From positions 1 through 41,231 of the forward strand of contig JAAYEB010000317.1 in assembly GCA_012728995.1 (NCBI GenBank): a stretch of 41,231 bases of DNA, read 5' to 3'. The notes beneath the pieces are model-generated. The model was not told the origin of the DNA. It saw only the letters and a program-made list of their open reading frames with translations, and ran no database searches. The position numbers and the translations under genes were made by a program. Shown in pieces: positions 1 through 41,231 of the stretch. This stretch comes from Fibrobacter sp. Its GTDB lineage: Bacteria; Fibrobacterota; Chitinivibrionia; Chitinivibrionales; Chitinispirillaceae. Each line of letters starts with the position of its first letter. Position 1 is the stretch's first letter.

Positions 1-1304
1 CTTGTCAAATTGTCCCCTTTGACATTTACCAATTCAAGTTTTTTACCCTGAAATCCACTTCCTGTAAACATTTCTTCCGGCCAGATATACTTTTGGCCCT
101 GAACGAGTGTGTCGACAGGCAGTTTCAAATCAGCTGTCACCTTGACAGTCAAATTATCTGATCTGACGATGCATGAATAAATCTTTTCCTGTGATACCGC
201 ATCGAGAGGATCTTTTACTTCGATGATAAAATCGATAATTGTATCCTTTTCTACTGAAGGAGTTTTCCAGACAATTTCCTTTTTATCCTGATTAAACGAC
301 ATGCCATCAGGAATATCCACGATACTAATTTTCAACTGATCAAGAGTATGTTCTGCATCAGAAATAAACGGATAAAAATGATAAGTTGTTTCAGAAACAA
401 GATCTTCATCAATTTTCATTGTTATACGTGGAGCAGTATTGGTTTTTACATATAAACTACAGTTCATGACAGCTGTTTTGTTACTGCTGTTCTGTACCGA
501 GAATTCCAGTAGCCAGTTGCCTTCAGTATCTGGAGTTCCCGACAAAGAATGGTGCGCCTGATCCCAGGTGAGTCCAGAGGGAAGAGGAGAATTCAGTTTA
601 TAACTAAGTAGTCCGGATGGTTCTGATGGATCAACAGCCCAGACCTTGAATTCAAAAGGGTGATCCTTAAAAACAAGTTCCTGTAATTTTGAAACAAAAA
701 AAAGCGTATCATCCGATTTTACTTTTTTTGTGACATTTGTATATTTCAGTTCATTAATCAACAGTTTAGGTGCGATCAATTTCATTTGTCTGTCACTGAA
801 TTTTATTACAAGCTCCATATCTGATGGAGCAGTTCCAAAATAATTCTCAAAGATTTTAAGCATTTCTTTTCCTAATGTATATCCTTTGGCTTCCAGATCC
901 TCCAAGACCTGTTTCGAACGGGCATCCCAGATCTCGCTATGGGCTCGTGCATTTAGTGTAATAACCGGAATATCCCTGAGATAACTTAAAACACCAGTAT
1001 TCTGCATTGTCTGCCATACATTACCATCAATCAATACAGCCTTGTTCCTGAATCGGATTATATCTCCCTGAGAAACACCTTTATTGATATCACTTACATA
1101 GAAAAGCGGTGGCCCCTGAGCAGAAAATCTTTGTGAGAACATGTCTGCAGTTGGCTGGTTTGTAAGAGGAATTACCCCCATATGGACAAGTGGCATTTTT
1201 TTATCGTGTGATGCGGCTTTAGTGACATGCAGGAAAATAGCGGGAATAATGATCAGCAGGTGCAATATTAATTTCATCATTAAAATGGCCTGTCTGGAGA
1301 TCAT
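1..1304 (-). CDS. Secreted protein with putative-Ig (He_PIG-like) domains, C-terminus off the window
   Basis: An open frame runs from an ATG at 1304 to the left edge without a stop, about 434 codons visible. The N-terminus is a signal peptide (hydrophobic run LILHLLIIIPAIFL, then a likely AxA-type cut near residue 30). The first ~150 mature residues resemble nothing I recognise. Then come at least two repeats with the putative-Ig signature: GLTWDQAHHSLSGTPDTEG followed by a beta-rich stretch, and GMSFNQDKKEIVWKTPSVEK later. Such domains are typical of cell-surface or periplasmic proteins of environmental bacteria. The ATG overlaps the TGA of the ExbD-like gene by one base (TGATGA), so translation is probably coupled to it. 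The upstream ExbB/ExbD-like pair suggests an energised envelope function. Function and full length are unknown. Confidence 0.75.
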   Translation of the reverse strand, partial: MISRQAILMMKLILHLLIIIPAIFLHVTKAASHDKKMPLVHMGVIPLTNQPTADMFSQRFSAQGPPLFYVSDINKGVSQGDIIRFRNKAVLIDGNVWQTMQNTGVLSYLRDIPVITLNARAHSEIWDARSKQVLEDLEAKGYTLGKEMLKIFENYFGTAPSDMELVIKFSDRQMKLIAPKLLINELKYTNVTKKVKSDDTLFFVSKLQELVFKDHPFEFKVWAVDPSEPSGLLSYKLNSPLPSGLTWDQAHHSLSGTPDTEGNWLLEFSVQNSSNKTAVMNCSLYVKTNTAPRITMKIDEDLVSETTYHFYPFISDAEHTLDQLKISIVDIPDGMSFNQDKKEIVWKTPSVEKDTIIDFIIEVKDPLDAVSQEKIYSCIVRSDNLTVKVTADLKLPVDTLVQGQKYIWPEEMFTGSGFQGKKLELVNVKGDNLT

Positions 1305-1834
1305 CAAAAACCTCTCTGCTTCCTTGTCCATAACCTGTATTCTTCCTGCATCTCCCTGGTAAACTCTTTTTCGCCATAATCAATATGACTGTTAAACGCA
1401 AACCATTCCCTTTCTTTTTCACTCCAGCTGATATTTCCGTATCTGTAAGTTACAACTGAGCTGTATTCCTTTACCATTAATGAGATATATTTTGATCCGT
1501 TGTGCATAATTACAGTCAGATCACCTTTATCGGAAAGTGATTCTATATATTTTTTATCTCCGAGATCGCTGACTACTATTTTCTGGTTTTTAAGACCGAA
1601 ATTATTAACATAAGAAATTGCTTTGTCAGGTGTTCCCGGATGATTCTCTATCCATTGGGCAAGTTCTACCCAGTATGTATCTTTTTGTGCCAGCTCGAGT
1701 CTGGCAATGTCCATATTTACAAGTGGAACCAGAAATAGAAAGAAAAGGACGAATATGACAACCATGATAGAAAGAGCATCCTCCAGTGATATTGCATTAC
1801 CGGCACCTGCATTCGCCTTTCTTGTTCTATTCAT
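1304..1834 (-). CDS. ExbD/TolR/MotB-like single-pass membrane protein
   Basis: A 176-aa protein with a short basic cytoplasmic N-terminus (MNRTRKANAG), one strongly hydrophobic segment at about residues 20-42 and a periplasmic remainder of about 130 residues. An acidic pair (ED) sits just before the transmembrane segment, where ExbD/TolR/MotB-type stators carry their proton-binding aspartate. This topology, and the position directly after a MotA/TolQ/ExbB-type gene with an 8-base overlap, make it the likely stator partner of that channel. I see no OmpA-like peptidoglycan-binding domain, so it is not a full MotB. Sequence similarity to canonical ExbD is weak, and the assignment rests on topology and context. 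Translation is probably coupled at both ends. Confidence 0.6.
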   Translation of the reverse strand: MNRTRKANAGAGNAISLEDALSIMVVIFVLFFLFLVPLVNMDIARLELAQKDTYWVELAQWIENHPGTPDKAISYVNNFGLKNQKIVVSDLGDKKYIESLSDKGDLTVIMHNGSKYISLMVKEYSSVVTYRYGNISWSEKEREWFAFNSHIDYGEKEFTREMQEEYRLWTRKQRGF

Positions 1835-2918
1835 CTGTGTTCTCCGTTCTTAAAAAAGGTAAAGCAAGACTTTCTATTTTGGAATTTATAAATTCCCTGT
1901 ATTCAGATTCGTAACTGGTAAGCCGGTTAATTTTATTAGCCAGGTTTTTCTCCAGTGGCAGCAGTTTTTCCATTTGAAACCCGGTTTCTTCAATCCTCAT
2001 TGTTAAAAAATTGATCTGATCACTAATTAATTTGTTAAGAGAAATGATTTTTTCTGTAAAAACTTTCTGGTTTTCTACAAGTTCTTTTATACTGTTTTTG
2101 GTTTTTCCATAATTATCTTTAATCCACGGTTTAAGATACACAATACACCAGTCTTCAAGATCGTTATTTACTGCTTCGAACCTGGAAAACACTTTTTCCA
2201 TAATCTGAATTGTTAATAATTCAATAAAGATTGACAGGGCAGTAGCAAACATGGTTGTAAGTATCGCATAGGCATTTCCGTCTATAGCTTTAACAATATC
2301 ATTGACAAACTGAAAGTCGCCCCTGCTTCCTTTCAGAGAAAGCATTGCCTGTTTCATGGGTTCAAATGTCATGAGAAGACCTATAAGGGTACCCAAAAAA
2401 CCCAGTTTCAGTGTTATTCTGGTAACCAGATTATGAAAACCCAATATTTTTGAGGATATTTGATCCCGCCTGAATGCAAATTGATCCATTATTCGTTCAA
2501 GGCCATCAGTTTCACCCTGTAATCCAAGTTGTATGCAGTTTAAAATATTTTCACGGATATTGCATGGAGGGCTTTTCTCAACAAGCTCTTTTTGAAGTAG
2601 TTCAAGATCTGGTTCAACACCTTTCTCCTTAAGAATTTTTAGTGTATCAGTGGTTCTCAGAGCTTCAGAACCTAAAAATGAAAGCTGAAAAAGGGCTCCG
2701 GACTGACCTGCTACAAAAAGAATAAGTATGGACCATAAAAAGATATCTTTATACCACAAGGGTTGAAAATAGAAAAAACCAAGTACTGAAAGACCAATAA
2801 GGGGTAAAGGTAACAACCGTGCAAGCTTGATAACTTTATCAAGGCTGAGAAGATTCTGGTATGCCTGCACCAGTATGGAACAATTGAAATTTTTACATGC
2901 ATTCTTTTTAAAAGTCAT
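1827..2918 (-). CDS. MotA/TolQ/ExbB-family proton channel protein
   Basis: A 363-aa protein. Two hydrophobic segments lie near residues 35-75. Around residue 175 is GFLGTLIGLLMTF, the characteristic small-residue helix of the MotA/TolQ/ExbB family, and a further helix (YAILTTMFATALSIFIELL) follows near 215-235. This gives the usual channel core. The last ~110 residues are charged and helical, a cytoplasmic coiled coil longer than in ordinary ExbB. These proteins convert proton-motive force into mechanical work with an ExbD-type partner, here encoded directly downstream with an 8-base overlap. The start is supported by AAGGAG before the ATG. Whether the motor serves uptake, adhesion or surface movement cannot be read from the sequence; the downstream Ig-domain protein favours an envelope or surface role. 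Confidence 0.8.
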   Translation of the reverse strand: MTFKKNACKNFNCSILVQAYQNLLSLDKVIKLARLLPLPLIGLSVLGFFYFQPLWYKDIFLWSILILFVAGQSGALFQLSFLGSEALRTTDTLKILKEKGVEPDLELLQKELVEKSPPCNIRENILNCIQLGLQGETDGLERIMDQFAFRRDQISSKILGFHNLVTRITLKLGFLGTLIGLLMTFEPMKQAMLSLKGSRGDFQFVNDIVKAIDGNAYAILTTMFATALSIFIELLTIQIMEKVFSRFEAVNNDLEDWCIVYLKPWIKDNYGKTKNSIKELVENQKVFTEKIISLNKLISDQINFLTMRIEETGFQMEKLLPLEKNLANKINRLTSYESEYREFINSKIESLALPFLRTENTDE

Positions 2919-2927
2919 ATTTTCTCC

Positions 2928-4064
2928 TTAACCAGACTTTTTTAAGTCAATGGAAATTTCCATATCACATCCCAGACTGTACCGTTTCGGATTCCAGTAA
3001 TATAGATAAAATTCAAGCGGCATAATCGATACAGGAATAAAATACTTGCCTTTTGGGAGCATGTTGAAATTGAAACGGGAGAGCCTGAGCCGGATTCCCG
3101 GAATCCAGGTATCGTATGCAAACGTAAGTGATGTTCCCCAGGATGCAGATCCCGGAGCTTCAAGAGAATCAAGTTCAAATTTCATAACAGGTTTTCTGTA
3201 TATTTCTTTATCAAAAAGGAGAAAGTAATTAAAACGGCTAAATTTAAAGTTGAAAGAATGTGATATGTTTTTTTTATGTGAATTGCTCCATTGCCGTTCA
3301 GATTGAGAAAGTATTGCAGGTTGGGATGTATGATCATAAAAATGATTAATGTTTTTTTCAAGCCAGAAATATTCAGGAATTAACCAGCCTGCCTGGCTTA
3401 GTTCATAACGGATAAAAGGTACACCCAAAGAAAAGGAGAATGCATGCTTTCTGTAATTATCATGGCTGTTTTCAATGAGATTATCTGCAAGATTCCCATG
3501 ATGCCATTTAATTCGCAATCCCGCCTTTGTACTAATAAAACCAATGTTTTTGCTTGCTTTCAGTTCAAGACTATTATTCAGTACAGAGGAACTGCTTGCA
3601 GACAGATTTACATCCTTGTATATAAAAAGGCCCTCAGGCCAGGAACCACAATCCAATAATAATTTTATTTTCTCTTTTGCACTTATTTTTTTGTCAAAAA
3701 CAGATTTCCAGATACTTGTATTATTACTCTTAAAAACATTCCTTTTGTCCGGTTTTAAAAGAGGAGTAAGCATTTCATTGTACTCTGAAAGAATTTTTTC
3801 CGTATGAATTGAATCAAGTTTTGCAATCTGTGTCCCATTATGGAATAAAATTAATGTATAATCTTTACAAGTATTAAGACAGATGCCAAATTCACATTCA
3901 CCATAAGGAAAAACAGTGCTGTCTATCCCGAAAATTTGAAATATTGCATAGTTATCTATAATTGAAGGTACACAGGGAGGACATGTGGAAGAAAAACCCG
4001 AAAAAAAAACAGTACATATCAAGACGAATACAAATGAGTAGTTATCTCTTATTGTAAAAAGCAA
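2928..4064 (-). CDS. Secreted protein of unknown function, first gene of the ExbB/ExbD-like unit
   Basis: A 378-aa open frame read from a TTG codon preceded by GGAG at a 5-base spacing. The N-terminus has a hydrophobic export signal (FVFVLICTVFFSGFSS) and then a cysteine-rich stretch (TCPPCVP, later GECEFGICLNTC), suggesting disulfides or a redox or metal site in the exported part. The C-terminal half contains alternating aromatic and polar strands (for example HAFSFSLGVPFIRYEL, SFNFKFSRFNYFLLF, LEFYLYYWNP), as in small outer-membrane beta-barrels, but I cannot confirm a barrel. It ends 9 bases before the ExbB-like gene and is the promoter-proximal member of the four-gene unit. I do not recognise the family. 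Confidence 0.65.
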   Translation of the reverse strand: MLFTIRDNYSFVFVLICTVFFSGFSSTCPPCVPSIIDNYAIFQIFGIDSTVFPYGECEFGICLNTCKDYTLILFHNGTQIAKLDSIHTEKILSEYNEMLTPLLKPDKRNVFKSNNTSIWKSVFDKKISAKEKIKLLLDCGSWPEGLFIYKDVNLSASSSSVLNNSLELKASKNIGFISTKAGLRIKWHHGNLADNLIENSHDNYRKHAFSFSLGVPFIRYELSQAGWLIPEYFWLEKNINHFYDHTSQPAILSQSERQWSNSHKKNISHSFNFKFSRFNYFLLFDKEIYRKPVMKFELDSLEAPGSASWGTSLTFAYDTWIPGIRLRLSRFNFNMLPKGKYFIPVSIMPLEFYLYYWNPKRYSLGCDMEISIDLKKSG

Positions 4065-4614
4065 AGTTACTCCATTTAGATCTTATTTATAGAATAATAC
4101 GCAAATATATAATCTATGTTAACAAATACTGTTTTGTTGATACTGAATGGTAACAATTCTTTTATGCAAGTTTCTTTTTTTTATTATATATCTCAAACAG
4201 ATTGGCTGCAATCAACTCCCGGGTGGTTTTACCTCTGCTGCATACAAAAAGCCGTTCTGATAAATCCTGACTTGCTACTTATAACATGAAAAAGCCCTCA
4301 TGATGCGGAATAAATCCCCCCCCCCAATTATTATCTCCATCTGATTATGATATGGTTAAGCAAGAAATCATAAACTAAATGTAAAATGCATATAAATAAT
4401 ATAGTTAATTGTTTTCTAAAAAGATTATTTTTCCAGTTTTTTTGTATTCCCCGCCACTCCCGCAAGATCATATTCAATTAATCAGTGCAAAAGCATTTAC
4501 AAAAACAACCGGATTTATATAAACAGGTTGTCTTTCGATGTCAGAGTTATTGAAGTTGATTACCAGTTTCGTGGTGTCTCTGTCATCAACAATGATCCGG
4601 TACGGTGCGATTTT
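4065..4614. other. 550-base gap with a C10 tract and an in-frame open stretch after the PRPP synthetase stop
   Basis: No convincing gene is visible. The segment is AT-rich and holds a run of ten C at 4316-4325. Next to the PRPP synthetase stop codon an open stretch of 46 codons continues in the same minus-strand frame to a TGA at 4474-4476. An imperfect stem (ACAACC / GGTTGT) lies near 4505-4532. The promoter of the unit starting at 4064 is presumably within this gap near its left end, but no clear -35/-10 pair stood out. Confidence 0.6.
4316..4325. repeat. Homopolymeric C10 tract
   Basis: Ten consecutive C in a stretch that is otherwise strongly AT-rich, about 250 bases upstream of the TTG start at 4064. 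Such tracts are prone to slippage. A matching G10 run occurs at 27950-27959. Confidence 0.9.
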
Positions 4615-5745
4615 TTATGAATCGAAATTATCAATCTTGAAAAGGTCGCTTACGGATTGATTAAAGTGGAGGTGATTTATTGTTGACGCAAATCTTTGTG
4701 CCAGTGAATGTATTTTTATGAAGTCCAGCGAACGAATTGCAGGAATACAGGGTATTGAATCTGTTGTATGAAACTCCTTTAGGCCAAAGGATTTGTTTAA
4801 TTCAATCAGAACCGGAATGTACTCTTCACGTAATTTCATATGGCTTACACCGATATAGATTTCGCTTATTCCGTTATTATAGAGCCATCTTGTAGCATTG
4901 CATAATGAACCACCCGTAACAGTTTCATCATCTGTAATAATGGCGATTTTTTTATTTTGGATATTTCCGACTACTCCAAGAAGATTGGCCTTGTCTTTCC
5001 CGGGTCTGAATTTGTTTGCGATTGCATATGGAATATTCATTGCATCAGAAAAATGGACTGTAAATTTTGCTCCGCCAGCATCTGTTGACACAGCTACAGC
5101 GTTTTCAAGTTCTTTGAATGAATTGAATATTTCCACGAAGAGATCAAGACTGCTCAAAGCTACAAGCATCATTTCCGGTTCGTAAAATCCATACAACGAC
5201 AGCGTGTGTGGATGGTATGTAAGATGAATATTTGCTCCTGCAGTTTTGAGTTGATCAGCAAAAAGACTGGATAATGTTGCCTCTCTGGCCAGAAAACTGG
5301 GTTTATCCTGTCTGGAATAGGGACAGTATGGGGTTACAACGGTAATGGTACGAGTCCGGTGAGCACGAAGAGTCCGTACAACCTGCAAAAGCTGCTGAAT
5401 GTTTTCATTTACAGTGTTTGGACTGAGAAATTCATGAACACTTTGAAATACATATGCATTTGATCCTGCAACATGCTGTTTGAATCTGGGACATGTTTCT
5501 GAATCTGCGAAAATGGTTGTAACAGGATCATCATAACTTCCCAGTAATGGAATATCTTCGAGTTTACTTCCATTGGACCTGAGCATTTTTTCATATTCAT
5601 TTTTAACTGATTGTGCGAGTTCGATTCCGGAATTGCATGCAACAAAAAGCAGCCATCCATTTGGTCCGGAAAGTTTCTGTTTTTTTAAACCTGAAAATTT
5701 TTCTGGTGTTATAAATAGCTCTGATGAGTGATTTTTGAATCCCAT
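4615..5745 (-). CDS. prs: Divergent ribose-phosphate pyrophosphokinase (PRPP synthetase family)
   Basis: PRPP synthetases transfer pyrophosphate from ATP to ribose 5-phosphate, supplying PRPP for nucleotide, histidine and tryptophan synthesis. Recognisable elements in this 376-aa protein are the ATP-binding region TPYCPYSRQDKP (about residues 138-149), the STDAGG motif (220-225) and the PRPP-binding loop TDDETVTGGS (271-280). The usual DLHxxQIQGFF catalytic segment is replaced by YHPHTLSLYGFY (177-188): a histidine is kept but the preceding aspartate is not. The protein is about 60 residues longer than typical bacterial Prs (310-320 aa). It is therefore a divergent paralogue that may be active or may have taken another role, and a standard prs could exist elsewhere. 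The next gene upstream, prmA, is 56 bases away on the same strand. Confidence 0.8.
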   Translation of the reverse strand: MGFKNHSSELFITPEKFSGLKKQKLSGPNGWLLFVACNSGIELAQSVKNEYEKMLRSNGSKLEDIPLLGSYDDPVTTIFADSETCPRFKQHVAGSNAYVFQSVHEFLSPNTVNENIQQLLQVVRTLRAHRTRTITVVTPYCPYSRQDKPSFLAREATLSSLFADQLKTAGANIHLTYHPHTLSLYGFYEPEMMLVALSSLDLFVEIFNSFKELENAVAVSTDAGGAKFTVHFSDAMNIPYAIANKFRPGKDKANLLGVVGNIQNKKIAIITDDETVTGGSLCNATRWLYNNGISEIYIGVSHMKLREEYIPVLIELNKSFGLKEFHTTDSIPCIPAIRSLDFIKIHSLAQRFASTINHLHFNQSVSDLFKIDNFDS

Positions 5746-5801
5746 TTCTTTCTCCGAAGATGAGGGTATAATAAAAATTTATATATGAACTCATTAATCA
5801 A

Positions 5802-6647
5802 CTATTTTTTTTGAAAAGTACCGCACCACCATTCATTTTCAATTTTTTTACTTACCAGTTCGAAACCGGTTTCGGCTGCATATCTGATTGCACTCTCATT
5901 TTCATCAGAAAGAATTCCCGACCAGATCAGTAATCCCTGATTTTTAATCAATTGTGATGTCTGATATAAAAGAGGAACTGATTCTGTAAGAATCATGTTC
6001 ATCACAATCATGTCGAAAAAATGTTGAATATTAAAACAATCAGTAGTTCCGATTATAAAGTCAATCTGTCCACCGGGGATGTTTTGGTAGTAGTTTTCAG
6101 CAAGATTTTCTCTGCAATCCGGATCATTTTCTACACCGAAGCAGGCTGCAGCACCACAAAAGTCTGCGGTAAAACAGAGCACGCCCGAACCTGTACCAAT
6201 ATCAAGAAACCTTTTTCCATACAACCATTTTTTTCGTGATATAATGGCTTGTGCAGCAAGTCGTGTTGTTTCATGATGACCAGTTCCGAAGGCCATTTTA
6301 GGTTCAATCTTAATCCAGTGATCATTTTCATGTAATTCTGGCGGAAGCCATAAAGGTGAAACCAGAAAACCGGGAGCCAGTTTTGCGGGTTTCATTGATT
6401 TACGCCACTGTTCATTCCAGTCCTGCTCTTCAACTTTATAAAAGAGAACCGGTGAACGAAGGTCATACACTTTCAAATATTCTTCAGCTTTTTCCGCAGA
6501 ACCGGCATCTTTAAAGTAAATCTTTACCCTGACACCATCATCAACAGATTCTTCTTCACAACCAAGCATTTCGAGAGTATAACAGCGTCCAAGTGCCAAT
6601 TCGCTATCTTCATTGCTTAAAATGGTACTTACACAGTAGCTGGACAT
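5802..6647 (-). CDS. prmA: Ribosomal protein L11 methyltransferase
   Basis: PrmA uses S-adenosylmethionine to methylate lysines and the N-terminus of ribosomal protein L11. The 281-aa product has the family layout: a small N-terminal substrate-recognition domain, the linker WNEQWRKSMKP (about 97-107), then a class I methyltransferase domain. That domain shows the PrmA signature MAFGTGHHETTRLAAQ, glycine-rich motif I LDIGTGSGVLCF and a GVEND acidic end of strand 2. A later N-M-I-L segment fits motif IV. Length is normal for PrmA (about 290). The ATG follows the thiC TAG with no intervening base, so the two are co-transcribed and probably translationally coupled, although the functions are unrelated. 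Confidence 0.9.
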   Translation of the reverse strand: MSSYCVSTILSNEDSELALGRCYTLEMLGCEEESVDDGVRVKIYFKDAGSAEKAEEYLKVYDLRSPVLFYKVEEQDWNEQWRKSMKPAKLAPGFLVSPLWLPPELHENDHWIKIEPKMAFGTGHHETTRLAAQAIISRKKWLYGKRFLDIGTGSGVLCFTADFCGAAACFGVENDPDCRENLAENYYQNIPGGQIDFIIGTTDCFNIQHFFDMIVMNMILTESVPLLYQTSQLIKNQGLLIWSGILSDENESAIRYAAETGFELVSKKIENEWWCGTFQKK

Positions 6648-7937
6648 CTAAAGCTCCTGTTCGGAAACAGATTTTGATCTTTTTACAGCACAAAATTCAC
6701 CACACATACTGCAAAGGGATTTGTTGGTTTCCGGCGGCAGCGACTGACGATATTGACGGGCCTTTTCCGGATCTACGCATAAAGAAAGAATTCTCTCCCA
6801 ATCGAGTTGTGTTTTTGCTTCAGAAATCGCATTATCCCAATCAATAGCTCCGGGATGACCTTTGGCTACATCTGCTGAATGTGCGGCGATCTTTGAAGCA
6901 ATTACTCCCTCGCGGACATCATCAAGCGATGGCAGCCGCAAATGTTCTGCAGGAGTTACATAACAGAGAAAATCAGCTCCTGACATTGCGGCAAGCGCTC
7001 CACCAATTGCTCCACTTATATGATCGTAGCCGGGAGAAATGTCTGTTACGATAGGCCCCAGAACATAGAAAGGTGCATTGTTACAAAGAGTTTTCTGAAT
7101 ACGCATGTTGGTTGTAACCTGGTCTAGGGGTACATGCCCCGGACCTTCAACAAATACACCTACATTTTTATTTCGTGCTCTTTTTACAAGATCACCCAGA
7201 ATGATAAGTTCCTCTATCTGAACTCTATCGGTTGCATCATGAATAGCTCCAGGCCTGAAACCATCACCAAGGCTTACTGCAACATCATATTCTGCAAGAA
7301 TGTCGAGCAATCTGTCGTATTGTTCGTATAATGGATTTTCCTTTTTATTTTTATGTATCCATTCCATCATTATCGTACCGCCACGGCTTACAGCTCCAGC
7401 CATTCTTTTTACTTCCATAAATCTTTTAACTGTCTGATCCGTAACACCGCAATGAAGTGTTAAAAAATCTACACCCTCCCTGCAATGATCCTCAACTACC
7501 TCAAACATGTCATCTGCTGATACTTCCAGTATTGATTTGCCACGTGAACGGGCACGAACAGCCATTTCATACAGTGGTACAGTACCCAGGGCAACCGGGC
7601 AGTCTTTTATAATTGATTTTCTGATTGAAGCAAGATCACCTGAAGTGGAGAGATCCATAATAGCATCTGCACCGTATTTCACAGCAATTCGCATTTTTTC
7701 AATTTCGTATTCAATATCAGCCTGAGATGATGAAGTACCGATATTTGCGTTAACTTTAATTCGGGTTTGCGAACCAAGAACAAGAGGTTCTATGGAACGA
7801 AGTTTATTACGGACAATAACTGCAGAACCATCAGCAACAGAACTCCGCAATTTTTCGGGAGCTAAACCTTCTTTTATTGCTGCTTGTTTTGTTTCATCAG
7901 TAATAATGCCGGATCTGGCTTGTTCAATTCTAGTCAT
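6648..7937 (-). CDS. thiC: Phosphomethylpyrimidine synthase ThiC (short, clostridial/archaeal type)
   Basis: ThiC is a radical-SAM enzyme that rearranges 5-aminoimidazole ribotide into hydroxymethylpyrimidine phosphate, the pyrimidine half of thiamine. The product (429 aa from the ATG at 7937) has the short form's N-terminus (MTRIEQARSGIITDE), the NANIGTSS segment, FVEGPGHVPLDQ and the C-terminal iron-sulfur motif CSMCGEFC. The spacing there is C-x2-C-x3-C, one residue shorter than the C-x2-C-x4-C of the E. coli type. An upstream in-frame TTG at 7955 would add six residues, but the ATG matches the family N-terminus and a GGAG lies upstream. I looked for a TPP riboswitch between this gene and dksA and saw none, so regulation differs from the textbook case or lies elsewhere. 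Confidence 0.93.
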   Translation of the reverse strand: MTRIEQARSGIITDETKQAAIKEGLAPEKLRSSVADGSAVIVRNKLRSIEPLVLGSQTRIKVNANIGTSSSQADIEYEIEKMRIAVKYGADAIMDLSTSGDLASIRKSIIKDCPVALGTVPLYEMAVRARSRGKSILEVSADDMFEVVEDHCREGVDFLTLHCGVTDQTVKRFMEVKRMAGAVSRGGTIMMEWIHKNKKENPLYEQYDRLLDILAEYDVAVSLGDGFRPGAIHDATDRVQIEELIILGDLVKRARNKNVGVFVEGPGHVPLDQVTTNMRIQKTLCNNAPFYVLGPIVTDISPGYDHISGAIGGALAAMSGADFLCYVTPAEHLRLPSLDDVREGVIASKIAAHSADVAKGHPGAIDWDNAISEAKTQLDWERILSLCVDPEKARQYRQSLPPETNKSLCSMCGEFCAVKRSKSVSEQEL

Positions 7938-8215
7938 GAGCCCACTATACTCCAATTAATATTTATTCCATATTGATATTTGGTTCAGATTTAATCTGAT
8001 AAGATAATTAATAAACTGCATAGAAAATAGATCAAGGGGGCAGTTTTAACAGCTAAAAAATGAATGGCATGGTGTGTGCAGTTATCTGTAGTTCAAGTGA
8101 TACTTGTATAAATCACAGCAAAATGGTATTATTAAGTTTATCATATATTTAAAATTTGTTTTTTTATATTATTGTTAATCCCACATCAGGTAAGAGGAAT
8201 TATTGGAGGAAATTA

Positions 8216-8614
8216 ATGAGCAAACGGCTTACAAAAAAACAGCTTGAATATTTCAAAGAGAAACTCATCACAGAAAAGAATAAAGTACTTGAAGAAATGG
8301 ATGAGCTTCAACAAAGTAATCTCAAACAGTCGATATCTGAGTCGGCCGGAGAAATATCCCGTTACAGCTATCATCTTGGTGATGTCGCTTCTTTATCTTA
8401 TGGAAGAGAGTTTTCGATGGGGCTTGCTGAGAGACAACAAAAGTATCTTGAGCAGATCGATGATGCGCTTCAGAGAATTGATGAAGGAACGTATGGAATT
8501 TGCAAAGTAACAGGTGAACCAATACCAATCGAAAGACTGGAAGAGGTTCCGGTTGCAAAATATTCTGTGCAGGGTAAAGAAATTATGGAAAAACGCAAAC
8601 GACAAGGTTTGTAA
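8216..8614 (+). CDS. DksA/TraR-family regulator lacking the zinc cysteines
   Basis: DksA-like proteins enter the RNA polymerase secondary channel and modulate initiation, often with ppGpp. The product is 132 aa from the ATG at 8216, which has a strong GGAGGAAATTA ribosome site. An upstream in-frame ATG at 8156 would add 20 unrelated residues and is rejected. Residues ~1-85 form the charged helical coiled coil. The C-terminal globular part reads GTYGICKVTGEPIPIERLEE, where canonical members have a C4 zinc finger. Here only the first cysteine remains, and the others are replaced (TG in the knuckle, then S/Q further on). Zinc-less versions of this kind are known to me from FCB bacteria. A strong intrinsic terminator follows at 8660. 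Confidence 0.88.
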   Translation: MSKRLTKKQLEYFKEKLITEKNKVLEEMDELQQSNLKQSISESAGEISRYSYHLGDVASLSYGREFSMGLAERQQKYLEQIDDALQRIDEGTYGICKVTGEPIPIERLEEVPVAKYSVQGKEIMEKRKRQGL

Positions 8615-8659
8615 GCTGTATTATACCCTGCTGATAATTTCATTCTTTAATTTCTTTTA

Positions 8660-8691
8660 GTTCCTGATTTTTTGTAATCGGGAACTTTTTT
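8660..8691 (+). terminator. Intrinsic terminator after the dksA-like gene
   Basis: A perfect 10-bp stem (GTTCCTGATT / AATCGGGAAC, one G-U pair in RNA) with a 6-base loop, directly followed by six T. It lies 45 bases after the stop and before the Omp85-like gene. Confidence 0.93.
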
Positions 8692-8714
8692 AATTTGAAC
8701 TACACACAACAGAG

Positions 8715-10394
8715 ATGAATATTCAATTTTCTGTATTGTTGCTTTTTTTTATCTGTTTAAGCACCTCTTTTTCTGATCAAATTCTGTGTGTAAAAAAACC
8801 GTATCCTGATATCCTGTGTGATTCAAAAGAAATTAACTGCAGAACACTCAAAAAGTATACAGGTAAATTCTCTTTCAATAAAACAAACCTGATTAGAAAT
8901 TATCTTGATTCTATTGGCTATTTAAATCAGCAGTGGGATACGCTTTCTTCCGATTCAATCAGAATAATACCGGGTAAACGGGCGATTGTTCAATCCGAAA
9001 CTGTAACAGGTGCAGATTCGGTAATTCTTGAACCAATGAAACAACCGTTTTTCTATGATGCCGGTAAAATAGAATCCAGGGCAGCCAGTATCAGTAAAAT
9101 TATCGCAAACAGGGGTTATCCTTTTGTGCAGGTATTGATACGAGTAAGCAGTGACAGTCTGAATGAATCATGTAACATTGTTTACAAAACAAATACGGAT
9201 GAACGTTATAAATTTTCCGATCCATATTTTACTGGAACCTTCAAAACTGCCCAAAAGACACTGCTTCATGATATTTCCTTTAAAAAAGGAGAGTTTTTCA
9301 GTCTTGAGAAAATTGACGAATCAATACGCAGGTTGCAGACCAGGTCCTATATTTCACAAGTCAGAGCCGCAGACCCTTTAATTTTTCCTTCAGACAGTAT
9401 TGAATCTACAGTTAGAGTGCCTTTTTTAATTGAAGATAAAAGTGGTTTGGGTCTTGAAGGGGCATTAGGTTTTGAAACGGGTAATAATAATAAATTGCAG
9501 TTTTATGGAAATTTGGTTTTTTCATTGCTTAATCTGTTTCATTCTGGTGAATCTGCATCATTTGAATATGCGGGTGATAAAACCTTTCAGCAACTGAAAC
9601 TTGAAATATCTAAACCCTGGATTTTCAATCTGCCTTTTCTGACTGCCGCAGGAATGGACCTGGAAGTAGTAGACAAGCAGTACGGGTATCTTCAGGGATG
9701 GTTTCGTATTCTTGCTGAAATCGGTTCATTATGGAACACTGGAATCAAGGTCGAAGCCCACGAAACATCCTTGTCGGGTGAAATGGATTCAGTTGGCGAA
9801 TCAAAGTATATTGGAATGAATTACATACTAGCCCGTATACCTGAACTATACCAGAAAGGTGTGTTTTCAAAACAATTATTAATTGAAACAGGTACCGGGA
9901 TCGCTAAAAAAGGCAAAACATCAAAAACACGGACAAACTTCGGTTTCTCTATGGGTATTCATGCACCTGTATTCAGCAATCAGGCAATTGCAGGACGGAT
10001 TGTTACACGACACTTAATGACACGGGAAAAAGATCTGGTTCCTGCAGAACTGTTCAGAATCGGCGGTCATAATTCGGTAAGAGGTTATTCGGATAAACAA
10101 TTTTCGTTCAGGACTGTAATGTATGGTCAGTTAGAATACATGCTCTATTTCAAAAAAGCCGGATCGGTATATATATTTACCGATGGAGGGATTGGTTTAA
10201 GAGAAACAATAGATTCGGATAATAATTATCAAACCATGATTGGATATGGAGCAGGCCTCCGTTTTCCTTCAAGACTTGGGACAATGATACTTGAGTGGGC
10301 AGGAAACTATAAGGGATCCAAAATTCCCGACCGGATACATGTACGTTTTCAGAATCCGCTTTCTGACGTATTAACCAATTTTTCAAGAGATTAA
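8715..10394 (+). CDS. Omp85-superfamily outer-membrane protein (BamA/TamA-like)
   Basis: Omp85 proteins insert or export proteins at the outer membrane. The 559-aa product begins with a signal peptide (MNIQFSVLLLFFICLSTSFS). About residues 100-240 look like two or three POTRA-type modules (for example IESRAASISKIIANRGYPFVQV and IDESIRRLQTRSYISQV). The remainder is a beta-barrel with alternating strands. Near residue 455 is GGHNSVRGYSDKQF, which contains the VRGY/VRGF signature of the conserved barrel loop of the family. It is shorter than BamA (about 800 aa) and nearer TamA in size. A repeat protein is encoded 11 bases downstream, so the two may work together, as TamA-like barrels often do with periplasmic partners. 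The exact subfamily is not resolved. Confidence 0.85.
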   Translation: MNIQFSVLLLFFICLSTSFSDQILCVKKPYPDILCDSKEINCRTLKKYTGKFSFNKTNLIRNYLDSIGYLNQQWDTLSSDSIRIIPGKRAIVQSETVTGADSVILEPMKQPFFYDAGKIESRAASISKIIANRGYPFVQVLIRVSSDSLNESCNIVYKTNTDERYKFSDPYFTGTFKTAQKTLLHDISFKKGEFFSLEKIDESIRRLQTRSYISQVRAADPLIFPSDSIESTVRVPFLIEDKSGLGLEGALGFETGNNNKLQFYGNLVFSLLNLFHSGESASFEYAGDKTFQQLKLEISKPWIFNLPFLTAAGMDLEVVDKQYGYLQGWFRILAEIGSLWNTGIKVEAHETSLSGEMDSVGESKYIGMNYILARIPELYQKGVFSKQLLIETGTGIAKKGKTSKTRTNFGFSMGIHAPVFSNQAIAGRIVTRHLMTREKDLVPAELFRIGGHNSVRGYSDKQFSFRTVMYGQLEYMLYFKKAGSVYIFTDGGIGLRETIDSDNNYQTMIGYGAGLRFPSRLGTMILEWAGNYKGSKIPDRIHVRFQNPLSDVLTNFSRD

Positions 10395-10405
10395 CAGGAA
10401 ATATT

Positions 10406-12052
10406 GTGAAAATACTACAGCTATTGTTCCTGACAGGGTATGTTTTCTTTTTAAATGCCTTGTGCCCACAGACAGATTCATCATGGCAAACACTAAGTAA
10501 CCACATAAAACTAAACCGCATTTTAAATGAAGTGAATGATCTTGATGAATCATGTTTCATTTCAATAATATCAGATTTGCCTGATGCAGAAAAGGGGAAA
10601 ACCAGAGATAAACTTGTTGAAGTTGTGACAAAATGGATAAACTCCCGTAAAATCAGCACAGAACTTCTTGTTTCTTTTTATAAAAGCCCGTTAATTTATA
10701 AAAATCGTGATATCTGGCCTGCTGTTTTTTCGCTATGGGAAAAAACTTACGTTTCTATCGATGAAGCATATGCGCACCTGGCTGCAAAAGGACAGTTTCA
10801 TATTGCCGATACACTTTATGATATCTATGACAAAGAAGACAAATTAAATGTTTTCAACTGGTTGAAATGGGCAAAATTGAAAAATATTACTGGTGATTAT
10901 GATGCAATTGGCGGCTTGTACTGTAGAATTGTCAACTCGGAATCAAAATTAACCCCTATTGCCCTTAGTCAGTTCAGATATCTTCTGAAAGATCAGAAAA
11001 TGCAGATTGCCGATTCGATCCTGACCGATTTTTTAAGGTGTTTTGTTTACCAATCGGAAACAGATACTGTGCAGATACGCGAATGGACTTCGCAAACCTG
11101 TTTCGAATTGGGTTTATACAACAGGCAGATTGAAATCCTTATGACTTTAAATACAGAAAATTATCCTGTTTATGGTGATCTGTTCCACGTCTCAACGTCT
11201 CATTTGTCTAACAAAAGATACCGGTATGCATCTGATGCAGCAAGGGTGATTTATAATAACTCCAGGGATATTGAAAACAAACAAAAAGCAGCTTTTTTAA
11301 TTTATGAAACATTTCGGGATCAAAATTTAAACGATTCTGCTTTAATATGGCTCAAAAGAGTTAGTCTCCAATCATCAAAACAGATGATTGATGCTGCTAC
11401 ACTTTATCAAAATACAGGATTATACGACAAAGCCCAGGAAATTATTGATTCAATTCCCCGCTCTTATGCTGCAGATACGATGTTGTTACGGCAATTTCTT
11501 TTTACCGGAAAACGTAATGAAGCTTATAATATGACCAAAAATGGCTGTTGTAGTAAAGATCTGTTATGGAGTGTCAGAACAGCACTTTTTGAAAAAAAAT
11601 ATTTTGAAGTCAACAGCCTGCTGGATTCCGTTTCTTACGGCAATATAACCAGTAAAGGTGAACTTTTATCCTGTCGTTATTGGCTTCAGAGATTACAGGG
11701 ATCTTCGGATCTGCTTGATCTCTGGGCTCAAATTGAATATAATATCTATATCGGAAATTTAAACAATGCTGTTAAACTGTTATCAGTAGTTAAAGAATCG
11801 GATCGGATATGGGAACTTGCTCTTCGTGTAGCTAAAGTTCTGATAAACCGCGGTGATTCACACACAGCCCTGAACCTTCTGAAACAGCATGAGAGGAGTG
11901 ATATTTCTGCTGAGTTTTTATATTCAATGGCAGAAGCCCTGCTTTGTCTCGGTGAAACAGATAAAGGCCGCCAGATTCTGGAAAAGATCATGCTGGAATA
12001 TCCGGAGGATATCTTTTCAGGACGTGCGCGGCTTTTGCTTTTGTCTAAATAG
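10406..12052 (+). CDS. Exported TPR-like repeat protein
   Basis: A 548-aa protein read from a GTG with CAGGA upstream, 11 bases after the Omp85-like gene. The N-terminus is an export signal (ILQLLFLTGYVFFLNALC, possibly a lipoprotein because the C follows A-L, though the lipobox is imperfect). The rest is helical, with loosely repeated TPR-type helix pairs, clearest near the C-terminus (LLKQHERSDISAEFLYSMAE, LGETDKGRQILEKIMLEYPE). TPR proteins are scaffolds. The context suggests a periplasmic partner of the adjacent barrel, but no specific function can be assigned. Confidence 0.7.
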   Translation: MKILQLLFLTGYVFFLNALCPQTDSSWQTLSNHIKLNRILNEVNDLDESCFISIISDLPDAEKGKTRDKLVEVVTKWINSRKISTELLVSFYKSPLIYKNRDIWPAVFSLWEKTYVSIDEAYAHLAAKGQFHIADTLYDIYDKEDKLNVFNWLKWAKLKNITGDYDAIGGLYCRIVNSESKLTPIALSQFRYLLKDQKMQIADSILTDFLRCFVYQSETDTVQIREWTSQTCFELGLYNRQIEILMTLNTENYPVYGDLFHVSTSHLSNKRYRYASDAARVIYNNSRDIENKQKAAFLIYETFRDQNLNDSALIWLKRVSLQSSKQMIDAATLYQNTGLYDKAQEIIDSIPRSYAADTMLLRQFLFTGKRNEAYNMTKNGCCSKDLLWSVRTALFEKKYFEVNSLLDSVSYGNITSKGELLSCRYWLQRLQGSSDLLDLWAQIEYNIYIGNLNNAVKLLSVVKESDRIWELALRVAKVLINRGDSHTALNLLKQHERSDISAEFLYSMAEALLCLGETDKGRQILEKIMLEYPEDIFSGRARLLLLSK

Positions 12053-12084
12053 GTCCGGATTGTTTTTCATTAAAGGTGGTTTGA

Positions 12085-12330
12085 ATGAGTATCCGATGGA
12101 TTAAGAATGTTTTAATTAATGGGGAAAAATCCACAATCGAAATACAGGTTGGTGACAAGAAAATAGGGGACAAATGCTATACCCGTATAAATAATGAAGT
12201 TGAATTCTGGTTTGAAAATATATACGATACACGAAATGATATTATCGCTCAGGGATTGGATATTCTTAAAAAAAGACTTGAAAGCAAAGAGGTTACATAT
12301 CCCGATGGAAGGCAATATGACTGGCAATAA
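12085..12330 (+). CDS. Small conserved-looking hypothetical protein (81 aa)
   Basis: An ATG preceded by AAAGGTGG opens an 81-codon frame between the repeat protein and the GH57 gene. The product is a soluble, mixed charged protein (VLINGEKSTIEIQVGDKKIG, then DTRNDIIAQGLDILKKRLES) with a beta-then-helix look. I do not recognise it. Its 3' end overlaps the GH57 start by 14 bases, so both are in one transcript and probably coupled. The good ribosome site and overlap argue that it is real. Confidence 0.65.
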   Translation: MSIRWIKNVLINGEKSTIEIQVGDKKIGDKCYTRINNEVEFWFENIYDTRNDIIAQGLDILKKRLESKEVTYPDGRQYDWQ

Positions 12331-14836
12331 AACAAAAGACGCGCCCAGGAGATGTGTAGTAATACATGGGCATTTCTATCAACCACCGCGTGAGAATCCA
12401 TGGATTGATATTATAGAAAAACAGCCTTCAGCTACACCTCAGGACAACTGGAATGAACGTATTTACGATCAGTGTTACAGACCAAATGCTTATTCCCGTT
12501 TACTTGATTCTGAAGGTATGATAGTAGATATACATAACAATTATCTGAGTATGAGCTTCAATTTCGGGCCGACACTTTTTTCGTGGCTCGAAAGATATCA
12601 TCCTTTAACGGCCAGGCGTATAATTGAATCTGATTCACAGAGTTGTTCGGCACTTGAAGGGCATGGGAATGCGATTGCGCAGGTATATAACCATATAATT
12701 ATGCCGCTGTCATCAAAAAGGGATCAGCTAACCCAGATCCGCTGGGCGAAACAGTTTTTCAGGAGCCGTTTTAAGAGAGAACCTGAAGGAATCTGGCTGG
12801 CCGAAACTGCTATCAACATGGAGACTGTTCTCTGTTTGATTGAAGAAAAATTCAAGTTTGTCATACTTTCTCCTAATCAGGCAGATAGTTTCAGACATAT
12901 TGGTGATGATTCTAAATGGGTTTCTGCAGAGCCTCATAAATTGAACACCAGGTATCCTTACAGAATTTTTCCAAGAAACCCTTCTGGCCAACAATTACCG
13001 GGTTGTCTTGACGTTTTCTTTTTTGATGAGGGCTTATCAAAAGAAGTCAGTTTCAATAATTTGTTAAAAGATTCAAATGTTTTTGGGGAAAGAATTAATT
13101 CCTGCTTTGATCAACATAGCACTGATCCTCAGGTAGTTACAATTGCTACTGATGGTGAAACGTTTGGTCATCACAAACCATTTGGTGACATGTGTCTGGC
13201 TTATTTTTTCAAACATGTTGCACAAAAACTTAATATCACTCCAGTGAGTTTCGGGTATTTTCTGGCAAAAAATCCACCGCGCTTTGAGGTAAGGTTGAAA
13301 AATGAATTTGGCGAGGGTACGGCATGGAGTTGTGCTCATGGTGTTGGAAGATGGATACGGGATTGCGGCTGTAAAACAGGAGGAAACGATTCCTGGAACC
13401 AGGCCTGGCGTACACCCCTCAGAGAAGCTTTGGTGAATCTGCAGGGAAAAATTGATCGGGAATATGAAAAAGCGTTTTCATCTTATGATATAGATCCATG
13501 GATAATCAGAGACAGATATGTTTTAACATTTTCCAGACAACCAATAAAAGACTTTAAAAATCTGTTGTCAGAATATGGCATTGAAATTGATGGCCGGGAA
13601 CAACTTTATGCTTTTAAAAAGTTTCTGGAAGCTCAAAAATTCATTCTTTTTTCTTTTACATCATGCGGTTGGTTTTTTTCTGACATAAGTGGTATAGAAA
13701 CGATGCAAAATCTTGCATATGCTTTTCGTGCGATCCAGTTGGGTATTGATCCGCAAAACCAGGCAGAAACACTCGAAAACTTTCTCTGTGATCTTGAAAA
13801 AGCGAAGAGCAATCTGCCCAACACTAACGGACGAACTTTGTTTGAGAGATATCTGTTATATTCTTCTGACCATCAGGAGATTATTGCTTTCACAGGAGCT
13901 GTTCACAAATCATTTGCTGTTAATAAAAACAACAGATTCGACCTGTTTGGATACACTCTTTCTCTGCGCCCGGTTCAGACAATGAAAGCTGGAGGTTTCC
14001 AATATGAAAGTTATTCAGTGCAGATAGAAAACGAACAGACCGGAGAGCATAGCGGCTGGTCTGTCATGATTTCTCATCGTGGAAATTCGGATATAAGCGG
14101 CTGGGTACTTCCAATTGAAGCTGTTCCTGTTTCACGAAAGAACGGGATTCGACCAGAATCATGGATGAGTCACAAAGATGTAAAGCGGCTGAATCTGATG
14201 GATATTTTTGATACATCACGACATGAACTTATGGACCTGTTTTTAAAGAGAATCTCTGATGATACAAATGCACGATTCAGCACATGGATCAAAAAACATG
14301 AACGGGAACTTGATATTCTGTCTCTGCTTAAATCATCACTTCCAACATACTGTACTGCACCTCTCTCTTTTGTGTTTCAGGAACAATGGAATAAAACCAT
14401 TATGCGTCTGGGGAAAAAAGGATCTGAAGAAAAGGCATTTTCTAAGTTACTTCAGTTGGACAGAGATATGCAGAGGTTCGAAATCACTATAGATTTGAAG
14501 AAAAGCGCTGAACTACTGGAAGACATACTGGTATCTGAGTTAAAAAGGCTTTCCTGCGATCCGGGAGCAGAAAAATGTGACAGGGTCAGGTGCCTGCTCA
14601 ACGTCGTTGATAGATTCAGCGTTCCTGTAACAAAGTCGAAACTGGAAGATCTTTTCCATCCGGTTTTAAATATCGAAGTCAAAAAACTCCATCAACAGTG
14701 CTGTCCGGACAGTCCGATTGAAATGAAAAAAGTAAACAGGGAAAAGAAAGCCTTACTCATCACGCTTCTAAATTTTGCCAGAAGAATGAATTTCAATACA
14801 GAATCATTCAAATTGGCAGAAATTCAGAATAAATGA
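12317..14836 (+). CDS. Glycoside hydrolase family 57 protein with C-terminal DUF3536
   Basis: GH57 enzymes act on alpha-glucans (amylase, branching or amylopullulanase activities). The 839-aa product begins with the GH57 hallmark VVIHGHFYQPPRENPW (about 15-30). GIWLAETAINMETV carries the expected nucleophile glutamate, and ATDGETFGHHKPFGD carries the aspartate acid/base region with the GHH motif. The C-terminal half, roughly residues 370-830, matches what I remember of DUF3536, which is fused to GH57 in many bacteria. I chose the ATG at 12317 because GGAAGG lies just before it; an in-frame ATG at 12305 would add four residues. No signal peptide is visible, so a cytoplasmic role in glycogen or maltodextrin metabolism is likely. 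Substrate is not determinable. Confidence 0.88.
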   Translation: MTGNKTKDAPRRCVVIHGHFYQPPRENPWIDIIEKQPSATPQDNWNERIYDQCYRPNAYSRLLDSEGMIVDIHNNYLSMSFNFGPTLFSWLERYHPLTARRIIESDSQSCSALEGHGNAIAQVYNHIIMPLSSKRDQLTQIRWAKQFFRSRFKREPEGIWLAETAINMETVLCLIEEKFKFVILSPNQADSFRHIGDDSKWVSAEPHKLNTRYPYRIFPRNPSGQQLPGCLDVFFFDEGLSKEVSFNNLLKDSNVFGERINSCFDQHSTDPQVVTIATDGETFGHHKPFGDMCLAYFFKHVAQKLNITPVSFGYFLAKNPPRFEVRLKNEFGEGTAWSCAHGVGRWIRDCGCKTGGNDSWNQAWRTPLREALVNLQGKIDREYEKAFSSYDIDPWIIRDRYVLTFSRQPIKDFKNLLSEYGIEIDGREQLYAFKKFLEAQKFILFSFTSCGWFFSDISGIETMQNLAYAFRAIQLGIDPQNQAETLENFLCDLEKAKSNLPNTNGRTLFERYLLYSSDHQEIIAFTGAVHKSFAVNKNNRFDLFGYTLSLRPVQTMKAGGFQYESYSVQIENEQTGEHSGWSVMISHRGNSDISGWVLPIEAVPVSRKNGIRPESWMSHKDVKRLNLMDIFDTSRHELMDLFLKRISDDTNARFSTWIKKHERELDILSLLKSSLPTYCTAPLSFVFQEQWNKTIMRLGKKGSEEKAFSKLLQLDRDMQRFEITIDLKKSAELLEDILVSELKRLSCDPGAEKCDRVRCLLNVVDRFSVPVTKSKLEDLFHPVLNIEVKKLHQQCCPDSPIEMKKVNREKKALLITLLNFARRMNFNTESFKLAEIQNK

Positions 14837-15006
14837 TTAAAAAGCATGGTTTTAACTGCAGCCTGGGTTTGAATTTCTTTTTAAATTTGAATAGAATTGG
14901 TTAATAGAACTGAAGGAGTGGTAATTGTACACAGCACATAAAACTTTTTACGCAGAAAGTTTATTATCACTTAATCATCCGGTTCAGATTTTAATAAATT
15001 GCTTTT

Positions 15007-15339
15007 ATGGGTTTCTTGAGATATATTTTTAATACAGACTTGTCTTTTGTAAAACTAATAACAGAGCAGGTAATGATGACTTTTGGAACAATTGTTTTTT
15101 GGATAGTACAAATATTTGTTCTTATTATGGGAATTTCCATAGGTCACAGTTATTTGAGATTCAAGATCCGCCGTGAGGAGAACAGAAAAAAAGAATTGGA
15201 GCTGCTTCTTCTGGATAAAAGAACCGAAATTCTTCAGCAGGGTAAAAACGTCGCCCACGAACTGGAAGAACTCCTTTATAAAGCCAAAGTTCAGCAGGAA
15301 ATAAATGATATAATCCGAAAAGATGAACCCCGTCACTAA
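15007..15339 (+). CDS. Small single-pass membrane protein with coiled coil
   Basis: A 110-aa open frame. Residues ~22-48 are a hydrophobic segment (TFGTIVFWIVQIFVLIMGIS), followed by a highly charged helix (RRENRKKELELLLLDKRTE and on) that should form a cytoplasmic coiled coil. The shape resembles small phage-shock or cell-division accessory proteins, but I do not recognise a family. The upstream region gives no strong ribosome site for the first ATG, so the ATG at 15073 (MMTFGTIV) may be the real start. It stands alone between the GH57 gene and the strong promoter at 15510. Confidence 0.5.
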   Translation: MGFLRYIFNTDLSFVKLITEQVMMTFGTIVFWIVQIFVLIMGISIGHSYLRFKIRREENRKKELELLLLDKRTEILQQGKNVAHELEELLYKAKVQQEINDIIRKDEPRH

Positions 15340-15509
15340 TGGGGACAACTGTCGCCGATAACTTCTTATAGATTAACCCAGGTAATCTCCAGTTTCCATT
15401 TTTTTTCGGATTCGCTTCTCAATCATAATCATTAATCGTTTAATTCAGATTTATTTTTACTGTTCATGTAATCTTTATCTAAAAAAAATTAAAAAAAATG
15501 TTGAAAGTA

Positions 15510-15538
15510 TTGACAGTATCATTAGAATTCATTATTAT
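15510..15538 (+). promoter_or_regulatory. Near-consensus sigma-70-type promoter
   Basis: TTGACA at 15510-15515, a 17-base spacer, then TATTAT at 15533-15538. This is a perfect -35 and a one-mismatch -10. It is about 55 bases upstream of the GTG of the acidic 62-aa protein. Confidence 0.85.
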
Positions 15539-15593
15539 TTGATCTGCATATTTAAAGCCGCCGATTATTTGTGCGGAAGGAGGTGAGATCCCT

Positions 15594-15782
15594 GTGATTT
15601 TGGATGAACAGTTTGATGCTGATGAGATTTTGCGCGATGTAGATGAAAGATATCACCTGGATGATGAGGCTGATAATGAAGATGATATGCGCGAACTCAA
15701 TTTTGGGACTATCCGCGATGAAAACGCCAATTTTAGCGATATGGCCAGCGATCTTGACAGTACTGATGATCTTTGGGAATAA
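15594..15782 (+). CDS. Highly acidic 62-aa protein, strongly expressed by its signals
   Basis: The frame starts at GTG with an almost ideal ribosome site (GGAAGGAGGTGAG). The upstream promoter is near consensus and an intrinsic terminator follows, so this is a single-gene transcript. The product is extremely acidic (about a third Asp/Glu, for example DDEADNEDDMRE) with almost no hydrophobic core, no signal peptide and no cysteines, so it is likely disordered. I do not recognise the family. The signals argue for abundant expression. Roles such as nucleic-acid mimicry, RNA-polymerase or chaperone binding, or ion buffering are possible but unproven. Confidence 0.75.
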   Translation: MILDEQFDADEILRDVDERYHLDDEADNEDDMRELNFGTIRDENANFSDMASDLDSTDDLWE

Positions 15783-15824
15783 AGCTTAAAGAAACTCTGA
15801 TTGTCAGTTCCTCCGTGAGTCTGG

Positions 15825-15852
15825 GCGGACAGAAAAAAGTTCGCCTTTTTTA
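15825..15852 (+). terminator. Intrinsic terminator after the acidic small gene
   Basis: A 7-bp stem GGCGGAC / GTTCGCC with loop AGAAAAAA, followed by six T. It ends about 20 bases before the lpxH-like ATG. Confidence 0.88.
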
Positions 15853-15870
15853 TTTATTTAAAGAAATACC

Positions 15871-16641
15871 ATGAAAAAAGATACTGTTTATTTTATCTCT
15901 GATGCTCATTTTGGTATTCCTGTTTCAGGTCAGGAATCACGTGAAGAACATTTCTCAAGTTTTATTCAGAACATTTCTACTTCAATGTCGGAACTTTTTA
16001 TCGTGGGTGATCTTTTTGATTTCTGGATAGAGTACAAGCGTGCCATTCGCCCGGATTATTTTAATGTTCTTTATACTCTGAAACAACTTACTGAAAAAAA
16101 GATTCCTGTACATTATCTTGCAGGAAATCATGATTTTGCTCTCGGTACATTCCTGAAAGATTGCCTTGGCATAACAATTCATCATGGGCACTACGAAACA
16201 GTTATTCAGGAAAAAAAAGTTCATTTGTATCATGGTGACGGATTGATAAAATCAGATTACGGGTACCGTATATTACGCAAAATACTTAGAAATCCAGTGA
16301 ATCAGCACATTTATAAACTTCTGCATCCAGATATCGGAGTCTGGTTTGCAACCAGATGTTCGGGACATAGCAGGAAATACCTAAGCGGTCGTATTTCTGA
16401 AAAGAGCGTTCAGGAGTATCGAATGCACGCCAGAAAGTATCTTGAATCCGGAAACGATATAGCTATTTTCGGGCATACACACCGTGCCGAACTCTGTGAT
16501 TTGGGTTGTGGTATCTACTGTAACACCGGTTCGTGGCTTATAAATTATAACTATGCCTCAATGAGAAACGGCAGAATCTCTCTTTGGACCTATAATTTTG
16601 ATTCTTCATCACAAAAATTGCCTTTAACGGTCTGTAAATGA
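15871..16641 (+). CDS. lpxH: UDP-2,3-diacylglucosamine diphosphatase-like metallophosphoesterase
   Basis: LpxH hydrolyses UDP-2,3-diacylglucosamine to lipid X and UMP in lipid A synthesis. The 256-aa product has the calcineurin-like metal motifs in order: SDAHFG near residue 10, GDLFDFW (about 47), GNHDFA (about 90), a histidine in HLYHGDG (about 130) and GHTHRAE (about 205). Length is near E. coli LpxH (240 aa). The DLFDFW and GNHD segments favour the LpxH branch over generic phosphodiesterases, though LpxI or other UDP-sugar hydrolases cannot be excluded. The gene starts right after a terminator, and its last 52 bases overlap the convergent HIT gene. Confidence 0.82.
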   Translation: MKKDTVYFISDAHFGIPVSGQESREEHFSSFIQNISTSMSELFIVGDLFDFWIEYKRAIRPDYFNVLYTLKQLTEKKIPVHYLAGNHDFALGTFLKDCLGITIHHGHYETVIQEKKVHLYHGDGLIKSDYGYRILRKILRNPVNQHIYKLLHPDIGVWFATRCSGHSRKYLSGRISEKSVQEYRMHARKYLESGNDIAIFGHTHRAELCDLGCGIYCNTGSWLINYNYASMRNGRISLWTYNFDSSSQKLPLTVCK

Positions 16642-17117
16642 GGAAAAAGAGAATCATAAGTTTCCCATAATGCCTGAGAAATAACCTTCGTTTCTCCAAT
16701 TACCCCAATAAAATTTGTATCACCGTTCCATCTGGGAACTATATGCATGTGCACATGTTGATCTATGCCTGCTCCGGCAACTCTTCCGATATTCATACCT
16801 ATATTGAATGCATCCGGTTTTAATGCTTTTGAGAGCGCCGTGCGGCTTTTACATAAGAGTTCCCATAGTTCATCAGAGGTTTCTTTATCCAGCGAAAGGA
16901 TATCGGAAGTATGTTCGTAAGGAATAATCATCAGATGCCCGTTATTATAGGGGAAAAGGTTCATGAGTACAAAACATTTTTTACCTCTGAACAGTATCAG
17001 ATTATCCCTGTCTTTATCAATTGGTTGTGAAGGTTTTTTGCAGAAAATACACTCATCATCATCTTTATCAATATCCTGAATATACTTCATTCTCCACGGC
17101 GCCCACAGCCTGTTCAT
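16590..17117 (-). CDS. HIT-family hydrolase (Ap4A phosphorylase/hydrolase-like)
   Basis: HIT proteins hydrolyse or transfer nucleoside phosphates. The product (175 aa) starts at MNRLWAPWRMKYI, which is conserved in this subfamily. The ATG at 17117 has GGAAGGA upstream; the longer frame to 17192 would run into uppP. ECIFCKKP (about 21-28) is a possible half zinc site, and the C-terminal histidine triad is HVHMHIVPRW (about 124-133). NNGHLMIIPYEHT is the typical HIT core. It follows uppP by 35 bases on the same strand, and its 3' end overlaps lpxH by 52 bases tail to tail. Confidence 0.88.
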   Translation of the reverse strand: MNRLWAPWRMKYIQDIDKDDDECIFCKKPSQPIDKDRDNLILFRGKKCFVLMNLFPYNNGHLMIIPYEHTSDILSLDKETSDELWELLCKSRTALSKALKPDAFNIGMNIGRVAGAGIDQHVHMHIVPRWNGDTNFIGVIGETKVISQALWETYDSLFPHLQTVKGNFCDEESKL

Positions 17118-17152
17118 AATGGTTACATTCCTTCCTGTTTCAGGACGTAATT

Positions 17153-17929
17153 TTATAATACAATTAAACTTACCAGACCTGCAATTACACAATAAAAACC
17201 GAAGTAGTGAAGTTTGCCCTGATTAACGAATTTAAGCAGAAGCTTGAGTGCGAAAATCCCGATAATCAGACTGGTAAGAAATCCCAATCCCATGGTTGTA
17301 AAACTCATATTAATGTTATCTATTTTCATGAACTGAAGTAAAGCTGCACCGAAAATAGCTGGAAGAGCAAGGAGAAATGAAAAACGACCGGCTTCTGCCC
17401 GAGATACTCCAATCAGTAACGCTATGGCTATAGTAGAACCACTTCGTGAAATTCCCGGTATTATCGCCATAGCCTGAGCACAACCGATTATTACTACTTT
17501 CAACCACGAAAGGTCTGCAGTATTGTTTTTACGTATGGAGGAGATAAAAAGCAAAACAGCGGTTACCAGAAGCATTGTTCCGGCTGCTTTGGGGTTAGAG
17601 AAAAGGCTTTCAAAAAAATCATCAAAAAAAACTCCTGCAAACCCTGCAGGTATTGTTCCTAATATTATAAAACCAACATAACGCAAAGCTGCTTCTCTTT
17701 GGGTACGCACTTTGGACAATGAATCGGTAACAAGCCATTGTATATCTTTTCTAAGTACTATTATAATTGCGAAAGCAGTACCCAGATGAAGCAGAATGTC
17801 CAGAAACAGGCTGCCCTCTGTGATACCGAAAAGATGCTGTATTATTACGAGGTGTCCTGAAGACGAGATAGGAAGGAATTCAGTTAATCCCTGAGTTAAG
17901 CCCAGAATCGCAGTTATCATATAATCCAT
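17153..17929 (-). CDS. uppP: Undecaprenyl-diphosphatase
   Basis: UppP (BacA) dephosphorylates undecaprenyl diphosphate at the inner membrane to recycle the lipid carrier for peptidoglycan and O-antigen. The 258-aa product is strongly hydrophobic with about eight membrane segments. Both family motifs are present: the glutamate-rich GLTQGLTEFLPISSSGHL (about 10-27) and PGISRSGSTIA (about 158-168). Length is close to the usual 265-275. A terminator stem for the next gene upstream lies at 17950-17979. The HIT gene follows by 35 bases, so they form a two-gene unit. Confidence 0.95.
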   Translation of the reverse strand: MDYMITAILGLTQGLTEFLPISSSGHLVIIQHLFGITEGSLFLDILLHLGTAFAIIIVLRKDIQWLVTDSLSKVRTQREAALRYVGFIILGTIPAGFAGVFFDDFFESLFSNPKAAGTMLLVTAVLLFISSIRKNNTADLSWLKVVIIGCAQAMAIIPGISRSGSTIAIALLIGVSRAEAGRFSFLLALPAIFGAALLQFMKIDNINMSFTTMGLGFLTSLIIGIFALKLLLKFVNQGKLHYFGFYCVIAGLVSLIVL

Positions 17930-17946
17930 TTTATTTGATCCCTTTC

Positions 17947-17979
17947 AATAAAAAAGCCGGGTCAGATCTGATCCCGGCT
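17947..17979 (-). terminator. Intrinsic terminator for the 18003-18935 gene
   Basis: On the minus strand a 7-bp stem AGCCGGG / CCCGGCT encloses an 11-base loop containing the palindrome TCAGATCTGA and is followed by six T. It lies between the envelope-protein gene and uppP. Confidence 0.9.
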
Positions 17980-18002
17980 GAATTCATATTCAAACACAGA
18001 CT

Positions 18003-18935
18003 TTAAAAATGGAGATTGATGCCTGTGTTAAAGAGAAAACCGGCTCCGCCAAGATCAACGCTATTATCTGGTTTTTGAAATGGTATCAGAATTTTTCCGT
18101 CGAAATAAATTCCAACAGGAATCACAGGAAATTTTACCATTGCACCCAGATCAATGTGACAACCCCAGTGCGGTATCATCAGATTTGAGGTGATTTCTTT
18201 TATTATCTTCTTTGATATATCGTAATTGTCAAATATTTCACCACGTAATTCGTCAATTGTATTTACTGTTTCCAGATAAGGTTTCAGCGCATCTTCAATA
18301 AGCTTGTTGCTTAATACCGGGGTAGAAAAAATAAGGCTCAGCCCACCGCCACCATAAAATTTAACCGTTTTCAGGGCTGGCGGAAACTGATAGATATATT
18401 TTCGTACAGTCAGATCAAATTGAAGTTTCATGTATGGGGTTTTGTGAAAACCCCAGAAATCCATGCCAAACCTGTCAAGTGTAACACGGAGAGTATCGTA
18501 TTGAGCTTCAAACAGGTCCTGCGGACCGTTTATTTCAGATACATCGTCTTTGTATCGTATATCTGATGGAAACAGGATCGAACCGTCATACTCCCACCAG
18601 GCAAAGTTTGTAGATAATTCAACAGCATCAATGAATGGAATTATATCCAGATAAAATTTTACTCCAAAATTAAATGGAGTACGGTCCCAGCTTTTGCGAT
18701 TTATATATAAAGGTAGAAGATCTGCTGTTATAACAGTTAGTTCTTCAACAGGAACAGATCCTATACTTTCTGCATCGATTTTTAAAGCTTCCATGGAGAT
18801 CTGTTCACCAGTGACGTTATCCATTCTTAATGTAAAATCATTGCCCCAGTGAATGCCGAAACCAATTAGCGCAAATACTGAAGAGGAAAACATAGAGATC
18901 AAAAAAAATACAGTAATGAGACTTCTTCTGAACAT
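18003..18935 (-). CDS. Exported outer-membrane-type hypothetical protein
   Basis: The start was set at the ATG at 18935, which has AAAAGGAG upstream and opens directly onto a signal peptide (MFRRSLITVFFLISMFSSSVFA); the frame extends 54 codons further upstream without support. The mature part, about 288 aa, starts with GFGIHWGNDFTLRM and ends with a run of amphipathic strands closing on an aromatic residue (GAGFLFNTGINLHF). A C-terminal phenylalanine is typical of outer-membrane barrels assembled by the Bam machinery. KFYLDIIPFIDAVELS and LKFYGGGGLSLIFS look like barrel strands. I do not recognise the family; Fibrobacter-type genomes have many such lineage-specific proteins. Confidence 0.7.
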   Translation of the reverse strand: MFRRSLITVFFLISMFSSSVFALIGFGIHWGNDFTLRMDNVTGEQISMEALKIDAESIGSVPVEELTVITADLLPLYINRKSWDRTPFNFGVKFYLDIIPFIDAVELSTNFAWWEYDGSILFPSDIRYKDDVSEINGPQDLFEAQYDTLRVTLDRFGMDFWGFHKTPYMKLQFDLTVRKYIYQFPPALKTVKFYGGGGLSLIFSTPVLSNKLIEDALKPYLETVNTIDELRGEIFDNYDISKKIIKEITSNLMIPHWGCHIDLGAMVKFPVIPVGIYFDGKILIPFQKPDNSVDLGGAGFLFNTGINLHF

Positions 18936-19279
18936 AAATCTCCTTTTTGAAAAACAAAACTTAAGGGTTTTGTAATAAGTATTGTAGTAATCAGATAGAT
19001 AAGCAGTACTGTTCAAAAGCCAGATTAAATATATATTTGCCTTGAAAAGTAAGTCAAACCTTATGGGGGCGATTAGGTTAACGATAGCTGTCGTCATATT
19101 CCAAAATTTGGGATGGACTGTTTTTTTAACTTTTGTGACAATTTTCGAAAAAAAAGCAAAAAGATAGTCCGTCCCGAAAAATCAAAAATTGAAACAAAGG
19201 TGAAAATGTTTTAGTTTTCAATCTGGTTTCACGTTTAGAAGTAATAAAATCAAATCGAAAAGAACAGGTATCATATATT
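18936..19279. promoter_or_regulatory. Divergent intergenic region with a long wobble-paired inverted repeat
   Basis: This 344-base gap separates two genes pointing away from each other. Arms at 19108-19120 and 19165-19177 match as TTGGGATGGACTG against TAGTCCGTCCCGA. In plus-strand RNA all 13 positions can pair (three G-U pairs). In minus-strand RNA those three become A-C mismatches. It may be a leader structure of the lolA-like transcript or the relic of a DNA element. No consensus promoter stood out. Confidence 0.45.
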
Positions 19280-19990
19280 ATGTATATAATCAAATTATTG
19301 CTTTTTACATTTCTACCGTTTTCACTGTTTTCTGAACCGGATTCAATTACAGAGATATTATTCAGTGAAAATGAATCGATTGAAACTCTAATGGGACAAA
19401 TAAAACGGATTCAGGTTTTTAAAGGCCATACACGTGTGTCATCCGGGGAGTTTTTTTTCACAAAAGAAAAAGGATTCGTTTATTCATATAAATCCCCATC
19501 AGAGTTTATTATGCTTTTAAAAGGTAACATTCAGTATTCTGTTGACCCCGTGAAATCTCTTGGTGTCAGAAAAGTGATTGACAAGCCAGACCCACTTGCG
19601 TTTCTGTTACAGTCGGGGTTGTGCAGAAAAGATAATCTTCGGTTTCGAGGAAGTGTCGATAACAGGCTGATCTTTTCATGTGGTGATTTAAATCTCTATG
19701 CAGCTTTCGAAAGACAAAATGGAAGAGCTCTGGTACTGGAGTATTTCGACAGCATCGGAATCTTAAAAGAACAGATCGTGTATAATTATGGTTCCAGAAA
19801 AGGAGTTGGCCATATACCTGTTTCTGTAGTAGGTCGAACAGTTATGGGGGATCAGATCCTTGTTGATTCAATAATCCTTTCGAAGGTAAAAATCAACAGC
19901 AAAATTTCTTCTGAACTTTTTAAAAAACCCAAATCAGTTAACTGGATCGACACTGGCAGTTTTTATGATTTGGACAGAATCTCCCAGTAA
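19280..19990 (+). CDS. LolA-like outer-membrane lipoprotein carrier
   Basis: LolA-family proteins shuttle lipoproteins through the periplasm. The 236-aa product has a signal peptide (MYIIKLLLFTFLPFSLFSEP). Its unclosed-barrel strands include SGEFFFTKEKGFVYSYKSPSE, which matches the LolA pattern of a G-x-F-x-F/Y strand followed by a P-containing turn. Later comes VVGRTVMGDQILVDSI. The protein is longer than E. coli LolA (about 200 aa). Its last 57 bases overlap the convergent SAM hydrolase gene. LolA folds are sequence-divergent, so a LolA-like role is likely but not certain. Confidence 0.7.
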   Translation: MYIIKLLLFTFLPFSLFSEPDSITEILFSENESIETLMGQIKRIQVFKGHTRVSSGEFFFTKEKGFVYSYKSPSEFIMLLKGNIQYSVDPVKSLGVRKVIDKPDPLAFLLQSGLCRKDNLRFRGSVDNRLIFSCGDLNLYAAFERQNGRALVLEYFDSIGILKEQIVYNYGSRKGVGHIPVSVVGRTVMGDQILVDSIILSKVKINSKISSELFKKPKSVNWIDTGSFYDLDRISQ

Positions 19991-20743
19991 CAACTTAAAG
20001 TCTCGGGCTGCATTCCCTCCGTTAATCCCTATTTCAATAAAACCAACTGATCCCATATATGCCAGTCCTGATTGTAGTGGGACTTCCTTATAACATCTCC
20101 TCACAGGTAGAGTCAAGAATTTACCGGGGATTTTTGTAACCAGTTGTTTTTGTGACTTATTGTCGATCAGATCTGATCTTATATTGGTTATTGCGTTACC
20201 GAACCTGTCTAAATAAATTATTTGTCCGCATATCTGGTTTTTACTGATTTTTACCTCTGGAAAAGGCAACCTTCTGTAATCTGAGATTCTGGAACCGAAC
20301 ATTTCGGGGATAACACCTTTTGAAATTTGTGCTGCTGCAGGAGCGATCAGGTCGCGGCCATAAAAAGTAGCACATTGCTGTGTTTTGAAAAAACCATTTT
20401 GACGATTCAATTGGTAAACAGCTATTATATTTTCAGTTTGGCAAATCCAGGAAAGAACTCCGTTATCCGGCCCTGTAAAAAAATAGTTTTCACCCTGAAA
20501 AATAACAGGCCTGGAATCAGTTCCTGTATCCGGATCTACGACTGTACAAAAGATTGTTCCTGGCGGAAATGATTTAAAACATGCAAGGAGAGCAAAAGCT
20601 GCTGCACGGGTATCTCCAGGATCTATCTGATGAGTAATGTCAATAACAGTTGATTGAGGAGAGATACTGTAGATGACAGCTTTCATCTCAGCGGCAAACC
20701 AGTCTCTTGTGCCAAAATCGGTAAGTAATGCTATAATTGCCAT
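19934..20743 (-). CDS. SAM hydroxide adenosyltransferase (DUF62 family)
   Basis: Enzymes of this family cleave S-adenosylmethionine with water to adenosine and methionine; relatives make fluorinated or chlorinated adenosine. The 269-aa product (ATG at 20743; a TTG at 20749 is also possible) has the family N-terminus IIALLTDFGTRDWF. Next come the VIDITHQIDPGD and TVVDPDTGTDSRP motifs and the FTGPDNGVLSW loop. The C-terminal domain has IIYLDRFGNAITNI. These residues bind SAM in known structures. Its 3' end overlaps the lolA-like gene by 57 bases. The ribosome site is weak. Halogenase activity is possible but not indicated by anything I can see. Confidence 0.88.
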   Translation of the reverse strand: MAIIALLTDFGTRDWFAAEMKAVIYSISPQSTVIDITHQIDPGDTRAAAFALLACFKSFPPGTIFCTVVDPDTGTDSRPVIFQGENYFFTGPDNGVLSWICQTENIIAVYQLNRQNGFFKTQQCATFYGRDLIAPAAAQISKGVIPEMFGSRISDYRRLPFPEVKISKNQICGQIIYLDRFGNAITNIRSDLIDNKSQKQLVTKIPGKFLTLPVRRCYKEVPLQSGLAYMGSVGFIEIGINGGNAARDFKLLLGDSVQIIKTASVDPVN

Positions 20744-20752
20744 AAGCAAATA

Positions 20753-20789
20753 AATAATAAAGGACCGGAAATTTCCAGTCCTTTATTAT
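20753..20789 (-). terminator. Intrinsic terminator downstream of htpG
   Basis: A long near-symmetrical stem (AATAATAAAGGAC paired with GTCCTTTATTAT) around a GGAAATTTCC core. The AT-rich outer part could serve as the U-tract in either direction. It lies 7 bases after the htpG stop. Confidence 0.8.
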
Positions 20790-20795
20790 CAGGGG

Positions 20796-22679
20796 TTATG
20801 AAGAGACTTTGGTTAGAATCTTATTGATCCTTTGAGAGTATGCAAGAGGATCCGGTACCATTTGCCCTTCAGCGATAAGAGCCTGTTCATAAATAAGATG
20901 AACCCATTCTTCCAGTTCAGGATCTTTAGGATCTTTTTCATATCTGGAATTAAGATTTTGAAGAATGAGGTGTTGGGCGTTAATCTCCAGTATACGTTTG
21001 GATTCTGGCACGTTCTGACCCATCGATTTCATCAGTTTCTCCATCTGGGAGCTCATACCGTTATCGTCTGCAACAAGACATGCTGGACTATCCTTGAGCC
21101 TGGTAGTAACACGAACCTCTTTTACCTGTTCACTAAGAATATTTTTAATCCTTGCAGAAAGTTTTTTGAATTTCGATTCTGCCTTCTTTTTTATGTCCTG
21201 TTCCTCTTTCCCGAGTTCACCAAGATCAAGATCTCCCTGAGTAACAGATTTAAGCTGCTTTCCTTCGTAATTATAAATGTCATTAACAATCCATTCATCA
21301 ATGGGATCAACCATAAACAATACTTCAATGCTTTTTGCCTTGAAGATTTCCAGATGAGGGCTTTTTTCTACAATATCACGACTTTCACCTGTTATGTAAT
21401 AGATATCCTTCTGATCTTCCCTCATTCTGCCTACATACTGTTTCAGTGAAACAAGATCATCACTGTTTTCGCTCATTGACGACTGAAAGCGAATGAGCTC
21501 CTGAAGTTTTTCCTTGTTTTCAAAATCGGTATGAAGACCTTCCTTGAGAACCGGTCCGAATTCATTCCAGAATGTTTTGTAATCATCCGGTTCTTTTTCA
21601 GCCATCTCTTTAAGCTTACCCAGTATTTTGTTTACAAGTGTTTTGCGAATCTTGTCGATAACCGGATTGTTCTGAAGCATTTCCCTTGAAACATTCAATG
21701 GTAAATCCTCAGAATCTACTATACCACGTACAAACCTGAGATATTCAGGAAGAAGCTCTTTGCAGTTGTCCAGGATAAAGACCCGTTTTACATATAGTTT
21801 AACGCCATGTTTGCGGTCTAAAGAGAACAGGTCGAAAGGGGCTTTTGATGGTAAAAAGAGTAGTGATGAATACTCCATGATTCCTTCAGCCCGGGTGTGC
21901 ATGGTTGCAAGCGGCTTGTCGAAACCACCCAACTGCTGATAGAACTCTTCATATTGCTCTTTGGTAATTTCTGATGAAGAACGTCTCCAGAGTGGTTTTG
22001 TCTGGTTAATGATTTCCTCTTTACCTTTTTCATTGGGGAGATAGATCGGGAACGCTATAAAATCAGAATATTTTTTGATTATGGAGCGGACCTGCCAGTC
22101 TTCAACATAAGAAGATTCTTCCTCTTTAAGGTAAATTGTTATTTCAGTTCCGCAATCATCTTTTGAAGCTTCGGTGATAGTGTATTTGTCTTCACCATTA
22201 GATTCCCACTGAATCGCCGGTTCATCACTGCCAGCGCGTTTTGAAACAAGTTTAACGCTGCTTGCTACCATGAAAACAGAATAAAAACCAACACCGAATT
22301 TTCCTATCAGGTTTGAATCGAATTTCTGATCACCGGTCATTTTTTCCAGAAATGCCTTTGAGCCGCTTCGTGCAATAGTACCAATGTTTTCAATTACTTC
22401 CTGACGGTTCATGCCAATACCGTTATCTGAAATCGTTATTGTTTTTGCTGTTTTATCCAGTTTGATATGAATTGCTAACTCTGTATCACTATTGAGGATA
22501 GATGAATCTGTCAAAGATTCGAAGCGTAGTTTGTCGAGCGCATCTGAAGCATTTGAGATTAATTCTCTCAAAAACACCTCTTTGTGGCTGTATAACGCAT
22601 GAATCATCAGATGAAGAAGCTGTTTTGCTTCAGTTTGAAATTCCATGCTTTGTGGTTGTGTTGAAGTTGTTTCTGCCAT
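20796..22679 (-). CDS. htpG: Molecular chaperone HtpG (Hsp90)
   Basis: HtpG is the bacterial Hsp90, an ATP-dependent cytosolic chaperone dimer. The 627-aa product has the GHKL ATPase domain at about 10-230: FLRELISNASDALDKLRF with the catalytic glutamate and ATP-binding asparagine, SDNGIGM, and GKFGVGFYSVFMV. The middle domain has LPLNVSREMLQNN with the catalytic arginine. A C-terminal dimerisation domain closes with SQRINKILTKVSS. Length is normal (about 625). The ATG has a good site (CGGAGG). I see no CIRCE element upstream, so HrcA control is not indicated. The upstream region carries an unexplained short open stretch (see the intergenic entry). Confidence 0.97.
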   Translation of the reverse strand: MAETTSTQPQSMEFQTEAKQLLHLMIHALYSHKEVFLRELISNASDALDKLRFESLTDSSILNSDTELAIHIKLDKTAKTITISDNGIGMNRQEVIENIGTIARSGSKAFLEKMTGDQKFDSNLIGKFGVGFYSVFMVASSVKLVSKRAGSDEPAIQWESNGEDKYTITEASKDDCGTEITIYLKEEESSYVEDWQVRSIIKKYSDFIAFPIYLPNEKGKEEIINQTKPLWRRSSSEITKEQYEEFYQQLGGFDKPLATMHTRAEGIMEYSSLLFLPSKAPFDLFSLDRKHGVKLYVKRVFILDNCKELLPEYLRFVRGIVDSEDLPLNVSREMLQNNPVIDKIRKTLVNKILGKLKEMAEKEPDDYKTFWNEFGPVLKEGLHTDFENKEKLQELIRFQSSMSENSDDLVSLKQYVGRMREDQKDIYYITGESRDIVEKSPHLEIFKAKSIEVLFMVDPIDEWIVNDIYNYEGKQLKSVTQGDLDLGELGKEEQDIKKKAESKFKKLSARIKNILSEQVKEVRVTTRLKDSPACLVADDNGMSSQMEKLMKSMGQNVPESKRILEINAQHLILQNLNSRYEKDPKDPELEEWVHLIYEQALIAEGQMVPDPLAYSQRINKILTKVSS

Positions 22680-23056
22680 ATAATTAACCTCCGTTATGTA
22701 GTAGATTCTGGGCTTTGAGGCAAAGAACAGATAAAATAAAAAATGGACAATAGAAATTAAAAGTATTGAATTAAAAAGTTAACTTCGAATTTGACGGTTT
22801 TATTACAACTGCAATGCGTCTCTTCACGACCCAGACACAATAACCCGCATCCCGAAACCATGCTTTTAAGTCTGTTTCAACATATTCAACAACTGCTCAT
22901 GTAGTTATTACCTTTGCTGTATGAAACACATTTTTTTAGTAAATTCATACTTTAAATATAAACCCATGTGAAAGTTATCAGATACTTGTCTCCATTTTTG
23001 TTTTTTGATTCAAGTAATTTAATAAAATGCCGATAACCTTACAGGAGATATTCTCT
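22680..23056. other. Intergenic region upstream of htpG with a coding-like minus-strand stretch
   Basis: This 377-base gap separates htpG (minus) and the SprA-related gene (plus). On the minus strand, 22905 down to 22771 is open for 44 codons and reads as plausible protein (EYVETDLKAWFRDAGYCVW), but it is preceded by a stop and lacks a start codon with a ribosome site. It may be a remnant. No CIRCE or other clear heat-shock operator was seen. Confidence 0.5.
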
Positions 23057-23539
23057 ATGCAAATATCTATTAATACGTTTTTGCAGCCTGAATCTTGTAA
23101 CCAAACCTGCAACATGGGCAATTCTGAACTCAAAATTGAAGAGAAGAGGGAATTGATCGAACTCCGGAGAACTGATGCAGAGGTTCGTGCCCATGAAGCT
23201 GCTCATAAAGCTGCTGGGGGCCAGTATGCCAGTGCTGCTTCATTTCAATACCAGACAGGCCCGGATGGGAAGCAGTACGCAGTAGGAGGAGAGGTTTCTA
23301 TAGATTCATCGTCTGTTTCTGGTAAACCAGAGGCAACAATACAAAAGATGCAGGTTGTAAGAAGAGCCGCGCTTGCACCGGCAAACCCTTCAGGACAAGA
23401 CAGAAGAGTTGCTGCTTCTGCCGCAGCAGCAGAAGCCAAAGCCAGAGAACAACTGAGAAAAGAAAATTCAACCTGTTGCTATACCAATAATGGAAAAACA
23501 GATTCCGGAACGTATGGTAATATCTATTTAATGGTGTAA
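23057..23539 (+). CDS. SprA-related family protein
   Basis: The product (160 aa) contains the SprA-related core RAHEAAHKAAGGQYASAAS followed by YQTGPDGKQYAVGGEVSID and PANPSGQDRRVAASAAAAEA, as I remember it from PF12118 proteins. The HEAAH motif looks like a zinc-metalloprotease helix (HExxH), so a secreted or envelope-associated metal protein is possible, though no catalytic activity is established to my knowledge. I chose the ATG at 23057 because AGGAG lies 8 bases before it; the ATG at 23027 has no ribosome site. The N-terminus up to residue ~35 is not conserved and no signal peptide is obvious. Confidence 0.85.
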   Translation: MQISINTFLQPESCNQTCNMGNSELKIEEKRELIELRRTDAEVRAHEAAHKAAGGQYASAASFQYQTGPDGKQYAVGGEVSIDSSSVSGKPEATIQKMQVVRRAALAPANPSGQDRRVAASAAAAEAKAREQLRKENSTCCYTNNGKTDSGTYGNIYLMV

Positions 23540-23763
23540 AACCATTCAAATGTGTCTGGTAAAATAGGTTACTTGTGCCCAGGATCATTTTAGGGCATTA
23601 TAAAGGTTCTTATTTCGTTAGAAGAAATAGTTTAAATTGAGCGCAAAATACACCTTATTGCAACCGCTTAAGAAAGTAAGATACTGCTGTCTTCAAATAC
23701 TAATTTAAAATCCCTTTCGTAATTTCTGCATAATTGTTTAATCCTGAATTATTTTTAATTTAA

Positions 23764-24729
23764 ATGATTATTAATAATAAAAGAAATCATTGGGTTATAC
23801 TGATTGCAGCAGTATTGGCAGGTGGGGGCTTTGCTACAGATTCAACTAAAGAGTATTTAAACTCCCAACTACAAGGTCCAAAATTATATAATCCTGCGTG
23901 GGCGGGAATCGCATCCGCACTTTTGCCAGGTGCAGGACAGTTTTACACGAAGAAATATTTCAAAGCTGGTACATTTGTTGCACTCGAAGCCATAACAGCA
24001 TCGGTTGCTAACTATCATTATAAAAATTACCGATCGTTGTATGACAGTTACAAAAACATGCAGAGCGGAGTATCTGATGCTGAAAGTCCACTGGACAGTG
24101 CTATTTTAAGAGAAGATGCGTTGCTTGAATATGGCAACGCTCGTGAATCGAAAATTCACATGTATAATACTTTGTCGTGGATGGTTGGCGGGTATCTGTT
24201 TAATGTACTTGATGCTATCAACAGTACATCTTTTTTTGATAATTCTGATACGAAAGATCCTCGTGTTGCCGCATGGCTTGCAGCTATACCGGGTTTAGGT
24301 TTGGGACATTTATATAACGGTTCGCTTTCAAAAGCTGGTCTTGTAATTATGACACAGGTTTCTTTGGGTGTTGTAGCTTATAACAATCACAAACTTATGA
24401 GAGAAGCAGAGGATAACATATCCCGTTTTATTAAAATGGAAAAGAAAGTTATTAAAGAAAAAGAGAATTTGGAAACAGATATCGACAAGAAAAGCGTTGC
24501 CGAAAACGTACTATCAGAAAACTACAAAAATGAGTGGGAATTCAGGCAAAATTCAGCTTTCCGCAATAGAAATACATATTTATGGTATTCCATATTCTTT
24601 TATATTTACGGGATTCTTGATGCTGTTGTGGATGCCCATTTGCACGATTATAGAGAAAAAATGAAACTGTATCCTGATCTGGTGCCTGCCAATGACGGGG
24701 CTCATTTACAGATCAATTATAAATTTTAA
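23764..24729 (+). CDS. DUF5683-like membrane protein
   Basis: A 321-aa protein with an N-terminal signal or anchor (WVILIAAVLAGGGFA) and two copies of a motif typical of small membrane proteins of this type: ASALLPGAGQFYTKKYFKAG (about 56-75) and AAIPGLGLGHLYNGSLSKAG (about 173-192). Each motif is followed by a hydrophobic segment. Between and after them are charged helical linkers (ISRFIKMEKKVIKEKENLE). This matches what I recall of DUF5683 proteins in FCB bacteria; their function is unknown. The ATG lacks a clear ribosome site. The gene precedes the LacI-type regulator by 30 bases, so they may be co-transcribed. Confidence 0.7.
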   Translation: MIINNKRNHWVILIAAVLAGGGFATDSTKEYLNSQLQGPKLYNPAWAGIASALLPGAGQFYTKKYFKAGTFVALEAITASVANYHYKNYRSLYDSYKNMQSGVSDAESPLDSAILREDALLEYGNARESKIHMYNTLSWMVGGYLFNVLDAINSTSFFDNSDTKDPRVAAWLAAIPGLGLGHLYNGSLSKAGLVIMTQVSLGVVAYNNHKLMREAEDNISRFIKMEKKVIKEKENLETDIDKKSVAENVLSENYKNEWEFRQNSAFRNRNTYLWYSIFFYIYGILDAVVDAHLHDYREKMKLYPDLVPANDGAHLQINYKF

Positions 24730-24759
24730 AGGAATCAATTCTCAAAGGATGGTAAATAT

Positions 24760-25755
24760 ATGGCTGTAACACTCAAGGATATTGCAGAACGTGCTGGTGT
24801 AACTTCCGCTACTGTTTCCATGGTAATTAATAACAAGCCAAACATTTCAGATGCAACCCGCAAGAAGGTGTTAAAGATTGCCAAAGAACTTAATTATTAT
24901 CCAAATGTGATTGCCAGAGGACTGGCAACCAGAAAATCCAATTCAATCGGTGTAATAGTTCCCAATCTGGCTTCATCTTTTGTAGTCAGGGTTCTTCAGG
25001 GAATCAAAAGTACAAACAGGGATATCGATTACACTGTTCAGCTTTTTGATACTGTCGGGCAGAATGAGAATGAGTCGCAGCTTTTTCAGCGCCTGGCCCG
25101 GGAGCGGCGTATTGATGGTGTTATACTTATCAGCTCAACGGTTACTGATGAAGAACTGAATATATTCCGCGATGAAAGTGTGCCCAGCATAGTTGTAGCC
25201 CGAAAGTGCGACAGCCTGGATTCTGTTTATGTCAATAACGAGATGGGGGCATGTGATGCAACGGATTATCTCATTGAAAAAGGACATACACAGATCGCAT
25301 GTGTGATAAGCAACAAGCTTGGATTGCCAACAAAAGAACGTCTGGATGGGTATAAACAATCACTTTCAAATCATAACCTTCCATTTCAGGAAGATCTGGT
25401 GTTTGAAGTTGAAGATGATGGAATAACAAGCGGGGTAGAGGTGTTTAGCCGTATTCGTGAGAGGCAACCGGCTGTGAGTGCTGTATTTGTACCTGCAGGA
25501 GATATGGTTGCAATTGGTCTTATCAAAGAGGCAAAGAAAAGAGAATTAAGGATTCCGCAAGACTGGGCTGTTGTAGGGTTTGATGATATTCCGGCTGCTG
25601 AAGTCGTTGAGCCGTCACTTACAACTGTTCGTCAGCCTAAACTTGAAATGGGTGATTATGCAATAAATATGATTGTTGATAAGATTGAAGGCCGCGAATC
25701 TGGTATCAAGCATAAAGAGCTTCCAACGAAGATTATTATCAGGGAGTCTGCATAA
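24760..25755 (+). CDS. LacI/GalR-family transcriptional regulator
   Basis: LacI-family proteins bind operator DNA through an N-terminal helix-turn-helix and respond to a sugar or related ligand. The 331-aa product begins with VTLKDIAERAGVTSATVSMVINN, a textbook HTH, then the hinge helix region NVIARGLATRKSNSIGVIVP, and a periplasmic-binding-protein-like ligand domain ending AVVGFDDIPAAEVVEPSLTTVRQP. Length is standard (330-340). No sugar operon is adjacent, so the ligand and targets are unknown. The neighbouring glycosidases (GH57, GH8) are too far for an obvious link. Confidence 0.95.
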   Translation: MAVTLKDIAERAGVTSATVSMVINNKPNISDATRKKVLKIAKELNYYPNVIARGLATRKSNSIGVIVPNLASSFVVRVLQGIKSTNRDIDYTVQLFDTVGQNENESQLFQRLARERRIDGVILISSTVTDEELNIFRDESVPSIVVARKCDSLDSVYVNNEMGACDATDYLIEKGHTQIACVISNKLGLPTKERLDGYKQSLSNHNLPFQEDLVFEVEDDGITSGVEVFSRIRERQPAVSAVFVPAGDMVAIGLIKEAKKRELRIPQDWAVVGFDDIPAAEVVEPSLTTVRQPKLEMGDYAINMIVDKIEGRESGIKHKELPTKIIIRESA

Positions 25756-25820
25756 ATTATATTGGTACCATTAAGGTTAAATAACAGGGCTTTAAATTCG
25801 AAGTATTGATATATAAAGCA

Positions 25821-25850
25821 TTTACAGAATAATCTTTCCTTTCCGATATA
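25821..25850 (+). promoter_or_regulatory. Candidate ssrA promoter
   Basis: TTTACA at 25821-25826, an 18-base spacer and GATATA at 25845-25850, ending 5 bases before the first G of tmRNA. This is the expected place for a sigma-70-type promoter starting at 25856. Confidence 0.6.
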
Positions 25851-25855
25851 TACAC

Positions 25856-26206
25856 GGGGGTGTACTGGCTTTCGACGGGAAATGGGAGATATTGAACAGC
25901 ATGTCGAGGATATCGGTTGGCCTCGTTAATCATCCGGTAAAATTATAATTGCCGAAGATTATTCTTTCGCAATGGCTGCTTAATAAAGCGGCAACTTGAG
26001 CAGGGAGCGCACTTCTTTTTGCTTGAGCAGTTTAAGGTGCTGGTCCGGAAAAGGGTACCGGTTTCCGGATGAGATTTTTGGTACTGGGCACATTGTAAGC
26101 GGGTTTGTCGGCGTACGGTGTGTCGAGATTAAAAGACAGACTAAGCATGTAGCGGTTCATATTGATCGTTTTTCGGACAGGGGTTCAACTCCCCTCACCT
26201 CCACCA
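25856..26206 (+). ncRNA. ssrA: Transfer-messenger RNA (tmRNA)
   Basis: tmRNA rescues stalled ribosomes and tags the unfinished protein for proteolysis. The 5' end GGGGGTGTACTGGCTTTCGA carries the conserved D-arm-like TTCGACGGG element. The 3' end has the T-arm GGGGTTCAACTCCCC followed by CACCTCC and an encoded ACCA. GGGGGTG and CACCTCC pair over seven positions (one G-U) to close the acceptor stem. The tag frame ends in a double stop (TAATAA). A run of eight T directly follows the CCA end and probably terminates transcription. Total length is about 351 nt, normal for one-piece tmRNA. Confidence 0.97.
25951..25983 (+). other. tmRNA proteolysis-tag reading frame
   Basis: From the GCC resume codon at 25951 the frame encodes AEDYSFAMAA, then TAA TAA. 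It is 10 residues, like E. coli ANDENYALAA, and ends in the degradation-type -AA. The resume codon is inferred from tag length, frame and the alanine start. Confidence 0.8.
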
Positions 26207-26457
26207 TTTTTTTTGTTTATTATTTTATACAAATTTACGCGTGGACAAAGCATTTGCTGACATGACCAGCTAAAAACGAGACATGCTCTTCAAATAAGAA
26301 CGCTAAAGTCGAGATTTACACTATTTTGAGTCACTGGCACGAAATATGTTAGGATTTAGAATTGGCTTGAAGAATGGGGCGTTAAAAGATATATTATTTA
26401 GTTAACAATACCTGCCACGCCTCTCTTTGTGGATGCGCAAAACGGTGGGTTTTTTAA

Positions 26458-26479
26458 AATTTAATATCTATATTAAATT
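26458..26479. repeat. Perfect AT-only inverted repeat before the two-gene unit
   Basis: AATTTAATAT and ATATTAAATT are exact inverted copies separated by CT, ending 9 bases before the ATG at 26489. This is the size and position of an operator for an autoregulated small-gene unit. The rest of 26207-26488 holds no gene; a GC-richer patch at 26411-26449 precedes a T6 run. Confidence 0.7.
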
Positions 26480-26488
26480 AAATATTTT

Positions 26489-26977
26489 ATGAAAACTGCT
26501 ACACAAACAAAAAAGCAGAAAGAAGCAGCAGACTGGTCATTACGCCCACGAATAGAAGTCAAAAAAGAAAAACACTATTCTGCAGACGAGCTTATTGATG
26601 CGTATTTCAGGGGTAGAAGAGACCAGTTTGAAGAGGACAAAAAAATACTTCTTGAATCTTTTTCTGAAAACCTCAAAAGAGCCAAACAGGTTTGCGAGGA
26701 ATTCTTCCTTTCTCTTGAGCAGAACGAGGTCGGTTGTTCCTTCGTTTCTTTGAGAGCTATGACCATTTCTCATTTCGACGCAATTTTTGTTGTTCCAAAA
26801 CAAAAATTTGTAGCACTCGACTTCGATGCCGTTTATCGTCTGGCACGGGAGAAGAAAAAAGAAGTAACAACAAACACTTTCAATTTCTCTTTTTCATTTA
26901 TGCCTCTCACAGATTCCCTGAACGAGGGGCGGATGCTGACTGATGGCTACATTATGAAATATGCAAAAAAAGATTAG
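26489..26977 (+). CDS. Unknown protein, partner of the HEPN-like gene
   Basis: A 162-aa soluble protein. The N-terminus is basic (TQTKKQKEAADW), the middle is a long charged helix (AYFRGRRDQFEEDKKILLES) and the C-terminal part is beta-rich (MTISHFDAIFVVPKQKFVALDF), reminiscent of a degenerate nucleotidyltransferase core, though I see no GS-x(n)-DxD motif. The last 17 bases overlap the next gene, which encodes a HEPN-like helical protein. Paired small genes of this sort are often nucleotidyltransferase/HEPN toxin-antitoxin modules. No ribosome site is evident before the ATG, and the region is AT-rich. The family is not identified; the role is inferred from context only. Confidence 0.6.
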   Translation: MKTATQTKKQKEAADWSLRPRIEVKKEKHYSADELIDAYFRGRRDQFEEDKKILLESFSENLKRAKQVCEEFFLSLEQNEVGCSFVSLRAMTISHFDAIFVVPKQKFVALDFDAVYRLAREKKKEVTTNTFNFSFSFMPLTDSLNEGRMLTDGYIMKYAKKD

Positions 26978-27359
26978 TATAGATCACGCAAGGCATAATG
27001 AAAAGGTATGCAAATACCTGAATAAAAAACCTGAATTTGCGGATTGGGTTATCACAACTGCCTTCTATTCTGCATTACATTACCTCAGAAATAAAATTTT
27101 TCCTGTCAACATTGCTGAAAACGGAAAAAAAATAAAGGTTACCGATTTCGACAATTACTGTCTAATAAAGCATATCAACAAAGGTAAGCACAGCGCTTTT
27201 TCCAATCTTGTTGAGGAAATAGCTCCAGAATTATCCGACCATTATAATCAGTTAAAAGATCTCTCCTGGACTGCACGATATAACTGCTACGAATATGACC
27301 GGGAGTTATCAAACCTTGCTATGAAGAAACTTGAAATCATCAAAAGCAAATGCCAGTAA
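26961..27359 (+). CDS. HEPN-like helical protein
   Basis: A 132-aa all-helical protein. ADWVITTAFYSALHYLRNKIF (about 28-48) is the characteristic second helix of HEPN-type proteins, where an ITTAFYSALHY-like stretch follows the first helix. The final helices contain WTARYNCYEYDRELSNLA. The HEPN ribonuclease motif R-x(4-6)-H is not visible; an arginine sits at RYNCYEY but the histidine is missing. The protein may therefore be a non-catalytic member, a nucleic-acid-binding one, or use another residue. The start overlaps the preceding gene by 17 bases, implying coupled translation. A toxin-antitoxin or defence function is plausible and unproven. Confidence 0.65.
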   Translation: MQKKISIDHARHNEKVCKYLNKKPEFADWVITTAFYSALHYLRNKIFPVNIAENGKKIKVTDFDNYCLIKHINKGKHSAFSNLVEEIAPELSDHYNQLKDLSWTARYNCYEYDRELSNLAMKKLEIIKSKCQ

Positions 27360-27413
27360 TCCCTGTCCCAATTACTTCTGATAAGCCCCTGAATGCCAGA
27401 AAGAAATGCAACA

Positions 27414-27895
27414 CTATATTTTGGTCCATAACCTTCCATGTTTCTGGTTAAAACAAAAAGAACACGAATCGGGTTTAAAATTGATGAATCGTTTTTTTTT
27501 GAAAAAAACATGTGAATTAAACAGATTCCGGGTATCGGGTATCATTTTCGTTTTATACAAAAACTGATAATTAAACTCCGGAATAGGTGCCGGTTTAAAC
27601 CGGAATATACAAACCCCACGACTGCAACGGTTGCGTACACGCTGCTGGAGTAGGTTACGACGAGTATAAGTGGAATTTCGTTTGCGGTAGTTCCGGTAAT
27701 AATCCGGATTTTTTTCCAACCATCGCGCGTGGGCTTCCTTCTGTGCTGCCCGGTAATCTTGATCAGTACGAACCTTTTTTACTTTGCCACTGACGCTTGC
27801 GGCAGCGACGGCAAGTTTGATTCATGCAAAACTTCCAGTTGCTGCGAATGGGGGGAGAACGTGCATCTGCAATGCTCGCATACCTTTTTTCCCAT
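27414..27895 (-). pseudogene. Frameshifted zinc-ribbon/Arg-rich ORF of mobile-element type
   Basis: Reading the minus strand from an ATG at 27895 gives MGKKVCEHCRCTFSP in one frame, then NWKFCMNQTCRRCRKRQWQS in a second, then DQDYRAAQKEAHARWLEKNP and DYYRNYRKRNSTYTRRN in a third. Together these make an ordered protein: two Cys pairs of a zinc ribbon, then the KNPDYYRNYR repeat region. I recall small ORFs of this layout near insertion sequences and islands. The frame changes fall at a C6 run (27851-27856) and an A6 run. The piece after NRC runs into a long poorly coding tail. Either the gene has decayed or the homopolymers are misread. Its neighbour, a broken istB, supports decay. Confidence 0.6.
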
Positions 27896-27949
27896 AGATA
27901 TTTGCCTGAAAGCGTAAATCTAAAAAGCTAATTTCAGGAAAATTATACA

Positions 27950-27959
27950 GGGGGGGGGG
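27950..27959. repeat. Homopolymeric G10 tract
   Basis: Ten consecutive G in an AT-rich region, about 55 bases upstream (on the minus strand) of the ATG of the frameshifted zinc-ribbon ORF and about 90 bases before the istB remnant. Confidence 0.9.
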
Positions 27960-28049
27960 ATTTTTATTGAAAAAAAACAGGTAGAATTTATCTGAAAATT
28001 ATAAAAGCTGGATCGCTTCGAATGTGATTTTTCCTGATGCACCGGGTAT

Positions 28050-28360
28050 TTTCAGCAGTTTCGAGAGGAAATGGAAATGATTTCCACCTTCCTTGCCGAG
28101 CGTTATGAAAGAAAAAGCATCATGATTACCAGTAATCTTGTTTTAGCGAGTGGGACAAAATATTCAAAGATCCTATAACTGCTGCTACCGCAATAGACCA
28201 CCTTGTACACCATTCCACTAATCTCGAATTATAATGAATCGATAGCTACAGAACTAACCACGCAATAAAAATTAAAGAGAAAGGAGTCAAAACCAACTAT
28301 AAAATTAAAAGTAATGGGAAAATTTGTTCATTATCGATGAGAACTTTTAATTGTCGTTGA
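28050..28360 (+). pseudogene. istB: Degenerate 3' part of an IS21-type istB (transposition helper ATPase)
   Basis: IstB is the AAA+ helper of IS21-family transposases. The plus strand encodes FREEMEMISTFLAERYERKS and then IMITSNLV, followed after a one-base frameshift near 28141 by FSEWDKIFKDPITAATAIDH and LVHHSTNLEL. This is the C-terminal third of IstB (compare the usual E-x-x-VLFT-x-LAERYERRS, TSNL, FKDPMTTAAAIDRLVHHS). Two adjacent stops (TAA TGA at 28232-28237) interrupt IDSYRTNHA and the tail. Nothing of the N-terminal Walker region or of istA is recognisable upstream, so only a fragment of the element survives. From 28361 to 28611 no gene is seen. Confidence 0.85.
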
Positions 28361-28611
28361 CCAGTGTTGATTTGAATGGTTTACAATTGATTGTTTCAAA
28401 GGGTATGAGATTGTAAAATTTGTAAATATATTTGATAAACACCGATCTGAACCTGATAAATCAGTTCTTTAACATCAAAAAGAACGGGAGTTGGAACTAG
28501 GACAAAAAATATCGTCATTCAAAAAAAATTTATCTTGATATTAAATTTTGGATATCTTTGCGAGATGTCGAATTAAATTATCATGAATCATTTAATGAAG
28601 AATAAAGTAGT

Positions 28612-29304
28612 CTATATAACTGTTTGAAGGATTCTGTTATAGTGCTCGAAAGAGATCTTGTCTTCTTTGTAATGCCGATATTCGCATTTTTTCAAGGAAT
28701 CGAAATCATTTTTTATCAAAAAAGATTTTATGTAGGTTGTAACAGATGTGGAAAAGGTTAGATCGAAATCAATTGCTGCAACTATAGCCCTTACAACATT
28801 TGTCAAATTTCCGGGGTTGCATTCAATGTAATCAGTGTCATTTTTGATGAAATCTATCGTGCGAGACTCTATTGCATGCAAATATCGATCGATGTTTAAA
28901 TAATTAGTCACAGGAGAATAAACAAGCGCATCAAAATCAAAAAAACAGCTTTCAGTTAAATACTTTTCATCTGCGGGCAAAATACCTTTTTTAAAAGCCC
29001 AATGACTCTCAAAATCCCAGATATCGACGATAAGCCCATTTAGATCGATTTTGTACCCCCCATAATAATTCCGATACATCGAAACACCGCTGAGTCTTTC
29101 AAGTATTCCCTTCATACCGCTCTTGACTATGATGTCCAGATCTCTTGGCTTATTATTATTATAAATTGAGCGTATAGCTCCGCCAATGATATAGAAATCA
29201 TCTGTTTCACCTAATGATTTCCAGAACATGTAAAAAAGTGTATTTTCAGCTTTATATTTTTTTATAAAATCATTTAACTTTTTAATTAAGATTTCATTTT
29301 TCAT
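28612..29304 (-). CDS. Pol-beta-superfamily nucleotidyltransferase-like protein
   Basis: A 230-aa protein. Residues ~38-60 read YIIGGAIRSIYNNNKPRDLD, which matches the nucleotidyltransferase core of CCA-adding enzymes and poly(A) polymerases (GG-x-VRD ... DxD, here D55 and D57). The candidate third carboxylate lies in LIVDIWDFES (D94 or D97). The C-terminal region is helical. It is too short for a full CCA-adding enzyme, which needs neck, body and tail domains. The gene starts 4 bases after the dGTPase-like stop, so both are in one transcript. Known relatives of this fold act in toxin-antitoxin and defence systems by modifying tRNA or proteins. The substrate is unknown. Confidence 0.75.
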   Translation of the reverse strand: MKNEILIKKLNDFIKKYKAENTLFYMFWKSLGETDDFYIIGGAIRSIYNNNKPRDLDIIVKSGMKGILERLSGVSMYRNYYGGYKIDLNGLIVDIWDFESHWAFKKGILPADEKYLTESCFFDFDALVYSPVTNYLNIDRYLHAIESRTIDFIKNDTDYIECNPGNLTNVVRAIVAAIDFDLTFSTSVTTYIKSFLIKNDFDSLKKCEYRHYKEDKISFEHYNRILQTVI

Positions 29305-29308
29305 CAGA

Positions 29309-30691
29309 TTACAACTCGATTCCCGTTAATTTTCTATACGTTTGCAATGCATAACTATCCGTCATTCCACAGATATAATCGTTGATCAGTTGTATTCGGT
29401 CGATTTTGCTGTCAGTTGTGTAATTTTCATGTAAAAACCTGTAATTCTCAGATATCAGATGATAAATTTTCCCTTCTTTTCCTTTCGTTTTTTCGAGATC
29501 CTCTTTTTCAGCATTCACAATGATAAAAAATTTGCTAAGTAACCCGTAAATAACTTCTTCTCCCATTAACTCCAGTTTAAGTACGTCTTTACTTGAAAAG
29601 ACATCCTTACGGGCAAAAGAGGAAAAGAATTTTCTAATATTTTTAGCTTCTGATTTTTCAAGAAGTTCGCTAGAGAACTTGCCTTCCATGATTTTATTAT
29701 AGTTGGATTCATCAACAAACGCCTCAACAGCCGACTTTATCATTCTTGAATGAGCTTCTATTCGGAATTGTTCTATAATGCAATTTTCTATTCCTGCTTC
29801 ATCCTGTTCCTTAATTACTTTGCACCTATTATACACTTCAACTAATGGATCATCACTATGGATATTTTCTTCTTTTATAAAAATATCTAATTTTTTAATA
29901 AAAGTATCAGAGTTTATTATATTCTTTCTTACGCCATCTTCCAGATCATTTGCCGAATATGCAATATCGTCTGCTGCTTCCAGGATAAAGGTAAGAGGAT
30001 GTCTGGCTTTTGCCGGAATACCTAAAAAAGTCCAAATCTCTTCGAATTTTACCTTTTCCGATTTAAAAAATCCATATTTTTTCTGACAAATATTTGAAGC
30101 ATCCTTTTTGTTCCCCTCTTTTGATGAACATGGGTATTTAACTATAGTTGCTAATGTCGGATAAGAGAGATTATAGCTGAATTTATCTTTTAGAAATTGA
30201 AGTTTTAACAGATGTCGGAATGTCTGCACATTACCATCAAAGTGCAATAAATCTTCAATTAGTTCTTCATTCAACCAATCTTTAAGTGTATCATTTTTCC
30301 CTTTATAAAAATTTTTAAATGCATCTTCACCATAATGACCAAATGGTGGATTACCTAAATCATGTATTAAGCCGGCTGCCGCAACAATTGAGGGTATAAA
30401 TCCCTTTAAGCCTTCACCAATGGCTTTGTTTTTAAGTAACTTACCTTCAACACTAAGGCCGATTGATCTGCCAATATTTGAGACCTCCATTGAGTGGGTA
30501 AGTCTTGTCCTGACAAGACTATCCCTTTCCAGGGGAAACACCTGTGTTTTATCTTGAAGTCGTCTGAATGCTGAACTGAATATTATTCTGGAGATATCAT
30601 CTTCAAATGCATTTCTGGCATCATTAGAATCTTTTTTACTTCTATCACGAAATCGCTTGTCAGATAATAATTTTTCCCATTTCATGGTCAT
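29309..30691 (-). CDS. dGTPase-like HD-domain triphosphohydrolase
   Basis: dGTPases cleave dNTPs to nucleosides and inorganic triphosphate. The 460-aa product has the family opening FEDDISRIIFSSAFRRLQDK and TQVFPL, then RTRLTHSMEVSNIGR (H66), GLIHDLGNPPFGH (H110, D111) and ILEAADDIAYSANDLEDG (D241/D242), which complete the HD metal site and the substrate pocket. Length is near E. coli Dgt (about 505). Start: two ATGs (30691 and 30685) are possible and the ribosome site is weak. The nucleotidyltransferase gene follows by 4 bases. A dGTPase in an accessory neighbourhood is of interest because such enzymes are known to restrict phages by depleting dNTPs, but housekeeping roles exist too. Confidence 0.93.
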   Translation of the reverse strand: MTMKWEKLLSDKRFRDRSKKDSNDARNAFEDDISRIIFSSAFRRLQDKTQVFPLERDSLVRTRLTHSMEVSNIGRSIGLSVEGKLLKNKAIGEGLKGFIPSIVAAAGLIHDLGNPPFGHYGEDAFKNFYKGKNDTLKDWLNEELIEDLLHFDGNVQTFRHLLKLQFLKDKFSYNLSYPTLATIVKYPCSSKEGNKKDASNICQKKYGFFKSEKVKFEEIWTFLGIPAKARHPLTFILEAADDIAYSANDLEDGVRKNIINSDTFIKKLDIFIKEENIHSDDPLVEVYNRCKVIKEQDEAGIENCIIEQFRIEAHSRMIKSAVEAFVDESNYNKIMEGKFSSELLEKSEAKNIRKFFSSFARKDVFSSKDVLKLELMGEEVIYGLLSKFFIIVNAEKEDLEKTKGKEGKIYHLISENYRFLHENYTTDSKIDRIQLINDYICGMTDSYALQTYRKLTGIEL

Positions 30692-30786
30692 ATAAGCAGT
30701 AAAATCTTCTTTTTAAAGGAATTATTTTAACATTTTTGAAGTAGAACATTCTGATTATTACATATTTTAAAAAAAAACAAAAAGGC

Positions 30787-30830
30787 AAATTACCACAGTG
30801 TTGCAAACTCATTAATGAGATGGGTAATTT
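30787..30830. repeat. Nested inverted repeats in the dGTPase/GNAT intergenic region
   Basis: An outer 8-bp stem AAATTACC / GGTAATTT encloses a 12-base perfect palindrome CTCATTAATGAG (30808-30819). It lies in the 338-base gap 30692-31029 between divergent genes. A T6 run follows on the plus strand, so it could also act as a terminator in that direction. The remainder of the gap is AT-rich with no gene visible. Confidence 0.6.
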
Positions 30831-31029
30831 AATTTTTTCTGCACAGTACTTGTAAAATAATTATTAAAATAAAAAAAAGAGAAATATTTATAATCTCTGA
30901 TAAAAAGGGAATGAAAGTTACTTGTTCAATTAATATGGCAGTATTTAGTACTTAGGATTTGATGGCACTGTATTTAATTTATATTTAACCAAAAAGACAC
31001 GTATTATTGGCCGCTAATAGGTGTGAAAA

Positions 31030-31536
31030 ATGGATTGTAAAATTCGTCCCTGGAGAATGGATGACGCCAAAAGTCTCGCTACCGTTTTGAATAACCGAAA
31101 AATTCTTGATAATTTGCGTGACGGTATACCGTTTCCATATACGATCAGGGACGCAGAAGAATATATATCTGCAATGATTAGTGCGAACAAAGATACAACC
31201 TATGCTTTTGCCATAACCCTGGATGATAAAGTAATTGGCAGTATCGGGGCGTTTGGTAAAGATAATATTCATTTCCGGACTGCCGAAACCGGCTATTATA
31301 TCTCTGAATCATATTGGGGAAAAGGCCTGGGTACAAGTGCTGTTAAACAATTGTGTAAATACATTTTTGACAATACTGGTATTATCCGTTTATTCGCAGA
31401 ACCTTTTGCTGAAAATGTCGCCTCCTGCCGCATACTGGAAAAATCCGGATTTATCTGTGAAGGGATTTTAAGAAAGAATGCTTTCAAAAATGGAAAAATC
31501 CTGGACATGAAATTGTATGCTTTAATAAAAAATTGA
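31030..31536 (+). CDS. GNAT-family N-acetyltransferase (RimJ/RimL type)
   Basis: GNAT enzymes transfer acetyl from acetyl-CoA to an amine, for RimJ/RimL relatives often a protein N-terminus. The 168-aa product starts CKIRPWRMDDAKSLATVLNN (typical RimL opening). Then come AFAITLDDKVIGSIGAF, the ETGYYISESYWGKGLGTSAV acetyl-CoA loop (motif A, here GKGLGTSAV) and RLFAEPFAENVASCRILEKS with the GF tail (FICEGILRKN). The ATG is preceded by TAGGTG. It lies between the accessory dGTPase unit and the pyrimidine operon on the opposite strand. Substrate is not predictable. Confidence 0.9.
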   Translation: MDCKIRPWRMDDAKSLATVLNNRKILDNLRDGIPFPYTIRDAEEYISAMISANKDTTYAFAITLDDKVIGSIGAFGKDNIHFRTAETGYYISESYWGKGLGTSAVKQLCKYIFDNTGIIRLFAEPFAENVASCRILEKSGFICEGILRKNAFKNGKILDMKLYALIKN

Positions 31537-31622
31537 AGCTGGTATCAGCTTTACCGCAATCACGACAAAAAGCATTACAAGTCAGGTAAGAGTCGTGCCA
31601 AAGTGATGGCCGCGGAAAGTAT

Positions 31623-32963
31623 TTATATTTCTCTGCGAAATACGATTCTGCCCTCAAAAATGGTGCAGAAAGCAGATCCTTTCAGCTCCATCTTGTCAAA
31701 AGCAGTATTGCGGGATTTTGAAAAGAAATTTTCAGGGTTTACAGTCCATACAGAATCCGGATCTATTATTGTAATATCTGCTGATGATCCTTCAGACAAA
31801 TTTCCTCCGGGAACTCCAAGAATTTTACAGGGTATTATACTCATTTTATTTACAATATCAACTAGAGACAAGTGCTTTTGGTCGACAAGATAAGTGATCA
31901 CTACTGCCAGAGATGTTTCAAGGCCGATTACACCAAAAGCTGCTGCATCAAGCTCCACATCTTTTTCTTCCGGTACATGCGGTGCATGATCACTTGCAAT
32001 TACATCAATTGTCCCGTCAACAAGCCCCTCTATAATCGCTTCACGATCTTTACGGTTCCGAAGCGGAGGATTCATTTTTTTATTTGTATCGTATAACCCC
32101 ACATCTTCATCAATCAGGGAAAAATAATGAGGACAGGTTTCGGCTGTAACCTTTACACCCCGCTTTTTCGCTTCGCGTATAAGCCTTACTGATCCGGCAG
32201 TAGAAACATGTGCAATATGTATTCGTGCGCCTGTATATTCCGCAAGAAGTATGTCTCTGGAAATAGTGATTTCTTCGGCAATCGAAGGTATACCCCGGAT
32301 CCCCATTCGGGTTGAATATATCCCTTCATTAATATGACCATCCCGACTCAAATCACTGTCTTCACAATGACAAATGACAGGAATGTTAAAAGATTTTGAA
32401 TAATTCAAGGCATTTCTCATGACATTTGAATGAGAAACCGACTTCCCGTCATCAGAAACAGCTTTAGCCCCTGCTTTAACCATTTCTCCCATTGGCGCAA
32501 GTTCTTCCCCGTCCAGACCTTTTGTTATGGCACCTATTGGATATATCCTGCATGGACAGTTTTCAGCCCGCTGAATTACATAACGAATTTTGGATTCTTC
32601 ATCAAGAACAGGGTTCGTATTGGGCATACAGGCAACAGAAGTAAATCCGCCTGCAACAGCAGCATTTGTACCTGTTGCAATAGTCTCTTTGTCTTCTCGC
32701 CCCGGTTCCCTTAAATGAACATGCATGTCCATAAGCCCGGGAACAATCCATTTATCCTTCGCATCAATGATTTTCGTTTGAGGAGCAGTATCAGGAACTG
32801 TTTTGGAAACAGCTTTAATTTTACCATCCGAAACAAGAATATGCCTGATTTCATCAATGTTGTTCTGCGGATCTATTACTCGACCGTTTTTAACAAGTAT
32901 GTCATCCGGTTTTGAACAAAGGTCAATTTTGTAAACTACAGCACCATTCTTTTTTTTAAGCAT
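31623..32963 (-). CDS. pyrC: Dihydroorotase
   Basis: PyrC closes carbamoyl aspartate to dihydroorotate in pyrimidine synthesis. The 446-aa product (ATG at 32963 with GGAGGTGG upstream, overlapping the pyrB stop by 8 bases) has the metal motif GLMDMHVHLREPG (about 48-60), CMPNTNP, CHCEDSDL with a metal histidine, HIAHVSTAGSV and IDVIASDHAPH with the catalytic aspartate. The form is the longer multi-domain type I dihydroorotase (about 425-450 aa). A lysine in the central region would be carbamylated in active members but I did not place it. The reading frame extends upstream into pyrB; that extension is rejected. Confidence 0.95.
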   Translation of the reverse strand: MLKKKNGAVVYKIDLCSKPDDILVKNGRVIDPQNNIDEIRHILVSDGKIKAVSKTVPDTAPQTKIIDAKDKWIVPGLMDMHVHLREPGREDKETIATGTNAAVAGGFTSVACMPNTNPVLDEESKIRYVIQRAENCPCRIYPIGAITKGLDGEELAPMGEMVKAGAKAVSDDGKSVSHSNVMRNALNYSKSFNIPVICHCEDSDLSRDGHINEGIYSTRMGIRGIPSIAEEITISRDILLAEYTGARIHIAHVSTAGSVRLIREAKKRGVKVTAETCPHYFSLIDEDVGLYDTNKKMNPPLRNRKDREAIIEGLVDGTIDVIASDHAPHVPEEKDVELDAAAFGVIGLETSLAVVITYLVDQKHLSLVDIVNKMSIIPCKILGVPGGNLSEGSSADITIIDPDSVWTVNPENFFSKSRNTAFDKMELKGSAFCTIFEGRIVFRREI

Positions 32964-33882
32964 TTTCACCACCTCCAAGCAGGTATAACACAGCCATGCG
33001 AATTGCGACGCCACAGGTTACCTGCTCGAGAATTACAGATCTTGAACTGTCTGCAACATCTGAAGCCAGTTCTATTCCCCTGTTAATCGGACCTGGATGC
33101 ATGATAATGGCATCCTTTTTTATTAAAGAAAGTTTTTCGAGATCAAGTCCATAACGATCCCTGTATTCCCTTATTGAAGGGAATGTGCCGCTTGCCTGTC
33201 TTTCCAGTTGCATTCGTAACAGCATTATTACATCTGCACCCTCAAGAGCTTCATTAAGATTGTCGGTAACAGGTACTCCAAAACTTTCGGTATGTTGCGG
33301 AAGGAGAGTTGGCGGTCCGCAAAGAACTACATCCATTCCCATTGTTGTCATTCCCCACGCATTGGATCTGGCAACTCTGCTATGAAAAATATCACCAATA
33401 ATTGCTACTTTAAGACCTTGAAGCTTGCGCATCTTTCGTCGTATGGTCATCATATCCAGTAAAGCCTGTGTCGGGTGCTCATGAAGTCCATCACCTGCAT
33501 TAACAATAACCGCATCCGTACATTGGGTCAGGAACCAGGGTACACCTGCTGAACTGTGACGAACCACAACCATGTCAATTTTCATGGCTTCAATATTGCG
33601 GATCGTATCGCGGAGAGATTCACCTTTTTTGACTGAACTTGTGGAAGCGGAAAAATTGAGAGCAGCAGCACTTAACCGTTTTTCTGCTAATTCGAATGAA
33701 ATCCTTGTACGTGTACTGTTTTCATAAAAAAGATTAACAACTGTTTTTCCTCTCAGGGTTGGAACAACCTTGATTTCACGCTGAAGAATTTCGTAAAAGG
33801 AATCTGCTGTGTCGAGAATAAGGGATATATCTTCTTTTGAAACATTTTCGAGTCCAAGTAGATGCTGGATTTGAAGCCCCAT
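32956..33882 (-). CDS. pyrB: Aspartate carbamoyltransferase, catalytic chain
   Basis: PyrB condenses carbamoyl phosphate with aspartate, the first committed step of pyrimidine synthesis. The 308-aa product shows FYENSTRTRISFELAEKRLS (carbamoyl-phosphate loop), AALNFSASTSSVKKGESL, a conserved VVRHSSAGV segment, HPTQALLDMMTI, and MLLRMQLERQ plus HPGPINRGIE near the C-terminus. Length is standard (about 305-310). It starts 3 bases after pyrR. No regulatory chain (pyrI) is present, as expected for the Bacillus-type pyrR-pyrB-pyrC arrangement. Confidence 0.97.
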   Translation of the reverse strand: MGLQIQHLLGLENVSKEDISLILDTADSFYEILQREIKVVPTLRGKTVVNLFYENSTRTRISFELAEKRLSAAALNFSASTSSVKKGESLRDTIRNIEAMKIDMVVVRHSSAGVPWFLTQCTDAVIVNAGDGLHEHPTQALLDMMTIRRKMRKLQGLKVAIIGDIFHSRVARSNAWGMTTMGMDVVLCGPPTLLPQHTESFGVPVTDNLNEALEGADVIMLLRMQLERQASGTFPSIREYRDRYGLDLEKLSLIKKDAIIMHPGPINRGIELASDVADSSRSVILEQVTCGVAIRMAVLYLLGGGENA

Positions 33883-33885
33883 TGA

Positions 33886-34434
33886 TCAATCGCCCTCTTC
33901 CAGTTCCATAAGCCAAAGTGAATCTTCACCATCAATTTCACTCACCTTAAGTGACACTACCTGATTTCTGAGAGTTGTAATCTTTTTCCCGACATAATCT
34001 GCCCTGATAGGCAATTCCCTGTTCCCCCGGTCAATCAATACCGCGAGTTGAATCGATTTGGGCCTCCCAAAATCCATTAATGCATCAAGCGCAGCCCTTA
34101 CTGTCCGTCCCGTATAAAGGACATCATCTACAAGTACAAGATTCATCTCATTTATATCGAATGGAATATCAGTTATCTGCACCTTTGGCTGCTTGAATGC
34201 ATTACGGTAATCATCACGATAAAGAGTTACATCAAGTGTGCCAGAAATCAGGTTCACCTTTTCCAATTCATTGATTTTAGAGGTGATACGCTGGGCAAGG
34301 TATACGCCCCGTGTTTGCATGCCAACTATTCCGAATTTGGAAAAATCACGGTTTCGCTCTAAAATTTGATGAGTAATTCGGGTTAACGCCAGATCCAGTG
34401 CATGACTGTCCATTAGTAGTTCCAGCTTTTTCAT
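33886..34434 (-). CDS. pyrR: Bifunctional pyrimidine regulator / uracil phosphoribosyltransferase PyrR
   Basis: PyrR binds UMP and in Bacillus controls transcription attenuation of pyr genes; it also has weak uracil phosphoribosyltransferase activity. The product (182 aa from the ATG at 34434) has the family N-terminus with ALTRITHQILERN and GIVGMQTRGVYLAQRI, and the PRPP loop LVLVDDVLYTGRTVRAALDA, then SIQLAVLIDRGNRELPIRAD. An upstream TTG at 34443 is possible. No ribosome site is visible. A sigma-70-like promoter ends about 7 bases before the ATG (see separate entry), and the pyrR-pyrB gap is only 3 bases, so no attenuator leader is seen upstream of or between the genes. Confidence 0.95.
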   Translation of the reverse strand: MKKLELLMDSHALDLALTRITHQILERNRDFSKFGIVGMQTRGVYLAQRITSKINELEKVNLISGTLDVTLYRDDYRNAFKQPKVQITDIPFDINEMNLVLVDDVLYTGRTVRAALDALMDFGRPKSIQLAVLIDRGNRELPIRADYVGKKITTLRNQVVSLKVSEIDGEDSLWLMELEEGD

Positions 34435-34441
34435 GGTAGTC

Positions 34442-34471
34442 AATATAGTTTGAACAAAAGCCCGAATGCAA
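34442..34471 (-). promoter_or_regulatory. pyrR: Candidate promoter abutting pyrR
   Basis: On the minus strand TTGCAT (34471-34466), an 18-base spacer and TATATT (34447-34442) are followed 7 bases later by the pyrR ATG. The expected start of transcription therefore coincides with the start codon, giving a leaderless message. Confidence 0.5.
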
Positions 34472-34520
34472 GAATGTCAGGTCTATATTTTTTAAAATTT
34501 CCTTTGGTATCGTTTATTGC

Positions 34521-36674
34521 TCAGGAATCAAACAGATATTGTACAAAAGTATTTATTGTGAGTCGTGAATAGATGTTTGATACTTTGTTGTAATCGAGAG
34601 CGGTTGACCATACGAAATTTTTCGCCATTTTTCTGGAATACAATCCATGGATATCAAAACCAACAGCCGTACCGTCTGTACTTTCATCCATGCAGTACTG
34701 GAATGATGGTCCGGTAGATATTTTGATTTCATGTACATTTTCATCCATGTAGCTATACTCTAAACGCGGATTATTAATTACAAAACTTTGAGGACTGAAA
34801 TAACCCCCGGGTTCCGGCGTTGTATCCACAAAATCAAAACCGGAACGATCTTTTCCATAATGCCTCAATTCGAAATAATAAGCACAGGAAATAGAATTGA
34901 ACGTTTTGAATTCGAATTTGAATCGACCATCCGCACTAAGGCCAACCAATGAGTTGGGGTTAACTGATTTTGACGAAACCCATCCAAAATATGGGTAAAA
35001 CCGCCCTTCCAGAAAACGGTTTTCGGTAGATAGTTCAGCAAAAAAACGGTTATCTCTTGCTGTACCAATCCATGAACCATCCTGAACCTTATGCCCGGCA
35101 AGAGCAGGTATCGATTCATAAATCAGCTCTCTTGAGTATCCGGCTTTTAAAGAACCGGATTGTGTGTTTTTGGTAAATTTCAACAAAAACTCATTGCCAT
35201 CACCATTTTTCTTGAGAGAGTGATGACCATACATGAAATTGAACACATACATTGATGATAAACGATATTCAGCATTCAATCTCACCAGAAACCCGTCTGC
35301 ATGAAGCATTGTATCACCGCCCCAGAATGATTCATATCCAAGTTCTGCACCAGCCGTGATATTGTACTTCGGATTGAACTGGCCCTTGGCGGTAATTGCG
35401 ATTCCGGATAGCCCAAACCAGTCTCCTGGTTGATTTATGTATTTGACATTCAATCCTGCATATGGTTCATTGCCACGCATTAATTCCCTTTTCAGGTTTA
35501 ATGCACCAGAATAACCGTATTTTGATGCAAGCTCTGAATGCATAACAGCTTTATCCTTTTCACCAATCCAGGCATAAGCACCTGCAATACCCTTATGTGC
35601 AGCTCCATTACGTGGTTGGGAGCGCAAAACAATCTCATATTGCTTAATGGCTTCGGGTACCGTTTCTTTATTACTGCTTAAAAGGTTTGCGTATTTTAGT
35701 CTGACTCCGGTATTTCCAGGATTGGTCTGAAGAATTTTCTTATACTCCTTTACCGCAACATCCCTTGTTGATGATTTTCCGGATAGCAGGTCGGCATATT
35801 TTTCCCTGACAGAATTGTTGGCTCCACGGGAGAGTACTGTTTCAAACTCTTTTTGGGCATCTTCGAATCTGGAGGGATCTGCGGCAAGACATTGGGCATA
35901 TTCAAGACGTAATTTCATGTCCTGCGGACGTTTTTTTACCAGTTTTTCATACTGGATAATGGCATCTTTATTATAGCTCCTGTCTCTTGACAATAGTTGT
36001 GCATGCTGATAATTGATATTGTAGTTGTCGGGATTTTGGGAAGCAAGCTGCTGATACTCTTTAATTGCAGTGCCAAGGTATCGTTTATCCCATAAGAGTA
36101 ACTGACGATATTCATCCAGGTACTTTTTGTTCGACGGATCTTCTTTAAGCAGTTTTTTATACTCGGCAACCGCTTCATCGAGATTTTCTTTATCCGCAGC
36201 AAGCAGACGGGCCAGTTTATATCTGTATCTGCGATCGTTTTTTAGTTTTAATCCTTTTCGATAATAATCAATTGCATCATTTTTTCTGTATCTGTAACGC
36301 TCCCACTGAAGAAAGTCGCCAAGTTTGAATGCAATTTCAGCATCATCTCTGAATCTGTTGAAATACTTCTCATACTGTCCGATTGCTTTATCTGTCAATC
36401 CCTGTTTCTCATACGCTTCACCAAGTGATTTCATTGCTTCGCGGTTATCCGGATTTATCTGCACAGCCTTTTCAAACGCTTCAATGGCAGCACGATAATT
36501 ATTAATTTTCATGTTGGATCTGCCGCGCATTATATACCACGATTCCTTGACTCCTCCTGAACTTGCAGCAGTCAAAATTAAAATCATAAACAGTATCTTA
36601 ATATTGTAAGTCAGTGGACATCTCCTCGAACAATAGGTTTTAAAACAGTTGAACAAGCACCCTGTGCTCGACAT
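34521..36674 (-). CDS. BcsC-like TPR protein with C-terminal outer-membrane beta-barrel
   Basis: BcsC-type proteins carry cellulose across the outer membrane: periplasmic TPR repeats lead into a barrel. The 717-aa frame has a hydrophobic export segment (ILFMILILTAASSGG), then about ten TPR units from residue ~50 to ~405, each with the A-x-x-x-Y-E/K pattern (NYRAAIEAFEKAVQINPDN, DKAIGQYEKYFNRFRDD). From ~420 on come alternating strands (YNITAGAELGYESFWGG, FMYGHHSLKKNGDGNEFLLK) ending with a Phe near the terminus, as in barrels. It is shorter than E. coli BcsC (about 1150 aa). The true start is uncertain. The ATG at 36674 has AGGTG in a hairpin; a GGAG inside the gene precedes a CTG. The next gene upstream is the synthase. 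Confidence 0.8.
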   Translation of the reverse strand: MSSTGCLFNCFKTYCSRRCPLTYNIKILFMILILTAASSGGVKESWYIMRGRSNMKINNYRAAIEAFEKAVQINPDNREAMKSLGEAYEKQGLTDKAIGQYEKYFNRFRDDAEIAFKLGDFLQWERYRYRKNDAIDYYRKGLKLKNDRRYRYKLARLLAADKENLDEAVAEYKKLLKEDPSNKKYLDEYRQLLLWDKRYLGTAIKEYQQLASQNPDNYNINYQHAQLLSRDRSYNKDAIIQYEKLVKKRPQDMKLRLEYAQCLAADPSRFEDAQKEFETVLSRGANNSVREKYADLLSGKSSTRDVAVKEYKKILQTNPGNTGVRLKYANLLSSNKETVPEAIKQYEIVLRSQPRNGAAHKGIAGAYAWIGEKDKAVMHSELASKYGYSGALNLKRELMRGNEPYAGLNVKYINQPGDWFGLSGIAITAKGQFNPKYNITAGAELGYESFWGGDTMLHADGFLVRLNAEYRLSSMYVFNFMYGHHSLKKNGDGNEFLLKFTKNTQSGSLKAGYSRELIYESIPALAGHKVQDGSWIGTARDNRFFAELSTENRFLEGRFYPYFGWVSSKSVNPNSLVGLSADGRFKFEFKTFNSISCAYYFELRHYGKDRSGFDFVDTTPEPGGYFSPQSFVINNPRLEYSYMDENVHEIKISTGPSFQYCMDESTDGTAVGFDIHGLYSRKMAKNFVWSTALDYNKVSNIYSRLTINTFVQYLFDS

Positions 36675-36676
36675 GT

Positions 36677-36698
36677 ATACACCTGTGAACAGGTGTAT
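36677..36698 (-). promoter_or_regulatory. Hairpin covering the candidate ribosome site of the TPR/barrel gene
   Basis: In minus-strand RNA AUACACCUG-UUCA-CAGGUGUAU is a perfect 9-bp stem with a tetraloop. AGGUG within the 3' arm lies 5 bases before the AUG at 36674, so folding would hide it. The stem is followed by AC and the AUG. There is no U-tract on this strand. Confidence 0.6.
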
Positions 36699-36817
36699 GC
36701 TTTTTCAGCCATGAAAACATTATATTCATTATCTATTTACAGATGTTTATCAATTATTTGTCTCTATTCCGGTAAAAACCAGGTTTGGAATTTACTTTCC
36801 TTTAGTGTTCAAAAAGT

Positions 36818-39800
36818 TCAAAACGATTGTATGTTCCCGATTTTCATGGTAGCAATCATCTCCATTTCCTGCCCTGTATTTAACACCTTTTCATCTTCAA
36901 CGAATCTTAGTCCTGCCCGCCATATTGAAGGAAGTATTTTTTTAGTGTAAACCATTTCGGCACGGTTCTGAAATTTGCCATCGTGAAAAGACCAGGTATC
37001 GGCAATTGGTTTCTTGGTTGAAAACACTATCACGCCCAATCCTTTTTCTGAACGATCATAGATCAATACAGAAACCGGTTTTTTATCCATCAGCATGACT
37101 GCATGGGTGAAAACAATCTGCCTGTGTGTCAATCTTCGTGTAGTCCTTTGAGGCAAAAATCCCTTAACCAGACCGGTAAAATAGTGGTATACCATAGCAG
37201 CGGAATTTTTTGGACGTTTTTCATGAGCTCTTTCCCAGGTTTGGGGCGAACTGAAAATCATCAGGAACAATCTCTTTTTTAGTTCCGGATCCATGTTTTT
37301 GAACTGGTAACCGGCGCGTGATTCCTTACTGAATATTTTTTCACAATAAACCATCTGCGCACCAATACGCAGTGAATTCTCAAATTCCACAATGGCGAAT
37401 TGTGGCCAGATCTGGCCTTCTGGAATTTTTACTCCTAGCCCATCGATACTCAGATCCTGTGTTTCGGTGACAAATGAGCCCTCTTCTCCAACAATGCGGC
37501 ATTTAAATGGAAAAGTGGCACGTTCTTCAATACGTCTCTGAGGTCTTTCCCATGCTACTATCAATGAAGACAAAAGAAACAGAAGATTAAACACTGCCCA
37601 TCCGATATTAAAGAAGTATGCATCCTGTTCTATACCGAAATAATTAAATTCAAAAACACCTTTGGCAATTGCCACAACCGAGATTCCTGAAGCGATCAAT
37701 ACCGCCATTGATGACCTGTAGTCAAAAACCCTTTTGTCGGAAGTAAGGCCTTTTGGAGTTACTTTGAATGCAAGCTTTTTTGGAAGGAACAGATCAAATA
37801 CAGAACGAAACATCTGAAAAAATATGATATTTTCGTATGCCTGACCCCATAGCATCCTTGGCCATTTTGGCAGGATCGCAGAATTGAGCAAAGGAACAAT
37901 TATCATGTAAGGAACAAGATATGCCAGTAATATTGTGACATCTGAGAAAATTGGGTGAAGATGGAAAAAAAGGTAATACAGTGGTGTAATCCAGAAGATC
38001 ACTTTTGGAATCGGGTAAAAGAAATAAAATAGTGATGCGAAATAACCCAATTTATGACGAATCGAGAGGTTTTTCATAAACAAAGGATTATCTTTGAAAA
38101 AAATCTGAAGACACCCAAGCATCCAGCGTCGCCGCTGAACTATATATGAAGACAGATTTTCAGCAGACAAACCGCAGAGAAGATTTTTGTCTACAAAAAC
38201 AGATTTCCAGCCATGTGCATGAAGATGTTGGCTTGTATGAATATCTTCAGTAATACTGAGTAGCTGAAATCCACCAATCTCTTCAATAGCCTTGCGCCTG
38301 AAAACAGCACCGCTTCCAACAAAAAAAGCTCCACCCCAGTTATCACGCGCCCCCTGAATACCGTGATTAAACATTGCACTCTCATCAGGAATACTTTTTT
38401 CTTTGCTGAACGCGCGCTGAAAAATATCTGAATTGGAAAAATTGTGTGGTGTCTGAAGCATACCTGTTTCAGGATCACTAAAATAGGGGACAGTTTCTGA
38501 AAGAAAAGAGTTTACCGGAATATGATCAGTATCGAACACAACCAGCAGCTCTCCATCAGTTTTTGTAAAAGCATTGTTCAAATTTCCTGCTTTTGCGTGC
38601 TGTTTAGGACCACGGATATAGTTTACCCCCATTTGTGATGCCAGTTTGACGACTTCACTCTTATGGCTGTCATCACAAATATGAATTCGTTTGTTTTCAT
38701 ACTTGATGGCTTGTGCGGCAATAACGGTTTTTCTCAGAATTTCGACCGATTCGGAATAGATAGGAATAAAGATATCAACAGTTGGGTTATATGAAGGGCA
38801 GGTTATCTTTTTGCGATGGTTTTGTGGCTTAAGGCCAACCTGAATCAACAAAAAAACAACTGTGAAGAAACAATAAACTTCTGCTACCCATAATGAGATA
38901 CTGATGAACGGTCCTGCGGGTTCAAGAAAATTCAATGTGGATAGTAATCTCCATGCGAGATATCTCACGCAGATGTAAAAGGATAACGCAAGAAAAGCTA
39001 TCTTTACAGGTTTATAAAATTTTTCATATACAATTTGCATTATTAAATAAAGCAGGAGAGCAGAAATCAAGAGCAGCCAGGGGAAATGTACCGAAAAAGT
39101 TCGGTATTCCATTGGTGAGAGGAAATCAAGAAATTCATTGAAGTTTTTAATCGCTTTCAATTCAAATGCTTTCCCGAACCACAACCAGTTATGAAGGTAA
39201 TACGGGGTATCTTCATCCGAAACCGCTTTTTCCCATAGAGCACCGAGTTTGTTTTTCAGCTCGCCTGCCAGTTGCTTGTCATTTACAGAAGCCAGGGCTG
39301 AAACGGTAGCATAAAGAGGAAGCCCTTCAAATTCGGATCTCGAAACACCATCACAAGTATAGGTATCTAAAAATTTCCTTTTCTTTTTCCACTCTGACTG
39401 AAAAAACTCGAGCATCCGGGTTCTTAATTTCTCCTGTTTTCTTCCATACCATCTGTAATCTACCGCAACACGCCAGAATATCGGAAAAGCATCATAACTG
39501 AAAACCGGTCTGTCTTTATGATTAGGTCTCTTCAGATAAAAGGTATTATCTTTTTTATTCAGGTAGATAATTTCTGGCGGCAAGGAGAGTTCCTGTTCAA
39601 AGTAGATCCAGTCAAGAATCTTGTATGAAGATTCGACCAGTTTTTCCCATGGATGGGCAGTATCAACCGAAGCAAATGTTTCATAAGCATAAGGTGCGAG
39701 ATATGCGACGTGGATTGTTGGATACTTTTCCTTTGGAGCCCAGTTTCCGGCTGTAAGATAACAGGAACTGTCTACTTTTACAACTTCATTTTCCCAGATT

Positions 39801-40234
39801 GAATTCATAATTTTTATAGCTTCAGAGGCGTATGTTTCATCGGAAAATTTTCTTGAAGCCAGTAATAATGCAAGCGCAATATCTACATCTGCATCAGTGG
39901 CAGCATTCCAGTCTAATACCTGGTTTTTATATTTCCATGCAAAAAGCCCGTCATCACGCCTTAAATTTTTCCTGGTCCATTCCCACACAGTATCAAAAAT
40001 GTCCTGATCATTTGCCCATACTGCACGAAGCATGGCATAACTTTGTCCCTCAGAAGTAGTTATCCCGTTTTCATCATGACTGACCACTTTACCATTGTCG
40101 ATATAATTAAATTTGTAAAAACTCCAGAGCGCAAAGAGATCATCTTTTTGCTTGACATAATCAGCAGATACAATTCCAGTTAACAGCAGGATGTATAAGA
40201 GGGGGAGAGTAACTTTTTTAGATATCCAAAACAT
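36818..40234 (-). CDS. bcsA: Fused GH8 cellulase - GT2 cellulose synthase - double PilZ protein
   Basis: One 1138-aa polypeptide. Residues 1-24 form a signal or anchor. About 28-370 is a GH8 domain like BcsZ: TTSEGQSYAM with E62, ATDADVD with D114/D116, and FSYDAF with D248, so catalytic residues look intact. Transmembrane helices follow at about 383-465. The GT2 domain spans roughly 485-705: CDD (521-522), DTD (568-570), TED (662-664) and QRRRW (700-704), then channel helices and the FKVTPKG gating segment (823-829). Two PilZ domains follow, each with RxxxR and DxSxxG: R901/R905 with D927-G932, and R1034/R1038 with D1060-G1065. Synthesis should thus be c-di-GMP-gated. In most species BcsZ and BcsA are separate proteins and one PilZ is normal. 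No ribosome site precedes the ATG. Confidence 0.93.
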   Translation of the reverse strand: MFWISKKVTLPLLYILLLTGIVSADYVKQKDDLFALWSFYKFNYIDNGKVVSHDENGITTSEGQSYAMLRAVWANDQDIFDTVWEWTRKNLRRDDGLFAWKYKNQVLDWNAATDADVDIALALLLASRKFSDETYASEAIKIMNSIWENEVVKVDSSCYLTAGNWAPKEKYPTIHVAYLAPYAYETFASVDTAHPWEKLVESSYKILDWIYFEQELSLPPEIIYLNKKDNTFYLKRPNHKDRPVFSYDAFPIFWRVAVDYRWYGRKQEKLRTRMLEFFQSEWKKKRKFLDTYTCDGVSRSEFEGLPLYATVSALASVNDKQLAGELKNKLGALWEKAVSDEDTPYYLHNWLWFGKAFELKAIKNFNEFLDFLSPMEYRTFSVHFPWLLLISALLLYLIMQIVYEKFYKPVKIAFLALSFYICVRYLAWRLLSTLNFLEPAGPFISISLWVAEVYCFFTVVFLLIQVGLKPQNHRKKITCPSYNPTVDIFIPIYSESVEILRKTVIAAQAIKYENKRIHICDDSHKSEVVKLASQMGVNYIRGPKQHAKAGNLNNAFTKTDGELLVVFDTDHIPVNSFLSETVPYFSDPETGMLQTPHNFSNSDIFQRAFSKEKSIPDESAMFNHGIQGARDNWGGAFFVGSGAVFRRKAIEEIGGFQLLSITEDIHTSQHLHAHGWKSVFVDKNLLCGLSAENLSSYIVQRRRWMLGCLQIFFKDNPLFMKNLSIRHKLGYFASLFYFFYPIPKVIFWITPLYYLFFHLHPIFSDVTILLAYLVPYMIIVPLLNSAILPKWPRMLWGQAYENIIFFQMFRSVFDLFLPKKLAFKVTPKGLTSDKRVFDYRSSMAVLIASGISVVAIAKGVFEFNYFGIEQDAYFFNIGWAVFNLLFLLSSLIVAWERPQRRIEERATFPFKCRIVGEEGSFVTETQDLSIDGLGVKIPEGQIWPQFAIVEFENSLRIGAQMVYCEKIFSKESRAGYQFKNMDPELKKRLFLMIFSSPQTWERAHEKRPKNSAAMVYHYFTGLVKGFLPQRTTRRLTHRQIVFTHAVMLMDKKPVSVLIYDRSEKGLGVIVFSTKKPIADTWSFHDGKFQNRAEMVYTKKILPSIWRAGLRFVEDEKVLNTGQEMEMIATMKIGNIQSF

Positions 40235-40689
40235 AATTGTTTAAAATAAGATTCAAAACTTGAATGTTAGTGGTTCTGATTTACGTTTTTAATACTGACA
40301 GCCGGAAAATTCAGTTAAAAAAATTGTTAAAACCTATCCCAAATTGATTTTTACTGAAAGATTTTGTAAGCGCACACCAGTTGTTTTTCCGGATTCCCTT
40401 GAGCCAGTCTGGAAAGGTACGCTCTGGTTCAGGATAAGGTATAAAAATGTACACTTACAGCCGTGATGTTTAATCTGTATTGAAAAATATCTATTCTTAG
40501 TGCCGAAATGTTAAAAATTCGTTTTCAGCGATTTAGCCGATAATTATTCAGGGAAAAGTTTCATGTTTCAGTTGTATTTCTGGTCCACACTTATTGAATG
40601 AGAAGTTTCAATAATGCTGTCTTCCCATTTTTATGAGTAATATTTTTCTGATATATTTATAGGTAATATCAAACTCTGGAGGAACATAA
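40235..40689. other. 455-base divergent intergenic region upstream of the synthase fusion
   Basis: No certain gene. A minus-strand open stretch at 40454-40311, starting at GTG, reads VYIFIPYPEPERTFPDWLKG and GIRKNNWCAL (47 codons in all) but has no ribosome site. A hairpin (TGAGCCAG / CTGGTTCA around 40401-40433) lies inside it. A c-di-GMP riboswitch was looked for and not seen. Promoters for both flanking genes should lie here. Confidence 0.5.
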
Positions 40690-41231
40690 TTGAGAATAAT
40701 ACCATGCCTTATATTATTGGTTTATTCATTTCTTGAAGCAGCCGAAGCAATCAGCAAGGAATCTCTTCTTGAATGGATAAATGGAAATGCGCCCTTCGAA
40801 TTTATAATTATTGATGTTCGTGATACAAGCAGTGCAAGATCAACCGGAGTTATCGGGAAGGGGTCATGCAGTTCTTACAATATTCCATTTACGCTTTTTA
40901 ATGAGAACACAATAGACAGCATGCTTGAAATCATACCCAAAGACACAGCAACTGTTTTTTATTGTTTTAGTGATAATGTAAGCAAGACGATGGCAGATGA
41001 TTTTAGTGAATTTGATGAAAGACTGACCAGGCTGTACTATCTTGAAAAAGGGCTCAGGGCATGGGAAGGGCCAACAGTACCTGTAGAAAAGGTAAAGCCG
41101 AATCATCTTTTCCCGGCAACCTTTTGTTCAGAAACATCAATTAACTTTTCAGGAATTCCAAAAATTAAAACTGCAAAAGAGAATGATAATTCAGTTTTTG
41201 ACCTTCATGGACGTATCTGTGGAAACAGTAA
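40690..41231 (+). CDS. Exported rhodanese-like protein, C-terminus off the window
   Basis: The frame opens at TTG, preceded by TGGAGGAAC, and is open to the right edge (about 180 codons). The N-terminus is a short hydrophobic signal (PCLILLVYSFLEAAEA). The body has the rhodanese layout: FIIIDVRDTSSARSTGVIGK (the IDVR motif), YNIPFTLF, then TVFYCFSDN with the candidate active-site cysteine, and LEKGLRAWEGP (the usual G-x-x-x-W near the C-terminus). Rhodanese domains handle sulfur transfer or act as redox or phosphatase-like modules; in the periplasm they often serve sulfur metabolism. The region after the domain (from about residue 130) is not recognised and continues past the window. Confidence 0.75.
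   Translation, partial: MRIIPCLILLVYSFLEAAEAISKESLLEWINGNAPFEFIIIDVRDTSSARSTGVIGKGSCSSYNIPFTLFNENTIDSMLEIIPKDTATVFYCFSDNVSKTMADDFSEFDERLTRLYYLEKGLRAWEGPTVPVEKVKPNHLFPATFCSETSINFSGIPKIKTAKENDNSVFDLHGRICGNS

Follow-up and report, generated by a model that had tools for sequence, protein, structure and literature searches.

A natural fusion of a GH8 domain, a BcsA-like GT2 domain and PilZ-type domains in the Chitinispirillaceae

In a 41,231-nucleotide stretch of DNA from a Fibrobacter sp. genome (hereafter the window, meaning the whole stretch that was analysed), a single gene joins a GH8 cellulase domain, a BcsA-like GT2 cellulose synthase domain and two PilZ-like domains in one polypeptide. 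A full-length ortholog in another genus confirms that this fusion is real and natural, and a gene for a short BcsC-like outer-membrane protein accompanies it. Our best reading of the pair, which we hold with moderate confidence, is a two-gene, c-di-GMP-gated unit for cellulose synthesis and export with a trimming cellulase built in. Its detailed topology, its cellulose product, the trimming role and c-di-GMP binding are what we infer. Table 1 lists the features.

Table 1. Features of the fused gene and its downstream neighbor (window coordinates; residue numbers refer to the fused protein)
Feature	Position	Strand	Basis
Fused GH8-GT2-PilZ-PilZ gene, 1138 aa ("bcsZA")	36818..40234	-	ORF; Pfam/NCBIfam; full-length 61% ortholog
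Predicted cleavable signal peptide, residues 1-24, VSA|D	40163..40234	-	Hydrophobic 4-26; small-x-small site by eye; ortholog AFA|N at same place
GH8 (BcsZ-type) domain, residues 36-328; E62, D116, D248	39251..40129	-	Pfam 4.3e-40; alignment to CelA and other GH8 structures; BcsZ grouping 97/92
Three transmembrane helices before GT2, ~384-402, 410-430, 446-464	38822..39100	-	Kyte-Doolittle scan
GT2 cellulose synthase domain, residues 485-777	37904..38782	-	Pfam, TIGR03030, E. coli BcsA alignment, motifs
C-terminal membrane-spanning region; gating-loop motif FKVTPK at 823	37547..37969	-	BcsA alignment, hydropathy, motif
PilZ domain 1, residues 899-994; RRIEER 900, DLSIDG 927	37253..37540	-	Pfam 2.9e-6, over cut-off; ortholog 7.8e-11
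Second PilZ-like domain, ~residues 1030-1112; RRLTHR 1033, DRSEKG 1060	36899..37147	-	Motif spacing in both orthologs; similarity to PilZ 1, z=7.2; weak AF2/Foldseek support
Short BcsC-like outer-membrane protein, TPRs and BCSC_C-like barrel, <=717 aa (start possibly some codons downstream)	34521..36674	-	TPR models; BCSC_C 9.3e-7; 47% ortholog

The fused gene and its ortholog

The gene is one uninterrupted ORF whose ATG start is secure: just 2 open codons precede it in frame, with an in-frame TAA before those (open frame, 1140). Pfam models for all three domain types scored over their curated cut-offs (Glyco_hydro_8, 4e-40; GT2 models, 2e-22 and others; PilZ, 3e-6), and the GT2 half aligns with E. 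coli BcsA at E=4e-95. The original prediction, made from the sequence, had placed GH8, GT2 and PilZ domains in a single 1138-aa frame, and the ORF, the Pfam and NCBIfam matches and the existence of a full-length ortholog all agree with it. The NCBIfam TIGR03030 CelA model spans residues 386-1011 (1e-157) but its score of 525.9 bits lies below the cut-off of 699.1, as does that of the ortholog (500.8), and the BcsZ model, which covers residues 27-357, gave 102.4 bits against a cut-off of 299, again below yet highly significant. Since both scores are sub-equivalog, we regard the protein as a diverged relative of both families rather than a textbook BcsA or BcsZ, and its substrate could differ.

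The catalytic residues are kept in both enzymes, as had been predicted. In an alignment of the GH8 domain, E62 (within TSEGQ) and D248 (within SYDAF) line up with the counterparts of what we take to be E95 and D278 of Clostridium thermocellum CelA, and the conserved Asp of TDAD is residue 116. The scan of the GT2 half found CDD at 520, HAKAG at 546, FDTD at 567, QTPH at 594, FFVGS at 637, TED at 662, QRRRW at 700 and FKVTPK at 823. These include the substrate and gating motifs of BcsA.

The ortholog, found on contig C115 of genome G018 (public contig JAFGIN010000051.1, a Chitinispirillaceae MAG of the phylum Fibrobacterota), comes from another genus of the same GTDB family, is 1142 aa long and is 61% identical at the amino acid level (68% in nucleotides) end to end. 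The fusion is known from these two genomes, both of them fragmented MAG-type assemblies, as would suit an assembly or binning artefact in which two adjacent genes were wrongly joined; we give that explanation next to no credence. At this degree of divergence an independent contig has the identical junction, the same start layout and the same downstream gene, and the GC content of the fused gene (0.396) is close to that of the window (0.379). The GH8/helix junction is gap-free in the alignment, and over residues 355-400 the orthologs differ by 0.37/0.24/0.63 at codon positions 1/2/3, a pattern that indicates a translated stretch under protein-level selection. The original prediction had named codons 365-385 as the place where a frameshift or joining error might lie; the full-length ortholog, which aligns without a gap there, rules the artefact out. 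The other neighboring genes differ, with pyrR here and metH and the start of a flagellin gene in G018 (metH and flagellin by eye). A search of 72,556 plasmids gave 536 records with a match, none of which covered 80% of the fusion query, and a scan of genome contigs with two narrow GH8 peptide patterns, a weak guide to other phyla, recovered the known ortholog alone.

By hydropathy, the fusion has a hydrophobic N-terminus (residues 4-26) and, after the signal peptide and GH8, three helices ahead of the GT2 domain where BcsA has four; in this genome's canonical BcsA, a longer N-terminal hydrophobic stretch (11-46) stands where the first of the four expected helices would be. Loss of that first helix with gain of a signal peptide and a GH8 would leave the GH8 outside and the GT2 inside. 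The hydropathy topology (signal peptide, three helices, cytoplasmic GT2) thus supports the proposal in the original prediction that the fusion tethers a cellulase in the periplasm at a 1:1 ratio with the synthase, although the topology in detail is only predicted. Only a short stretch lies between the GH8 match and the first helix. An AF2 model of the full-length fusion from a two-row alignment had a pLDDT of 32 and was left out of the fold search.

The first PilZ domain was recognized by Pfam over its cut-off in both orthologs (Table 1). The RRxxxR and DxSxxG motifs occur twice in the fusion (900/927 and 1033/1060) and lie 27 residues apart in all four domains, two per ortholog; the second PilZ-like domain is 31% identical between orthologs, and its motifs and spacing are nonetheless kept. 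Pfam PF07238 gave no match to this second domain even at E<=1. Compared with PilZ 1 of the same protein, it scored z=7.2, with 0 of 1000 shuffles as high; the same comparison within the ortholog gave no significant similarity between its two PilZ domains, and an hhalign profile comparison of PilZ 1 with the second domain was collinear and weak (E=0.07). The AF2 model of the second domain has six strands, at a low pLDDT of 50.8, and in Foldseek PilZ proteins were among its highest-probability matches (VCA0042, 0.72; BcsA, 0.60-0.63), with E about 1. The earlier claim of two complete PilZ domains therefore holds for both motif sets and for PilZ 1, whereas the second domain, with no Pfam match, is likely to have a PilZ fold on the strength of its motifs and weak fold evidence. 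The two fusion genomes have 13 and 14 GGDEF matches, so c-di-GMP is probably made in both organisms, and dual c-di-GMP sensing by the fusion is plausible; cooperative control, as suggested in the original prediction, is conjectural. No c-di-GMP riboswitch was found upstream; a tmRNA was the sole RNA match in the window.

Relatives of the fusion within and beyond the phylum

Like BcsA (TIGR03030/CelA; the E. coli and Rhodobacter sphaeroides structures), the fusion has the GT2 motifs, the channel helices, the FxVTxK loop and the RxxxR/DxSxxG motifs of PilZ; unlike BcsA, it has a GH8 in place of the first helix, a second PilZ-like domain, no adjacent bcsB and a score under the family cut-off. Its GH8 resembles BcsZ, the GH8 periplasmic endoglucanase, in catalytic residues and in tree grouping, but rather than being free it would be tethered to the membrane at 1:1 with the synthase. 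A phylogeny of 35 GH8 domains, only three of them BcsZ references, placed both fused GH8s with the free-standing BcsZ proteins of proteobacterial bcs operons (support 97/92) and away from the family's numerous other GH8 proteins. By this grouping the GH8 is of BcsZ-type origin, and the fusion looks like bcsZ joined to bcsA. Capture of the domain from the host's own plant-cellulose-degrading GH8s is unsupported, since the fused GH8 groups with BcsZ.

The layout has a precedent in the GH17-GT2 "orphan"/NdvB synthases of pseudomonads, in which a signal peptide, a GH domain, three helices and a GT2 make up one chain (PMC10237404). These share with the fusion the signal peptide, the periplasmic GH, the three helices and a BcsA-like GT2, and differ from it in carrying a GH17, in their beta-1,3 chemistry and the altered GT2 motifs that go with it, and in lacking PilZ. 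Where the fusion keeps HxKAG, QTPH and FxVTxK, the beta-1,3 synthases have GFKGG, QSPQ and FFRTPK (PMC10237404); since the GH17-GT2 enzymes differ at substrate and acceptor motifs, beta-1,4-glucan is the likeliest product of the GH8-GT2 fusion. Chiefly because of the GH17 layout, we see the fusion as a variant rather than a class of its own. A 2016 survey also reported bacterial GT2 domains joined to cellulase, xylanase or chitinase domains, with no details in the main text (PMC4928363). For the GH8-BcsA-PilZ-PilZ form itself we found no description in the papers searched, our search beyond the phylum being limited to plasmids and the narrow contig scan. The original prediction's claim that the architecture is undescribed was nevertheless overstated, given the GH17 layout (PMC10237404), the survey of GT2-hydrolase joins (PMC4928363) and a GH5-GT2 version that is common in the phylum.

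That version is a ~1050-aa protein of a Fibrobacter-like genus, composed of a signal peptide, a GH5 cellulase, three helices and a BcsA-like GT2, and is present full length in 21 genomes and in pieces in 2 more (~23). It shares phylum and layout with the GH8 fusion but differs in its GH5, in the loss of PilZ motifs (its C-terminal region gave no PilZ match and no PilZ motif) and in having no BcsC-like neighbor in the one fully read locus. The GT2 halves of the two kinds of fusion do not group in the tree, yet the AU test did not reject a common clade (p=0.101, with long branches), so the main ground for assuming two independent fusions is that the cellulase folds are unrelated. Within one phylum, two unrelated cellulases sit at the same terminus of a BcsA-like GT2, which speaks for a benefit of the tether. 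Cellulose loci in which GH8 and GH5 replace each other as separate proteins are known (PMC9693552, PMC7710045): in clostridial and Acidisarcina loci the cellulase, CcsZ/GH5 among them, is either a GH8 or a GH5 and, unlike in the fusion, stands alone (PMC7710045, PMC9693552).

Partner genes and proposed function

Directly downstream of the fusion in both genomes lies the BcsC-like gene (~715 aa), whose products are 47% identical and match BCSC_C over the cut-off (9.3e-7 here, 3.2e-5 in the ortholog); at up to 717 aa it is shorter than the canonical BcsC of the same genome (a 1291-aa frame). Because this gene adjoins the fusion in both genomes and is absent from all the others among 168 of the phylum, we treat the two as a conserved unit. 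Within the families checked, there is no bcsB in the fusion operon or the window, which bears out the original prediction on this point. The genome's only BcsB is encoded elsewhere, in a separate bcsQ-A-B-C operon whose GC content is 0.59-0.60 amid ~0.40-0.41; this operon is acquired and of other origin than the fusion unit. G018 has a similar operon, and a short contig of a third genome, G014, carries the BcsA-BcsB part of one; these three are the only genomes of the 168 with BcsB. The stand-alone bcsZ of the operon is reduced to remnants in both fusion genomes, with different pieces left in each.

In the two-gene unit that we favor, the signal peptide would direct the N-terminal GH8 into the periplasm and the three membrane helices would return the chain to the cytoplasm, where the GT2 would polymerize UDP-glucose. 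The nascent beta-1,4-glucan would leave through the GT2's own membrane channel, beside the tethered GH8, which may cut stalled or stray chains or set chain length, a fixed-position version of the job of free BcsZ. The BcsC-like TPR/barrel protein would then convey the chain over the periplasm and the outer membrane. PilZ 1 would gate the synthase by c-di-GMP as in BcsA, and the second PilZ-like domain may be an extra c-di-GMP sensor or a docking PilZ. In E. coli, it is cellulase activity and not the BcsZ protein itself that is required for cellulose secretion, and unrelated cellulases can substitute; that study suggests that jammed or misplaced chains are trimmed, and it did not detect BcsZ binding to BcsC (PMC11379886). 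Trimming by a tethered GH8 fits with this requirement for activity.

The main rival to this reading is that the fusion is a bifunctional synthase of a short or modified beta-glucan, the GH8 releasing or transglycosylating the product as in the GH17-GT2 NdvB-like enzymes. It would account for the layout shared with GH17-GT2 orphans, which are proposed to make cyclic beta-glucan (PMC10237404). Divergence of the fusion from BcsA, below the CelA cut-off, and the short gap between GH8 match and first helix also suit it. We nonetheless consider it unlikely: GH8 is an inverting family, which makes transglycosylation improbable, the fused domain groups with BcsZ, and a dedicated outer-membrane BcsC-like gene indicates export, not a periplasmic product.

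The lack of a bcsB in the operon counts against our favored reading, as the bacterial BcsA systems characterised so far are reported to need BcsB for activity (PMC5070118). In a second alternative, the fused synthase might use the BcsB, and perhaps the BcsC, of the acquired operon, with its GH8 replacing that operon's broken bcsZ. A canonical bcsQ-A-B-C operon in both fusion genomes, with the BcsA-BcsB part in one more (3/168), and the bcsZ remnants in this genome and in G018 are what such borrowing would leave. Against it, the two units are unlinked and differ in GC (0.59-0.60 vs 0.40), several other GH8s in the genomes could provide a cellulase, the fusion operon has its own BcsC-like gene, and three related genomes are too few to claim co-occurrence; we find it more doubtful still than product tailoring by the GH8. 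Synthesis free of BcsB has a precedent in cyanobacterial cellulose systems that do without it (PMC12430437). Tentatively, and as a possibility well short of our favored two-gene unit, the phylum may have invented BcsB-free two-gene cellulose secretion twice, with GH8 and with GH5, the tethered GH8 taking BcsB's place at the channel mouth, where it would both guide and cut the chain under dual PilZ control.

The reason that cellulose synthesis in bacteria (and plants) depends on a cellulase is a matter of continuing debate, and since free BcsZ has not been seen on BcsC (PMC11379886), the site at which it acts is unclear. A cellulase fixed 1:1 at the synthase, and fixed there again with an unrelated cellulase in the Fibrobacter-like genus, supports action on the nascent chain. 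The fusion would also offer a single-protein system for knocking out polymerase, hydrolase and sensors separately.

The fusion gene and its surroundings

Downstream of the fusion gene, a hairpin sits exactly between this gene and the earliest ATG codon from which the BcsC-like protein could be read; that protein may truly start further downstream, at about residue 30. Elsewhere in the window, the GH57 protein is probably an alpha-glucan enzyme, and a Pfam search gave no match for three ORFs of 363-378 aa (1827-2918, 2928-4064 and 18003-19097 (-)).

Features by locus
Feature	Position	Strand	Remarks
tmRNA gene	window 25856-26206	+	Rfam 193 bits
GH57 + DUF3536 protein	window 12194-14836	+	880 aa
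Hairpin	window 36675-36700		11 pairs; T-run on + strand
GH5-GT2 fusion	L035 265-3408	+	further loci L033-L039, L051-L073
GGDEF gene	L046 7970-9343		genome G105, after GH5-GT2 fusion gene; assigned by eye
bcs operon	L029 906-10213		own genome, contig C114
bcs operon	L030 2651-11966		genome G018
bcs operon	L031		genome G014

Related cellulose synthase loci

About 23 genomes of a Fibrobacter-like genus encode a GH5-GT2 fusion protein of about 1050 aa, from which the PilZ motifs have been lost. Three genomes of the fusion organism's family carry a separate bcs operon of high GC content, apparently acquired; in two of the three operons the bcsA, bcsB and bcsC frames are open while only remnants of bcsZ, differing between genomes, are present.
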